Of a stretch of 64,000 nt of DNA, positions 1-64,000 are shown piece by piece; within the stretch, counting starts at the first letter, position 1; each line of letters opens with the position of its first letter. The stretch is from Bacteroidales bacterium (GTDB taxonomy: Bacteria > Bacteroidota > Bacteroidia > Bacteroidales > Bacteroidaceae). Under the pieces are notes generated by a model. It did no database searches, had not been told where the DNA came from, and saw only the letters and a program-made list of their open reading frames with translations. The position numbers and the translations under genes were made by a program. The stretch covers positions 1 to 64,000 of the forward strand of contig SUXT01000002.1 in assembly GCA_015060835.1 (NCBI GenBank), read 5' to 3'.

Positions 1-8
1 TCAATGAT

Positions 9-232
9 TGGAACTCCCTCGCCCTGCTAAACCTCGCAAGCTCGGCACTCCTTTGGAAAGCTAAAGCTTTCGTCGTCGCAAACATTGCTTATTACGCAAT
101 GTCCCTCTTCAAGAGGGAGAATGTCGTACGTTATTAATTTCCAGAGATTTACATTCCTCCTCTTGAAGAGGAGGTGGATTCAACAGCGTTAGCGGTTGAA
201 GACGGAGGAGTTCAAAACATAAGCAGAATAAA
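9..232. repeat. Dispersed hairpin-module repeat (family A), copy A1
   Basis: Contains 'cctcgcaagctcggcactccttt', hairpins GAAAGC-TAAA-GCTTTC (56-71), CATTGC-N7-GCAATG (83-101), TCCCTCTT-C-AAGAGGGA (102-118), then CCTCCTCTTGAAGAGGAGG and 'gaagacggaggagttcaaaacataagca'. Same modules recur near 38.05 kb and 45.2 kb. Confidence 0.8.
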
Positions 233-259
233 AATTTACCGGGCACCAATAAAAACTAA

Positions 260-292
260 TAGGCTGCTTCAAAATAATTTTGAAGCAGCCTA
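260..292 (-). terminator. Rho-independent terminator of the tRNA-Gln transcript
   Basis: Inverted repeat taggctgcttcaaaa-taa-ttttgaagcagccta, followed on the minus strand by a T-rich stretch. Confidence 0.75.
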
Positions 293-300
293 TTAAAATG

Positions 301-371
301 TTGTCCCACGAGGATTCGAACCTCGACAAACAGAACCAAAACCTGTTGTGCTACCATTACACCATAGGACA
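301..371 (-). tRNA. tRNA-Gln (anticodon TTG)
   Basis: Minus strand TGTCCTATGGTGTAATGGTAGCAC...ACAGGTTTTGGTTCTGT...GAGGTTCGAATCCTCGTGGGACAA; cloverleaf arms and GGTTCGAATCC T-loop present; anticodon loop TTTTGGT. Confidence 0.93.
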
Positions 372-403
372 ATCTTATTTTTGCTTTCTTTTGAAAAGCG
401 GTG

Positions 404-436
404 CAAAGGTAAGAAATATAAATCTATTTTGCAAGT
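404..436 (-). promoter_or_regulatory. Bacteroidetes-type promoter for tRNA-Gln
   Basis: Minus-strand TACCTTTG (404-411) with an upstream TTG about 20 bp away, just upstream of the tRNA. Confidence 0.55.
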
Positions 437-466
437 GTTTTGTGTTAATTTGCGGCGGAAGAGGCG

Positions 467-674
467 TCGTTCCTGCTCTTAAAGCCCTGAAAGGGCGAAA
501 CTCGTCCCTTCGCGTTTGTAACGCGAAGGATAGAGTATAAGCATCTGTGATGCGCTAAAATAAAACCTATTATGAATCTATGTACTTCAGTCTTCGTTTA
601 TGTAGGTTCAATTGGATTATATAAGCGCATTGTAAATGCTTATACTCAAAGCATCCGCATTGCAAATGCGGATG
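467..674. repeat. Hairpin array, partial family B repeat (copy B1)
   Basis: GCCCT-GAA-AGGGC (484-496), CCTTCGCGTT-TGT-AACGCGAAGG (507-529), GCATC-TGT-GATGC (541-553), GCATT-GTA-AATGC (627-639), CATCCGCATT-GCA-AATGCGGATG (652-674). Start matches B2 and B3. Confidence 0.75.
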
Positions 675-716
675 GACAGGTGAGTTTTTCTCTTTGTTAT
701 TCAGTATGTTACTATA

Positions 717-765
717 ACTCCTCCTCTTGAAGAGGAGGTGGATTCAAAAACTCGTTTTTGAAGAC
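717..765. repeat. Family A repeat module, copy A2
   Basis: CTCCTCTTGAAGAGGAG followed by TTCAAAAAC-TC-GTTTTTGAA and 'gacggaggagttc', as in A1. Confidence 0.7.
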
Positions 766-1073
766 GGAGGAGTTCGAATGTTTTGCTTGTGTATTCAGTC
801 AAACTCCCTCCTCCGTTCGGATACTCCCTGCCCTTAATGCCCTGAAAGGGCAAAACTGTATAGCATAGTCCGTAAGGGCTATGTAAATGCACAACAAACA
901 TACAGCCCTGAAGGGGCGAAACAATAATAACAGCTGTTCATAATTTCGCTCTTACAGGGCTGAGGCTGTATATTCCTATATCCGTAGGCCTCACAGCCTA
1001 CGCTATATAATGTTACCCCTCCGGGGCATTTCTCTATTCCCTTTCAAAATATTGCCACTTACAATATTATCTC
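766..1073. repeat. Long direct repeat, family B copy B2, downstream of the MG2-Sel1 gene
   Basis: Near-identical to 5112-5371: '...gaatgttttgcttgtg..ttcagtcaaactccctcc..ccgttcgg.tactccctgc.cttaa.gccctgaaagggc.aaactgtatagcatagtccgtaagggctatgt...tccgtaggcctcacagcctacgctatataatgtt.cccct.ccggggcatttctctattcc'. Confidence 0.85.
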
Positions 1074-1117
1074 CCGGCGGCACGCTTCTAAAAACTCACA
1101 AGGCATAGGCTCGTTAT

Positions 1118-4100
1118 TTACTTCATCCCCGGTGGCTTGGGGCTGTTGTACATAAAGAATTTAAGCATTTCAAACTCATACACTTTGGCTATTGCAAATT
1201 CGTTGCCCTTTTCGGCAAGCTGTTTGTAGAGCCTGTAAGCAAGCGGGTGGTTCATGTCGGTTCCGCGTCCCTTTTCGTGGCAGTATGCAACATACATCAG
1301 AGCATCTTCGTCGCCAAGCTCGGCTATGGATTTCATCCACATGAAGCTCCTTTTGCGGCTCTTTTTCAGATATTTGCCTTCTGCGAAGCACTTTACTATG
1401 AACCTTTGTGCCTCTTTGCTGCCGTACCGTGCCGCCTTGCGCATATAGTCGATAGCCGGCGATTTGCGCAATTTGCGTTTGCTCAATCCGTTTATAGAAT
1501 CTTGCTCAACATGATGCATGCCTACTTTATATAGCGCCTCCGCATCATTCTGCTTTGCTGCAAGCGTGTACCATTTCAGTGCTTCGTTGCGGTCGGCTGT
1601 TACAAATATTCCCTTTTCGTGGAAGCGTCCTATCATGCGTAGCGACTGCGCATATCCACCGGCAGCAGCCCTGCTGTAATATTCGTATGCCATAGAATCG
1701 CTTTTGTTGACAATCTCTCCATAGTGGTAAATGTCGCCCAAATAGTGCATTGCAAGGTAGTTGCCCTTGTCGGCTGCCATTTCGAAATAGCGCATACCCA
1801 ATACCTTGCTTTCGCTTACCCCCCTGCCATCGTAATAGCATTTTCCGAAGTTGGCAAGGGCCGGAGCAAAGCCATATTTTGCGGCCTCGCGGAAGCGTTC
1901 CATAGCAATCTCATATTCTCCGCGGTCGTAATAGATAAGCCCCTCGTATGTGATGTCCTTGCACTTTGTGATAAGCGTGGGAGGCAGTTCGGTGTTCGAC
2001 AGTTTTTTCCATACCTTCATATATGCTGTTGCGGCCTCTATACTGTCCTGCTTTTCGCGTGTGTTTATGGATGCTGCGTTTCCGTATAGAGTGTTTTTAC
2101 CCCTGCCTTGTATGTCAACATCTATATGCATAGTCTTTGTGCCGTTGAAGAAGGTATATTTTACCTCTCCCGCAGTGTCGCCCTCGACTGTTGGCAACCA
2201 CATCAGTGTGCGGCGGTAATCCTGTGTATGCTCATCGGGTTTTCGCTTGCTGTAGTCGGGCGAGTAGAACTGTTTGCTCTCGGTGTATCCGCGCATCATG
2301 GTGTAGCGTACCTTGTCGGCTTTTGAAAAATCGGGTATGTGTTTGTTGTTCTTTCTCTCTTCCTCGCTGTATGGAATGAAGCATGCAACGTAGTTGGGAT
2401 GTTTGGGGTTGTAATATCCGGATCCCTTTGTTATATTTATTGTATATTCTGGCTTGAATTCCAATACGTTGCCACGCATTCTTTGGTGGAAAAGAAGTGT
2501 GCCCGGGAATCCGTCGATCATGCGATTGTCTTTGGTGGGAATATAGTGCCTTGTGAGAAATCCTTCGGTAAACAAGGAGTCTACTGTGTTGCGAGGGGCT
2601 ATGTCGCTGAACCATCTTGTTGCTTCGTTGACAAACATCTTGCGTAATTTTTCATCGCTTCTGATGACTACCTCCTTGAAGTTCATCATGTAGGAATGAT
2701 CTTTCCTACGGCGCTTCAACAAAAACAGTGCATCGTTGTCAGGAATATATTCGCTGCTGTATTCTCCCTTTACAACCATCGACTGTACCCAATAGGCCCA
2801 ATTGAAATTGTATCGCCAAAAAATGCTTTTGAGTACCATTGCCGGTGTAAGTCCGTTGGTTACTTTATTGAATATCGTGTCTGCCATTTCCCGATAATGG
2901 TTGTCATTGTAAATATCGGCAAGTGTATAATAATAGTCGGCAAGCGCGTTGAAAATTTTTCCGTTACCCGTTTCCTTTATAGGCCTTATTATTTCGTCGC
3001 TGTTTTCTATAGCGTTCTTGCTCCGTTCGTTTACGATGTTGCCGGTGTTTGCAATGTCGAGCGGCACAGCTACCTTTGTAGTGTCAAAATCGCGTTCGAG
3101 ATTGAAGTATGTAACATCCTGAGCATACTCCCATTCATCTACGAAGTTGAAGCGTATTTCGCTGCGGGGCGGGCGGTTAGTTTTATCCTTTTTCTTGTCC
3201 TCTACAATATCCACTTCGGCAAGTTCGTATTGCAGCGGGTTTTTCATTACAACGGTCGTGTCAATGCCGGCAGTGTAGCTTACAGCTTCGCCGGGGGTGC
3301 GCTCCCAATAGCCGTAGAAACGGAACGGTGGCGAGAAATAACGGTCGAGCACAAAGCGTATGCCCGTCATGTTTTTAGTCATGAAAGGTATATATCTTGA
3401 CGAAAGACAAGCTGTTCTGTTTCCATAAAAATCATCCACACGCACTCTGAAACGGCCGTTTCTTGTTGTGTGGAAATAGTATTTTGCGATTGTGTCCTGC
3501 ATGAATCTGAAATTCATTGTGCCGAATTTCAGAGGGTAGAGAAGGAAAGTACCCAACTGCCCCCATTTTTTGTTTGGCTCGCGGGTATATACCTCGCCGC
3601 TCAGTTCAATGCCTGATTCGGCTTGATGGCGAATGTCAATATGGCTGCGTGCCAGTTTGCTCCAGTCGTATGCCGTCCATCCGCGGGTGAGCATCAATAG
3701 GTCAAGTTCTTCGTGGCGGCGGGGATTTTCTGCGTCGAAGTAGCGACCGACATCGGGAATATGCCCCTTTATTTGTGAGCCGAGCAGCGAGTGGGTGTAT
3801 ATGTCGTGTCCGTAGGACATCTTCTGACGGGTGGCAAAGTCGCTTACCGATACTGAGAGATTCGCATCGCCGGCAAGGGGTTTGCCATCTTCGCGTTCTA
3901 TGGTAAGCGTTATTTTCTCATGCGGTTGCAGGATTATATCCTTAGGATTGAGGCCGTTTATTTTTGCTCTTAGGCGTACGGTGGAAATATCACCGTCTGC
4001 AATAGTGTCGTGTGCAACGAAGAATTGTCTTTCGGCAAGCGGTACGCTGTCGGCAAAGAGTATTACGCGGTTAACGCCTTCGGCAAGGTTGCTTAGGGGC

Positions 4101-5080
4101 ATACTGATGCTTTTTTGCTTATCTGTCGAGGAGAATGTCTCATATAGTTGCATATAGCCGTTGTTCACTATTACGCAGCCGAGATTGGTTGTTGATTGCA
4201 GGTTGTTGCCGATGGTGATGTTTATATTGCCATCGGCCTTTTTTGCGGAGAGTGAAAAACCCTCTCTCTCCACTTTGGGAAGGTCGAACTTGAATCTCTT
4301 TTTCTTGCCGTTCTTGTGGCGGGTCATCGATACTTCGGCGCGGTACTTCACTCCTCGGCGGGGTTGCAGTTCGAAGCGTCCCATGCCCAAGAGTACCGGT
4401 GCTGTGCGCAGTATCTCCTTGCCGTCGGCAAGTATGGTTATTGTATCGCCGGCGTGCACACCGTCGTACCCTTTTAGCTCGTATGCAACGGTGGTTGTCA
4501 TTCCATCGACAAGATGGCCTCCTTCGGGGTAGAATTTCAGTTCGGCTTCGGGTAGTTCATTGGTTATCCACTCGCCGTGGTACATGAAACTGCGCTTGCG
4601 ATCGAGCATGTTCTTGAAGTCGTAATTGTCGCCGTTGACTTTGTCGTAGACGGGGAACACTCGGCTGAATATTGCATCTTCGCCCCAGTTGAGCATATAG
4701 CGGGTGTAGGCGCGTATTTCGTAGTATCCCGACAGCAGCGAGGGCTTCAGGTCGAACTCTCCGTGGCAATGGCCATTCTTGTCGAGTTTGTATTTCTTTG
4801 TCTCAACTACATAGCCTTCGGGGGCGCAGAGTTCCACATAGAGCACTTTGCTTATGGGCTTTTCGTTGTCGGCGAGTCCGCTGGTGGTGTATGCCTTGAA
4901 CCACATTGTCTCACCCAAATAGTAGGCTGTGTTGTCGAAGTGCAGATAGACTCTCTCTTGCGGAAACAATTGGTTGACCATTATTGCACGCATGGCAATG
5001 GTGTCCAATGGGGATTGGGCAACGGTGGCTGTGCTGATGAACAGCAACAGGGCGAGGGTATATATCAGTTTGCGTGGCAT
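1118..5080 (-). CDS. Secreted MG2-domain (macroglobulin-like) protein with C-terminal Sel1-like repeats
   Basis: 1320-aa ORF; signal peptide; N-terminus 'QERVYLHFDNTAYYLGETMWFKAY' typical of Bacteroidetes MG2 proteins; C-terminus has repeated A..G...A...LG..Y..G..V Sel1 motifs. Confidence 0.8.
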   Translation of the reverse strand: MPRKLIYTLALLLFISTATVAQSPLDTIAMRAIMVNQLFPQERVYLHFDNTAYYLGETMWFKAYTTSGLADNEKPISKVLYVELCAPEGYVVETKKYKLDKNGHCHGEFDLKPSLLSGYYEIRAYTRYMLNWGEDAIFSRVFPVYDKVNGDNYDFKNMLDRKRSFMYHGEWITNELPEAELKFYPEGGHLVDGMTTTVAYELKGYDGVHAGDTITILADGKEILRTAPVLLGMGRFELQPRRGVKYRAEVSMTRHKNGKKKRFKFDLPKVEREGFSLSAKKADGNINITIGNNLQSTTNLGCVIVNNGYMQLYETFSSTDKQKSISMPLSNLAEGVNRVILFADSVPLAERQFFVAHDTIADGDISTVRLRAKINGLNPKDIILQPHEKITLTIEREDGKPLAGDANLSVSVSDFATRQKMSYGHDIYTHSLLGSQIKGHIPDVGRYFDAENPRRHEELDLLMLTRGWTAYDWSKLARSHIDIRHQAESGIELSGEVYTREPNKKWGQLGTFLLYPLKFGTMNFRFMQDTIAKYYFHTTRNGRFRVRVDDFYGNRTACLSSRYIPFMTKNMTGIRFVLDRYFSPPFRFYGYWERTPGEAVSYTAGIDTTVVMKNPLQYELAEVDIVEDKKKDKTNRPPRSEIRFNFVDEWEYAQDVTYFNLERDFDTTKVAVPLDIANTGNIVNERSKNAIENSDEIIRPIKETGNGKIFNALADYYYTLADIYNDNHYREMADTIFNKVTNGLTPAMVLKSIFWRYNFNWAYWVQSMVVKGEYSSEYIPDNDALFLLKRRRKDHSYMMNFKEVVIRSDEKLRKMFVNEATRWFSDIAPRNTVDSLFTEGFLTRHYIPTKDNRMIDGFPGTLLFHQRMRGNVLEFKPEYTINITKGSGYYNPKHPNYVACFIPYSEEERKNNKHIPDFSKADKVRYTMMRGYTESKQFYSPDYSKRKPDEHTQDYRRTLMWLPTVEGDTAGEVKYTFFNGTKTMHIDVDIQGRGKNTLYGNAASINTREKQDSIEAATAYMKVWKKLSNTELPPTLITKCKDITYEGLIYYDRGEYEIAMERFREAAKYGFAPALANFGKCYYDGRGVSESKVLGMRYFEMAADKGNYLAMHYLGDIYHYGEIVNKSDSMAYEYYSRAAAGGYAQSLRMIGRFHEKGIFVTADRNEALKWYTLAAKQNDAEALYKVGMHHVEQDSINGLSKRKLRKSPAIDYMRKAARYGSKEAQRFIVKCFAEGKYLKKSRKRSFMWMKSIAELGDEDALMYVAYCHEKGRGTDMNHPLAYRLYKQLAEKGNEFAIAKVYEFEMLKFFMYNSPKPPGMK

Positions 5081-5111
5081 AGTTGTTCAATTATCTTTGT
5101 ATTATATGAAA

Positions 5112-5371
5112 TGGAGGGGGTTGAATGTTTTGCTTGTGCGTTCAGTCAAACTCCCTCCCCCGTTCGGGTACTCCCTGCTCTTAAAGCCCTGAAAGGGCGA
5201 AACTGTATAGCATAGTCCGTAAGGGCTATGTTAATTGTTCATAATTTCGCCCCTCCGGGGCTGCGACTGTATGTTCTTGTATCCGTAGGCCTCACAGCCT
5301 ACGCTATATAATGTTGCCCCTGCCGGGGCATTTCTCTATTCCGTTCCAATATTGTCTATGCTGCAATGTTA
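5112..5371. repeat. Long direct repeat, family B copy B3, upstream of the MG2-Sel1 gene
   Basis: Same sequence and orientation as 766-1073, lacking about 60 bp that B2 has in the middle. Confidence 0.85.
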
Positions 5372-5390
5372 TTTACTGTTCTCGTAACAA

Positions 5391-6497
5391 TTAGACTGTT
5401 TGGAAACTGTTAACAGCCGCAATAATTTCGTCTGTCTCAGCCTCGGTTAGCAATGGGTGGAGCGGCAGGCTCAGTTCCTCGCGGGAGAGCCTTTCGGCAA
5501 TGGGGCGCGATAGATGGCTCCACTCGCCGTAGCACTGTTGTTTGTGCGGAGGGATGGGGTAGTGTATTTGTGTCTGTATGCCGTGGGCTTCGAGGTGTTT
5601 TCTCAGTAGGTCGCGCTCGGCCGACATTAGGGGAAATACATGGAATACGTGTGCATCGGAATTTTCTATATGCGGTGTGCGCACGTATGGGTTGTCTATT
5701 TTATCGATGTATTTGCGGGCTATTGCACGGCGACGGTTGTTGTCCTCGTCGAGCCGGCGCAGTTTTATGCGCAGTATGGCAGCCTGAAATTCGTCCATTC
5801 GGCTGTTGATGCCTGCGTGGTTGTGTATGTATTTCTTGTGGCTGCCGTAGTTGTGGAGCGAAGCTATTGTGTCGGCAAGGGTGGGGTCGTCGGTGGTTAC
5901 TGCGCCTGCGTCGCCCAGTGCTCCGAGATTCTTGCCGGGATAGAAGCTGTGTGCGGCTGCGTCGCCAAGAGAGCCTGTACGGCGGTTGTTGTATTGTGAA
6001 CCGTGGGCCTGCGCGTTGTCCTCTATTATCTTTATTCCCCGTTCGCGACAGAATGTGCCTATGGCGTCGCTGTATGCGCATTGTCCGTAGAGGTGTACCA
6101 TCATGTAGGCTTTGGTACGGGGGGTAACAGCTTCGAGCAGTTCCTTTTCGCCTACAAGGTAGGTTGTGGGGTCGACATCTGCAAAGATGGGTGTCAGATT
6201 GTTGTTGGTGATTGCGAGCACCGAGGCTATGAAGGTGTTTGCGGGTACTATTACTTCGTCGCCATCGTGCAGGACGCCCGCTTCGCGGTAGGCGCGCAGT
6301 ATGAGCCATAGGGCGTCGTATCCGTTGCCGCAGGCAATGCAGTATCTGCTGCCGATGTATGCGGCATACTCTTTTTCGAATGAGGCACACTCTTCGCCGA
6401 GCAGGAACCATCCGCACTCTACTATCTGTTGCAGGGCGACGGTTATTTCGGGCTCGTATGAGGCTGTTATCTCTTTAAGGGGAAGGTAGGGTATCAT
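5391..6497 (-). CDS. DegT/DnrJ/EryC1/StrS sugar aminotransferase (FdtB-like)
   Basis: ORF 368 aa; '[14 protein letters not shown]', '[44 protein letters not shown]' PLP-binding motifs. Confidence 0.9.
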
Positions 6498-6910
6498 TGC
6501 TGTTTATATTCGATGAATTCGTCGAAATTGCGTATATAGTCCTCAGGTGCGTAGTGCTCTGATGCAAGTACAAGTGCAACGGCTCCGCTGGAGAAGTTTC
6601 TTAGTTCTTCCCACACACCGGCCGACAGCAGGAGTGCCTGTGAGGGGCGGTTGAGGTGGAAGGTTCTTTCGCGTGTGCCGTCGTTTATGTAGACATCGAA
6701 ACTGCCCGAGGCGGCTATGATCAGTTCGCGCAGTGTCTTGTGGGCGTGTCCGCCGCGCGATGCTCCGCCGGGAATGTCGTATATGAAGAATACCCGTTCG
6801 GTGTCGAAGCCTGCTATCTTGCCATTTTCCACTTCGGTGAGGTTGCCTTTCGAACCGTGGTGGCGGCCAAGCTCTATTATGCGGCAGTCATCTATGGTTG
6901 CTTCTTTCAT
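6494..6910 (-). CDS. WxcM-like / FdtA-type sugar nucleotide 3,4-ketoisomerase
   Basis: 138 aa; '[36 protein letters not shown]' cupin signature with HxH; overlaps next gene. Confidence 0.85.
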
Positions 6911-7344
6911 GGGTTACTCTTTTTAAATTCGACGAATTGTCCGTAATCGCGTATGTAGTCTTTGGGGTTGTACTTTGTGGAGGTGATGATGAGCGCTATC
7001 GAGTTTGTTGCGAAGTTCAGCAGATGGCGCCATGTGCCGGCAGGTATGTAGATGCCTTTGCTGCATTGGTCGAGGTGGTAGGTGGTGCTTGCGGTGCCGT
7101 CGTCGACAAGCAGGTCGAAACTTCCCGACAGGGCGATGATGAATTCTTCGCTCTTGTAATAGGCGTGCCCTTGTCGCGCTTCGCCTCCGGGTACATCGTA
7201 CACCCAATATGTGCGCTTTATTTCGAATGGCAATGACATCCCCGACTCGACAACCGAAAGGTTGCCGCGTTTGTCTCGTATCTTGCCGAGCCTTATTTCG
7301 CGTACTTTGTTTTTCTTTGTTGCCATTCTCTGTTGATTCATCAA
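6907..7344 (-). CDS. WxcM-like cupin, paralog of the preceding FdtA-like protein
   Basis: 145 aa; 'VYDVPGGEARQGHAYYKSEEFIIALSGSFDLLVDDG'; 4-bp overlap with 6494..6910. Confidence 0.82.
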   Translation of the reverse strand: MMNQQRMATKKNKVREIRLGKIRDKRGNLSVVESGMSLPFEIKRTYWVYDVPGGEARQGHAYYKSEEFIIALSGSFDLLVDDGTASTTYHLDQCSKGIYIPAGTWRHLLNFATNSIALIITSTKYNPKDYIRDYGQFVEFKKSNP

Positions 7345-7695
7345 AAAGCAAAGTTAATTGAATTTTGTCTATTTCAAACTGTGTATGGGCGAAAATGTGG
7401 TTACTTGTGTCTAAGCAGGAACTTCGGTGTCTTGCTGTAGAGCCGATGTCTCATCGTGTGTCAAACGTAAGTCTGTCGTCTGAATTCCGGTGCTTATCTG
7501 CGAATATAGAGTATTGTGGCGAAAGGAACAAATATTTGAAAACTTTGTGGCAGTCGTTCTTCTCTTCTCAAGAAAAAATGCTATTTTTGTAAATTGTTTC
7601 GCTGTCATCCTTTGGGTGGTGGCAAATAAATAGGTCAAGATAATATATTTGCGGACTTTTTTCACTCAATTTCAATAGAACATATTCATAAAATA

Positions 7696-10227
7696 ATGGC
7701 AAAAAATAAAGACAATAAGGGTAAAAAACAGAGCAAGGCGGGATTCTTTTCCCGTTTGAAGGAGAATATAACCGGCTCTACGATGCGCTTTGTGATAGTT
7801 GCACTTCTGGCAATATTGGTGTTGTTCCTTTTCTCGTCGTTCCTGTCGTATGTGAATTCAGGCGGAGCGGACAACAGTCAGGTTGAACCGGGTGCCAATG
7901 TCGACCTCGCAGCAACAGACAACGGTGTTGAGGGCTGCACAGGTTCATTGGGGGTAAGAATAGCATATTTCCTTATGAACGGCTGTTTCGGATGGGCGGC
8001 ATTTGCGATGTTCCCATTCCTGGTGGCGCTTATCATAAGATTGACAAAGTGGCGCAAGCCGGCTCTTTTCAAGTGGTTCATGGGCTCGGTGTTCGGGCTT
8101 GTGTGGGGCTCTGTATTCTTCAGCTTTGTCTTCGGAGAGGTCATGGCCGGCAGTTTTCTCTCGCCGGGCGGCTATCATGGAGACAATGTAACTGCGTGGC
8201 TGGAGTCCCAGATAGGTCCGTTGGGTATGGTGTTGCTGCTGTTGATAACTCTTGTGCTCTTTATGGTATATGTTACCCGCAACACAATCATCTGGATAAA
8301 GAGGGCATTCTGCTTCGGTGCGTCGCAGGTGGGCAAGCTCAAACCTTCAAAATCAGCCGATGACAACAGTGTCGAGCCGGCCGAAGATGCAACCGCCGAC
8401 GAGGAGGATGCCGAGGATGAAGCTGACGAAGCTGACGGAAATGAAGATGATATAGAGGAGGATGTGGAAGATGATGAAGAGGAGGAGACAGAAGAAGACA
8501 CAGAGCAGGATGATGAACAACATGCAGAACAGGAAAAGGAGTTTACCGTAGAATTTACGGTGGATAATGAACAGGAGCAGCAGCCTGAAGAGACTTCTGA
8601 TGAAAATTCAACCTCTCTCTCTGAGGATAAAGAAGAGGTGGGCTTTGATGTTGAACTGCCTGATGAGGAGGATACAGGAGGCAAAATGCTTGCCCCCATC
8701 AATCCTAAGGATGAACTGAGCTATTATAAGAGCCCAACACTCGATCTTCTCGATAAATATGAGTCGCCTGTGCAGTCGATAAACATGGAAGAGCAGACAG
8801 CCAACAAGGACAAGATTGTCGAGGTGCTGAAAAATTTCGATATTCAGATAAGCTCCATAAAGGCTACCGTAGGTCCTACGATCACGCTTTACGAAATTAC
8901 ACCTGCTCCCGGTGTGCGTATAGCCAAGATCAGAGGTCTTGAGGATGACATTGCCATGTCTCTATCTGCCCTTTGCGTCAGAATAATTGCCCCCATTCCC
9001 GGAAAGGGTACAATAGGAATAGAGGTTCCCAACAGCAACAAGCAGATTGTACCTATGGTATCCCTGCTAAACAGCCGCAAGTTCAAGGAGACTGAAATGC
9101 AGTTGCCTTTGGCTTTGGGAAAGACAATCTCCAATGAGATATACATGGTGGACCTTGCCAAGATGCCCCACTTGCTTGTAGCCGGTGCTACGGGTATGGG
9201 TAAGTCGGTAGGTCTCAATGCGATAATCACTTCGTTGCTCTACAAGATGCACCCCGCATACTTGAAGTTTGTGATGGTCGACCCCAAGATGGTGGAGCTT
9301 AGCCTATACAAGGTACTCGAAAAACACTTCCTTGCAAAGCTGGAGAGCGAGGAGGAGACCATCATCACCGATGTCTATCGCGTGGTACGCACCCTGAAGT
9401 CGCTCTGTGTGGAGATGGATAACCGCTACAAACTTTTGCAGGATGCACGCGTGCGCTCGCTCAAGGAGTATAATGAAAAGTACCTCAATCGCGAACTTCT
9501 TCCCACCAAGGGCCACCGCTTCATGCCCTACATTGTTGTTATAATAGACGAGTATGGCGACCTGATGATGCAGGCGGGCAAGGAGATTGAACTGCCCATC
9601 GCCCGTATTGCACAGAAGGCGCGTGCGGTAGGTATACACATGATTATCGCCACACAGCGTCCTACAGCCAACATCATTACCGGTAACATCAAGGCCAACT
9701 TCCCGGCCCGTATGGCGTTCCGCGTGATTTCCGCAGTCGACTCGCGCACCATACTCGAAAGAACAGGTGCCAACCAGTTGCAGGGACGCGGAGATATGCT
9801 CTTCCTTGCCGGCAACGACCCTGTACGTGTGCAGTGTGCTCTTGTGGAGACTAAGGAGGTGGAGCGTGTTTGCGACTATATATCTGCACAGCAAGGCTAT
9901 TCGGCTCCTTACTATCTGCCCGACCCTGAGGAGGCGGATGTTGAGGCTGGCGGTGGCGCATCGCGCGGCGGAGATATGAGCGGCGAGCGTCTCGATCCGC
10001 TGTTTGCCGAGGCTGCTCTTCATGTGGTGGTAAACCAGCAGGGCTCTACATCAATGTTGCAACGTAAATTCAATATAGGCTTCAACCGCGCCGGACGAAT
10101 AATGGATCAGTTGTGTCGTGCGGGAATCGTGGGAGAGCAGGAGGGTGCAAAGCCCCGTCAGGTACTTTGTCCCGACGAGACAGACCTTGAATTCAGACTG
10201 AAACAGTTGTTAAATCCCGAACTATGA
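7696..10227 (+). CDS. ftsK: DNA translocase FtsK/SpoIIIE
   Basis: 843 aa; N-terminal TM helices, acidic linker, 'PHLLVAGATGMGKSVGLNAIITSLLY' Walker A, 'VVIIDEYGDLMM' Walker B, C-terminal gamma winged-helix. Confidence 0.95.
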   Translation: MAKNKDNKGKKQSKAGFFSRLKENITGSTMRFVIVALLAILVLFLFSSFLSYVNSGGADNSQVEPGANVDLAATDNGVEGCTGSLGVRIAYFLMNGCFGWAAFAMFPFLVALIIRLTKWRKPALFKWFMGSVFGLVWGSVFFSFVFGEVMAGSFLSPGGYHGDNVTAWLESQIGPLGMVLLLLITLVLFMVYVTRNTIIWIKRAFCFGASQVGKLKPSKSADDNSVEPAEDATADEEDAEDEADEADGNEDDIEEDVEDDEEEETEEDTEQDDEQHAEQEKEFTVEFTVDNEQEQQPEETSDENSTSLSEDKEEVGFDVELPDEEDTGGKMLAPINPKDELSYYKSPTLDLLDKYESPVQSINMEEQTANKDKIVEVLKNFDIQISSIKATVGPTITLYEITPAPGVRIAKIRGLEDDIAMSLSALCVRIIAPIPGKGTIGIEVPNSNKQIVPMVSLLNSRKFKETEMQLPLALGKTISNEIYMVDLAKMPHLLVAGATGMGKSVGLNAIITSLLYKMHPAYLKFVMVDPKMVELSLYKVLEKHFLAKLESEEETIITDVYRVVRTLKSLCVEMDNRYKLLQDARVRSLKEYNEKYLNRELLPTKGHRFMPYIVVIIDEYGDLMMQAGKEIELPIARIAQKARAVGIHMIIATQRPTANIITGNIKANFPARMAFRVISAVDSRTILERTGANQLQGRGDMLFLAGNDPVRVQCALVETKEVERVCDYISAQQGYSAPYYLPDPEEADVEAGGGASRGGDMSGERLDPLFAEAALHVVVNQQGSTSMLQRKFNIGFNRAGRIMDQLCRAGIVGEQEGAKPRQVLCPDETDLEFRLKQLLNPEL

Positions 10228-10859
10228 AAATAAATATCATTGCTATATTATCCCTGTTGCTGCCTTGTATGGCAATGGCGCAGGGCAGCAAGGCAGAGAC
10301 TCTGCTCGATAAGGCGGTCTCTGCTATAAAAGCCGACGCAGGCGTGCAGATGGGTTTCACCATCATAATGAACGATGCTTCGGGCGAAGAGATTTTTGAC
10401 GATAAAGGCACACTGAAGATGGATGGCGAGAAGTATGTGCTGCTTACCGACGGTATGAAGTTGTGGTGCGACGGTACTACTCAGTGGAGTTACCTTGCAC
10501 AGAACAATGAAATTTACATCTCGGAGCCTAATGCCGATGATGCCCGCGCATTCTCACCCGTGCACCTTATGGAACTATACAAACACGGATTCAAATGTGC
10601 CATCGACAGTAAGCTCTCTACGGCAAAAGAGAATGCTGTTACGATGACAGAAATTGCACGTGGCAACGACATAAAGAGGGTAACAGTGTTGTTGGATAAA
10701 CAGAACTCACTGCCTGTGCGTTTGGTAGTAAGCTATGAGAATGGCAGTACAGCAAATATAACCGTAGATTCCTATAAGGGCAAATGCCGCTTTACGAACA
10801 AGGAGTTCCGTTGCCGCGAAAAGAGTTTTCCCGGTGCCGAGGTGGTGGATATGCGATGA
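10224..10859 (+). CDS. LolA-like outer-membrane lipoprotein carrier protein
   Basis: 211 aa, signal peptide, LolA-like pattern; start overlaps ftsK stop. Confidence 0.75.
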   Translation: MKINIIAILSLLLPCMAMAQGSKAETLLDKAVSAIKADAGVQMGFTIIMNDASGEEIFDDKGTLKMDGEKYVLLTDGMKLWCDGTTQWSYLAQNNEIYISEPNADDARAFSPVHLMELYKHGFKCAIDSKLSTAKENAVTMTEIARGNDIKRVTVLLDKQNSLPVRLVVSYENGSTANITVDSYKGKCRFTNKEFRCREKSFPGAEVVDMR

Positions 10860-10884
10860 AAAATAAGATATAAATAAAGATATT

Positions 10885-11823
10885 ATGGAAAGAGTAAAAT
10901 GTTTGGTAATAGGTTCGGGCCCTTCGGGCTACACTGCTGCTATATATGCGGCACGTGCCAACCTCTCACCTGTGGTAATTGAGGGATTGCAACCCGGCGG
11001 TCAGCTCACACAGACAACTATCATAGAGAATTTTCCCGGCTTCCCCAACGGGATAACCGGCTTCGAACTTATGGACAATATGCGCAAACAGGCAGTGAAT
11101 GTCGGCGCCGATGTACGTTCGGGCAGTGTGGTTGAGGTTGACTTCGAGGAGACTCCCTACAAGGTAACTCTCGACGATGGTAAGGTGATTGAGTGCGACA
11201 CTGTGATTGTTGCAACAGGAGCTACTGCAAAATACCTCGGAATAGCAGACGAGACAAAATATCAGGGTAAGGGTGTCAGTGCTTGTGCCACTTGCGACGG
11301 ATTCTTCTTCCGCAAGAAGATTGTGGCAGTAGTAGGCGGCGGTGATACAGCTTGTGAAGAGGCCAACTACCTTGCATCGCTCGCAGCAAAGGTATATCTC
11401 ATCGTCCGCAAACCCTATCTGAGAGCTTCGAAGGCAATGCAGGATCGCACATTGGCAAACCCCAAGATTGAAGTCCTTTTCGAGCATAACACCGAAGGAC
11501 TTTTCGGCAAAAACAAGGTTGAGGGTGTTCACCTTGTAAAACGCAAAGGCGAGGCTGACGAGAAACACTATGATGTTGCCATCGACGGTTTCTTCCTTGC
11601 CATAGGCCACAAACCCAACAGCGATATATTCAAGAGTTATCTTGCAACCGACGAGACAGGGTACTTTGTTCCCGGTGATGCGAGCGGGGTGCGCACAGTA
11701 GTTCCCGGTGTCTTTGTCGCGGGCGATGTTGCCGATCCTCACTACCGACAGGCTATCACAGCTGCGGCAAGCGGCTGCAAGGCTGCAATGGAGGCCGAGA
11801 GATACCTCTCTTCAAAGCAGTAA
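10885..11823 (+). CDS. trxB: Thioredoxin-disulfide reductase
   Basis: 312 aa; 'GSGPSGYTAAIYAARA', 'CATCDGFFFRKKIVAVVGGGDTACEEA' CxxC active site. Confidence 0.95.
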   Translation: MERVKCLVIGSGPSGYTAAIYAARANLSPVVIEGLQPGGQLTQTTIIENFPGFPNGITGFELMDNMRKQAVNVGADVRSGSVVEVDFEETPYKVTLDDGKVIECDTVIVATGATAKYLGIADETKYQGKGVSACATCDGFFFRKKIVAVVGGGDTACEEANYLASLAAKVYLIVRKPYLRASKAMQDRTLANPKIEVLFEHNTEGLFGKNKVEGVHLVKRKGEADEKHYDVAIDGFFLAIGHKPNSDIFKSYLATDETGYFVPGDASGVRTVVPGVFVAGDVADPHYRQAITAAASGCKAAMEAERYLSSKQ

Positions 11824-11845
11824 CGTCTGCACACAGTCTGTAGAA

Positions 11846-11897
11846 ACAAAATTCCACCGCTTCGCGCCTTATGGCATCCGAAGCGGTGGAATTTTGT
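11846..11897. terminator. Hairpin terminator downstream of trxB
   Basis: acaaaattccaccgcttcg...cgaagcggtggaattttgt. Confidence 0.8.
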
Positions 11898-11942
11898 TAT
11901 ATGTTAATTGTTGATATGTAAGGGGGGGGTACGGCACGAAGC

Positions 11943-12707
11943 CTACTCCTCCTCAATCTCGGGACGAGGCATAAAACTCATTTCGCAACGGCAGATGGCT
12001 TCGCCGCTGTCCTTTGCAATCTGCACATAATAGGTGTCGTCTTCAACCTCCTTCATGAAGTAGTTGAGACCTTCGCCCGGCTTTGCCTCCTGCATATAGG
12101 CCACCACAAAGCGGCTGAAGTCGTGTGTGTAAAGATAGTCGAGCGGCAGAATATCCATAATGTGGTCTATGTAGCGTATGCTGTTCATGTGTCCGTTGAT
12201 GTCTACATCGCTATATCTTATGCGGCGGTGTACGCCTTCAATGCCCTCTACATTGCATCTGCGGGGCGATGGTACTCTGGGGATGCTGAAAGGCTCCTCG
12301 GGTGTAAGGTAGTGTACGAAGCAATCGTGGAATTCGCTGTCGAAGTCGAACGGTGCGCGGGTGTCGAGGTCAATCATTGCAAAGGTGCACATCATGGCTG
12401 CAAGCTCATTGCCATTCTCGTCGATGGCGCGGAGGCATCGGTCGGTGAATCCGCGATAAGCATTCTTGATAAATGTCTCAATGGTGAATTTCTCTCCTCC
12501 GAGGGGGATGTTCTTTATGTCAAGCACCATGCGTGCCATCACCCAACCGAGTTTGCGTGTGGCGCCGAATCCACGACTGTCGGCATGTCTTCCGGCACAC
12601 GACAGCATCATGTTGCAGAGTGCGCTTGGGCGCATACGGTGGAGTTTGTCGACGGTTGTCTTGTCTACTTCGAATTCGAAGCGGTCTATCTTAGGTAAAA
12701 ATTCCAT
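11943..12707 (-). CDS. Acyl-ACP thioesterase
   Basis: 254 aa; two-hotdog-type sequence, 'RIRYSDVDINGHMNSIRYIDHIMDILPLDYL'. Confidence 0.85.
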   Translation of the reverse strand: MEFLPKIDRFEFEVDKTTVDKLHRMRPSALCNMMLSCAGRHADSRGFGATRKLGWVMARMVLDIKNIPLGGEKFTIETFIKNAYRGFTDRCLRAIDENGNELAAMMCTFAMIDLDTRAPFDFDSEFHDCFVHYLTPEEPFSIPRVPSPRRCNVEGIEGVHRRIRYSDVDINGHMNSIRYIDHIMDILPLDYLYTHDFSRFVVAYMQEAKPGEGLNYFMKEVEDDTYYVQIAKDSGEAICRCEMSFMPRPEIEEE

Positions 12708-12858
12708 GATTATTGTATTTGTTAACCTACATTAGTAGTGTTTATACTACAAAAATAGTGCAAATGTTCCGAAACGGTTGCGGCTCTGTTTGTTAAACAA
12801 TATAAAAGCGTTTCAAATAGTACCGTTTTTTTGTGCAAATCTTCATAAACCGAAAAAG

Positions 12859-12898
12859 AATCGGGGTGCACCTCTTTAAAGAAGTGCACCCCGATTTC
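12859..12898 (-). terminator. Hairpin terminator downstream of 12917..16462
   Basis: aatcggggtgcac...gtgcaccccgatt. Confidence 0.7.
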
Positions 12899-12916
12899 AG
12901 AGTTTGTTTATATCAA

Positions 12917-15900
12917 TTACTTGATGAATTCTTTCTCAGTAGTGATTACGCCGTTAGCGTATACTCTTCTGATGATGCATACACCCTTGACAGGAACATT
13001 TGATGTTACACCGTCGGGAGTGATGTATGATGTAGAGATTACCTCACCTGCGGGCTCGTCAACAACGATGTCGTTGATTGATGTAGCTACAGCCACAGGA
13101 ACAATCTGCCACTGTGTGGTGTTGGCTGAGTAGCTCCATGTAGCAACGCGGCCGTAGTGAGCAGCACCTGATGTTGTGTAAGGGCCACCGCCGGTACGTG
13201 TCTCGAAGTAGCAGTAGCTGGGGTAGCTGGGCTGATGCCATGCATCAACACCTACAAGAGTCCAGTCGCCGATCTTCTGTGAGCCGGGACGCATGTAGAT
13301 AAGAGGAGCTGCGTCGTTGCTGCTGAAGGGTGATGTTGTGATGTTCTTACCGTTGGGGAATGCAGGAACGATATACTCGTTGTAGTATACGTTCTTGATG
13401 GTGTACTTAGCCCATGCTTCCTCACCTTCGTTAACTATTGTATCCTGTGTGAATGTCCAGTGGAATATAGAAGAATCCATTCCATTGATTGAATACTCGT
13501 AGTTGAAGTATACCATGTTGGCAGCACTTGCGTCAGCACCTGAACCGTCTGCCGGACCTACAAACATAGAGAGTTTGCAGTCTTCGCCGTGGAACTGTTT
13601 GAACTCCTTGTTAGAACTGCGGATGATGTAGTCGTTGCCTGAGATGAGCTCTACAGTCTCAACAGAAGGTACAGTCTGGATTACAGCCTGCAACTCTGTT
13701 GTTGCGCTCTGCATTGCAGCAGCGTCACCGCTCTCCAATACTGCAACAGCCTTGGCGTAAGCCTTTGCGATAGGCTCGATGGCAGCTGCCTTGAGCATAC
13801 CTACAGCCTCGCCTGCATTTTCGTATTCGATGCCGTAAGACTCGATAGATGCGATAGCTCCCTCAAGGTTGAGCTTGTCGTAGTTCTCAACAGAAGCCTT
13901 GTATATGTACCAGTCAGACTCACCGTCTTTGTCGTCAGAATCCCAGTCGGTGATTGTGAACATACCGATGTTGCCTGCCCATGCCTGCATTACAAAGATA
14001 GCCTCACTGCCATAGCCGCCTGCTGCTGTTTCAGAGGGGTCTGTGATAACACCCTCGTAGTAGATCTTGAATGATTTCTCGAGGTTGGTGCTGTTCATGA
14101 TGCTCAAGGGAGCAGCCTCAGCTGTGATGTGTGTTACAGAAGCACCTTCCCAACCTGCGGGAGTCTTGAGGTATGCGTTGTTTGAAATGTTGCGCATGTA
14201 GAGCTTACCATCGCCGGCGTCCTCGAATGTAACGATTGAAGCGCTGCCGGGGTTAGCGGTACCTACGTTCTGCCATGCACCGTTGTAGTAACCGGAACCC
14301 TCTGAGCCGTTTGTTACAACCTCGAGGTTACCGTACAACAGGTAGAGCTCGCCTGCCTGAACCTGAGAGGCGTCTGTAATCTGCTCGCCCTGTGTTACAG
14401 GATACAAGTCGGGGAAGAGGTCGTTGTATGCGATTGTTGTGCCGGCTGTGAGTGCGTAGTCGAGAGGTGTGTGCTTGTAGTAGTCGCTGGTGTTAGAGCG
14501 GCTTATTGTCTTGAAGAAGAATGCGTTGACGGGCTCGTCGAGTGCTATCTCTATGTATGCGTAAACACCCTGCTCGGGAGCAAAACTTGTTTCGTTGGGG
14601 TTGTAGCAACCGTGATAGTATGAACCGTGATCTTTGTCAACTATTGCTGCAAGACCGCCACCGTCGCCATCCTGTATTGAGTTTGTTGTAAGCATATCCT
14701 CGCGGAGCTCTATTGTGTCGCCCTCTGCTGTGAAGAGGTACAATTCGCCGAGGCAGAAGAAGGGAGTACCAGACTCTGTCTCGCCTGATGAGTTCTTGAA
14801 TACAGTCATACGGAGAACGTCTGTCTCTTCTGCAAGGTAGTATACAGGTGATGTCCATACCCATGAGTTGTTTACCTGCTCGCTTGCTGTAAGACCATCT
14901 GCCTCGTCCTCGATGTGGATGGGGAACTGTGCTACGTTCTTTACCTCTGCTGCATAGAAGAGGGCGAGAGTGTTGCACATCATATCGATGGTAGCTTCAA
15001 CATTTGCTGAGTTTACGGGGTTGTCGGCAACCATACCGCCCTTGTCCATTGCATCTGTAAGTGTCTCGATCCAGCCTTCGGGGTAGCAACCGTTTACCCA
15101 GCCTTCGGAACCGCAGAAGAGCTCTTCGTTGCTGACAATTGCGTCGATAGAGTCTGAAAGAACGTAGATGTATGTGATGCGGTATGCATTGATGAACTCA
15201 TTGAGAGTTGCATCCATTGCAAGAAGCTCGTCGGCTGTAGCTTCGCCACCGGCAATAGCAGCCTTAGCCTCAGCTATAGCTGAAGAGAGTGCCTCGTACT
15301 CGCCATCGTCCTCGCTTGCAACACCCTGGATAGCCATGAAGTTCTCACCCTTGGCGATTGTAGCCTCGAGCATGGGCTGGATAGAGCTCATGTTTGTGCT
15401 TGCCTCGTAGATGTTCCATGCATAGTGGTAGGTTGAAGTCTCGCCTGCCATGTTATCCTTGTTTACCCAACTCATCTTAACGAAACGGCGCTGGCCGAGA
15501 TAGTTGTTGTCGCTTGTGATGATGAAAGCACCATCTGTTGTGTCGCACTCAGCAAACTCAAGAGCGGCAGCCTCCAAGGGATTTGCAGTAGCCTCTACGT
15601 ATGCACCTGCCTCAATCTCACCGCCCTTCTTGATGTAGCGGTTGTATTTGAGCCAGTGCATGAAGTATTTGCCTTCGCCTGCATCCTCGAGCCACATAAG
15701 GCTGGCTGATGAGGGTGTAAGAGCTGCACCGATGGGAGAGTGGTAGTATGCCTCACCGTAAGAGGGCAATGTACGCTCGTCGTCTGTGCGTGTGAACTCG
15801 AAGTAGTTACCACGGATAACATAGAGCTTGTTGGGCTGGAGAGCGTCAACTGATGTTACCTGCTCGCCAACAACGAACTCCTCGTCCTTCCAAGGCAATG

Positions 15901-16462
15901 CCTCTGTACCGCCTGTTATACCAATGTGTGTGGGGTCGGTGAAGAAGTAGTAGTAACGTGTATCATACTGCAACTGGAATTTGCTCATAGCATCTGTAAG
16001 AGCAATCTCGATGTAGTGATAAGCCTGGGGTACCTCACCCTTGGAATAGGTAGAGTGGAAGTGTGTTTTGGGGTCGTTGTCAACCAATGCGTCGATTGAA
16101 CCCTCGTTGAGAGCAAGAGCGTTGGTTGTGATCATGTCGGCTGTAAGCTCAACCTGCTTGCCTTCACCGTCGAAGAGACGGAGCTCTCCAAGAGCGAATG
16201 TGGGGAATGCTGATGAGTTGTTACTGAAACCGCTGGGGAAGTTCTTGTCTACGTTTTCTGTAGAGAAGACAGTAAGACGGATAGTACTTGTAGCCTCGTC
16301 CAGTGTGTAGACCGGAGTGGTTACCTGATTGTACATACCCATAACTTTACGGGCAGATGCGTCAGTTGAGGTCAGTTTCAATTCATACTGCCATGACTGC
16401 GCCTGTACTCCGAAACATGCCATCATAGTGATGAGCAAAGAGAGAAGTAAAGATTTTCTCAT
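12917..16462 (-). CDS. Large secreted protein with two related discoidin-like segments
   Basis: 1181 aa; signal peptide 'MRKSLLLSLLITMMACFGVQAQ'; internal duplication (TLDEATSTIRLTVF...LGELRLF..G...EL..DM.TTN...ALVD / LAEETDVLRMTVF...LGELYLF...GDTIELREDMLTTN...AIVD). Confidence 0.7.
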   Translation of the reverse strand: MRKSLLLSLLITMMACFGVQAQSWQYELKLTSTDASARKVMGMYNQVTTPVYTLDEATSTIRLTVFSTENVDKNFPSGFSNNSSAFPTFALGELRLFDGEGKQVELTADMITTNALALNEGSIDALVDNDPKTHFHSTYSKGEVPQAYHYIEIALTDAMSKFQLQYDTRYYYFFTDPTHIGITGGTEALPWKDEEFVVGEQVTSVDALQPNKLYVIRGNYFEFTRTDDERTLPSYGEAYYHSPIGAALTPSSASLMWLEDAGEGKYFMHWLKYNRYIKKGGEIEAGAYVEATANPLEAAALEFAECDTTDGAFIITSDNNYLGQRRFVKMSWVNKDNMAGETSTYHYAWNIYEASTNMSSIQPMLEATIAKGENFMAIQGVASEDDGEYEALSSAIAEAKAAIAGGEATADELLAMDATLNEFINAYRITYIYVLSDSIDAIVSNEELFCGSEGWVNGCYPEGWIETLTDAMDKGGMVADNPVNSANVEATIDMMCNTLALFYAAEVKNVAQFPIHIEDEADGLTASEQVNNSWVWTSPVYYLAEETDVLRMTVFKNSSGETESGTPFFCLGELYLFTAEGDTIELREDMLTTNSIQDGDGGGLAAIVDKDHGSYYHGCYNPNETSFAPEQGVYAYIEIALDEPVNAFFFKTISRSNTSDYYKHTPLDYALTAGTTIAYNDLFPDLYPVTQGEQITDASQVQAGELYLLYGNLEVVTNGSEGSGYYNGAWQNVGTANPGSASIVTFEDAGDGKLYMRNISNNAYLKTPAGWEGASVTHITAEAAPLSIMNSTNLEKSFKIYYEGVITDPSETAAGGYGSEAIFVMQAWAGNIGMFTITDWDSDDKDGESDWYIYKASVENYDKLNLEGAIASIESYGIEYENAGEAVGMLKAAAIEPIAKAYAKAVAVLESGDAAAMQSATTELQAVIQTVPSVETVELISGNDYIIRSSNKEFKQFHGEDCKLSMFVGPADGSGADASAANMVYFNYEYSINGMDSSIFHWTFTQDTIVNEGEEAWAKYTIKNVYYNEYIVPAFPNGKNITTSPFSSNDAAPLIYMRPGSQKIGDWTLVGVDAWHQPSYPSYCYFETRTGGGPYTTSGAAHYGRVATWSYSANTTQWQIVPVAVATSINDIVVDEPAGEVISTSYITPDGVTSNVPVKGVCIIRRVYANGVITTEKEFIK

Positions 16463-16617
16463 AGGGATGTTTTTTAGGGTTAATATTATGTTGGTTTTTA
16501 ATTTGTTCCAATCTGCCGATTAGTGATAACGTGCAAATGTAGTGATTTTTTTTTGAATAAACCTTTTTTGTGATTTTTTTTTTTCTATAAATAGGGAATG
16601 AAATATTCATTTGACGT

Positions 16618-17358
16618 TCAGAAATCGGTCTTGTGCTTTTTCAGTTGCTCCCTGAGCGCCTTTGCTTTGCCGTCAGTTACCTTGTCCATCAGTACCCAGA
16701 AACGGTCGCTGTGATTAAGCTCTATTGTGTGGCACAGTTCGTGCAGCAGCACATAGTCGCTCAGTTCAGGGGGAAGCAGTTGCAGATATATGCTCAGGCT
16801 GATGCTTCTGCGGTTGGTGCAGCTGCCCCAGCAGCTGTGGCTGTCGCGTAGCGTTACGCGGCTGTAGCTGAACCCGAACCGGTTGGCAAGTTGCTTCAAT
16901 CGGGCAGGGAGCACTCTTTTGGCAACTGTGCGCAGGGCTGTGATGCGCACCCGTCGCAGCCACTCCTGCATCTCGTCGTTGTCGAACTGTGTGGCGGCGG
17001 GGTAGAGCAAGGTTGTATGGGTGTCGTTGTATCTTATGTAGAACTCTTTTCTCTCGGTGGGTTGCAGAGCGAATGTGAATCCGGGGGTCTCTATCTTGTA
17101 GTCGGGTGTTATCTTTTCGGGCTTGTTCTCATCGCATTGCCGCAACAGCTTTTCGCCGTACATGGCAAGTGCATGGTCGAGCTCCTCTCTTTTTGCCGCC
17201 GGAGGAAGCGTTATTGATATCACTCCATCCTTTGCGCGCAATAGGATGCGGCGTGCACGCGGGTTGACGGTAATGTGCAGTTCGCCGTACTGCGGGTGGT
17301 GTTCTATTGTTCTGTACTGTCTCATAGGGGTGTTAGCTAAAAGCAGACAGACTCTCAC
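16618..17358 (-). CDS. YgjP-like metallopeptidase (DUF45)
   Basis: 246 aa; 'SCWGSCTNRRSISLSIYLQLLPPELSDYVLLHELCHTIELNHSDRFW' with HELCH zinc motif. Start codon uncertain. Confidence 0.85.
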   Translation of the reverse strand: MRVCLLLANTPMRQYRTIEHHPQYGELHITVNPRARRILLRAKDGVISITLPPAAKREELDHALAMYGEKLLRQCDENKPEKITPDYKIETPGFTFALQPTERKEFYIRYNDTHTTLLYPAATQFDNDEMQEWLRRVRITALRTVAKRVLPARLKQLANRFGFSYSRVTLRDSHSCWGSCTNRRSISLSIYLQLLPPELSDYVLLHELCHTIELNHSDRFWVLMDKVTDGKAKALREQLKKHKTDF

Positions 17359-17396
17359 GCCATGGAGAGTCTGTCGGTTATAGGATGTATTGCTGT

Positions 17397-18170
17397 TTAC
17401 AGTATGATGTGTGTACCTTTAGCACCATCGATTGAGTCGGCACGGGTGATGATTACTTTGCTTACTCCACCGTTAAGTGCACCGAATGCGTTGTCTATTT
17501 TGGGAATCATACCTCCGCTTACTATGCCTTCCTCTTTTAGCCGGCTGTAATATTCGGTTGTTATCTGCGGAATTACGCTTGTCTCGTCTTCGGGGTTGCG
17601 CATCACTCCGGGGAATTCGAAGCAGTATGTGAGTGTTACATCGTAGTAGGGGGCGAGAGCTTTTGCCGTTTCGGCAGCCATGGTGTCGGCATTGATGTTG
17701 AGCATATTCCCCTTGCCATCGTGTGTCAATGGAGCTACTATGGGTACAATGCCTTGTGATATGAGGGCGGCGAGCATTTTTCCGTCTGCTCCGTCAACAT
17801 CGCCTACGTATCCCCAGTCAATATCCTTTACGGGGCGTTTGTGGGCGCGTATTATGTTGCAGTCGGCACCTGTGAGGCCGAGGGCATTTACACCGCGTGC
17901 CTGCAAGCCGGCTACGATGTTCTTGTTCACAAGACCGCCGTAGACCATTGTTACCACTTTCAGTGTCTCTGCGTCTGTTACGCGTCGGCCATCTATCATG
18001 CGGCTTTCTATTCCGAGCTTTGCGGCTATTTTGGTAGCCGAGCGTCCTCCACCGTGGATGAGCACTTTGGGACCTTCGACTGCAGCGAAGAGGTCGAGCA
18101 ACTGCATGAGTGTCTCATTCTCTTCTACTATCTTTCCACCTACTTTTATAATCGTTATCTTTTCTTTCAT
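17397..18170 (-). CDS. argB: Acetylglutamate kinase
   Basis: 257 aa; 'IKVGGKIVEE', 'VLIHGGGRSATKIAAKLG', 'NINADTMAAETAKAL'. Confidence 0.92.
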   Translation of the reverse strand: MKEKITIIKVGGKIVEENETLMQLLDLFAAVEGPKVLIHGGGRSATKIAAKLGIESRMIDGRRVTDAETLKVVTMVYGGLVNKNIVAGLQARGVNALGLTGADCNIIRAHKRPVKDIDWGYVGDVDGADGKMLAALISQGIVPIVAPLTHDGKGNMLNINADTMAAETAKALAPYYDVTLTYCFEFPGVMRNPEDETSVIPQITTEYYSRLKEEGIVSGGMIPKIDNAFGALNGGVSKVIITRADSIDGAKGTHIIL

Positions 18171-18228
18171 TCTTTTTTTGTTTTCGTTATGTGTGTATAG
18201 GTCATTCGATGAGGGCTCAACCCTCTTC

Positions 18229-18756
18229 TTATATGCCGAACTGCTTGCGGAACTTTTCTACCGATTCCTTTATCTGTATTTTGTCTTCCAAACGGTCGGC
18301 TGTGAATGTGTTTGCAGCCTGCGAATAGAAGGGGCTGCGTTTCTGCATCTGCTCTTCGATGAATGTACTTATCTCGTCGTTGCTTTTGTCCTTCAACAGC
18401 GGGCGTCGGCTTTTGGCTATTATCAGCCTTTCGAGAAGTCTTTCGTGGGGAACTTCAAGATATATTGTTGTTCCCTGACGGTTCATGTATTCGATGTTGT
18501 CGAAGAAGCAGGGTGTGCCTCCGCCTGAAGAGATTATGACATCTTCGAATTCGCACACTTCGTGCAACAGATTCTGCTCTATTTTGCGGAATCCCTCTTC
18601 GCCGCGCTCGGCAAATATCTGATTGATGCTTTTGCAGTGGCGCAGTTCTATATAGTTGTCGAGGTCTATGAATGTAAGTCCTGTCTCTGCGGCAAGGGCG
18701 CGTCCGAGGGTGGTCTTGCCCGAACCCATGAATCCTATGAGGATGATGCGTGTCAT
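18229..18756 (-). CDS. aroK: Shikimate kinase
   Basis: 'MTRIILIGFMGSGKTTLGRALAAETGLTFIDLDNYIE'; Met at 18756 chosen over the longer ORF, which runs into topA. Confidence 0.92.
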   Translation of the reverse strand: MTRIILIGFMGSGKTTLGRALAAETGLTFIDLDNYIELRHCKSINQIFAERGEEGFRKIEQNLLHEVCEFEDVIISSGGGTPCFFDNIEYMNRQGTTIYLEVPHERLLERLIIAKSRRPLLKDKSNDEISTFIEEQMQKRSPFYSQAANTFTADRLEDKIQIKESVEKFRKQFGI

Positions 18757-18760
18757 TTTT

Positions 18761-21106
18761 CTATCCTTGTTTCTTCTTTGTGTATTTGCGGCTTCCTTTG
18801 GTTGTTGCAGGTTCACGCTCGGATTGTTGCTTGACTATTTCGAGACACTCTTCGAGTGTGAGTTCCGCGGGGGTTGCACTCTTGGGCAGTTTGTAATTCT
18901 TGCCGTTGTATGCTATGTAGGGGCCGAATCGTCCGTTGAGCACTTGCAGTGCGGGCTCCTGTTCGTATGTCTTTATGATGCGCTCGGCTTCGGCTTTGCG
19001 TTTCGCCTCAATCAGTCCTGTGGCCTCTTCGAGTGATACGGTCAGCGGGTCGTGGCTCTTGGGGAGAGATACGTATATGTTGTTGTGCTTGATGTAGGGA
19101 CCGAAGCGTCCGGCGCCTATCGTAACCTCTTTTCCTTCGAAATTGCCGAGTGTGCGGGGTAGACTGAAAAGTTCGAGTGCCTCTTCGAGTGTGATTGTTT
19201 CGAGTGTCTGTCCGGGCTTCATCTGTGCGAAGCGGGGCTTCTCCTCGTCGGTTGAGGTACCTATTTGTACTATGGGGCCGAAGCGTCCAATCTTCACCGA
19301 TACGGGCTTCCCGCTTGCCGGATCTGTGCCGAGCACTCTTTCGCCCACTTTACGCTCGCTCTTTGCCTGCAACGTGTTGCTTACAAGGGTGTCGAAGCCG
19401 TTGTAGAATGTGCTGATAGGCTCCACCCACTGTTTGTTGCCTTCGGCTATTGCGTCGAAGTCCTTTTCCACAGTGGCGGTGAAGTTGTAGTCCATTATTT
19501 CGGGGAAGTTCTCAAGCAGGAAGTCGTTGACTACGATTCCTATGTCTGTGGGCATGAGCTTGGACTTTTCAGCACCTACCTTTTCTGTCTCTTCGTATGT
19601 GGATATCTTGCCGTCGCTCAGTGTGAGACGGGTGTAGCTGCGTTCTGTACCGGGTTTATCTCCGCGAAGCACATATTCGCGCTGTTGTATTGTGCTGATG
19701 GTAGGAGCATAGGTTGAGGGGCGCCCGATTCCCAGTTCTTCGAGCTTGCGCACGAGGCTTGCTTCGGTGTATCTGGGCGGGTGCTGTGTGAAGCGCTCTG
19801 TTGCGGTAATTACCTGTGTGCTGAGTTCCTCGCCTATGTGTACGGGTGGAAGTGTCCTTGTTTCGGCATTTGTTTCGTCATCGGTCGATTCGCGGTAGAT
19901 GCGCAGGAATCCGTCGAAGAGGGTTACTTCACCTGTGGCTACGAAACTCTCCTTGTGGTCGCTTATGGCAATGTTGACAGTGGTCTTTTCAACCTGTGCA
20001 TCGGCCATCTGCGATGCTATTGTGCGTTTCCATATAAGTTCGTAGAGACGTTTTTCGGTCTGTGTTCCTTCGATGGTTCTGTTCTCCATATAGGTGGGGC
20101 GGATGGCTTCGTGTGCCTCCTGTGCTCCTTTGGAACTTGTGGAGTATTGACGTGTCTTGAGATATTTTTCGCCAATGCTTTCGGTTATTACCTTTTTGCA
20201 GGAATTCAGGCAGAGGCTTGAGAGGTTCACCGAGTCGGTACGCATGTAGGTTATATATCCCGATTCGTAGAGGCTCTGTGCTATTCTCATAGTCTGCATT
20301 ACCGACAGGCCCAACTTGCGTGCCGCCTCCTGTTGCAATGTGGAGGTGGTGAAGGGAGGAGCGGGAAATTTCTTCAGCGGTTTGGTACTTACCTCGTCGA
20401 TGGTGAATGTTGCACCTTTGCACGATTCGAGGAATGCTTTAGCCTCCTCCTGTGTTTTGAAGCGTGCGGACAGCTCTGTGCCTATGGTGCTGCCTCCGTC
20501 TTCGGGGTTCACGGGGGTGAACTGTGCTGTTACACGGTAGCTCGATTCTGTAGCGAAGCGGTTTATTTCGCGCTCGCGTTCTACAATAAGGCGTACGGTT
20601 ACCGATTGTACACGGCCGGCAGAGAGGGCGGGTTTCACCTTGCGCCACAGAACGGGCGAGAGTTTGAAACCAACTATGCGGTCGAGCACGCGACGGGCCT
20701 GCTGTGCATATACAAGGTTGGTGTCTATTTCGCGCGGGTTCTCAATGGCGCTGAGTATTGCGTTCTTTGTAATTTCGTGGAATACGATGCGACGTGTATT
20801 TTCGGGCTTCAGGCCAAGCACTGTGAAGAGGTGCCAACTGATAGCTTCTCCTTCGCGGTCCTCATCGGATGCGAGCCATACGATTTCCGCTTTCTTTACT
20901 TCGGCTTTAAGCTCATTGACTACTTTCTGCTTGTTTGCCGGTATTTCGTATTCGGGTTCGAATGTGTCGGTATTTATGCTGAACTCTTTCTCCTTGAGGT
21001 CGCAGATGTGTCCGTAGCTGGACATTACCTTATAATCCTTTCCGAGAAATTTTTCTATGGTTTTTGCTTTCGCGGGGGACTCTACTATTACTAAATTTTT
21101 CTGCAT
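18761..21106 (-). CDS. topA: DNA topoisomerase I
   Basis: 781 aa; 'NLVIVESPAKAKTIEKFLGKDYKVMSSYGHICDL', 'SLYESGYITYMRTDSVNLS', C-terminal repeats. Confidence 0.96.
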   Translation of the reverse strand: MQKNLVIVESPAKAKTIEKFLGKDYKVMSSYGHICDLKEKEFSINTDTFEPEYEIPANKQKVVNELKAEVKKAEIVWLASDEDREGEAISWHLFTVLGLKPENTRRIVFHEITKNAILSAIENPREIDTNLVYAQQARRVLDRIVGFKLSPVLWRKVKPALSAGRVQSVTVRLIVEREREINRFATESSYRVTAQFTPVNPEDGGSTIGTELSARFKTQEEAKAFLESCKGATFTIDEVSTKPLKKFPAPPFTTSTLQQEAARKLGLSVMQTMRIAQSLYESGYITYMRTDSVNLSSLCLNSCKKVITESIGEKYLKTRQYSTSSKGAQEAHEAIRPTYMENRTIEGTQTEKRLYELIWKRTIASQMADAQVEKTTVNIAISDHKESFVATGEVTLFDGFLRIYRESTDDETNAETRTLPPVHIGEELSTQVITATERFTQHPPRYTEASLVRKLEELGIGRPSTYAPTISTIQQREYVLRGDKPGTERSYTRLTLSDGKISTYEETEKVGAEKSKLMPTDIGIVVNDFLLENFPEIMDYNFTATVEKDFDAIAEGNKQWVEPISTFYNGFDTLVSNTLQAKSERKVGERVLGTDPASGKPVSVKIGRFGPIVQIGTSTDEEKPRFAQMKPGQTLETITLEEALELFSLPRTLGNFEGKEVTIGAGRFGPYIKHNNIYVSLPKSHDPLTVSLEEATGLIEAKRKAEAERIIKTYEQEPALQVLNGRFGPYIAYNGKNYKLPKSATPAELTLEECLEIVKQQSEREPATTKGSRKYTKKKQG

Positions 21107-21254
21107 GATTCTTTATGCCTTACTGCTTTTGGGCGCAAAAGTAAGAAGAAAATGTTGAATATTGAAATTTTGATAGAAAGTTTGTGCTTTTGTTCCTTAT
21201 TGATATGGGAATAATATGAGGATGATTCCCTTGTGAAGCCCTTTGTAGAGGAAA

Positions 21255-21306
21255 AAAGAGAGGCTGACGCCAAAGTCCTTCAACTTTTGGGTCAGCCTCT
21301 CTTTTG
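21255..21306 (-). terminator. Hairpin terminator downstream of 21334..22575
   Basis: gagaggctgac.ccaaagt-ccttca-acttttgggtcagcctctc with minus-strand T tract. Confidence 0.8.
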
Positions 21307-21333
21307 CTTTGGGATTGCTGTATGCCTGTGAAA

Positions 21334-22575
21334 TTAGATGTTTGCAATCTTGAAGTTCTTGTAGAGAGCCTTTGTCTCTGCGCCCTCTTTAACCTGCATG
21401 AGGATACGGCCGGGAACTGTGTTGAGTTTCTCATCTGTGAACTCTGCAACAGCCTCGCCGTTGATGTATGTGTTTACTTTACCCTCTTTCACTGTGATGC
21501 GGAAGTTGTTCCAGACGCCCTTCTTCAAGAGAGAAAGTTTCTCTTCGGGGATTTCGAACTTCCAACCTGCAATCTCGCCCCACTCTTTGTTTTTCTTGGG
21601 GATGAATGCGTGGAACCAGATGGGAGCGCAATCCTTACCCTCGCTCTTTACGTCAACCGAGAAGTCGAAGTCGTAGAGATAGTTGCGTGTTGCAATGCAA
21701 CCCTCAACCTTCTCGTCGCCGTTCTCGACTACGAGGTTGCCCTCTGCGTCAACCGATGCCTTTACGCCACCGAATGTATCCCAACCTGCGAGATCCTTGC
21801 CGTTGAACATTGCAACTGCGGCACGCTCTTTAGCGGGAAGCTCCTTGATCTTGATGTTGCGGAATGATGCGGGGTCGCCGTGGTCCTGCAAGCAGAGAAG
21901 ACCTGTGTTGCACAAACCGTACTCAGGTGCCATTGTCCACTTGCCGCTTGCCTTTCTTACAAACCAGTCGTCGGTCCAAGCCTCGAATTCAACGATTTTC
22001 TCGCCGTTGAGCCAGTGCTCTACGTGACCGTTGTCGAATATAATCTTTGATGAGTTCCATTCGCCTACGGGGTTGATGTGCATCTTGCTGTAGTCGGGGA
22101 GGTGCATAGCGTAGTCTACGCCAATCTTCTGCCAGTCTTCCAATTTGGCAGGTGCGTTCTTCTTCTCCCATCCCTCTACGTCGATAAGCTGGTACTCGGG
22201 TGCTGTTACATAGGGTACGCTGAACTGGGGACGCTCAACTACGTGGTAGAGCATACCGCTGTTACCGCCGTTTGTGAGTTTCCAGTCCCATACGAGCTCG
22301 AAGTTCGCGAATTTCTTGTCTGTAACGATGTAGCCGTGGCCGTCGCTTCCTTCGCCTGATGCCTGGATGCAACCCTCTACTACGTGCCAGCCGCCTGCGA
22401 GTGTGTCGCGGTTGTAGCTGCGCCAGCCGTCGAGTGTCTTACCGTCGAAAAGGAGCTGCCATCCTTCTGCTTTCTCTGCCTCTGTAAGTGTGTTGGGCTC
22501 TGCTGCCTGCTGGCAAGATGTCATCATGCCTGCTGCGAGTACCGATGCCGCAACGAATGAAAAGATTTTTTTCAT
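21334..22575 (-). CDS. Secreted DUF1080 (3-keto-disaccharide hydrolase-type) protein, two domains
   Basis: 413 aa; lipoprotein-like signal 'AGMMTSCQQ'; 'WQLLFDGKTLDGWRSYN' and 'VAMFNGKDLAGWDTFGG'. Confidence 0.82.
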   Translation of the reverse strand: MKKIFSFVAASVLAAGMMTSCQQAAEPNTLTEAEKAEGWQLLFDGKTLDGWRSYNRDTLAGGWHVVEGCIQASGEGSDGHGYIVTDKKFANFELVWDWKLTNGGNSGMLYHVVERPQFSVPYVTAPEYQLIDVEGWEKKNAPAKLEDWQKIGVDYAMHLPDYSKMHINPVGEWNSSKIIFDNGHVEHWLNGEKIVEFEAWTDDWFVRKASGKWTMAPEYGLCNTGLLCLQDHGDPASFRNIKIKELPAKERAAVAMFNGKDLAGWDTFGGVKASVDAEGNLVVENGDEKVEGCIATRNYLYDFDFSVDVKSEGKDCAPIWFHAFIPKKNKEWGEIAGWKFEIPEEKLSLLKKGVWNNFRITVKEGKVNTYINGEAVAEFTDEKLNTVPGRILMQVKEGAETKALYKNFKIANI

Positions 22576-22741
22576 GTTTTTTTTGTGGATTAGATTGTTT
22601 GTATAATGATTTTTTTTGTTCTCTTTGAAGGTGCTTTTCGAAAAAGCGGTGCAAAGGTACTAACTTTTTATGTAATAATGGAAAATAATAAAAAAAATAT
22701 CGCGCCGCAGCGCGATATTTTAATATTTCGGAATCTCCGGT

Positions 22742-24406
22742 TTAGAAGTTGCATTCCACTCCTGCGGTGAAGTTAACTCCTCTTGACAGGTAACCTGCGT
22801 AGCTGTAATAATTCTTGTTCAGGAGATTGTCGCCTTGTATGTATGCACGCAACATCTTGTTGAAGCGATAGAATACTTCGGCGCTTAGATTGTTGGTGTC
22901 TCTTATGCGGGCGTCGTTGCATTCTGTGTGGCGTGCAAATTTGTGGCTGATGCCGGCGTACAGTCCTTCGCAGATACGGGCGCGTGCATTGATGCCTGTC
23001 TCAATCATAGGTGTGAATATAAGCAGATTCTCATCGCCGTCGCTGTCCCATTTGTTGTATCGCGCTTCGGCCGACAGATTGAGCCATCCCCCGTGGTCGA
23101 ATGTGGCTTTGAGCCCTGCATAGTATCTGCGGGTCTCCTCCTGCGCAAAATCTGTGAATATCATGCTGTAGTTGTTATTGTATGATACTGTGGGCAGCAG
23201 GTTGTCTTTCTCGTAGTCGTAACCAAGATAGAACTGTGCACCGAATTGTCCTATGCTCATGCGCGCGCCTGTCTCTATGTCAAATACATTGTATGTGGGA
23301 GTGTACTGTGGCTGGTCGTTGCGGTAGCACCAGTAGGGCGACAATTCGCTGATGGTGGTGAATGTGTTGAGTCTGTTGCCGCCTGTTGCCGATGCGTAGA
23401 ATGTGAGGTCATCTGTAATAGGGCCTTCGAATTTTATGTCGGGGGCTACTGAGAACTTCTTACCGTTGGCTGTGAGAATGTCGGCGTGTATACCCAAACG
23501 TAGTTTCCATGCTTCGAAGCGGAAGTTCATGAAGGGGTTTGCGCGTACGGAAATGTAGTTGTCATATTTGTTCCCCATGGGCTTCAATGCCTTGTTGTAT
23601 GTGAAAGCGTCGAGGTCTGCTGCCACTCCGAAACTGCGCAATTGGTCGTCGGTAAGTTCGTATGCAAATTCTCCGCCGGCGGTAAAGTGATTTTCGCTTA
23701 TCCTATCTTCCGCAGCCGAGGAGTATTTGCGGGTATTGAGCGAATACCCTGCATTTGCCTTGTAGGATATTGCTCCTGCGAGGTTCGACTCGATGTCTGC
23801 CGACAGACGGTAGTTGTTGCTGTGCTGCTTGTCGGTGTACAGAATGGTGGCAAATCCTGCGGGCTGGTAGTTGAACACGTTGTTGTTAACCGCTCCGCTT
23901 ATCTTCATTGTGAGGGGAGCGAAACTGTGTGTGTAATCGGCTGTGAGCCATGTGTCGTAGAAACGCGATTCCCAGTCGCGGCTGTTCTTCTTCAGTGCTT
24001 CGATGTCGCATTTGTATCCCGTCAGCGAGGCGAACATGTCGAGTTTGCTGTTCTTGCCGGTGGCAAGCGTGTAGGCTGCCTTGAGGTCGGTGTTGTTGCA
24101 GTTGCCGTAGCCCAGACGTGCGTATCCGTCGGATGCTTTAGGTTGTCCGGGGAGCAGGCTGCTGAGGTCGCGGTTGCTCAGGAACTGCTCGAATGGGGTT
24201 GCTTTGCGGGCAAATACAAGGTCGAGCGGTTTGTTGCCGCTTGTCTGCTCTATCTGTGGTGTGAAACTCTGTTTGGTGGCTTTTACTATGATGGGGTTGT
24301 ATTCGTTCTCTACATTCACCACTGCGTTGAGGGTGTCTTTGGCGGTTTGTGCGAATGTTAGGGAAGCGAATATAGCTCCGAGTGTTGTCAATGCTATCTT
24401 TTTCAT
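22742..24406 (-). CDS. TonB-dependent receptor-like outer-membrane beta-barrel
   Basis: Start at Met 'MKKIALTTLGAIFASLTFAQTAKDTLNAVVNV' (24406); beta-barrel-like C-terminus '..RGVNFTAGVECNF'. The longer ORF start overlaps the next gene. Confidence 0.75.
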   Translation of the reverse strand: MKKIALTTLGAIFASLTFAQTAKDTLNAVVNVENEYNPIIVKATKQSFTPQIEQTSGNKPLDLVFARKATPFEQFLSNRDLSSLLPGQPKASDGYARLGYGNCNNTDLKAAYTLATGKNSKLDMFASLTGYKCDIEALKKNSRDWESRFYDTWLTADYTHSFAPLTMKISGAVNNNVFNYQPAGFATILYTDKQHSNNYRLSADIESNLAGAISYKANAGYSLNTRKYSSAAEDRISENHFTAGGEFAYELTDDQLRSFGVAADLDAFTYNKALKPMGNKYDNYISVRANPFMNFRFEAWKLRLGIHADILTANGKKFSVAPDIKFEGPITDDLTFYASATGGNRLNTFTTISELSPYWCYRNDQPQYTPTYNVFDIETGARMSIGQFGAQFYLGYDYEKDNLLPTVSYNNNYSMIFTDFAQEETRRYYAGLKATFDHGGWLNLSAEARYNKWDSDGDENLLIFTPMIETGINARARICEGLYAGISHKFARHTECNDARIRDTNNLSAEVFYRFNKMLRAYIQGDNLLNKNYYSYAGYLSRGVNFTAGVECNF

Positions 24407-24426
24407 TTTCTGTTCTTTCTTGGGTT

Positions 24427-27400
24427 TTATTGTGCAACTGTCTCTTGTTCTTCGGCGGCAAGTTTGTCGAGACGCTCCTTTATGAGCCCTGCAATGTTGT
24501 CGTTGCCGCTGTAGTTGTTCTTGAGGGTGAGCAGGTACTGCTTGGCTTCGGCTTTTCTGTCCTGTTTCATGTAAAGATCGGAGAGAAGCACGAAACTGCG
24601 TGCGAGCCAGTAGGAGTGGGGGGTGCTTACCTCTATGTAGTTGAGTACCTCTTTTTCGCACTCATCGTACTTCTTGTTGTCGAAGTAGATCTGTGCAAGG
24701 TAATATTTTGCTTCGGCACCCTGTAATGAACGGGTATCGGTAGCGAGTTTCTTCAGGTCGCCTACAGCGTCGTTTGCCTTGTTGTTGAGGATGAGGGTCT
24801 TTGCACGGCTGTAATATACTTCGCGCTCGATGTCGGGTTGCAGGTTACCGCTTGCAAGCAGTTCGTTGGCAGCCGATATTACCTCGTTGCTGTCTTTCAG
24901 CTTATAAGCGCATCGCAACAGATTGATGCGGCAGGCCTGTCGGCGCTCGTTGTCGCCTGTTTTTGCAATCAACTGCTTGTAGAGCTTCATCGCTTCGCTG
25001 TAGTTGCCGGCTTTGAAGTAGAGCTCCGATGAGTGTGCCATTGCCTCCTCGCTGTATTTGTTGTCGGGGAAGGCTATCACTTTGCCGAAGTGGAGCAGAG
25101 CATCGGCGGGTGCATCCTGATTGAGATAGATGATGCCCAGATAGTAGTGGGTGTCGAGGATGAACGAGCCTTCGGGGTAGCTTTGGAGATATTTCTGGAA
25201 AGCACTCTTGGCTTGTGCAATTTCGCCACGGCTGTATATCTTTTCGGCGGCAATGTAGCTGAGTGTGTCGCGTTCGCTGCTCTCCACTGCGCGCATTCCG
25301 GGTGTCTTCGATGCAAATTCGGCATATTCGTCCACTTTGCCCAAGTCGACATATATGCTCTTTAGATCCTGTGCTGCAATCTGTGCCTCTTCGCTAAGCG
25401 GGTAGTCTGTGATGATTTTCTTGTATGCTGCAATAGCCTTTTCATCGTTGCCGCTCTGGTTGTATATCATTGCGGTCTCAGTGGCGGCCTTGCGGGCGAG
25501 TGAACTTTTTGGGAAACGTTTGATGAGTTCGTCAAAGGCTTCTACAGCCTGCGCATTCTTCTCCTGCTCTATGTAGGCGCGTCCCATTTCGTAGTACGAC
25601 TGTTCGGCGTAGTTGCTCTGCGGATAGTTGCTGATGAGTCGGCGCAGGGTCTCTACCTTGCCGGCATAGTCTTTGCCGAGTCCTTGTGAGATGGCACTGC
25701 GGTAGAGCGCATAGTCGCCAAAGCTCTTGTCGGTCTCTGTCGATTTGCGGTAATACTGGTCGGCAGTATTGTAGTTGCGGTTGTAGAAGTGGCAGTCACC
25801 CACGCGGTTGTATGCATCGGCGCGTAACTGTTTCTCGCTTGCGGGAACCAATTGCAGGTAGCGGTTGAAGTGTGTGAGTGCCTCGTTGTACTGTTCTCTC
25901 TGGAAACAGGCATATCCGAGCCCGTAGAGAGCGGCTGTACTGTTGCTGCCGCTGTTGGCGATGGCTGCCTGATAGCTCTTGGCCGCTGCATCGTAGTCGC
26001 CGAGGCTGTAGTATGCTTCGCCGCGCCAGTAGAGTGCGTCGTTGTATGTCTGTTTGTTGTATTTCGACAACTCGATCGAGCGGTTCATGTAGTCGATGGC
26101 TGTCTTTGTTTTGTTGTCGATGAGTGCCTGCACGCCGAGACGGTAGAGAACCTTCTGCTTGGCTTCGAGAATAGATGCCGATGGCTTGCGTATCTTTTCT
26201 ATGGACTTCAGCGCAACATCGTAACTGCGTGTGTTCATATATACCTCAACAAGGTATTTGCTCACCTGTGTGGCGTGGGGCGAATTGGGGTATTCGTTGA
26301 GGAAACGCTCGAATACCTTTACGCTTTCGGCAAAGGGTGAGTAGCGCTCGCTGTGTATGCAGAGAGCGTAGTTGTAGAGCGCCTCTTCGCGTATGCGGCT
26401 GTCGTAGTTCATATTGGAGGCCTGCTCAAATGCGAGACGTGCCTTTGTTATGTCATTGAAGTTCAGGTGGATGATTCCCAAATGCAGATAAGCATTCTGT
26501 GTGAGTGCATCGGAAAGTCCTGTCGATTTTTCGAGTGGGGCTATTGCATCGCGGTATTTGCCGGTCTGGAAACAGCTGAGTCCCAACTGATAGAAGGCTA
26601 TACGTTGTGGTTTGGTTGTTCCTTCGATGTACTTTTTCAGCGGGGTGATGGCTTCGGAGTATCTTTTCTGTCCGAAGTATGATGCTCCGAGTACTTGCTG
26701 CATGGGAATTGCCTGCGGAAGTGCGCTGTTGTGCTCAAGATACATTTTGGCGAGTTTTTCGGCGCGTATGTATTCGCCGCGCTTTACATATATGGAACCT
26801 ATGAAGTAGGGGACTTCAAGGTAATATTTGTCGTCCATCTCTATTGACTTGAATCCGTTGTAGGCCTGGTCGAGACGGTTGTTGTAGAAGTCAATGGCTG
26901 CAAGGTGGAATATCGCATCGTTCTTGTGGTATTTGCTTGTCTGGCGCAGGCGGCTCAGTATGTTTACTGCCTGTTCGTTTTGTCCGCACTCCTGCATGGC
27001 GAGAGCCTGGTAGAGGTCGGCGCGGTCGCGGTCGGCCGGTTCGAGGCGGCTGATGTCGGCATTGTCGTACCATTTGAGTGCTGCCTCAAAGTTGCGGTCG
27101 TAGTAGTACGACTCAGCTACTAAAGCCGAGAGTGCCTCGCGCTTTGCGCTTTCGGGGTAGTCGTCGAGGTATTGCAGTATGAGTGCGCGGCCGGCCTTAT
27201 GACCGGTGGCAAATGTAGCAGCAGCCTTCAGATAGGATACCTCCTGTAACTGTGTTGTGCTTAGAGTGCTGTAATCTATCTTATCGAGCAGTGTGAGTGC
27301 TGCCTTGTAGTCTTTGCCGTTGTGCAGACGTGTACATTCGCTTATGAGCGCTGTCTGCCTGTCGGTCTGCACGGTGCCTGCGGCCTGTGCTGCAAACCCC

Positions 27401-27438
27401 ATTCCCGACAACATTATCAATAATAGTGCCTTTTTCAT
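24427..27438 (-). CDS. TPR-repeat protein
   Basis: 1003 aa; signal peptide and many TPR motifs (e.g. 'YNDALYWRGEAYYSLGDYDAAAKSYQAAI'). Confidence 0.85.
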   Translation of the reverse strand: MKKALLLIMLSGMGFAAQAAGTVQTDRQTALISECTRLHNGKDYKAALTLLDKIDYSTLSTTQLQEVSYLKAAATFATGHKAGRALILQYLDDYPESAKREALSALVAESYYYDRNFEAALKWYDNADISRLEPADRDRADLYQALAMQECGQNEQAVNILSRLRQTSKYHKNDAIFHLAAIDFYNNRLDQAYNGFKSIEMDDKYYLEVPYFIGSIYVKRGEYIRAEKLAKMYLEHNSALPQAIPMQQVLGASYFGQKRYSEAITPLKKYIEGTTKPQRIAFYQLGLSCFQTGKYRDAIAPLEKSTGLSDALTQNAYLHLGIIHLNFNDITKARLAFEQASNMNYDSRIREEALYNYALCIHSERYSPFAESVKVFERFLNEYPNSPHATQVSKYLVEVYMNTRSYDVALKSIEKIRKPSASILEAKQKVLYRLGVQALIDNKTKTAIDYMNRSIELSKYNKQTYNDALYWRGEAYYSLGDYDAAAKSYQAAIANSGSNSTAALYGLGYACFQREQYNEALTHFNRYLQLVPASEKQLRADAYNRVGDCHFYNRNYNTADQYYRKSTETDKSFGDYALYRSAISQGLGKDYAGKVETLRRLISNYPQSNYAEQSYYEMGRAYIEQEKNAQAVEAFDELIKRFPKSSLARKAATETAMIYNQSGNDEKAIAAYKKIITDYPLSEEAQIAAQDLKSIYVDLGKVDEYAEFASKTPGMRAVESSERDTLSYIAAEKIYSRGEIAQAKSAFQKYLQSYPEGSFILDTHYYLGIIYLNQDAPADALLHFGKVIAFPDNKYSEEAMAHSSELYFKAGNYSEAMKLYKQLIAKTGDNERRQACRINLLRCAYKLKDSNEVISAANELLASGNLQPDIEREVYYSRAKTLILNNKANDAVGDLKKLATDTRSLQGAEAKYYLAQIYFDNKKYDECEKEVLNYIEVSTPHSYWLARSFVLLSDLYMKQDRKAEAKQYLLTLKNNYSGNDNIAGLIKERLDKLAAEEQETVAQ

Positions 27439-27439
27439 G

Positions 27440-27976
27440 TTATTCTGTTATCTCTTTTATTCTCTCTTTCAGTATTGTTATTCCCTTGCGTATGGACTGC
27501 AGTCCGAACAGTTCGGGGTTGATATTCTCAATGGGTATCCACAGCAACTCTTCAACATCGTCGGCTGCGGTGGGGGTGTCTCCTTCGGCTGTGCGGCAGA
27601 GGAAGAAAAGGTCGAGCGTGTGCTCTTCGAATCCCGAATAGAGGTATGTGTTCGGTAGCGAGAAGAGGTATTTTACCTCTGTTACCCGCAGTCCGCTCTC
27701 TTCGAGCACTTCGCGTGCGATGCCCTCCTCGCCTGTTTCGAAGCTGTCGATGAATCCGCCGGGAAGGTCGAGTGTACCTTTTGCCGGCTCTTTGGCGCGG
27801 CGCGAAACAAGCAATTCGCCCCTATTGTTCACAATGACAGCAACCGCTGCGGCTATTGCGTTGAAATAGAGTGTGAATCCACAACCCGGACATCGCTTCG
27901 ACTTGAAGTCGTTTATGGCGAATCCCTCTTTGCCGCAACGTGGGCAGTAACCGAATATATCCAACGGATGTTTCAT
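27440..27976 (-). CDS. NUDIX hydrolase with N-terminal zinc ribbon
   Basis: 'YCPRCGKEGF....RCPGCGF' and 'GFIDSFETGEEGIAREVLEESGL' Nudix box; start at Met 27976. Confidence 0.88.
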   Translation of the reverse strand: MKHPLDIFGYCPRCGKEGFAINDFKSKRCPGCGFTLYFNAIAAAVAVIVNNRGELLVSRRAKEPAKGTLDLPGGFIDSFETGEEGIAREVLEESGLRVTEVKYLFSLPNTYLYSGFEEHTLDLFFLCRTAEGDTPTAADDVEELLWIPIENINPELFGLQSIRKGITILKERIKEITE

Positions 27977-28205
27977 GATGCTTTTGTTCTTGGTGCGCAG
28001 ATGCTGCGCTGTCTTCGCGATTCGCAAAGATAGCTTTTTTTAGCCGAACTTTTCCGATTTTTTCCATTTTGTGTATGATGTTTACAATATTTAAACAATG
28101 TTTGCAGGTTTGACAACTTATTTATCGTTTCACAGGCTGTATGTACGAACTTTTTTCGTATCTTCGCGTGGATTTAGAATATTCAACCAAATAATAAATA
28201 CACAT

Positions 28206-29705
28206 ATGACAAAGAAAGCTCTTTTGGTTATTTTGGATGGCTGGGGCCTCGGTAACAATGGTAAAGGTGATGTTATTTTCAATACTCCCACTCCCTATTG
28301 GGATTATCTTATGCAGACCTATCCCCACTCACAGTTGCAGGCAAGCGGCGAGAATGTTGGTCTTCCCGCAGGACAGATGGGTAACAGCGAGGTTGGTCAC
28401 TTGAATATCGGTGGCGGCCGCGTGGTTTATCAGGACCTTTTGAAAATCAACCGTGCAATTGCAGACGGCAGCATCCGTCAGAACCCCGAACTTGTATCGG
28501 CTGTACGCTATGCTAAGGAGAACGGCAAGAAACTCCACTTCATGGGTCTTGCATCCGATGGTGGCGTACACAGCTCATTGGAGCACCTCAACGCAATGTA
28601 TAAAATGGCTGTAGACGAGGGTGTTGCAGAGACATACGTTCACTGCTTCATGGATGGTCGCGACACCGACCCCAAGAGCGGTGCAGGCTTCATCGCAGAC
28701 ATGGTAAAGAGCGACATGAAGGTTGCTACCATCATTGGCCGCTACTATGCAATGGACCGCGACAAACGTTGGGAGCGTGTTAAGATTGCCTATGATCTTC
28801 TCGTTGACGGTGAGGGCAAGAAAGCCGACAATATGGTTCAGGCAGTAGAGGAGTCTTACGCTGAGGGCGTAACAGACGAGTTTATCAAGCCTATCGTGAA
28901 TACAGCATACGATGCACGCATCGGCGAGGGCGATGCAGTTATCTTCTTCAACTACCGCAACGACCGTGCAAAGGAGCTTACAATCGTTCTCACACAGGAG
29001 GATATGCCCGATGCAGGCATGAAGACAATCCCCGGATTGCAGTACTACTGCATGACTCCCTACGATGCAAAATTCACAGGCGTACACATCCTCTTCGACA
29101 AAGAGAATGTAGAGAATACACTTGGCGAGTTTGTTGCAAAGCAGGGCCTGAAGCAGCTCCACATTGCGGAGACCGAGAAGTATGCCCATGTAACATTCTT
29201 CTTCAACGGTGGTCGTGAGACACCCTACGACAACGAGGACCGTATCCTTGTTCCCTCTCCCAAAGTGGCAACATATGACCTCCAGCCCGAAATGAGCGCA
29301 TACGAGGTTAAGGACAAACTCGTTGAGGCTATCGCTACAGAGAAATACGACTTCATCGTAGTGAACTTCGCCAACGGCGACATGGTAGGCCACACAGGTG
29401 TTTACGAGGCTATCGAAAAGGCTGTTGTTGCAGTTGACGCTTGCGTTAAGGATGTAATCGAGGCTGCAAAGGCCCACGGTTACGACTCAATCATCATTGC
29501 CGACCACGGTAACGCGGACAACGCAGTTAATGCCGATGGTTCACCCAATACAGCACACTCTTTGAACCCCGTTCCCTGTGTCTATGTAACTGACGACAAG
29601 AACGCCACTGTAAAAGATGGTATCCTCGCAGACGTTGCTCCCTCAATCCTCAAGATTATGGGCTTGCAGGCACCTGCTGACATGAGCGGTACACCCCTTA
29701 TCTAA
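28206..29705 (+). CDS. gpmI: 2,3-bisphosphoglycerate-independent phosphoglycerate mutase
   Basis: '[24 protein letters not shown]', '[20 protein letters not shown]', '[29 protein letters not shown]'. Confidence 0.95.
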
Positions 29706-29724
29706 TAATAGACCTACAAGCGAA

Positions 29725-30306
29725 ATGGTACAGATTGGTGATACAATCGTCTCATTCTCGATATTTACCGAGTATTTCTGCTGCGACCCTGCACATTGCA
29801 AAGGTATTTGCTGTGTGGAGGGCGAGGCAGGAGCTCCGGTAGCTCTCGATGAGGTAGAGAAACTCGAAGAGGCACTTCCTGTGATAGAAAAGGAGATGCG
29901 CGGCGAGGCGGTCGCTGTTGTCAAGGAGCAAGGTGTCGTCTACAACGACCCCGACGGTGATCTTGTAACCTCCATTGTCAACGGCAAGGACTGCGTCTTT
30001 GCCACCTGCGACAGCAAAGGTTGCACTCTTTGTCTCATAGAGAAAGCATTCAACGAAGGACGCTTCCATTGGCGTAAACCCATTTCGTGCTACCTCTATC
30101 CGGCACGTCTCGGAAAGGTGGGCGACCTTGTCTCGGTAAACTTCCACAAATGGGATGTGTGCCGCCATGCCGTGGTCAAGGGCAAGCGCGAGGGCATCCG
30201 CGTCTACGAATTCCTGAAGCAACCGTTCATCGAACGCTTCGGTAAGGAGTGGTACGACGAGCTTCTTGTGGTTGCCGAGGAACTGAAAGCACAGAATTAT
30301 ATATAG
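29725..30306 (+). CDS. DUF3109 family protein
   Basis: 193 aa; 'CCDPAHCKGICCVEGEAGAPV' Cys cluster and 'HWRKPISCYLYPARL'. Confidence 0.75.
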   Translation: MVQIGDTIVSFSIFTEYFCCDPAHCKGICCVEGEAGAPVALDEVEKLEEALPVIEKEMRGEAVAVVKEQGVVYNDPDGDLVTSIVNGKDCVFATCDSKGCTLCLIEKAFNEGRFHWRKPISCYLYPARLGKVGDLVSVNFHKWDVCRHAVVKGKREGIRVYEFLKQPFIERFGKEWYDELLVVAEELKAQNYI

Positions 30307-30328
30307 CACATAGCTGAAATCGGATACT

Positions 30329-31054
30329 ATGAAAAAATTATTACGACCATTTTACCTGCTCTACCAGCTTATAGCATGGCCTTTGGCGGGTATTGCTACA
30401 ATGCTTACCGGAATAAGCATCAGTCTTTTCGGTAAATATATCCCCGTCAAGGGCGGCGATTATTATCCTGCTGTCATTTGGGCGAAGTTCATGATACGCA
30501 TATTCCTGTTGCCTATGAAGGTGAAGGGACTCGAGAATCTCGACCCCGGCAAGAACTATGTCTTTGTCGCCAACCATCAGGGTGCCTGGGATGTCTTTGT
30601 GATGTTCGGCTATTTAGGGCGCAACTTCAAGTGGATGATGAAGGACTCGCTGCGTAAGCTGCCTTTTGTAGGAAAGGCGTGTTACGACACCGGACATATT
30701 TTCGTAAACCGTTCTTCTCCCCAGAAAGAGATTTTTGTGAAGGCAATCAAAACCCTCAAGAGCGGTACGGCATTGGGAATTTTTGCCGAGGGTACACGTA
30801 CCCGTAGCGGTCGTCTGGGTGAGTTCAAGAAGGGCGCATTCGTCATAGCGGATATGGCACAGTTGGAGGTAGTTCCTTTGGCAATCAAAGGCTCTTTCGA
30901 ACTTCTTCCCAAGAAGGGTATCTTCATGAACTGGACTCCTCTGGAGCTTACAGTGATGAAGCCTATTGCTCCCATAGGCAAGGGTAAGGAGAATGTAGAA
31001 TATCTTATGAACGAGTCGCGTGTAGCTGTGGCAAAAGCACTTGGTGAAGAGTAA
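30329..31054 (+). CDS. plsC: 1-acyl-sn-glycerol-3-phosphate acyltransferase
   Basis: 'VANHQGAWDVFVMFG' (NHxxxxD-type) and 'LGIFAEGTRTRSG'. Confidence 0.9.
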   Translation: MKKLLRPFYLLYQLIAWPLAGIATMLTGISISLFGKYIPVKGGDYYPAVIWAKFMIRIFLLPMKVKGLENLDPGKNYVFVANHQGAWDVFVMFGYLGRNFKWMMKDSLRKLPFVGKACYDTGHIFVNRSSPQKEIFVKAIKTLKSGTALGIFAEGTRTRSGRLGEFKKGAFVIADMAQLEVVPLAIKGSFELLPKKGIFMNWTPLELTVMKPIAPIGKGKENVEYLMNESRVAVAKALGEE

Positions 31055-31089
31055 GAATTGGTAGTTTAGTTTATATATAATGATAAAAA

Positions 31090-31118
31090 AATAAGGTTGC
31101 ACAGCGTGCAACCTTATT
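31090..31118. terminator. Bidirectional terminator between convergent plsC and pnp
   Basis: aataaggttgcac-agc-gtgcaaccttatt. Confidence 0.85.
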
Positions 31119-31139
31119 TCTTGTCATTATTGTAATTTG

Positions 31140-33305
31140 TTATGCCTCGGGGCGGGGGCGGCGGGGACGACGCTCGCGCTCTACATAACCTTCGGGCTTT
31201 TCGAGAAGCACGCGGCGTGAGAGTTTGAACTTGCCGGTCTTGGGATCGATTTCAAGCAATTTGACCTTAATCTTGTCGCCTTCAGCGAGACCTGTCTCTT
31301 CGATTGTTTCGAAACGCTTCCAGTCAATCTCCGAAATGTGGAGAAGACCATCCTTGCCTGCCATGAATTCAACGAATGCACCATAGGGCATTACGCTGCG
31401 TACTATACCTTCGTACACTTCGCCAACCTCGGGGATTGCAACGATAGCGCGGATTTTGGAGATTGCACCCTCGATGCTTGCTGCGTTGTTTGCTGCAATT
31501 TCGATGATACCTTCGCCGTCAACCTCTTCGATAGAGATTGTAGCACCGGTCTCCTCCTGCATACCCTGAATGATCTTTCCACCGGGGCCGATAACTGCTC
31601 CGATGAACTCTTTGGGGATGCGTATTGTCTCAATGCGGGGAGCGTGAGGCTTCATCTCTGCACGAGGCTCTGCGATGCACTCGGTAATCTTGCCGAGGAT
31701 GTGCATACGGCCTTCGCGTGCCTGGTTGAGTGCCTTTTCGAGAATCTCGAATGAGAGACCGTCAACCTTGATGTCCATCTGTGTGGCAGTGATACCGTCA
31801 ACTGTACCTGTTACCTTGAAGTCCATGTCGCCCAAGTGGTCCTCGTCGCCGAGAATGTCGCTGAGTACGGCATATTTGTCTTCGCCTGCGTTCTTGATGA
31901 GACCCATTGCGATACCCGATACTGGTTTCTTGATTTTTACACCGGCATCCATCAGTGCGAGTGTACCTGCACATACTGTAGCCATTGATGATGAACCGTT
32001 CGATTCGAGAATATCTGAAACTACGCGTACGCAGTAGGGATAGTCGGCAGGTACCATGTTCTTGAGTGCGCGGCAAGCAAGGTTACCGTGGCCAATCTCG
32101 CGGCGGCCTACACCTCTCTGGGGACGTGCCTCGCCTGTTGAGAAGGGAGGGAAATTATAGTGCAACAGGAAGCGGTCTGTTCCCTGTGTCATTACGTCGT
32201 CGATAATCTTCTCGTCGCGTTTGGTACCAAGTGTTACCGATGTGAGCGACTGTGTTTCACCGCGTGTGAAGATAGCTGAACCGTGAGGGCCGGGAAGATA
32301 ACCTACTTCGCACCAGATGGGACGAATCTCTGTGGTCTTGCGGCCGTCGAGGCGCTTGCCCTCGTCGAGGATGCAACGACGCATAGCCTCTTTCTCTACA
32401 TCGTGGTAGTAACGGTCGATGAGTGCGCCTTTCTCTTCAAGTTCTTCTTCGGTGTACTGTGCCTTGAACTCCTCCTTGATTGCATCGAATGCCTCGGCAC
32501 GCTCGTGCTTGTCGCGGTTGCCGGCAGCAGCAATTTCGTATGCCTTTGCATAGCACTCCTCGTGTACCTTTGTGCGGAGCTCTTCGTCGTTCTCCTCGTG
32601 GCAGTATTCGCGTTTTACGGTCTTGCCTACCTCTTCCATCAACTCCATCTGCGCCTTGCAGTGAACCTTGATAGCCTCGTGGGCAACCTTCATCGCTTCG
32701 AGCAGGTCGTTCTCGGAAACCTCCTTCATTTCGCCCTCTACCATCATAATGTTATCGTATGTGGCTGCAACCATGATGTCCATGTCTGCGTTTTCGAGCT
32801 GTGCGAATGTGGGGTTGACTACAAATTCACCGTCGATGCGTGCTACACGTACTTCTGAAATGGGACCGTTGAAGGGGATGTCCGACACTGCGAGTGCAGC
32901 CGATGCTGCAAGTCCTGCGAGAGAGTCGGGCATGTCTACTCCGTCTGCCGAGAAGAGGATGATGTTTACATAAACCTCTGCATGATAGTTGTCGGGGAAG
33001 AGAGGGCGCAATGCTCTGTCAACCAAACGGCAGGTCAATATTTCGTAGTCTGATGCCTTGCCTTCGCGTTTTGTGAAACCACCGGGGTAGCGTCCGAAGG
33101 CAGCATATTTTTCTTTGTACTCTACCTGTAAAGGCATAAAATCTGTTCCGGGGACAGCATCTTTGGCTGCACACACGGTTGCCAGCAGCATAGTGTTACC
33201 GAGGCGCAACATCACTGCTCCGTCTGCCTGCTTTGCAAGCTTTCCGGTCTCAAGTGTGATGACGCGTCCGTCGGGCAATGCTACATTTTTTGTAACAACA
33301 TTCAT
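31140..33305 (-). CDS. pnp: Polyribonucleotide nucleotidyltransferase
   Basis: '[33 protein letters not shown]', KH domain '[20 protein letters not shown]', S1 domain; start at Met 33305. Confidence 0.96.
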
Positions 33306-33341
33306 CTTTATAAATATTTCTATTTTTCCTAAATTATCTCG

Positions 33342-33379
33342 CAAAGATATACAAATTTCAACACTTTCCACTATCTTTG
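33342..33379. promoter_or_regulatory. Divergent TATCTTTG promoters for pnp and the 33403 gene
   Basis: Minus-strand TATCTTTG (33342-33349) and plus-strand TATCTTTG (33372-33379), matching the Bacteroidetes -7 element TAnnTTTG. Confidence 0.6.
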
Positions 33380-33402
33380 CCACAAAAATAGACCATTATC
33401 CA

Positions 33403-34563
33403 ATGAAAAACCGCTTTATTATCATATTTTCAATCATTTCGTTAGTTTTTTCTTCATGCGACAAAAAGCCTTCGTTCACCATTAAAGGCTCTGTGTCCGA
33501 TGCAGCAGGAAAGAGTATCTATCTTTCGCATATGGGGATAAGCAATAGCACTATAGTCGATTCAGTCAAAATAAAGTCAGACGGAAGGTTTGAATTTACA
33601 CAACCTGCCCCTGAGAGCTACGATTTCTACCGTCTGCAGACAGAAAATGGCGGTCGTGCGATTACCATAGCTGTCGACAGCACAGAGACAATCGCGCTTA
33701 CGATAAACGGCAAGGATTTTGCCGGCAGTTATGTGGTCGAAAATTCCGATGAAAGCCGCAAAATACAGGAGATAAATGCTCTGCGCCAGGCGCTGGAGAC
33801 ACAGATTAAACATCTTGCGAAGAATGGCACAGGCGATCCCGCCGAAACGCGCGCTGCAATATATAATGTAGTAAAGGAGTTCAAAGAGAATATCTTTAAA
33901 CAGTATATTGCTCCTTCGCCCGACAAGGCAAGCGCATACTATGCACTTTTCATTCAGGCAAACGGAATTACTATCTTCAACCCCAATGCCAACCGTTTCG
34001 ACAGCAAGTGCTTCTCGGCGGTAGCCACCTCCTTGAGCAACCGTTACCCCGAATCGCCACGCGCAAAGAATCTCCATAGCATTGCAGTGAAAGGTATGCA
34101 GAGCACACGTCCCGTGCAGCCCGACACGATAGATGCAAAAGAGTCGTCGTTGACCGCTACGGGGATTTTCGATATAAAACTGCCAAATGTGGATGGTGAC
34201 AGCATCACTCTCTCTTCGCTTGCAGGTAAGGTTGTGCTGCTCGATTTCATTCTCTACGGCGATACAAGAACGAGCGGCCACTCATTGGTGATGCGCGAAA
34301 TGTACGACAAATATAAGGATCAGGGCTTCGAAATCTATCAAGTGTCGCTGGATGCAAACGAGCACTTCTGGAAGACATCGGCCGACAATCTGCCGTGGAT
34401 ATGTGTGCGCGACGGCGAGGGCGGTTCATCGCCTAACATCCTGCTTTATCGTCTGGATAAACTTCCGTCTTATTTCCTCATAAATAGGGCCAACGAGATT
34501 GTACTGCGCGACGAGCAGATAGATGATATTTCATTGGAAATAGAAAAGTTGCTTAAGGAATAG
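33403..34563 (+). CDS. Thioredoxin-like lipoprotein with N-terminal DUF4369-type domain
   Basis: 'MKNRFIIIFSIISLVFSSCDKKPSFTIKGSVSDAAGKSIYL'; C-terminal TlpA-like fold lacking CxxC. Confidence 0.8.
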   Translation: MKNRFIIIFSIISLVFSSCDKKPSFTIKGSVSDAAGKSIYLSHMGISNSTIVDSVKIKSDGRFEFTQPAPESYDFYRLQTENGGRAITIAVDSTETIALTINGKDFAGSYVVENSDESRKIQEINALRQALETQIKHLAKNGTGDPAETRAAIYNVVKEFKENIFKQYIAPSPDKASAYYALFIQANGITIFNPNANRFDSKCFSAVATSLSNRYPESPRAKNLHSIAVKGMQSTRPVQPDTIDAKESSLTATGIFDIKLPNVDGDSITLSSLAGKVVLLDFILYGDTRTSGHSLVMREMYDKYKDQGFEIYQVSLDANEHFWKTSADNLPWICVRDGEGGSSPNILLYRLDKLPSYFLINRANEIVLRDEQIDDISLEIEKLLKE

Positions 34564-34646
34564 GTGCGATATTTGGGTAGTCGTTATAAAAATTACCTAA
34601 AAAATAAAAAAAACCTTTTTTAGTTGCAATTTGAAATAAAAGCCAT

Positions 34647-34654
34647 TATATTTG
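34647..34654 (+). promoter_or_regulatory. Promoter upstream of greA
   Basis: TATATTTG with 'ttttttagttgcaatttg' about 20 bp upstream. Confidence 0.6.
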
Positions 34655-34738
34655 CACTCACAATGACGAATCGATGGGTTCCGGCAAGTGATTGTCGGAA
34701 TCCATTGTTTTACTAATTTTTATATAGAGTAAAAAGAA

Positions 34739-35200
34739 ATGAGTTACATGTCCGAAGAGGGCTACAAAAAATTGTTAGCCGATTTAAAAGAGTTGGAAGG
34801 CAAGCGCCCCGAAATTGTACGCCAGATTGCTGAAGCACGCGACAAAGGCGACCTTTCGGAGAACGCTGAATACGATGCAGCAAAAGAGGCGCAAGGATTG
34901 CTCGAAATGAGAATTAACGAGCTGAAGCTTATAATAGCCGATGCCAAAATCATAGACACCAGCAAACTTAATACAGATAGTGTGCAGGTGCTCACAAAGG
35001 TTGAACTGAAAAATGTGAAGACCGGTGCAATGATGGCGTACACCATCGTTCCTGAGAGCGAAGCAAACTTGCGCGAAGGTAAAATCTCCATCAACACCCC
35101 CATTGCTAAAGGTTTGCTTGGCAAGAAGGTTGGCGAGGTTGCAGAGATTACCATTCCCCAAGGTAAAATCTCCCTTGAAATTATAAATATCTCAATCTGA
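34739..35200 (+). CDS. greA: Transcription elongation factor GreA
   Basis: '[53 protein letters not shown]'. Confidence 0.96.
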
Positions 35201-35598
35201 TGGCATCAATTTTCAGCAGAATAGTGGCAGGTGAAATACCGAGCTACAAAGTGGCAGAGGATGACAAGTTCTTTGCGTTCCTCGACATCAACCCGCTTGC
35301 AAAGGGCCACACACTTGTAATCCCCAAGCGCGAGGTAGACTATTTCTTCGATCTTACAGACGAGGAGATAGGCGCAATGCAGATATTTGCAAAGAAGGTG
35401 GCTACAGCCATCAAAGAGGCTTTTCCCTGCGTAAAGGTGGGACAGGCTGTGCTTGGTCTTGAGGTTCCTCATGCCCACATACACCTTGTGCCCATGCAGT
35501 CGGAGAAAGATATGCTTTTCACAAACCCCAAACTGAAACTCACAGCAGAGGAGTTTGCCGAAATTGCACAAAAGATAAACAGCAGCCTGCCCCAATAA
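35200..35598 (+). CDS. HIT family protein
   Basis: 'IFSRIVAGEIPSYKV', 'GLEVPHAHIHLVPM' HIT triad. Confidence 0.94.
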   Translation: MASIFSRIVAGEIPSYKVAEDDKFFAFLDINPLAKGHTLVIPKREVDYFFDLTDEEIGAMQIFAKKVATAIKEAFPCVKVGQAVLGLEVPHAHIHLVPMQSEKDMLFTNPKLKLTAEEFAEIAQKINSSLPQ

Positions 35599-35701
35599 TT
35601 TGTCAGGCGTGCAATGCCGTAAAAGTTGTCAGGCAAGAAGAAATCAGAAATCGGCTTGCAGGGCAACTTTTGTTGTAGCACCATCCTAAAAAAGTTATTC
35701 C

Positions 35702-37039
35702 ATGCGTACACATATATCAAACGTAACAATAGTAAACGAAGGAGTATCAACCATAGGTTCCGTAGTAATCAACGGTTCGAAGATAGTGGAAATATGTACC
35801 GGTGGAGCATCGCCTTGCCGCAGATGCGACGAGACAATCGACGGCACCGGGATGTATCTTATTCCGGGAGTGATAGACGACCATGTTCACTTCCGCGAGC
35901 CGGGACTCACCCACAAGGCTTCCATCCTCAGCGAGTCGAGAGCGGCGGCTGCGGGCGGAGTAACATCCTTCATGGAGATGCCGAATACCATCCCTATGAC
36001 AATTACTATCACAGCGCTGCACGACAAATACAAGCGTGCCGCAAAGGAGAGTCGCGTGAACTATTCGTTCTACTTCGGCGCGACAAACTCCAACAGCGAT
36101 ATGTTCGAAAAGCTCAATCCCCACAGAGTGTGCGGAATAAAGCTCTTCATGGGTTCAAGCACAGGCAATATGCTTGTCGATGATGCCGATGCGCTTGACG
36201 GTGTCTTCTCAAAGGCCAATATGCCCATCGCAGTCCACTGCGAGGATACGGCCATAATAAACGCCAATGCCGTAGAATATAAGAAAATGTACGGCGATGA
36301 CCCTGATGTGAAGTATCATCCGCTGATACGCAGCGAGGAGGCTTGCTACAATTCATTGAAGCGCGCGGTTGCTCTTGCAAAGAAACACGACAAACAGCTC
36401 CATGTGATGCACATAAGCACCGGCCGCGAACTTGAACTTCTTACAACCGAATCACTCGAAAGCAAGAAGATTACAGCGGAGGTTACCCCTGCCCATCTTA
36501 CTTTCTGCGACAAGGACTACGAGCGTCTGGGCACACGCATCAAGTGCAACCCTGCGATAAAGAGCGAAAAAGACCGCGATGCACTGCGCGAGGGCCTGCG
36601 CAATGGAAAGATAGACATTGTCGGCACCGACCATGCCCCACATCTTATCGAGGATAAGAAGGGCGGTGCGCTTAAGGCAACATCGGGAATGCCTTCGTTG
36701 CAATTCTCTTTGCTCGCCATGTTGCGTATGGTAGATGAGGGTATCTTCACCATCGAACAGATAGTGGAAAAGATGTGTCACGCTCCCGCCGACCTTTTCA
36801 AGGTGGACAAACGCGGTTACATACGCAAGGGCTATTATGCCGACCTTGTGCTTGTTGCTCCCGGCAATCCCCACACAATTACAGAAGAGGATGTTCTCAG
36901 CCTCTGTGGATGGAGTCCTTTCGAGGGTGAACAATTCGATTGGAAGGTTATGCGCACATGGGTGAACGGCGAGTGTGTCTACAGCAATGGAGTGGTAAAC
37001 GATAAAGTGCGTGGCAAGGCACTCAAGTTCAACCGATGA
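35702..37039 (+). CDS. pyrC: Dihydroorotase
   Basis: 'GVIDDHVHFREPGLTHKASILSESRAAAAGGVTSFMEMPNT', 'GTDHAPHLIEDK'. Confidence 0.92.
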   Translation: MRTHISNVTIVNEGVSTIGSVVINGSKIVEICTGGASPCRRCDETIDGTGMYLIPGVIDDHVHFREPGLTHKASILSESRAAAAGGVTSFMEMPNTIPMTITITALHDKYKRAAKESRVNYSFYFGATNSNSDMFEKLNPHRVCGIKLFMGSSTGNMLVDDADALDGVFSKANMPIAVHCEDTAIINANAVEYKKMYGDDPDVKYHPLIRSEEACYNSLKRAVALAKKHDKQLHVMHISTGRELELLTTESLESKKITAEVTPAHLTFCDKDYERLGTRIKCNPAIKSEKDRDALREGLRNGKIDIVGTDHAPHLIEDKKGGALKATSGMPSLQFSLLAMLRMVDEGIFTIEQIVEKMCHAPADLFKVDKRGYIRKGYYADLVLVAPGNPHTITEEDVLSLCGWSPFEGEQFDWKVMRTWVNGECVYSNGVVNDKVRGKALKFNR

Positions 37040-37842
37040 AAAGCAGACTGTTCTCTTTTAAAATATCAATGCTCCGGCCGTATATCGACTGGAGCTATCT
37101 TTTTCATGCATGGGGGATAAGACTTTCCGGGCAGGATAGTGCGGAAGCATTGCAACTGAAAGATGATGCCTTACAATTGCTTGATGCGAATGGAGATGAG
37201 GAGGTAAGTGCACTATTTCGTCTGTGCGATGCCCATAGCGATGGCGACAATATTATTCTTGATGGTGAACGGCTTCCCTTGCTCCGTCAGCAACATAATA
37301 TTGCCGATGCGCCCAATCTTTGTCTGAGCGATTTTGTGTCGCCCGTAAAGGATAGGGTAGGGCTTTTTGCTACTTCTGTAGTCGGTGCTTTTAGCGATAA
37401 ATATAGAGGCGATGATTATCGCCATCTTCTCATGCAGACTTTGTGCGACCGCCTGGCCGAAGCTGCTGCCTCCTTGCTCCACAGCAAAGTGCGGCGCGAA
37501 GAGGAACTCTGGGGGTACTCGCCCGATGAGAATTTCACTCCTCAGCAGCTTTGCGCGGAACCTTATCAGGGCATACGCCCGGCGGTAGGCTATCCGTCGC
37601 TTCCCGACCAGTCTGTAATCTTTATAATCGACCGCCTGATAGGACTTGGACAGATAGGTGTGTCGCTCACCGAAAGTGGGGCAATGCACCCTCATGCATC
37701 AGTCTGTGGGCTTATGTTTGCCCACCCAGCCTCACGCTATTTTGCGGTGGGGCGCATAAGCGACGAACAGTTTGCCGATTATGCCCGCCGCAGGGGGATG
37801 GCTGAGGATGAACTCCGCAGATTTCTTGTGCGCAATGTATAA
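37036..37842 (+). CDS. Stand-alone vitamin B12-dependent methionine synthase activation (AdoMet-binding) domain protein
   Basis: 'YQGIRPAVGYPSLPD....LTESGAMHPHASVCGLMFAHPASRYFAVGRISDEQFADYARRRGM' matches the MetH C-terminal activation domain; overlaps pyrC stop. Confidence 0.85.
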   Translation: MKSRLFSFKISMLRPYIDWSYLFHAWGIRLSGQDSAEALQLKDDALQLLDANGDEEVSALFRLCDAHSDGDNIILDGERLPLLRQQHNIADAPNLCLSDFVSPVKDRVGLFATSVVGAFSDKYRGDDYRHLLMQTLCDRLAEAAASLLHSKVRREEELWGYSPDENFTPQQLCAEPYQGIRPAVGYPSLPDQSVIFIIDRLIGLGQIGVSLTESGAMHPHASVCGLMFAHPASRYFAVGRISDEQFADYARRRGMAEDELRRFLVRNV

Positions 37843-37978
37843 ACAGCAATTCTCGTCCACAATCTCTTTTTATTTAAGAAGATGAGCTTAAATTGCAAAA
37901 TTAAGGAAAATGATTATGCGATATTATACCTAAAAGAATAGTTTTAACTCTTTAAACCATTGAATTTTAATCAATAAA

Positions 37979-38036
37979 ACTCTCCCTCTTGGATAAGAGG
38001 GAGTACCCGAAGGGGGAGGGAGTTCGAATGAAGATA
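37979..38036. repeat. Family A linker module, copy A3
   Basis: ctctccctcttggataagagggagtacccgaagggggagggagttcgaat; related to the 'aactccctcc.ccgttcgg.tactccct' start of B2 and B3, inverted. Confidence 0.7.
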
Positions 38037-38049
38037 CAAGCAAAAAGTT

Positions 38050-38191
38050 TCAAACTCCTCCGTCTTCAAACGCTTTTGCGGTTGAATAGACCTCGCAAGC
38101 TCGGCACTCCTTTAGGGAGCTAAAGCTCCCGTCGTCGCAAACATTGCTTATTACGCAATGTCCTCTTATCCAAGAGGAGGAGTTTATATAA
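38050..38191. repeat. Family A hairpin element, most complete copy (A4)
   Basis: tcaaactcctccgtcttcaaacgcttttgcggttgaatagacctcgcaagctcggcactcctttagggagctaaagctcccgtcgtcgcaaacattgcttattacgcaatgtcctcttatccaagaggaggagttt. Confidence 0.82.
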
Positions 38192-38286
38192 ATTATTGAA
38201 GGATCGAGTGTCCAATATCGAATTAACGTTAATTTCCTACAACAGTTCAATTAGGTAATATATTTGATAATCATTTTAAGGAAATA

Positions 38287-38337
38287 CTCTCCCTCTTGGC
38301 TAAGATGGAGTGCCCGCAGGGCGAGGGAGTTCGAATT
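38287..38337. repeat. Family A linker module, copy A5
   Basis: ctctccctcttggctaagatggagtgcccgcagggcgagggagttcgaatt, paralogous to 37979-38036. Confidence 0.65.
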
Positions 38338-38372
38338 ATTGTATAGCAATTTTTAGGTATATTGACAGATAT

Positions 38373-40250
38373 TTATGCCCACTCGCTTAGCTCCAGCCAG
38401 CGCATACCTTTTTCGTCGAGCAGGTCGATAATCTCTGCGGTGCGCATTGACTTTTCCACAAGGTCGTTGCCCGAAAGTGTGCCGCTGCTCATCTCTGCTT
38501 CGAGACGGTTTTTCTCCTCTTCGAGCATGGCAATCTCCTTTTCAAGCTCCTCGTACTCCCTCTTCTCCTTGAATGTGAGCTTGCGCTTTTCGGTACTGCT
38601 GTTCCTGTTATCCTTATTCTCTTTTGCAGCCTTGCTTTTGACGGTCGCGCTCTCTTTTGCGGCTGCGGCCTTCTCCTCCTCGCGCCAGTCGCGGTAGTCG
38701 GTGTAGTTGCCGGGAAAATCCTTTATCTCTCCGCCGCCCTTGAATACAAAAATGTGGTCCACAACCTTGTCCATGAAGTATCTGTCGTGGCTTACGACAA
38801 TTACGCAGCCTTTGAAGTCAGCAAGGTACTCTTCGAGCACTTGCAGTGTGTCGATGTCAAGGTCGTTTGTCGGCTCGTCGAGCACAAGGAAATTGGGGGC
38901 CGACATAAGTACGGTGCACAGATAGAGCCTGCGCTTCTCGCCGCCGCTGAGTTTGCAGATGTAGTCGTGCTGCTTCGAAGGTGAGAATAGAAAATGTTGC
39001 AGGAATTGCGATGCAGTCAGCGCCTTTCCTCCTACGTGTATCACTTCGGCAATCTCCTTTACGGCATCGATGACCTTCATGTTGTCGTCGAACTTAATTC
39101 CATCCTGACTGTAATAGCCCCATTTTACCGTCTCGCCCACCTCTATTGTGCCGCTGTCGTGTGCTACATGGCCGAGTAGCATCTTTATGAATGTCGATTT
39201 TCCTGTTCCGTTGTTGCCTACGATGCCCAGCTTCTCGTATCGTGCAAAATTGTAATAGAAGTCCTTTGTTATAACTCTGTCGCCGAACTTTTTGTTGAGG
39301 GCACGCATTTCGAATATCTTTTTTCCTATGTAGCGTGCGTTTGTGCCGAGCGACACACTTGCATCGTGGCGCAAAGCCTTAGCCTTCTCCTCCAGTTTGT
39401 AGAAGGCGTCGATGCGGTATTTTGCTTTTGTGGCACGTGCCTGCGGTTGGCGGCGCATCCAGTCAAGCTCCTTGCGCATGAGGTTGCGTGCACGCATCAC
39501 CTCAGCCTCGGCATTTTCGAGACGCTCCTCGCGCTTTTGTAGAAAATAGCTGTAGTTGCCCCTGTAGCGATAGATACGGTTGTCGTCAATCTCTATAATC
39601 TCGTTGCAGACGCGGTCGAGAAAATAGCGGTCGTGGGTAACCATCAGCAGACTGCAATTCAGGCGTGCAAGATAATCCTCCAACCACTCTACCATCTCCA
39701 TGTCAAGATGGTTGGTAGGCTCGTCGAGTATCATAAGGTCGGGCTCTTCGAGCAGTACCGATGCGAGCGCCACGCGCTTCATCTGTCCGCCGGAGAGTGT
39801 CTCTACACGTTGCTCAAAGTCGTTTATCTTCAACTGTGAGAGCACCTGCTTCACTTTAGTCTCGAAGTCCCACGCCGACAGATGCTCCATCTCCTCCATC
39901 GCATCGTGTATCTCCTGTTCGTTGCCGCCGGCAATGGCCTTTTCGTAGCGCGAAATGGCCGCAGCCTTTTCTCTGTTGCGGCGCAGGCAGGCATCAAGGA
40001 CTTTGGTCCCCGGCTCGAAGTGCGGCTCCTGTTCCAGATACCCCACTTTAAGATCTTTGCGGAAGATTATAGCTCCGCTGTCGTAGTTCTCCCCGCCGGC
40101 GATTATCTTCAGCAGTGTGCTCTTGCCTTTGCCGTTGCGTGCGATGAGTCCTATCCTCTGTCGCTCCTCCACAGAGAATGATATATTTTCGAATAGAAGG
40201 AGTGCTCCGAAACTTTTCGTCAGTCCCTCTACTTGCAGGTCTATAGCCAT
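38373..40250 (-). CDS. ABC-F family ATP-binding protein
   Basis: 625 aa; two ATPase cassettes (GRNGKGKST / GNNGTGKST; two LSGG motifs), no TM region, C-terminal coiled coil. Confidence 0.93.
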   Translation of the reverse strand: MAIDLQVEGLTKSFGALLLFENISFSVEERQRIGLIARNGKGKSTLLKIIAGGENYDSGAIIFRKDLKVGYLEQEPHFEPGTKVLDACLRRNREKAAAISRYEKAIAGGNEQEIHDAMEEMEHLSAWDFETKVKQVLSQLKINDFEQRVETLSGGQMKRVALASVLLEEPDLMILDEPTNHLDMEMVEWLEDYLARLNCSLLMVTHDRYFLDRVCNEIIEIDDNRIYRYRGNYSYFLQKREERLENAEAEVMRARNLMRKELDWMRRQPQARATKAKYRIDAFYKLEEKAKALRHDASVSLGTNARYIGKKIFEMRALNKKFGDRVITKDFYYNFARYEKLGIVGNNGTGKSTFIKMLLGHVAHDSGTIEVGETVKWGYYSQDGIKFDDNMKVIDAVKEIAEVIHVGGKALTASQFLQHFLFSPSKQHDYICKLSGGEKRRLYLCTVLMSAPNFLVLDEPTNDLDIDTLQVLEEYLADFKGCVIVVSHDRYFMDKVVDHIFVFKGGGEIKDFPGNYTDYRDWREEEKAAAAKESATVKSKAAKENKDNRNSSTEKRKLTFKEKREYEELEKEIAMLEEEKNRLEAEMSSGTLSGNDLVEKSMRTAEIIDLLDEKGMRWLELSEWA

Positions 40251-40340
40251 AGGTGTTCGATTTTTGTGTTCACAATTTGCGACAAAGGTAATAATATGTA
40301 TTTGTTTGCAAAGGCAGATGTGGGTGAAAAGTGCTTTATA

Positions 40341-40736
40341 CTATATTTTTTCGTTCTTTATCATGTTGTATTTTATTTTAAGCTCTGTTTTCTCTTCAAT
40401 CAGTTTTTCTATTTTATCATCTTTTTCTTTTAAGTAATCTATGAGCTCTTTCAATGAAGCTGTGTCGTATTTGCTGCTTCCTATGTCTTTGTTGGCTTTT
40501 TGTATCTCGCCTTTACCTAAAATCAGCCATTCGGGGTCTACCCAATTAAATGTTTGAAGTATCTTTACTATAAGATCGTACCCTGGTTTGTTGCGTTTTT
40601 GAATAACTATGCCTCTAATTGTTTGGTCTACTACTCCTATTTTCTTTGCAAAGGAAGATATGTTTAGCTTTTCATGGTCTATTATTTGCTGTATTCTTTC
40701 AATTATTTCCATGTTTTTTTGCGAAAAATCACTCAT
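40341..40736 (-). CDS. Helix-turn-helix (XRE-like) regulator with C-terminal coiled coil
   Basis: 'IIDHEKLNISSFAKKIGVVDQTIRGIVIQKRNKPGYDLIVKILQTFNWVDPEWLILGKG'. Confidence 0.78.
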   Translation of the reverse strand: MSDFSQKNMEIIERIQQIIDHEKLNISSFAKKIGVVDQTIRGIVIQKRNKPGYDLIVKILQTFNWVDPEWLILGKGEIQKANKDIGSSKYDTASLKELIDYLKEKDDKIEKLIEEKTELKIKYNMIKNEKI

Positions 40737-40956
40737 TTGTTTTGATATTTAAAATATTTGTTTGATATTTGCACAGAATTTCATTTAATGAAGCGCTAAG
40801 TTAACAAAATATAGCCATAAATGGTCTACGTTTGGTTAAAAAACGATTGAAAAAATGGAATGTATTTGTCGCAGAATTTATCACAGTTGTAACTGATAAG
40901 CAGTCATGTATATATACTTATTCTATTAATACACAAAACCATTAAAAGTAAATTTT

Positions 40957-43900
40957 ATGAAGAAGAAATTTGTAAAAGTAATGCTTTATGGCACACTTGC
41001 TCTTGCATCTACTGCTTTCGTGGGTTGTTCGGATGACAATACAACTTACGATGAGGAGGTTAAGAATCTGCAGGAACAGATTGATGCCATAAACAAGAAT
41101 GGCGAGGTTACAACTGCAGAGTTGTCAAAAGCCATTAATTCTGCAGTAGCTGCGCTTAAGGCAGAATTGACAACTGCAATTGCAGGTAAAGTTGATAATG
41201 CCGTTGCTGCAGAAATCTCTCAGAAGGTGGTAGACTTGCAGAATGCAATGACAGCAAAGGCAGATGCTGCTGCAATCGAAGCTACTATTGAAAACTTGAA
41301 GACACAACTTGCTGCCGAACTTGCAGGTAAGGCTGACAATGCAAAAATCGCAGAGGTAACACAGAAAATAACAGACTTGCAGGTCGCATTTGCTTCAAAG
41401 GCAGATGCTGCTACTGTTGAAGCTTTGAAAGCTGAACTCAATGCTGCAATCGGTACAAAAGCAGACGAGGCAAAAGTTGCTGAAATGCTTGTGAAAATTA
41501 CTGAAATGCAGGCTACACTTGCGGCAAAGGCAGATGCTGCTAACGTAGAGGCAATGAAAGCAGAACTTGTGGCTGCTATTGGCGAAAAAGCAGACAACGC
41601 AAAGGTTGCCGAACTTCTTGTAAAGGCGACAGAGTTGCAGGCTGCAATCGCAACAAAGGCAGAAGCAAGTGCTGTTGAGGCATTGGTTAAGGACGTTGCT
41701 TCATTGACAACTGAGGTTAATGGCGTCAAGACTAATGTTCAGGCTGTAAAAGAGGCTCTCACAGCTGAGATCAACAGCGTTAAGGTAGAGATTGGTAAGG
41801 CTGCAAGCGCAGAGACAGTTGCCGACCTCAAAGCAAAATTGGCTACACTCGAGGCTCAGTTTGCAGCGGCAGAGGCTGCTTCAAGCAAGAGCATTGCAGA
41901 GTTGCAGAAGGATGTTGAGGAACTCACAGCAGAGCTTAACAATGCAGCTACAGCAGAGTCTATGCGTGAACTCGCAAGCAAACTCGCTGAGGCAGAGAAC
42001 ACACTCAAGGCTGCAAAAGAGCTCGCTGAGGGTAACGCAACAAAGATCGTTGCTATACAGAACCAGTTGGCAGAACTCGTAAGCATCAAGTCACGTCTCG
42101 ACGCTCTTGAGGCAGCAGATGCAGAGTTCGCAAACATCAACGCAAGCATCAAGGAGTTGAAAGAGGCTGACAAGGCATTTGCAAAGCAGTCTTATGTAGA
42201 CGAGGCTCTCAATGCATATATGAAGCAGACAGAGATAGTATCGCTTCTCGATATGAGACTTGCAGCTTATGTAACAGCTGAGCAGGCTGATGCAACTCTT
42301 GAAGAGGCTGTTGCAGGTGTAAAGGCTTATGTAGACAATACTGTTAAGGCTGACCTTCTTGCAAAAATCAGTGCTCTCGATACAAAGCTCACAGCTGATA
42401 TCGCTGCTGTAAGCACCAAGTTCGACAACTACGTATCTAAGCAGGATGCCGACTTCCAGGCTGCGGTTAAGCGTCTTGAAACATTGGAGGCTTACAAGGC
42501 TTCTGCAATGGAGGCTGTTGTAGCCCTTGTAAATGACGACGAAAAAGGCAACGAGGCTCTTAGCGCGAAGATAGCTGCCATCTCTGAGGCTATGGGTGGT
42601 ATCGACGACCTCGGTGGCGCTCTTGCAAACTATGTTTCTGCCGAGCAGCTTGCAAGCTATAAATTCGTGAAAGAGGCTGATCTCGGTGCTAAGATAGAGG
42701 AATACCTTGCTTCTTACAAAGAGGAAATTGCCGGTAAATTCGCTGCAGTAGAGGAGTCAATGGAGGCTATCGGAGCTGAAATTGAGGGTATCAAGGCTAT
42801 GATTCAGAGCATAGTATTTGTTCCTCAGAGCAAATCTGAAGTATTGAACGGTCTTGTGTCTTTCAATTCTCTCGCTGTAAGAAATGCGGCAAATACCGGT
42901 GATTCAGTCGTAGCAGAGTCAAAGAATAATAAGCTTGTATTCCGTGTAGCTCCTGCTTCTGCGGCTAAAGCATTTGTCGAGAATTACGACCTTAATTTTA
43001 TGGGACAGAGATTGACTCGTGCCGGTGGTTCTATTCTTGAAATAGATGTTGAGGGTATCACAGCAAATGAGACAACCGGTGAGGTAACAATCCCCGTGAA
43101 ACCGACAGGTATTTCTGATGAAAATCTTGATGATTGCTATGTTGTATGCTTGAATGTTACAGCTAAGAACGTAGAGGGTGCTGCGGATAAGAATACAGAT
43201 ATTACATCTGATTACTTCGCGGTTACCAAAACCAAAACACTTATTACCTCTCTTTCATTTACAGCAGGTGCTGATTTGAGAGAGATCTATTTCAATGGCA
43301 CTGAAGAGCAGAAGAGTACAGACTATTCTAAGGATATCAAATATATCATCAACGATAAAGCTGATATAGCCACTCCATTCTTGAATGCAGATGGTATTAT
43401 CCCCGAACTCCCTATTTCTTACAAGCTCGCTGAGACAAATGAAGATAAGAAATTTCTTGCAATAAGCGAAAATGGTGTTGTTACATTCAAGGAGGGTGTA
43501 AAGATTGATGCTTCTAATGTTACCGGTGCAGAAAACAGTGTGATTGTAAGCACTCCTCTTGCTAATTTTGCTCCTGTAACTCTTGAATCTAAAGTAATGA
43601 TCCTGAATAGTCCAACAGATGGTAAGGTTCCTGTTACATTCAATATTTCAAAGGGATGGAGAGGTATAGCTCAATCTTTAGAATTGACTGATAAAGAGAT
43701 GGCAATAATATATGGAAAAACAAATATTGCAAAAGGCGAATTTAATAAAATGAAATTTGAGCCCTTTACAGCAAAAGATAGCACAGACCTGGCACTTACA
43801 GATTTGGCTGTTACATGGAATGAGTCCTCGGGTACAATTACTTATAATGTTCCTGCCGGTGCATATACATCAAAGGGTGCTGTCAAGATTGTAAAGAAGG

Positions 43901-44715
43901 ATGATAAGGACAATATTGTTAAGGAGGTACTTGTTGTTATCAACTACAACAGTAACTACAAAGGCTACTATACAAAACTCCCCTACAACGATTTGTTCTG
44001 GGCTAATCCCGTAGCAAATGCGCAGGGTGGTGTTGACGGCGAAGTAAGATTTATCCCTGTACTTGACGACTATGATAAGCCTTCATACATTAAACTTAAA
44101 ATGGATTTGAAGAACCTCTTCACAGACGATTATGAAGTTAAGGGAGATGATGTCCGTGATATGGAAGGCGCTCTTAATGTAACTGTAGAAGGTGACGCTG
44201 CAGCATACGATAAATCAGGTTCAATCGTTACATTGACACCCAATTATAACAAAGATGCAGCCCTTGTATTCAAATCTGTGATTAACTATGGTACAGACAC
44301 AGTCAATGTTAACAAAGCTAAGGTAACAGTGGATAACATGAGCGGTAGCTGGACTAATGGAATTGACAATATCAAAGTAAGCAAAACTAATACAGCCAAA
44401 CTTTACAGCGGATTTACATGGAAAGATAATCGTGGTAAGGTAATGTGGATGGATGGTGAAACAATAAAAGATAAAAAAGATTTCAATGGCAATCCTCTTG
44501 ATATCTATTACCTCAGTGCTCCTACATATACACTTACAGATCCAGAGGGTCTTATAAAGATTGACGGTAACGTAGTAAGTCTTACTGATAAGGGTATGGC
44601 ATATGCATTCGTTAAAGATTATACAGCAAAGGTAACAATCAACGTTTCATCACGTTGGGGTGAAATCGGTGGTCAGAAACCTGCTACAATTACAATCACC
44701 ATAGAAGCAGAATAA
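40957..44715 (+). CDS. Surface lipoprotein with tandem coiled-coil repeats and C-terminal beta-rich region
   Basis: 1252 aa; lipobox 'ASTAFVGCSDD'; tandem 'KADAA.VEA.KAEL.AAIG.KAD.AKVAE.LVK.TE.QA..A.' repeats, heptad-like. Confidence 0.8.
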   Translation: MKKKFVKVMLYGTLALASTAFVGCSDDNTTYDEEVKNLQEQIDAINKNGEVTTAELSKAINSAVAALKAELTTAIAGKVDNAVAAEISQKVVDLQNAMTAKADAAAIEATIENLKTQLAAELAGKADNAKIAEVTQKITDLQVAFASKADAATVEALKAELNAAIGTKADEAKVAEMLVKITEMQATLAAKADAANVEAMKAELVAAIGEKADNAKVAELLVKATELQAAIATKAEASAVEALVKDVASLTTEVNGVKTNVQAVKEALTAEINSVKVEIGKAASAETVADLKAKLATLEAQFAAAEAASSKSIAELQKDVEELTAELNNAATAESMRELASKLAEAENTLKAAKELAEGNATKIVAIQNQLAELVSIKSRLDALEAADAEFANINASIKELKEADKAFAKQSYVDEALNAYMKQTEIVSLLDMRLAAYVTAEQADATLEEAVAGVKAYVDNTVKADLLAKISALDTKLTADIAAVSTKFDNYVSKQDADFQAAVKRLETLEAYKASAMEAVVALVNDDEKGNEALSAKIAAISEAMGGIDDLGGALANYVSAEQLASYKFVKEADLGAKIEEYLASYKEEIAGKFAAVEESMEAIGAEIEGIKAMIQSIVFVPQSKSEVLNGLVSFNSLAVRNAANTGDSVVAESKNNKLVFRVAPASAAKAFVENYDLNFMGQRLTRAGGSILEIDVEGITANETTGEVTIPVKPTGISDENLDDCYVVCLNVTAKNVEGAADKNTDITSDYFAVTKTKTLITSLSFTAGADLREIYFNGTEEQKSTDYSKDIKYIINDKADIATPFLNADGIIPELPISYKLAETNEDKKFLAISENGVVTFKEGVKIDASNVTGAENSVIVSTPLANFAPVTLESKVMILNSPTDGKVPVTFNISKGWRGIAQSLELTDKEMAIIYGKTNIAKGEFNKMKFEPFTAKDSTDLALTDLAVTWNESSGTITYNVPAGAYTSKGAVKIVKKDDKDNIVKEVLVVINYNSNYKGYYTKLPYNDLFWANPVANAQGGVDGEVRFIPVLDDYDKPSYIKLKMDLKNLFTDDYEVKGDDVRDMEGALNVTVEGDAAAYDKSGSIVTLTPNYNKDAALVFKSVINYGTDTVNVNKAKVTVDNMSGSWTNGIDNIKVSKTNTAKLYSGFTWKDNRGKVMWMDGETIKDKKDFNGNPLDIYYLSAPTYTLTDPEGLIKIDGNVVSLTDKGMAYAFVKDYTAKVTINVSSRWGEIGGQKPATITITIEAE
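41250..41690 (+). repeat. Intragenic tandem repeats, unit about 129 bp (43 aa)
   Basis: 'aaggcagatgctgct' begins successive units encoding KADAATVEALKAELNAAIGTKADEAKVAEMLVKITEMQATLAA and relatives. Confidence 0.8.
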
Positions 44716-44758
44716 GTTCTTGGTTTATATGGATGGTTAAAACAACCTACTCACTTTG

Positions 44759-44796
44759 GGAAGGGCTGTCGTGATGACAGCCCTTCCTGCTTTTTT
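44759..44796 (+). terminator. Terminator of the surface lipoprotein gene
   Basis: ggaagggctgtc-gtgat-gacagcccttcc followed by tgctttttt. Confidence 0.88.
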
Positions 44797-44872
44797 AGTG
44801 AGTTGAGCTTTCTGATGTTTATTTCTGGATATTGGTGTCCGATAAACGTATTCAAACAGTTTCTAAATATTC

Positions 44873-44920
44873 CGTCGTCGCAAGCAACGCTACATTCCGC
44901 GTTGCCCCCCCCTTAAGAGG
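44873..44920. repeat. Variant family A module with altered stem
   Basis: gtcgtcgcaa-GCAACGC-tacattcc-GCGTTGC-ccccccttaag; equivalent position in A1/A4 is CATTGC/GCAATG. Confidence 0.65.
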
Positions 44921-44979
44921 GATAGCTTTTTTAAAGTTTCTTATTTAAAAGAGATTAGCAAAGGTGTAAAAGCTAAAAG

Positions 44980-45172
44980 ATGTGTCCAAAGATTAGCTTA
45001 TCCAAGAGGGAGAGTTGTTTACCTTGTTTTTGAAGACGGAGGAGTTCAAAACATAAGCATAATATAAATTATGATTATGCGATATTATACCTAAAAAGTA
45101 CATCCCCATCCTTCAATGGATAAAAAACTATTCTAAAAAGTTCCTGCCCTTTAAGCTAATCTTTGGACACAT
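44980..45172. repeat. Perfect 21-bp inverted repeat pair enclosing about 151 bp
   Basis: atgtgtccaaagattagctta (44980-45000) and taagctaatctttggacacat (45152-45172). Confidence 0.85.
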
Positions 45173-45232
45173 TTATTTTAAATCAATATATGCTATGCTT
45201 TTAAATATCAGCAAAAAAGCTTATTAAAAGAG

Positions 45233-45470
45233 CTCCTGCCCTTAAAGGGGACATTGCGTAATAAGCAATGTTTGCGACGACGGGAACTTTAGTTCCCCAA
45301 AGTACCGAATTGCGGCGCCTCAAAATGAATAGAAAATAACAAAAAAGAACATTGAATATGCTTAACGAAAAACTCTATAGCACAACGGTTTAGCATTTTG
45401 TTATATAGAAGGAGTGCCGAGCTTTGCGAGGCCAATCAAAAAACTTCGTTTTTTGAAGACGGAGGGGTTT
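45233..45470. repeat. Family A element, inverted and interrupted copy (A7)
   Basis: cccttaaaggggacattgcgtaataagcaatgtttgcgacgacgggaactttagttcccc (reverse of A4), about 105 bp of other sequence, then aaggagtgccgagctttgcgaggccaatcaaaaaacttcgttttttgaagacggagg. Confidence 0.75.
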
Positions 45471-45668
45471 TCCTCGCGTAGTACGGTTTATTGCAATACG
45501 ATAGGTTAAGAACCCCCTCCGAACTTAGAAAAAGTTCTCGTCCCCCTTAAAGAGGGACAACTTTTTAAGTTACTAATTCCAACAACATTACACTTTAGGT
45601 AATATGATTTGATAATCATTAAAAATTTACCGGACACAAATAATACACAATAAAGCTATCAACAACAA

Positions 45669-45709
45669 AAAAAACAGCGACAGAATTTGATTCCTGTCGC
45701 TGTTTTTTT
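45669..45709 (-). terminator. Terminator downstream of sdhB
   Basis: aaaaacagcgacag-aatttgatt-cctgtcgctgttttttt. Confidence 0.85.
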
Positions 45710-45728
45710 GTTTAAAGCAAACTATCCG

Positions 45729-46484
45729 TTAGTCGGCAAGCTTAGCTTTGATGAACTCGCGGTTCAGGCGAGCGATGTTGCTGATAGAAACGCATTTGGG
45801 ACACTCAGCCTCGCAAGCGCGGGTGTTTGTACAGTTACCGAATCCAAGTTCGTCCATCTTGGCAACCATTGCCTTTGCACGGCGTGCAGCCTCAACCTTA
45901 CCCTGGGGAAGGAGAGCAAACTGGCTTACCTTTGCAGAAACGAAGAGCATTGCAGAACCGTTCTTACAAGCTGCTACGCAGGCACCGCAACCGATGCAGG
46001 CTGCTGCATCCATAGCCTCCTCGGCAATGTCCTTGCCGATGGGAATTGCGTTTGCGTCGGGGATACCGCCGGTGTTGATTGTTACAAAACCGCCTGCCTG
46101 CTGTATCTTGTCGAATGCTGTACGGTCAACCATGAGGTCGCGGATAACGGGGAACGCAGCCGAACGCCAGGGCTCAACTGTGATTGTATCACCGTCTTTG
46201 AAGCGACGCATGTAGAGCTGACAGGTTGTTGCGCCTGTTGCGGGACCGTGGGGGTGTCCGTTAACGTAGAGCGAACACATACCGCAGATACCCTCGCGGC
46301 AGTCGTGGTCGAATACTATGGGCTCCTTACCCTCGTTCACCAACTGCTCGTTAAGGATGTCGAGCATTTCGAGGAATGAGGTATCACCGGGAATATCTTT
46401 CATCTGATAGGTCTCAAAAGCACCTTTCTCTTTAGGACCTCTCTGACGCCATACTTTTAAATTAAAGCTTATATTTTTATCCAT
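45729..46484 (-). CDS. sdhB: Succinate dehydrogenase/fumarate reductase iron-sulfur subunit
   Basis: '[18 protein letters not shown]', '[20 protein letters not shown]', '[11 protein letters not shown]'. Confidence 0.94.
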
Positions 46485-46501
46485 TGTTACTATCCTTTTA
46501 A

Positions 46502-48460
46502 TTAGTTCTTGTAGTTACGCTGCTGTACCTTGATGTACTGATAGTTGAGATCCTCTTTCAAGAGTTCGGGCTCGTTGCCTTCGCCTGTGTAGCGCCAGCA
46601 AGCTACGTAAGAGAATTCCTCGTCGTTACGTTTAGCCTCACCCTCATCGGTTTGATGCTCCTCGCGGAAGTGACCACCGCAAGACTCCTCGCGGTTGAGT
46701 GCGTCGTATGCCATGAGCTTACCGATTTCGATGAAGTCGAGCAGACGGAGAGCCTTCTCAAGCTCTATGTTCAATGTGTCGGCTGCACCGGGGATGCGAA
46801 GGTCGCTCCAGAAGGTTTTTTCTACCTCTTTGAGCTTTTCGATGGCTGTCTCAAGAGACTGCTTTGTACGTGCCATACCTACATATTCCCACATTACATG
46901 ACCGAGCTCCTTGTGGATAGAGTCTACGCTGCGCTTACCCTTGATGGCCATAAGTTTGGCAATCTTCTCGTTGACTGCTTTCTCTGCCTCAACGAACTCA
47001 GGAGCATCAGTGCTGAAGCGTTTAACCTGAATCTGGTCGGCGAGATAGTTCTGCATTGTGTAGGGAAGCACGAAGTAACCGTCGGCAAGACCCTGCATAA
47101 GAGCAGAAGCACCGAGGCGGTTTGCACCGTGGTCAGAGAAGTTGGCCTCACCGATTGCGAAGAGACCGGGGATTGAGGTCTGAAGCTCGTAGTCTACCCA
47201 GATACCACCCATTGTGTAGTGGATAGCGGGGAAGATCATCATAGGCTCCTCGTAAGGGCTTACGTCTGTAATCTCCTCGTACATGTCGAAGAGGTTACCG
47301 TAACGCTGCTTAACAACCTCTTTACCGAGACGCTGGATAGCATATTTGAAGTCGAGGAACACTGCAAGACCTGTGTTGTTTACACCGAAGCCCTTGTCGC
47401 AACGCTCTTTTGCTGCACGTGAAGCAACGTCGCGGGGAACGAGGTTACCGAATGCGGGATAACGGCGCTCCAAGTAGAAGTCGCGGTCCTCATCGGGAAT
47501 GTCGCTTGCCTTCTTCTTGCCTGCCTGAAGTGCTTTTGCATCTTCCAATTTCTTGGGAACCCAGATGCGGCCGTCGTTACGGAGAGACTCTGACATAAGT
47601 GTCAGTTTAGACTGCTTGTCGCCGTGAACGGGGATACATGTGGGGTGAATCTGTGCATAACAGGGGTTAGCGAAGAGAGCACCTTTGCGGTAGCACTGCA
47701 ATGCTGCAGAACCGTTGCTGCCCATAGCGTTTGTAGAAAGGAAGTATGTGTTTCCGTAACCACCGGTAGCGATAACCACTGCATGAGCAGCGAAACGCTC
47801 AACTTTACCTGTTACAAGGTTGCGTGCGATGATACCGCGTGCGCGACCATCGATGATTACAACATCGAGCATCTCGTAACGTGTGTAGAGCTTGACTTTA
47901 CCCTGGTTGATCTGGCAGTTGAGTGCTGAGTATGCACCGAGGAGGAGCTGCTGACCGGTCTGACCGCGGGCATAGAATGTACGCGATACCTGAGCACCAC
48001 CGAATGAACGGTTGGCAAGCAAGCCGCCGTATTCGCGTGCGAAAGGTACACACTGTGCTACGCACTGGTCGATGATAGCGCCTGAAACCTCGGCAAGACG
48101 GTGAACGTTAGCCTCGCGTGCACGGTAGTCACCACCCTTGATTGTATCGTAGAAAAGACGGTAAACAGAGTCGCCGTCGTTCTGATAGTTCTTTGCTGCG
48201 TTGATACCTCCCTGTGCTGCGATAGAGTGAGCACGACGGGGAGAGTCCTGGATACAGAAGTTAAGTACGTTGAAACCCATTGCGCCCAATGAAGCAGCTG
48301 CAGATGCACCTGCAAGACCTGTACCTACAACGATGATGTCAAGGTTACGTTTGTTGGCGGGGTTAACCAATTTCTGATGTGCCTTATAGTTCGTCCACTT
48401 CTCGGCCAAAGGACCTTCGGGGATTTTGGAATTCAGCTTTTCTGAACTTATTTTAGCCAT
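46502..48460 (-). CDS. sdhA: Succinate dehydrogenase/fumarate reductase flavoprotein subunit
   Basis: 652 aa; '[20 protein letters not shown]', '[21 protein letters not shown]', '[20 protein letters not shown]'. Confidence 0.95.
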
Positions 48461-48497
48461 AATATCTTATTTTTAAATTTTATACGGAATAATTAAA

Positions 48498-49187
48498 TTA
48501 GCATCCACCGGCGCAGGGGCAGAAAGCGTAGATGAGGGCTACTGCTGCAAAGCCTGCAATGATGATGGTAACGATTACGTTACCGATGCAACGCCAACGC
48601 TCGAACCATACCTGGTTGTTCCAACCGAGTGTCTGAAGTGCGCTCCAGAAACCGTGTGTAAGGTGGAACCAAAGAGCAACCAACCATACAAGGTAGATGA
48701 CTGTGTAAACGGGGCAAGAGAATGTCTGCTTGATGTGGTAAACACCGTCGGCAGCGTGTGTAGCGTCTACATTTGCGCCCAACATGTGCATAACCTCAAC
48801 GAGCTGCATTTCGGCCCAGAAGTTGTAAAGGTGAAGGCCCATACCCAAGATTACGATTACACCAAGAACGAACATGTTCTGTGATGCCCATTCTACCTCT
48901 TTGGGTTTTGCTGTGTAGGCATAAGCCTGACCACCGCGTGCCTTTTTGTTCTGAAGTGTGAGGATGATAGCGTAAACAAAGTGCACGATTACAAGAGCGG
49001 CAAGGCCTGCTGTTGCAACAAGTGCGTACCAGTTTGCTCCCAAGAACTCACAAATCATGTTGTAAGCTTCGCCGCTGAAGATAGCGACCAAGTTCATTGA
49101 CATGTGGAAGAGAAGGAAGAGAACGAGGGCTATACCCGAAACGCTCATAATTACCTTTTTTCCCACAGAAGAATTAAGTAACCACAT
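48498..49187 (-). CDS. sdhC: Succinate dehydrogenase/fumarate reductase cytochrome b subunit
   Basis: 229 aa, five apparent TM helices, directly upstream of sdhA. Confidence 0.92.
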   Translation of the reverse strand: MWLLNSSVGKKVIMSVSGIALVLFLLFHMSMNLVAIFSGEAYNMICEFLGANWYALVATAGLAALVIVHFVYAIILTLQNKKARGGQAYAYTAKPKEVEWASQNMFVLGVIVILGMGLHLYNFWAEMQLVEVMHMLGANVDATHAADGVYHIKQTFSCPVYTVIYLVWLVALWFHLTHGFWSALQTLGWNNQVWFERWRCIGNVIVTIIIAGFAAVALIYAFCPCAGGC

Positions 49188-49424
49188 AATAAATTGATAT
49201 TAAATTATTTAATTAATAAATTGTTTATTTTCAGTGCTTGTTCACCTTTTACAATTAGCAAAAATAAAGTTTTTTTATGAATCCACCACCTATTTTGAAG
49301 TTTTATTTATAAATGTACGATGTTTTTGTTGTTTTTTGCGTGTATATGCGAATTGATAATGCCCGACCTGCGCCGGGCATCATTACTGTAAAACTATGAA
49401 AAACGGATTATGTTCGGATTGTTC

Positions 49425-50741
49425 TCAGATGTGCTCTTTCCATTTGAGAATAAGTACTTCTGTGGTCTGTGGTGTGACGGCATACGGAGCGGCAGGTCTT
49501 TCGCCTACAAGCCACACGATGTTGTTGTTTCTGTCGACTACTGCAAGTTGCCGTTGCTTTTCGGGTAGCGTCTTTTTGCGGTCAGTGAGGTAGTCGCTGA
49601 CAAGTTTGCTTCCCTTCATTCCCAAAGGACGGAAACGGTCACCGCGCTGTACCGGTCGTAGGGTAAGTGGTTTTTCCAGTCTGGAATTGTCAAGGGTTGC
49701 CGTGTGGCGGCTTTTGTCAATTGTGCCGTCGTATGTCCTAAGGGCGGTTGTCAGTGTGCCGTGAGGTGTGGCGTATGTGTCGTTGTCGGTGAGGAGTATC
49801 TCTGCTTGCGGGGTGTCGTTGTTAGGGGTTATTATGAGCCTTTCCCTGTCTCTTGTCAAGGTGTGTGTAGGGCTTTTGTACTCTTTGCCGCTGGTGCCAC
49901 AGATGTGTTCTATTATATCTGTGCTTTGTTGTCCGTTGAAGCCTAACGGCGTGAGAATTTCGTGCAGCAGGGCGGTGGGGGAGGGCTCGTTGAGCAGGCC
50001 TGCAATATTTATGCAGTTGTTGTCGAGTATGCGTCTCTTGCCGTCGGATATTGCGCGGTCATAGGCTTTTTCTGCTTCGCTTATTCTTTCGGCAGTCTCG
50101 GCGAGGGTGTGGGTAATCGATGGGTTGATTGTGCGTAGCAAGGGGAGTATCTCCAATCGTATCTTGTTGCGTGTGTAATCGGTGGTTAGATTGCTACTGT
50201 CGGTAACGTACTCTTGTCCGATGCTTTCAAGATAGGCTGTTATTTCTGCGCGGTCGAGACAGAGCATGGGGCGTATGATGTTGCCGTTCTTTGGTTGTAT
50301 GCCGTGCAATCCTCTTATGCCTGTTCCGCGTATGAGGTTCAGCAGAATGGTTTCGGCAACGTCGTCGCGGTGGTGGGCGACGGCGATGGCTGTTGCCCCT
50401 TCTGCAACTGCGGTCTCTTCAAAAAAACTGTAGCGTAGTTCGCGCGCAGCCATTTCTATCGAGATTTTTTTCTCTTTGGCATATGTGGCAGTGTCGAATT
50501 GTGCAACCGTAAGCCTTATGCCTAATCTGTTGCAAAGTGCTCTTGCGAACTCTTCGTCGCGCAGGCTCTCTTCGCCGCGCAGATGGAAATTGCAGTGTGC
50601 GGCGGTACAGTGGTACCCGAGGCGTGTGAGTATGCGCAGGAGCGCGACGGAATCGGCTCCGCCGCTCAGTGCTACCAATACTTTGGCATCGTCGTCAAGA
50701 AGTTGTCTCTTTTCTATGTATCTTCTTACTTTTCTGTGCAT
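49425..50741 (-). CDS. tilS: tRNA(Ile)-lysidine synthase
   Basis: 'VLVALSGGADSVALLRIL' PP-loop; 'AVAHHRDDVAETILLNLIRGTGIRGLHGI'. Confidence 0.94.
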   Translation of the reverse strand: MHRKVRRYIEKRQLLDDDAKVLVALSGGADSVALLRILTRLGYHCTAAHCNFHLRGEESLRDEEFARALCNRLGIRLTVAQFDTATYAKEKKISIEMAARELRYSFFEETAVAEGATAIAVAHHRDDVAETILLNLIRGTGIRGLHGIQPKNGNIIRPMLCLDRAEITAYLESIGQEYVTDSSNLTTDYTRNKIRLEILPLLRTINPSITHTLAETAERISEAEKAYDRAISDGKRRILDNNCINIAGLLNEPSPTALLHEILTPLGFNGQQSTDIIEHICGTSGKEYKSPTHTLTRDRERLIITPNNDTPQAEILLTDNDTYATPHGTLTTALRTYDGTIDKSRHTATLDNSRLEKPLTLRPVQRGDRFRPLGMKGSKLVSDYLTDRKKTLPEKQRQLAVVDRNNNIVWLVGERPAAPYAVTPQTTEVLILKWKEHI

Positions 50742-50841
50742 TCTGCAACTCTTTTGTGTCTGAAATGAAAAGTACCCTTGCGGAAAGCAGTTTGTGGCAT
50801 TGCTCTCTTCCGGGTACTCTTGTTTCGTGCACCTTGGCGAG

Positions 50842-51072
50842 CTATTTGTTCAGGCGGTTCTGCATGCGCTCCTTGTAGCTTTCGGCAGCATTCCTGCCCT
50901 CGGGGAGCAGGAACCACAATATGAGGTAAGCTATACCTGCGGCCGAGAATGTGATGAACAGAAGAATGCAGAATACGATGCGCATTGCACCCGTGCTTAG
51001 TCCGAAGTGCTCGGCAAGGCCTGCGCATACACCTGCTACTATTTTGTTTCTTGAACGGGTTAATTTTGCCAT
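50842..51072 (-). CDS. PspC domain protein
   Basis: 'MAKLTRSRNKIVAGVCAGLAEHFGLSTGAMRIVFCILLFITFSAAGIAYLILWFLLPEG'. Confidence 0.9.
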   Translation of the reverse strand: MAKLTRSRNKIVAGVCAGLAEHFGLSTGAMRIVFCILLFITFSAAGIAYLILWFLLPEGRNAAESYKERMQNRLNK

Positions 51073-51263
51073 TATGTGTTTATTTTGGTTCTCAGAAGGC
51101 AAAAATAGTGAAAAAAGAGTGGTGTTTGCAATTTTTTTTGATAAAACTTCGCGAAAAAGGTATAATTTCGCTTTAAATAATGTACTTTTGTAGCCAGATT
51201 AGGTGAACTATGTTTTTGGGGCTGTATTGCTCCTTTGTTTTCAAAAATTCGGATTCTTCATAA

Positions 51264-52163
51264 ATGACACATATAACACATACTGAATGTCCATTGTGCG
51301 GAAGCAGCAGGCTGCAACCGCAATTTTCTTGCAAAGACCAGTTTGCAACAGGCGAGGAGTTCGAAATATTCCGATGCGAGGAGTGCTCGTTTACATTCAC
51401 GCAGAATGTTCCTGATGAAAAGGTTATAGGGCGCTACTACGAATCGCCTTCGTATGTATCGCATAGCGACACCGACAAGGGTTTTGTGAACCGTTGTTAT
51501 CATCTTGTGCGCAGCATAATGCTCCGCCGCAAGGCGCAATTGATAGATTCGCTTGTGGATGCAGAAAAGACAAGATTGCTCGATTATGGTGCAGGTACAG
51601 GGTATTTTGCGCGTGCCATGCAGAAGCGCGGATGGGATGTTGCGGCTATCGAGAAGAGCGAGCAGGCACGTAACTATTCAAAGGAAAAGTTCTCATTCGA
51701 GATGTTGCCGGTAGAGGCACTCGATGATTTTGCCGATGAGGAATTTGATGTCATAACCTTATGGCACGTGATGGAGCATATTCAGGATATCAACGGCTTT
51801 TGGGACAAACTATACAAGATACTCGATGGCAACGGCATTGCAGTTATCGCTGTACCCAACAGCGCCTCCTACGATGCACAGTGTTACCGCGAACATTGGG
51901 CAGCGTATGATGTTCCGCGCCATCTGTGGCATTTTTCGCCTTCCACAATGATGAAGATGGGCCGCAAGCATGGGTTTATACTCGAAAGACAATATACCAT
52001 GCCCTTCGACGGCTTCTACATATCTATGCTCAGCGAGCGATATAAGGGCTCGAAAATGCCGCTGCTCGGAGGTTTGTGCAACGGGCTTTTCGGTTGGTTT
52101 GCATCTTGGAGCAAAAAGAGTGCAAGCAGTTCAATAATATACGTATTCAGAAAGGCAGCATGA
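51264..52163 (+). CDS. Class I SAM-dependent methyltransferase with N-terminal zinc-finger-like region
   Basis: 'CPLCGSSRLQPQFSCKDQFATGEEFEIFRCEECSFTFT'; 'RLLDYGAGTGYFARAMQKRGWDVAAIE'. Confidence 0.88.
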   Translation: MTHITHTECPLCGSSRLQPQFSCKDQFATGEEFEIFRCEECSFTFTQNVPDEKVIGRYYESPSYVSHSDTDKGFVNRCYHLVRSIMLRRKAQLIDSLVDAEKTRLLDYGAGTGYFARAMQKRGWDVAAIEKSEQARNYSKEKFSFEMLPVEALDDFADEEFDVITLWHVMEHIQDINGFWDKLYKILDGNGIAVIAVPNSASYDAQCYREHWAAYDVPRHLWHFSPSTMMKMGRKHGFILERQYTMPFDGFYISMLSERYKGSKMPLLGGLCNGLFGWFASWSKKSASSSIIYVFRKAA

Positions 52164-53017
52164 GTAAACCGTTTAAAATACAGACAATAAGCGTGTACAG
52201 CAGTACGACATTGGTGCTTCTGCTGTTGGGTGCAATGTGTGCACTGCTTTTGTCGGCGCACAGCCTCTCCGACCACTTGCGTCGTAATATGAAGATGTCG
52301 GTGGTGGTCAGTTCCCGTATCGACGAAGCGGAAGTGCTGAAATTCCAGAAACAGCTCGAAAAACAGAAATATGTGGCAGAAACGGAATATATTTCCGGCG
52401 CACAGATACTCGAAGAGCAGAAGAAAGAATTGGGTTGCGACCCGGTGGAATTTTTAGGTTACAATCCTTATGAACCCTCCATCGACCTTGCTCTGAAAAA
52501 CGAATATGCCCACCCCGACAGTATGGCGCGTATAGAGCAACAGCTGCTTAAGGATAAGCGTGTCTCTCAGGTGGTCTATCATCGTGAGATTATAGAGATA
52601 GTAAACGACAATATAAGAAAGATAGCCATTGCACTGTTTGCAATGATGATTCTTCTGACGCTGATATCGTGGTCGCTTATAGGTAATGCGGTAAGGCTGG
52701 CAATATATTCCCGTCGCTTCCTTCTGCACACCATGAAGCTGGTGGGCGCATCATGGGGCTTCATACGTCGCCCGTTTATATTGCACAATCTGCGCATAGG
52801 GCTCCTGTCGGGTCTCCTTGCCGATGCATTGCTTGGGGCTATATTCTATCTGCTGATGCAGCATGAACCTGCTGTGATAACCATGCTGCCTCCCTTGTAC
52901 CTTGCTGCAACGGCAGTGGCGGTGCTGCTCTTTGGGGTAATAATGACAGTGAGTTGTGCATATATCTCCGTGGAACAGTTCCTGCGTATGCGTGGCAATG
53001 ACCTTTATTTCATCTGA
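52160..53017 (+). CDS. ftsX: Cell division protein FtsX
   Basis: Start Met 52160 overlaps preceding stop; FtsX-like topology with TM helices. Confidence 0.88.
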   Translation: MSKPFKIQTISVYSSTTLVLLLLGAMCALLLSAHSLSDHLRRNMKMSVVVSSRIDEAEVLKFQKQLEKQKYVAETEYISGAQILEEQKKELGCDPVEFLGYNPYEPSIDLALKNEYAHPDSMARIEQQLLKDKRVSQVVYHREIIEIVNDNIRKIAIALFAMMILLTLISWSLIGNAVRLAIYSRRFLLHTMKLVGASWGFIRRPFILHNLRIGLLSGLLADALLGAIFYLLMQHEPAVITMLPPLYLAATAVAVLLFGVIMTVSCAYISVEQFLRMRGNDLYFI

Positions 53018-53035
53018 CAATAAAAACAATAAAAT

Positions 53036-53287
53036 ATGAGTAATAGAAAATTTGCATTCGAAAAAGCAAACTACCTGCTGTTGGCGATAGGTTTTGCAAT
53101 CATTATCATCGGTTTTCTGCTTATGGCCGGTCCCGGTTCTACCGAAACACATTTCGAACCGGATATATTCAGTTTCCGCCGCATAAAATTGGCACCCACT
53201 GTATGTTTTTTTGGCTTTATCTTTGTGATATATGCCATACTTTACAGCTCTAAAAAGAGAAAGGACGAGAATAAAGAAGAACAATAA
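53036..53287 (+). CDS. DUF3098 membrane protein
   Basis: 83 aa with two TM helices; between ftsX and uppP. Confidence 0.82.
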   Translation: MSNRKFAFEKANYLLLAIGFAIIIIGFLLMAGPGSTETHFEPDIFSFRRIKLAPTVCFFGFIFVIYAILYSSKKRKDENKEEQ

Positions 53288-53305
53288 TCATAAACACAGA
53301 ATAAA

Positions 53306-54151
53306 ATGACCATATTTGAAACCATTGTAATAGCCATAGTCGAGGGACTTACGGAGTTCCTTCCCGTATCCTCTACCGGCCACATGATCATTACGCAGAA
53401 TCTGTTGGGAGTTGAGAGTACCGAATTTGTGAAGGCTTTCACATTCATCATACAGTTCGGAGCAATACTCTCGGTTGTAGTCCTCTATTGGAAAAGGTTC
53501 TTTCAACTGAACCGTACACCCGCCCCTGAAGGCGCATCTGCATTGAAGAAATTCCTTCACAAGTACGACTTCTACTGGAAACTTTTTGTGGCCTTTATTC
53601 CTGCCGCAGTGCTTGGACTGCTCTTCAGCGACATGATAGATGCCATGCTTGAGAGCGTAACAGTGGTGGCAATCACCCTTATTCTCGGCGGTATATTCAT
53701 GCTCTTCTGCGACAGGATATTCAATAAAGGCAGCGAGAAGACACAACTCACAGAGAAACGCGCGTTCTGGATTGGTATGTTCCAGTGTATCTCAATGATA
53801 CCCGGTGTGTCGCGTTCAATGGCAACCATCGTCGGAGGTATGGCACAGAAACTTACACGCAAAGCAGCCGCGGAGTTCTCGTTCTTCCTTGCCGTTCCCA
53901 CAATGTTTGCTGCTACACTCTACAAAGTGTATAAGATATTCAAGACCGGAGGAACAGAAATGATAATGGACAATATGACAACCCTCGTTGTAGGAAATGT
54001 CGTAGCCTTTATTGTAGCAATGCTTGCAATTAAATTCTTTATCAGTTTTGTTACGAAGTACGGCTTCAAAGCCTTCGGCTGGTACAGAATAATAGTTGGC
54101 GGAGTGATACTTGCAATGCTACTTACCGGACATAACCTTACAATAGTATAG
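53306..54151 (+). CDS. uppP: Undecaprenyl-diphosphatase
   Basis: '[21 protein letters not shown]' and '[15 protein letters not shown]'. Confidence 0.95.
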
Positions 54152-54849
54152 TGGGCATGGATTTTAAGGAAGGAGAAATACTTGCACTCTATAAACCATA
54201 TACATGGACATCGTTCCATCTGGTAAACAAAGTGCGTTACCATCTGTCGAAGCGCTTTAAAGTGAAACGCTTCAAGGTTGGACACGCCGGCACACTCGAC
54301 CCGCTTGCTACCGGAGTACTTATAATATGCACAGGCAAAGCCACCAAACGCATCGAGGAACTTCAGCGCCATACAAAAGAGTACGAAGCAGACTTGATGC
54401 TGGGAGCAACCACTCCGTCATACGACAAGGAACATCCGGTGGATGCAACATACCCCTATGAACACATAACAGAGGAGATGTTTGTGGAAACACTGAAGCA
54501 GTTTACCGGTACAATAGCGCAGCGCCCGCCGCTCTATTCGGCATGTAAGGTGGATGGCGAACGTGCCTACAACCTCGCACGTCAAGGCAGCGAAATGGAA
54601 CTGGCTCCCAAACAGGTAACAATAGAGGAAATAGAACTTTTGTCTTTCGCCCCGCCACAGGCAACCATTCGCGTGGTATGCGGCAAAGGTACCTACATAC
54701 GTTCGCTTGCACGCGACATCGGCGAAGCGCTCGGCAGTGGTGCTTACCTTACTCGCCTTACCCGTACCCGCGTAGGCGAATACAAGATAGAGGACTGCAT
54801 AAAGCCCGAAGATTTTGCCGAATGGCTTGATAAACAGATAACCGAATAA
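54151..54849 (+). CDS. truB: tRNA pseudouridine(55) synthase
   Basis: 'ILALYKPYTWTSFHLVNKVR', 'KVGHAGTLDPLATGVLIICTGKATK'. GTG at 54151 overlaps uppP stop; ATG at 54157 is an alternative. Confidence 0.95.
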   Translation: MGMDFKEGEILALYKPYTWTSFHLVNKVRYHLSKRFKVKRFKVGHAGTLDPLATGVLIICTGKATKRIEELQRHTKEYEADLMLGATTPSYDKEHPVDATYPYEHITEEMFVETLKQFTGTIAQRPPLYSACKVDGERAYNLARQGSEMELAPKQVTIEEIELLSFAPPQATIRVVCGKGTYIRSLARDIGEALGSGAYLTRLTRTRVGEYKIEDCIKPEDFAEWLDKQITE

Positions 54850-54873
54850 TAATCATTTAAAATATATACAGTC

Positions 54874-55941
54874 ATGACTGAAATGAAGCTTTCGCAATTC
54901 AAGTTCAGACTTCCCGCTGACCGCATCGCCCTGCACCCTGTATCGTGTCGCGATGAGTCTCGTCTTATGGTTGTACATCGCAAGAGTGGAGAGATAGAAC
55001 ACCGTGTATTCAAAGATGTAATAGATTACTTTGATGAGAAAGACCTCTTTGTCCTGAATGACAGCAAGGTTTTTCCTGCGCGTCTCTATGGCAACAAAGA
55101 AAAGACCAATGCCAAGATTGAAGTATTCCTCCTGCGCGAACTTAATGAAGAGTTCCGTTTGTGGGATGTGCTTGTAGACCCTGCACGTAAGATACGTATA
55201 GGTAACAAACTCTATTTTGGCGAAGACAACTCGATGGTAGCCGAAGTTATTGACAATACCACTTCGCGCGGAAGAACACTCCGCTTCCTTTACGATGGTC
55301 CCCACGATGAATTCAAGAAGGCTCTCTTTTCGCTCGGTGTGGCACCACTCCCCGATGACTTCAAGGCGCTGCGCAAGGAAGAACCCGAAGATCTCGTAAA
55401 CTTCCAGACCTATTTCGCAAAGAAAGAGGGCTCGGTTACAGCTCCCGTGTCAAGCCTTCACTTCACCCGTGAACTCATGAAGCGCATGGAGATTAAAGGT
55501 ATCGATACAGCATACGTAACAATGCATATCGGTCTTGGTTGCTTCAGAGAAATAGATGTAGAGGATCTCACAAAACATAAGATGGATAGCGACCTTATAA
55601 GCGTAGACAGCGAAGCAGTTGCCCTTGTGAACAAGGCTAAGAGCGAGGGTCGTAAAATCTGCGCCGTAGGAACATCTGTTCAGAGGGTGCTCGAAACAGC
55701 CACTCTTATTGGAGGTATGCTCAAGGAGTACGATGGCTGGACAAGCAAATTCATCTTCCCCGAATATAACTTCCAGGTAGCAAACTGCATGATCGCCAAC
55801 TTCTACAACCCATATTCGACCATGCTGATGCTTACAGCCGCATTCGGTGGATACGAACTTATAATGGATGCCTATAACGAGGCCTTGAAGCAGGATTACC
55901 GCTTCGGTATCTATGGCGATGCCATGCTTATAATTGACTGA
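54874..55941 (+). CDS. queA: S-adenosylmethionine:tRNA ribosyltransferase-isomerase
   Basis: QueA-like throughout ('VTAPVSSLHFTRELM', 'VTMHIGLGCFREI'); N-terminal 'ALHPVSCRDESRLMVV'. Confidence 0.92.
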   Translation: MTEMKLSQFKFRLPADRIALHPVSCRDESRLMVVHRKSGEIEHRVFKDVIDYFDEKDLFVLNDSKVFPARLYGNKEKTNAKIEVFLLRELNEEFRLWDVLVDPARKIRIGNKLYFGEDNSMVAEVIDNTTSRGRTLRFLYDGPHDEFKKALFSLGVAPLPDDFKALRKEEPEDLVNFQTYFAKKEGSVTAPVSSLHFTRELMKRMEIKGIDTAYVTMHIGLGCFREIDVEDLTKHKMDSDLISVDSEAVALVNKAKSEGRKICAVGTSVQRVLETATLIGGMLKEYDGWTSKFIFPEYNFQVANCMIANFYNPYSTMLMLTAAFGGYELIMDAYNEALKQDYRFGIYGDAMLIID

Positions 55942-55954
55942 TAACTTATATGAT

Positions 55955-56437
55955 ATGCAACGCCCGACCGACATATACTTAGGGTTAGGCAGCAATCAGG
56001 GCAACCGAGAGCAGCTGATAAGAGAGGCGATAGCGCTTCTGTCGGCTGCTCTCGGTGCGCCATTGTCGCAATCAACCACAATAGAAACGGAACCGTGGGG
56101 ATTCACCTCTCCCAATCCGTTTCTCAATATGGTCGTACACTTTTCGGCCTCAATTTCTCCATACGAACTGCTTGACACCACTGAGGCTATTGAGCGTCAG
56201 TTGGGGCGTCTTGCAAAATCAACCCCCTCTGCGGGATACAGCGACCGTACGATAGATATAGACATTCTGTTGTTTGGCACAACAATAATGGAAGACGAAC
56301 GTTTGACCATCCCCCATCCACGCATGCACGAAAGAATGTTTGTGCTTCAGCCGCTCGCCGAAATAGCCCCAATGCTGCAACATCCTGTTACTAAAAAGAC
56401 AATTCGGCAAATGAAGGAACTGCTCGAAAGTAGATAA
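55955..56437 (+). CDS. folK: 2-amino-4-hydroxy-6-hydroxymethyldihydropteridine pyrophosphokinase
   Basis: 'YLGLGSNQGNREQLIREAIALL', 'SDRTIDIDILLFG...LTIPHPRMHERMFVLQPLAEIAP'. Start at Met 55955 preferred over 55934. Confidence 0.93.
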   Translation: MQRPTDIYLGLGSNQGNREQLIREAIALLSAALGAPLSQSTTIETEPWGFTSPNPFLNMVVHFSASISPYELLDTTEAIERQLGRLAKSTPSAGYSDRTIDIDILLFGTTIMEDERLTIPHPRMHERMFVLQPLAEIAPMLQHPVTKKTIRQMKELLESR

Positions 56438-56764
56438 AAATCCTTGCTAAATATACTAACCGCTCTTTTTTGCCGTTTACTAAAGGGAGTTTCTTAGTCA
56501 TTTTATATTCCTTGTAGGATGAGCCCTGTTTCGGTCGCTTTTGGCTTTATTTTTGCATCTTATTGATATTTGTTTAGTTGCGGTGCCCGCGTCGCGCCTT
56601 CGCCAATATCAAAAATCTACTAAAAATAAAACTCAAAATCGCCACGAAAGTTGCGGTTAAACGAGCGCAATGTGAACTTGTTCACAGATTGCACAGCGAG
56701 TGACAGCAACTTCAATCATGTTAACTAATTTATAGAACCTCCCTAAAAAGAAAAACAAGAAGTC

Positions 56765-57922
56765 ATGCAGTGGATAAACAGCTTTCGCAAAATAAAAATA
56801 TTGCTCATAGCAGGAGCGGCAATCATTGCAGCAGTCTCCCTTATAGTCTCCAACGCCTTGGTTGCAGACCTTAAGCAAGAAGAGTTGCGCAAAATGCAGG
56901 TGTGGGCAGCAGCAATGCGCACACTCAACAGCGCCGATGAAAATACCGACCTCAGCCTGGTACTCACAGTGCTTGATGGCAACAATACCATCCCCGTAAT
57001 AGTAACCGACAACAAGGGCGCCATAAATAACTATCGCAATATTGACATCGATGCCGGTGCCGACACTCTTGCCGTATTGCACCGCCTCGTCTCGGCTATG
57101 CGCGAAAGCGGTAATATTATCCGTATAGATATGGGCAAGGAACTTCCCGGCGAATATATCGAAGTCTGCTATTCCGACTCGTTGATACTGACGCAACTTG
57201 CCTACTACCCATATGTGCAGCTCGTAGTAGCAGTCATATTCTTCCTCGTTTGTCTTGTAGCAATACTCAGCTCCAAGCGTGCCGAGCAGGACAGAGTATG
57301 GGTCGGTCTCTCCAAAGAGACGGCACATCAATTGGGAACGCCAATTTCATCCCTTATGGCATGGACCGAAGTGCTGAAAGATAAGTATCCGGCCGAAGAA
57401 CTCCTGCCCGAAATGGAAAAGGATGTATCACGTCTGCGTACCATCGCCGAGCGCTTCTCCAAGATAGGCTCAATGCCCGAACCTCAGGTGGCAGATCTCA
57501 TAGAACTGCTCGAAAGGGTAGTGGAGTACATAAAACGGCGCAGCTCCAGCAAAATAGAATTTATCTGCCACTACCCGAAGCGTCCGCTCGAAGTGCGCAT
57601 CAATGCTCCATTGATGGAATGGGTGGTAGAAAACCTATGTAAGAATGCAATTGATGCCATGAACGGCGCCGGAACAATCACCATAGAAGTCGCTCACAAC
57701 GAAGAGAAGGCATTCATAGAACTCAGCGACACAGGCAAAGGTATACCGAAATCCAAGTTCAATGCAGTCTTCGAACCCGGCTACACCACCAAGAAACGCG
57801 GTTGGGGACTTGGCCTCTCATTGGCGAAAAGAATCATGGAACAATACCATAAAGGACGCATATTTGTGAAAAAATCAGAGCTGAACAGAGGGACAACTTT
57901 CAGAATAGAATTAAAAAAATGA
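56765..57922 (+). CDS. Sensor histidine kinase
   Basis: 385 aa; TM segments, 'ETAHQLGTPISSLMAW' H-box, 'NLCKNAIDAMNG', 'DTGKGIPKS', 'GWGLGLSLAKRI'. Confidence 0.9.
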   Translation: MQWINSFRKIKILLIAGAAIIAAVSLIVSNALVADLKQEELRKMQVWAAAMRTLNSADENTDLSLVLTVLDGNNTIPVIVTDNKGAINNYRNIDIDAGADTLAVLHRLVSAMRESGNIIRIDMGKELPGEYIEVCYSDSLILTQLAYYPYVQLVVAVIFFLVCLVAILSSKRAEQDRVWVGLSKETAHQLGTPISSLMAWTEVLKDKYPAEELLPEMEKDVSRLRTIAERFSKIGSMPEPQVADLIELLERVVEYIKRRSSSKIEFICHYPKRPLEVRINAPLMEWVVENLCKNAIDAMNGAGTITIEVAHNEEKAFIELSDTGKGIPKSKFNAVFEPGYTTKKRGWGLGLSLAKRIMEQYHKGRIFVKKSELNRGTTFRIELKK

Positions 57923-58100
57923 TTTTTTTATATAAATATGAGCATTTACTTGGAATTTTATTCTTATCTTTGTGCCCAATTTAGGTTCTGTATGGATTTT
58001 ATTGACAATTTAGCAATGAAATCCAAAGGTATCTTGTGAAAATCAAATAACTCCTGTCAGTGGTGATTATTAATATAAATGTAGATGATTATAAGGAAGA

Positions 58101-58640
58101 ATGGGACGCTTTGATAAATTTAAAATAGACCTTAGGGGGTTGAAACAATCCGCCTTCAAGGTTGAGTACGACCTCGATAACAAGTTTTTTGAGGATATCG
58201 ATGGTCAGGAGTTTCAGAAAGGAACAGTAAAGGCAGTTGTAGAAGTAGCGTGTCGCCGCGATGTATACGACCTTACAATTACAACCGCCGGGACAGTTGT
58301 TGTTCAGTGCGACAGATGCCTCGACGAATTGCCGATAGAGGTGGAAGCAACCAACAACATGAAAGTGAAACTGGGCGAAACATACGCCGACGAAGGCGAT
58401 GTTGTAGTGATACCCGAAAACGAGGGTGAAATAAACCTCGCATGGCATCTTTACGAATTTATCGCCCTTGCATTGCCGACAAAGCGTGTGCATGCTCCCG
58501 GTAAATGCAATGCCGAAATGTCCGGTAAATTACAGAAATATACCCGTCGCGACCCCGACGAAGAAGAATTTACCGAAGAGAGAGCAACGGATCCCAGATG
58601 GGATGGTTTAAAGAATTTACAAATAGAAGAAGATAATTAA
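58101..58640 (+). CDS. DUF177 / YceD family protein
   Basis: 179 aa; 'VQCDRCLDELPIEVE'; immediately upstream of rpmF. Confidence 0.88.
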   Translation: MGRFDKFKIDLRGLKQSAFKVEYDLDNKFFEDIDGQEFQKGTVKAVVEVACRRDVYDLTITTAGTVVVQCDRCLDELPIEVEATNNMKVKLGETYADEGDVVVIPENEGEINLAWHLYEFIALALPTKRVHAPGKCNAEMSGKLQKYTRRDPDEEEFTEERATDPRWDGLKNLQIEEDN

Positions 58641-58651
58641 AACTTAAGAAA

Positions 58652-58834
58652 ATGGCACATCCTAAAAGAAGACAGTCAAAGACAAGAACTGCCAAGAGAA
58701 GAACAAATGACAAGGCAGTAGCTCCTACACTTGCAATATGCCCCAACTGCGGCGAATGGCATGTATATCACACCGTATGCGGTGCTTGCGGTTATTACAG
58801 AGGCAAACTCGCTGTTGAGAAGAAAGAGGCTTAA
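58652..58834 (+). CDS. rpmF: 50S ribosomal protein L32
   Basis: 'MAHPKRRQSKTRTAKRRTNDKA....CPNCGEWHVYHTVCGACGYYRGK'. Confidence 0.97.
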   Translation: MAHPKRRQSKTRTAKRRTNDKAVAPTLAICPNCGEWHVYHTVCGACGYYRGKLAVEKKEA

Positions 58835-58890
58835 TATTCAGAAAAGACAAGTTCTGAGGCCGCTGACAGCGGTAATGTAGGAATAAATCT

Positions 58891-58927
58891 AAAAACGCAC
58901 CATCCGTATGTGTTGTGTGCGTTTTTT
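58891..58927 (+). terminator. Terminator downstream of rpmF
   Basis: aaaaacgcac...gtgcgttttttg. Confidence 0.7.
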
Positions 58928-58975
58928 GTCGTAGAATAGACCTAATCCCTTAGGTACAAACAAAAAGTAGGAAAT

Positions 58976-59860
58976 ATGCACAAAGCAGGTTTTGTAAACA
59001 TCGTAGGCAACCCCAACGTAGGAAAATCCACACTGATGAACCTACTCGTAGGCGAGCGCATCTCCATCGCCACTTTCAAGGCGCAGACCACCCGCCACCG
59101 TATAATGGGCATCCTCAATACCGACGAGGCACAGATAGTCTTTTCGGATACCCCCGGTGTCCTCAAGCCCAACTACAAGCTGCAGGAAGCAATGTTGCGC
59201 TTCTCTCGCTCGGCACTGCGCGATGCCGACGTACTTCTTTATGTTACTGACATGGTAGAGACCCCCGAAAAGAATCTGGAATTCATCGAGGAGGTCAATA
59301 AACTCGAAGTACCGGTGCTTGTCCTTATAAACAAGATAGACCTGAGCAACCAGGCTGAACTCACCAAGCGCGTGGAACAGCTCCATGCACTCCTGCCGAA
59401 GGCTGAAATACTCCCGATATCGGCCCTCGCAAAGTTCAACGTGGATGTAGTGCTCAAGAGAATCATGCAGTTGCTGCCCGATTCACCCCCCTATTTCGAC
59501 AAAGACCAGCTGACCGACAAGCCGGCCCGCTTCTTTGTAACCGAAATAATAAGGGAGAAAATCCTGCTCCACTACGACAAGGAGATACCCTACGTGGTAG
59601 AAGCCGCCGTAGAACTCTTCAAAGAGGCAGAAAAGAGCATATACATAAGTGCCAACATATACGTGGAACGCGATTCTCAGAAAGGCATCATCATCGGACA
59701 CGAAGGCTCAGCCCTCAAAAAGGTAGCCACCGATGCCCGTAAAGAGCTCGAAAAATTCTTCGACAAGAAGATATACTTAGAATTACTTGTGAAAGTAAAC
59801 AAGGACTGGCGCAATTCCGACAAGAAATTGCGTATGTTCGGTTATAACCAAAAGGACTGA
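58976..59860 (+). CDS. era: GTPase Era
   Basis: '[40 protein letters not shown]', KH domain '[23 protein letters not shown]'. Confidence 0.96.
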
Positions 59861-59865
59861 TAATT

Positions 59866-61179
59866 ATGGCAAACATGGTAGCAATAGTGGGCCGTCCCAA
59901 TGTGGGAAAATCGACCCTCTTCAACCGCCTTACCGAGACCAAGCAAGCGATAATCTCGGACGAAGCAGGTACCACCCGCGACCGTCAGTATGGCAAATGT
60001 CTGTGGGGCGGCAAGGAATTTTCGCTGGTCGATACAGGCGGTTGGGTAGTAAACTCCGACGACATATTCGAAGGCGAAATAAGAAAGCAGGTAACAATGG
60101 CAATGGACGAAGCAGATGTCATACTCTTCGTCGTAGACACACAGAACGGTCTCACCGACCTCGACAGCGAAATGGCATCGATGCTCCGCCGTAGCGACAA
60201 ACCTGTGATTGTAGTGGCCAACAAGGTCGACAACTACGACATACAGTATTACGCAGCCGAATTCTACGCAATGGGACTCGACGAAATGTACTGCATCTCG
60301 GCAGCAAACGGTAGTGGCACAGGCGACCTGCTCGACGCGGTAGTTGCCAAATTCCGCAAGGACGCAGAAGAGACAGCCGAGGAGAATATACCCAAATTTG
60401 CAGTAGTAGGCCGTCCCAATGCCGGTAAAAGTTCTATCGTGAATGTATTCCTCGGAACCGATCGCAATATTGTTACGGATATAGCAGGTACCACCCGCGA
60501 CTCCATCCTCACCCGATACAACAAGTACGGCTTCGACTTCTACCTTGTCGACACTGCCGGAATCAGAAAAAAGAACAAGGTATCCGAGGATATTGAATAC
60601 TACTCGGTGCTCCGTTCGATACGTGCCATAGAGAACTCCGATGTCTGCATCCTCATGCTCGACGCTACCCGCGGAATAGAGAGTCAGGATCTGAATATCT
60701 TCTCCATCATACAGCGCAACCAGAAGGGCCTTGTGGTAGTTGTGAACAAATGGGACCTTGTTGAGGATAAGTCCGACAAGGTGATGAAATTCTTCGAAAG
60801 TTCCATCAGAGCACGTGTGGCTCCTTTCACCGATTTCCCCATCATATTCACATCGGCCGTAACAAAGCAGCGCGTCTTCAAGGTGCTCGAACTTGCCAAA
60901 GAGGTCTACCTCAACTCAAAGAACAGAGTGTCGACAGCCAAGCTCAACGAGGAGATGTTGCCGCTGATAGAGGCCTATCCTCCCCCTTCAACAAAAGGAA
61001 AATACATCAAGATTAAATATTGCATGCAGTTGCCCGATGTGCGCGTGCCATCGTTCATATTCTTCGCCAACCTGCCGCAGTATGTAAAGGAACCCTACAA
61101 GCGCTTCCTTGAGAACAAGATACGCGAAAAGTGGAATTTCACCGGTGTGCCGATGAATATATATATTAGACAGAAGTAA
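59866..61179 (+). CDS. der: GTPase Der (EngA)
   Basis: Two G domains: '[17 protein letters not shown]' and '[19 protein letters not shown]'. Confidence 0.96.
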
Positions 61180-61190
61180 TAAATCTTCCA

Positions 61191-61242
61191 AATAATAAAA
61201 ACTCTCCGATTTTAAAATATAATCGGAGAGTTTTTATTATTT
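61191..61242. terminator. Bidirectional terminator between der and the sialate O-acetylesterase gene
   Basis: aataataaaaactctccgat...atcggagagtttttattatt. Confidence 0.88.
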
Positions 61243-61258
61243 GGATACTTTTTGAATT

Positions 61259-62719
61259 TTACTTCACATCATTCCAGCGGTCGGTGCGGAAGGGAATAGC
61301 AGGAACGTCATAAAGATTTTTCAAATTCACCTCGCCGGGTACGTTGTGGAAAGCATAACGCACAGCTACGGGTTTGGGAACATCCTTGCTCCACACGGTA
61401 ACAATGCTTCCCCATACGCGAGCTTCCGCAGGATGGAATTTGCGGTCTTCGCCTGCAAGTTCGAAGCCCTTTACGGGTACGTTGCTCCACGGAGCAAGCC
61501 CCTGCGGGGCATTCTTCATCTTTATCTTAACCTTGCCATCCTCCTTTACTTCGTGCGACTCATATTGGGGCGCTTTTGCTTCGAAACCCTTGCGACCGTA
61601 TGTCTGTGCCATTGCCAAAGCAGCAAGGCGTGCGCCTATCTCGAATTTCTTGGCGGGGTGCAGGCAGGTTGCGTCACCGAGGTCTGTGGTGCTTGCCATG
61701 CCGCTGTTGGGGATTATGTCCATAGCACGCTCCTGGCACTCCACGAATAGAGGCAATGTGGTGTCGGTGTACGAATGACAGTAGTAGTAGGGGGGTATCA
61801 TTACATAGTAGAACGGCATTTTATTCTCTTTGTCGCCCCAGTCCTCGCGCCACTGCTTCGCCATGCGCGCCAACATTATGTCGTAGTGGTCGATGTCGCC
61901 CAGATAGTCGAGGCTCTGGTAGCCCAAGTTTGCTTCGCCCTGATACCAAAGGAATCCTTTTGCGTTGAATTTGCGGATGGGGGCTATCATGCCGCAGTAG
62001 AGCTCCGAGGGAATAAGCGGGTGAAGCGTGTGCTTGTGCTTTATCTGCTCTTCGCTTACGATTTCTCTCAATGCCGACAGCGGCATCCATGTCTCTACGC
62101 GTGAGCCTCCCCAACCGGCGGTTATCAAGCCTATTGGGTAGTTTACTTCGTATGATAGTTCGTGGGCGAAGAAGTATGCTACGGCTGAGGTCTCTGCTAC
62201 GCTTTGCGGAGCAGCTTCACGCCATTCGCCCACGCAGTCATCGAGCTCCTTGTCGTAGGAGCGTGCCTTCTTCACAGTGAACATACGTATCTTGTCCTTC
62301 ATTGCGCTTCCGCGTCTGATGAAAGTCATTGAATTTTCCACCGGCTGGTGCATATATCCCTGAACGGGCATCTCCATGTTGCTCTGTCCCACGCACACCC
62401 ATACATCGCCTATGAGTATGTTGTCGAGTGTCAGCTTTTCGCCATCGCTGATGGTTATTGTCTGCTTGTCGAACGATGCAGCAGGGGTGGCAACCTTTAT
62501 GGCCCAATTGCCATCCTTGTCGCTGCGTGTGGTAATCTTTTTCTTGTCCCACGATACGTTGACGGTTATCTTTTTGTCGGCTTCGGCCTTTCCCCATAGG
62601 TTGGCCTCGCTCTGCTGTTGCAGAACCATGTTGCTGCCAAGCACTTTTGGCAGAGTGATTTTGGCCGACAATGTAAGTGTCATTGTCAGCGCTGCAAGTG
62701 AAATAAGTAGTTTCTTCAT
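61259..62719 (-). CDS. Secreted sialate O-acetylesterase (SGNH family)
   Basis: 486 aa; 'VCVGQSNMEMPVQGY', 'WGGSRVETWMP', 'FLWYQGEANLGY'. Confidence 0.88.
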   Translation of the reverse strand: MKKLLISLAALTMTLTLSAKITLPKVLGSNMVLQQQSEANLWGKAEADKKITVNVSWDKKKITTRSDKDGNWAIKVATPAASFDKQTITISDGEKLTLDNILIGDVWVCVGQSNMEMPVQGYMHQPVENSMTFIRRGSAMKDKIRMFTVKKARSYDKELDDCVGEWREAAPQSVAETSAVAYFFAHELSYEVNYPIGLITAGWGGSRVETWMPLSALREIVSEEQIKHKHTLHPLIPSELYCGMIAPIRKFNAKGFLWYQGEANLGYQSLDYLGDIDHYDIMLARMAKQWREDWGDKENKMPFYYVMIPPYYYCHSYTDTTLPLFVECQERAMDIIPNSGMASTTDLGDATCLHPAKKFEIGARLAALAMAQTYGRKGFEAKAPQYESHEVKEDGKVKIKMKNAPQGLAPWSNVPVKGFELAGEDRKFHPAEARVWGSIVTVWSKDVPKPVAVRYAFHNVPGEVNLKNLYDVPAIPFRTDRWNDVK

Positions 62720-62722
62720 TAT

Positions 62723-63829
62723 TTATAGTTCTATCGGTTCGTACGGCAGGCTGTAGTAATCGGCTACGGCCTTGAAAGTAATCTTGCCCTCTACAATGTT
62801 GAGTCCCTTGGCGAGGCTTGCATCATCTTTGCATGCCTGCTTCCATCCCTTGTCTGCGAGTTTGAGCACGTAGGGGAGGGTGGCATTCGTTAGTGCCATT
62901 GTCGAGCTATAGGGTACTGCGCCCGGGATGTTGGCTACGGCATAGTGCAGTATGCCATCGAGCATATATGTTGGTTCGCTGTGGGTGGTGGGGTGCGAGG
63001 TCTCGAAGCAACCTCCCTGGTCTATTGCTACATCGACCATCACTGAGCCGGGGAGCATATATTGCAACATATCTTTTGTAACAAGGTGGGGACAACGGGC
63101 ACCGGGGACAAGTACCGAACCTATTACAGCGTCGGCGCTTTTCAGTTCTTCGATGATGGCGCCTTTGCTCGAACAGAGTGTCTTTACATTTGCCGGCAGC
63201 ACTTGATCGAGGTAGCGCAGGCGGGGCAGTGAAATGTCGGTGATAGTTACGTCGGCTCCCATGCCTGCGGCTACAGCCGCTGCGTTTGTTCCTACTATTC
63301 CTGCACCAAGTACCAGCACTTTGGCGGGCTTTACTCCGGGAACGCCTCCCATCAGTTTACCCTTGCCGCCTTGTGGCGCTTCGAGATAGCGTGCAGCTAC
63401 CTGTGCGGCCATCTTACCGGCAATTTCACTCATGGGGATAAGCAGGGGAAGTGTGCGGTCGGGCAACTGCACCGTTTCGTAGGCGAGACACACGGCGCCG
63501 CTCTTTATCATAGCCTGTGTGAGTGCTTCGTCCGATGCAAAATGGAAGTAAGTGAAGAGCAGTTGTCCGGGCTTTACAAGTGCATATTCTGCGGCAATAG
63601 GCTCTTTTACCTTTACTATCATTTCTGCCTTTGCATATACCTCTTCTATAGTAGGGAGTATTTCGGCACCTGCATTGCGGTACTCATCGTCGGGGAATCC
63701 GCTGCCGGCTCCGGCTGCTGTCTGCACAAATACAGTGTGGCCTCTGTCGACAAGTTCCTTTACACCTGTCGGGGTAAGTGCTACGCGATTTTCGTTGTTT
63801 TTTATCTCTTTTGGAAGTCCTACTATCAT
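62723..63829 (-). CDS. ald: Alanine dehydrogenase
   Basis: 'MIVGLPKEIKNNENRVALTPTGVKELVDRGHTVFVQTAAGAGSGFPDDEY', 'VLVLGAGIVGTNAAAVAAGMGADVTI'. Confidence 0.95.
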   Translation of the reverse strand: MIVGLPKEIKNNENRVALTPTGVKELVDRGHTVFVQTAAGAGSGFPDDEYRNAGAEILPTIEEVYAKAEMIVKVKEPIAAEYALVKPGQLLFTYFHFASDEALTQAMIKSGAVCLAYETVQLPDRTLPLLIPMSEIAGKMAAQVAARYLEAPQGGKGKLMGGVPGVKPAKVLVLGAGIVGTNAAAVAAGMGADVTITDISLPRLRYLDQVLPANVKTLCSSKGAIIEELKSADAVIGSVLVPGARCPHLVTKDMLQYMLPGSVMVDVAIDQGGCFETSHPTTHSEPTYMLDGILHYAVANIPGAVPYSSTMALTNATLPYVLKLADKGWKQACKDDASLAKGLNIVEGKITFKAVADYYSLPYEPIEL

Positions 63830-64000
63830 AATCGTTCTTCTTTAAAGGTTAAACATGTGGCGCAAGTTACAAATAAGTATCGTAAAATTGCCGTTTTTTG
63901 TTGAAATAATGATAGAGTCATTGTCTTTTTTTTATCACATTTTAATTTTCGGGGTCTTTCCGAAATATTTTGATTGTCTCAACCGGCGCTGACAAACTGT

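Follow-up and report, generated by a model that had tools for sequence, protein, structure and literature searches.

Composite REPIN-like repeats bracket an MG2/Sel1 gene that behaves like an exchangeable cassette

Introduction

The window analysed here, a stretch of 64,000 nucleotides that begins at base 1 of its contig, contains two long repeats in the same orientation with one large gene between them. Are these repeats a private duplication that arose with the gene, or do they belong to a wider family, and does the block that they bracket recombine as a unit? A preliminary description of the window had proposed that the gene could be excised or duplicated between the repeats. We compared the stretches around the repeats and around the paralogs of the gene in the window's own genome (G000), in a sister species (G033), in congeners and in a sample of the phylum. 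All of these genomes are short-read draft metagenome assemblies; that of G000 is 86% complete and consists of 158 contigs. The names DegT, MurI, LolC and FtsK are given to neighbouring genes by resemblance.

Results

The repeats are composite and dispersed

The direct repeats were found where the preliminary description had placed them, with the MG2/Sel1 gene as the only gene in between (Table 1). Their ends are slightly shorter than proposed, since homology tails off past ∼1050 and ∼5352 rather than at 1073 and 5371. Positions 766–1050 and 5113–5352 are 90.0% identical over 239 aligned bases in a gapped alignment; ungapped comparison gave the blocks 766–888 with 5113–5235 (91%) and 935–1026 with 5236–5327 (87%). 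The right copy had been credited with about 60 extra bp. In fact, the sole large gap is a stretch of 46 bases that is extra in the left copy (889–934) and contains gccctgaaggggc at 905–917, while the remaining differences are single-base gaps and a small number of mismatches. The window contains the 20-bp core CGTAGGCCTCACAGCCTACG just twice, and 100 shuffled versions lacked it altogether.

Table 1. Features at the left end of the window
Feature	Position	Strand	Basis
tRNA-Gln (TTG)	301..371	-	Rfam tRNA, 61.3 bits; ARAGORN tRNA-Gln TTG for the corresponding place in congeners
Inserted block, approximate (repeats, gene, repeat)	450..5390	.	Empty-site alignment with congeners
Additional dispersed repeat stretch	471..700	+	blastn, 95-98% matches in C47, C78 and C20
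Left copy of the dispersed CTCC-type repeat, with its 64-bp core at 766-829	719..829	+	
First Acido-Lenti-1-like unit of the left doublet	838..883	-	31.3 bits, under gathering score
46-bp stretch in left copy only	889..934	.	Repeat alignment
Second Acido-Lenti-1-like unit of the left doublet	983..1028	+	28.9 bits
Cassette gene (paralog type A1) for an exported 1320-aa protein with a weak MG2 domain and Sel1 repeats	1118..5080	-	
CTCC-type repeat core, right copy	5113..5176	+	
Acido-Lenti-1 unit over gathering score	5185..5230	-	40.1 vs 37 bits
Acido-Lenti-1-like unit, inverted partner in right doublet	5284..5330	+	30.3 bits
DegT-type aminotransferase gene, right neighbour	5391..6497	-	By resemblance; G033 protein 96% identical

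Each repeat copy unites a ∼64-bp CTCC-type element with a doublet of Acido-Lenti-1 (RF01687) units. Within each doublet of the window the units are inverted, with their hairpin-1 sides face to face. The minus-strand unit of the right doublet exceeds the RF01687 gathering score, while the three other units, with 28.9–31.3 bits, remain below it. When the right copy was used as a query, 52 matches were retrieved from G000, which grouped into ∼39 sites; dispersed copies were up to 97% alike, and many of the sites lack an MG2/Sel1 gene. The genome-wide dispersal rules out a private duplication of the gene together with its repeats. Nine (−)(+) Acido-Lenti-1 doublets were present in G000, including a four-unit array on contig C16; they are located on C61 (two), C132, C47, C78 and in the C16 array, and no doublet in the opposite order was found in this genome. 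In the right copy the CTCC core lies 32 bp ahead of the start codon, and this distance is 28–44 bp in other cassettes. We conclude that the window repeats are composite REPIN-like elements, built from a palindromic CTCC-type repeat and an inverted Acido-Lenti-1 pair.

Two further observations concern the shape of these elements. The array on C16 (L121; G000:C16:18467-19657) contains four tandem Acido-Lenti-1–CTCC units with a period of ∼318 bp and no genes in between, and it adjoins a gene for a Golvesin_C/fn3 protein. In addition, the CTCC-type repeat, as found at window positions 719–829 and at ∼39 sites in G000, itself resembles an inverted doublet.

Acido-Lenti-1 units flank a clade of Y1 transposases

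Searches of the incomplete G000 assembly with the Pfam profile and with the protein of one congener revealed no Y1 transposase, and no transposase of the unit-linked clade described below was found in G000 or G033. A composite transposon of the IS-gene-IS type is not supported, as the repeat copies measure at most ∼310 bp, are devoid of a transposase gene and reside in a genome for which the Y1 search was negative. Y1 matches were, however, detected in 5 of the 44 congeners. Three of these were full length, and each of the three genes has Acido-Lenti-1 units on one or both sides; the Y1 locus accounts for all units detected in G003 and G032 and for three of the four in G027. Across the phylum sample, 79 of 396 genomes carried Acido-Lenti-1 units, and Y1 genes were present in 39 of 40 unit-bearing genomes chosen for inspection. 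Taking the one best-scoring Y1 locus per unit-bearing genome, a unit was located within 1 kb at 9 of 30 loci, which corresponds to P values of 1e-11 to 7e-5 assuming 15 to 100 units per genome. Eight extra Y1 loci (five from phylum genomes and three from congeners) had been picked for suggested adjacency and are kept outside this count.

Across Bacteroidota, the nearest units are usually arranged as unit(−)–transposase–unit(+) around one clade of single-domain Y1 proteins. The doublets of the window have this geometry, minus the transposase. In a tree of 38 Y1 rows, 16 of the 17 unit-flanked transposases fell into one cluster, the branch support of which is moderate (83/94) in a tree with several long branches. 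The unit-flanked label required 2 changes on this tree, compared with a mean of 12.7 after shuffling. Where the motif is intact, it reads Y---Q--HH in nearly every row, unit-flanked or not. This motif marks subclass 1.2 in the scheme of Quentin et al. 2018, who describe its members as generally lacking terminal IS200 structures and list no REP for it (PMC6006769). At seven loci in other Bacteroidota genomes (L211, L213, L216, L222, L228, L233 and L235), different short palindromes, for instance GTTCCGTAGGAACG and CCGTCTGCTTTAGCTGACGG, stand on either side of Y1 genes that share the motif class but lack Acido-Lenti-1 units. Since these unit-less members have palindromes of their own, the whole Y---Q--HH subclass may be REP-linked.

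Together, the flanking of transposases by units and the matching doublet geometry indicate that the so-called Acido-Lenti-1 RNA is most likely a REP- or REPIN-like mobile DNA. The Acido-Lenti-1 part of the repeats is thus very probably a REP-associated (Y1/HUH) transposase element in non-autonomous form, on the units of which the transposase would act. Our literature search retrieved no publication that links Acido-Lenti-1 to a transposase.

The tRNA-Gln/DegT site is empty in congeners and differently filled in a sister species

In at least five congeners (G002, G028, G035, G025 and G013), the tRNA-Gln and DegT-type genes are adjacent and separated by a short intergenic space, whereas in the window they are set apart by ∼4.9 kb of repeat, gene and repeat. 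An island targeted to the tRNA gene by an integrase was ruled out, because the block was inserted 5′ of tRNA-Gln and contains one large gene only. In the sister species G033, either edge of this site carries repeats, one on contig C22 and the other on C10. The DegT proteins of the two species are 96% identical, and the flank from the FtsK-like gene to the repeat shows 93% DNA identity. Nevertheless, the gene of G033 at this site is another paralog (type B), the product of which is only 46% identical to the window protein but 89% identical to that of the C47 gene, which lies elsewhere in G000.

A second site, with MurI- and LolC-like neighbours, behaved alike. Its flanks are 97–98% identical between G000 and G033, while the resident paralog matches the window gene at 85% in G000 and at 43% in G033. 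At both sites the genes of the two species belong to different subtypes, with their best matches at other sites. By contrast, two family members without nearby repeats, which served as controls, are plain orthologs, with DNA identities of 93.0% (C25/C84) and 96.4% (C127/C183). A third repeat-flanked site (C129/C122), however, has kept the same gene type at 88.6% identity, which counts against exchange. Mosaicism was also evident: the C78 gene and the G033 gene on C105 are 85–98% alike over the first 1440 alignment columns and ∼44–76% alike thereafter.

The empty site in congeners and the different paralog between the same repeats in G033 are in partial agreement with the earlier proposal that the block can recombine as a unit. 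As to the excision or duplication envisaged for this unit, the evidence points equally to exchange with other paralogs; the assemblies showed neither an excision product nor a tandem copy, nor an empty allele within one species. A gene that stays fixed while its repeats vary independently is not the pattern that we observed. On the sequences compared, exchange via the repeats and shared 5′ ends would be the best reading of the site data.

The cassette gene belongs to a variable paralogous family

The window gene is one member of a paralogous MG2/Sel1 family. Its product has a signal-peptide-like start, as judged by eye, and four C-terminal Sel1 repeats (E 9.9e-28), the part to which the coverage by solved structural relatives is confined. 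The MG2 domain is weak (E 4.2e-6; 27.5 bits versus a Pfam cut-off of 32.8). At 5 of the 8 family loci in G000 a repeat lies within 500 bp, for which the chance probability is ∼4e-8 under independence; this association could partly reflect cassettes that were copied together with their repeats. The number of family matches varies widely across the genus, and G002, G028 and G035 contain tandem MG2/Sel1 arrays with no repeat matched alongside. Since such arrays occur without nearby repeats, the family does not need the repeats in order to expand. In one family member (L118; G000:C47:818-3871), the reading frame runs into a dispersed repeat at its 3′ end and the protein is shortened to 1017 aa. 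A search of the Bacteroid- literature for a paper on an MG2/Sel1 protein returned none.

Discussion

Our findings are probably best explained by REPIN-like composites together with repeat-mediated exchange of MG2/Sel1 paralogs. With regard to mechanism, we lean towards a view in which the repeats and the conserved 5′ part of the gene provide portable homology for RecA-type recombination, so that gene types are exchanged and mosaics arise. A repeat-bracketed paralog would have entered the space between DegT and tRNA-Gln in the common ancestor with the sister species. On the gene strand the order is Acido-Lenti-1, CTCC, gene, Acido-Lenti-1, CTCC. If the two copies recombined in a single crossover, the gene would be set free as a circle together with one repeat; were this circle to recombine with another repeat elsewhere, it would be integrated there and once more be flanked by direct repeats. 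Gene types would be swapped by crossovers that join repeats from two cassettes, or a repeat and a conserved gene start. What the sequences appear to record is the outcome of exchange; the event itself, including its direction and timing, we infer.

It is conceivable that ordinary birth and death, combined with fast divergence of a surface-protein family, produced the same picture, with repeats merely accumulating beside non-essential genes. The tandem arrays without matched repeats in three congeners, the widely varying family size in the genus and the many repeat sites that lack the gene would all be expected in that case. Such a history is nevertheless rather unlikely, since it does not account for two sites at which neighbours of 93–98% identity enclose different gene subtypes with best matches elsewhere, nor for the orthology retained by paralogs without nearby repeats or the near-constant distance of the CTCC core from the start codon in the cassettes. 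Alternatively, the apparent exchange could be an artefact of short-read metagenome assembly through the repeats. Misjoins are possible because most cassette contigs of both genomes end in or near the cassette, and repeat copies are highly alike. No independent assembly of the same species was found among the genome contigs searched. Yet the longest exact repeats in the compared loci, across the junctions, reach just 91–113 bp, below typical read length, a single contig in the window takes in the entire cassette, its two repeats and the neighbour on each side, and the two edges of the G033 site carry repeats on two separate contigs. An artefact is therefore improbable.

As for the Acido-Lenti-1 units themselves, they could represent a true small RNA riding inside a transposon. 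They were originally defined as a candidate structured RNA (PMC2864571), and a 2026 paper proposes a regulatory role near protease genes (PMC13298647). This is very improbable in view of the inverted doublets, the tandem intergenic arrays and the flanking of transposases on both sides, as would be expected of a DNA recognition element, and no conserved adjacent host gene was seen. A bolder idea is that a REP-type Y1 transposase moves whole genes. Two repeats and the gene would then constitute a composite element with Acido-Lenti-1 as recognition element, and secreted-protein cassettes would shuttle between fixed sites, such that surface proteins vary by site; we regard this as a long shot.

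Irrespective of how the genes move, the repeats resemble known REPIN/BIME elements and their RAYT (TnpA-REP) transposases (PMC3116915, PMC2817692, PMC6006769) in being multi-copy, short, palindromic and intergenic, in forming inverted doublets (solely (−)(+) in G000), in flanking single-domain Y1 genes in congeners and the phylum, although none was found in G000, and in the pairing of one repeat type with one transposase clade. They differ in having two hairpins per unit and in the subclass 1.2 motif of the linked transposases, for which no REP is listed (PMC6006769). Since inspection by eye of 40 extended units revealed no common GT[AG]G foot of canonical REPs, we refer to the elements as REP-like rather than canonical REP. 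The two-hairpin structure is that of RF01687, for which one window unit passes the gathering score; that family has been presented as an RNA from Acidobacteria and Lentisphaerae, whereas here it appears as a transposase-linked mobile DNA repeat of Bacteroidota. In Tannerella, Acido-Lenti-1 elements have been reported downstream of the genes for miropsin and karilysin (PMC13298647), so that they likewise adjoin secreted-protein genes in Bacteroidales; the authors proposed regulation, and exchange through the element is not proposed in that passage. Paralogs with conserved 5′ and divergent 3′ parts are likewise described for rhs (PMC2935791) and for surface proteins of Porphyromonas gingivalis (PMC5266723). 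In contrast to the mosaics described there, whole genes differ here between sister species at repeat-bracketed sites. An integron array is unlike a 4-kb gene scattered over separate chromosomal sites.

Judged from sequence comparison, the window gene behaves like an exchangeable cassette. If our interpretation is right, an Rfam RNA family without a function would turn out to be the DNA repeat that belongs to a transposase clade with no REP listed so far, and this would affect genome annotation across Bacteroidota as well as recent papers that treat Acido-Lenti-1 as a regulator. It would also provide a concrete, testable case in which dispersed repeats serve as portable homology arms by which closely related gut bacteria exchange members of a family of large secreted proteins at fixed sites.
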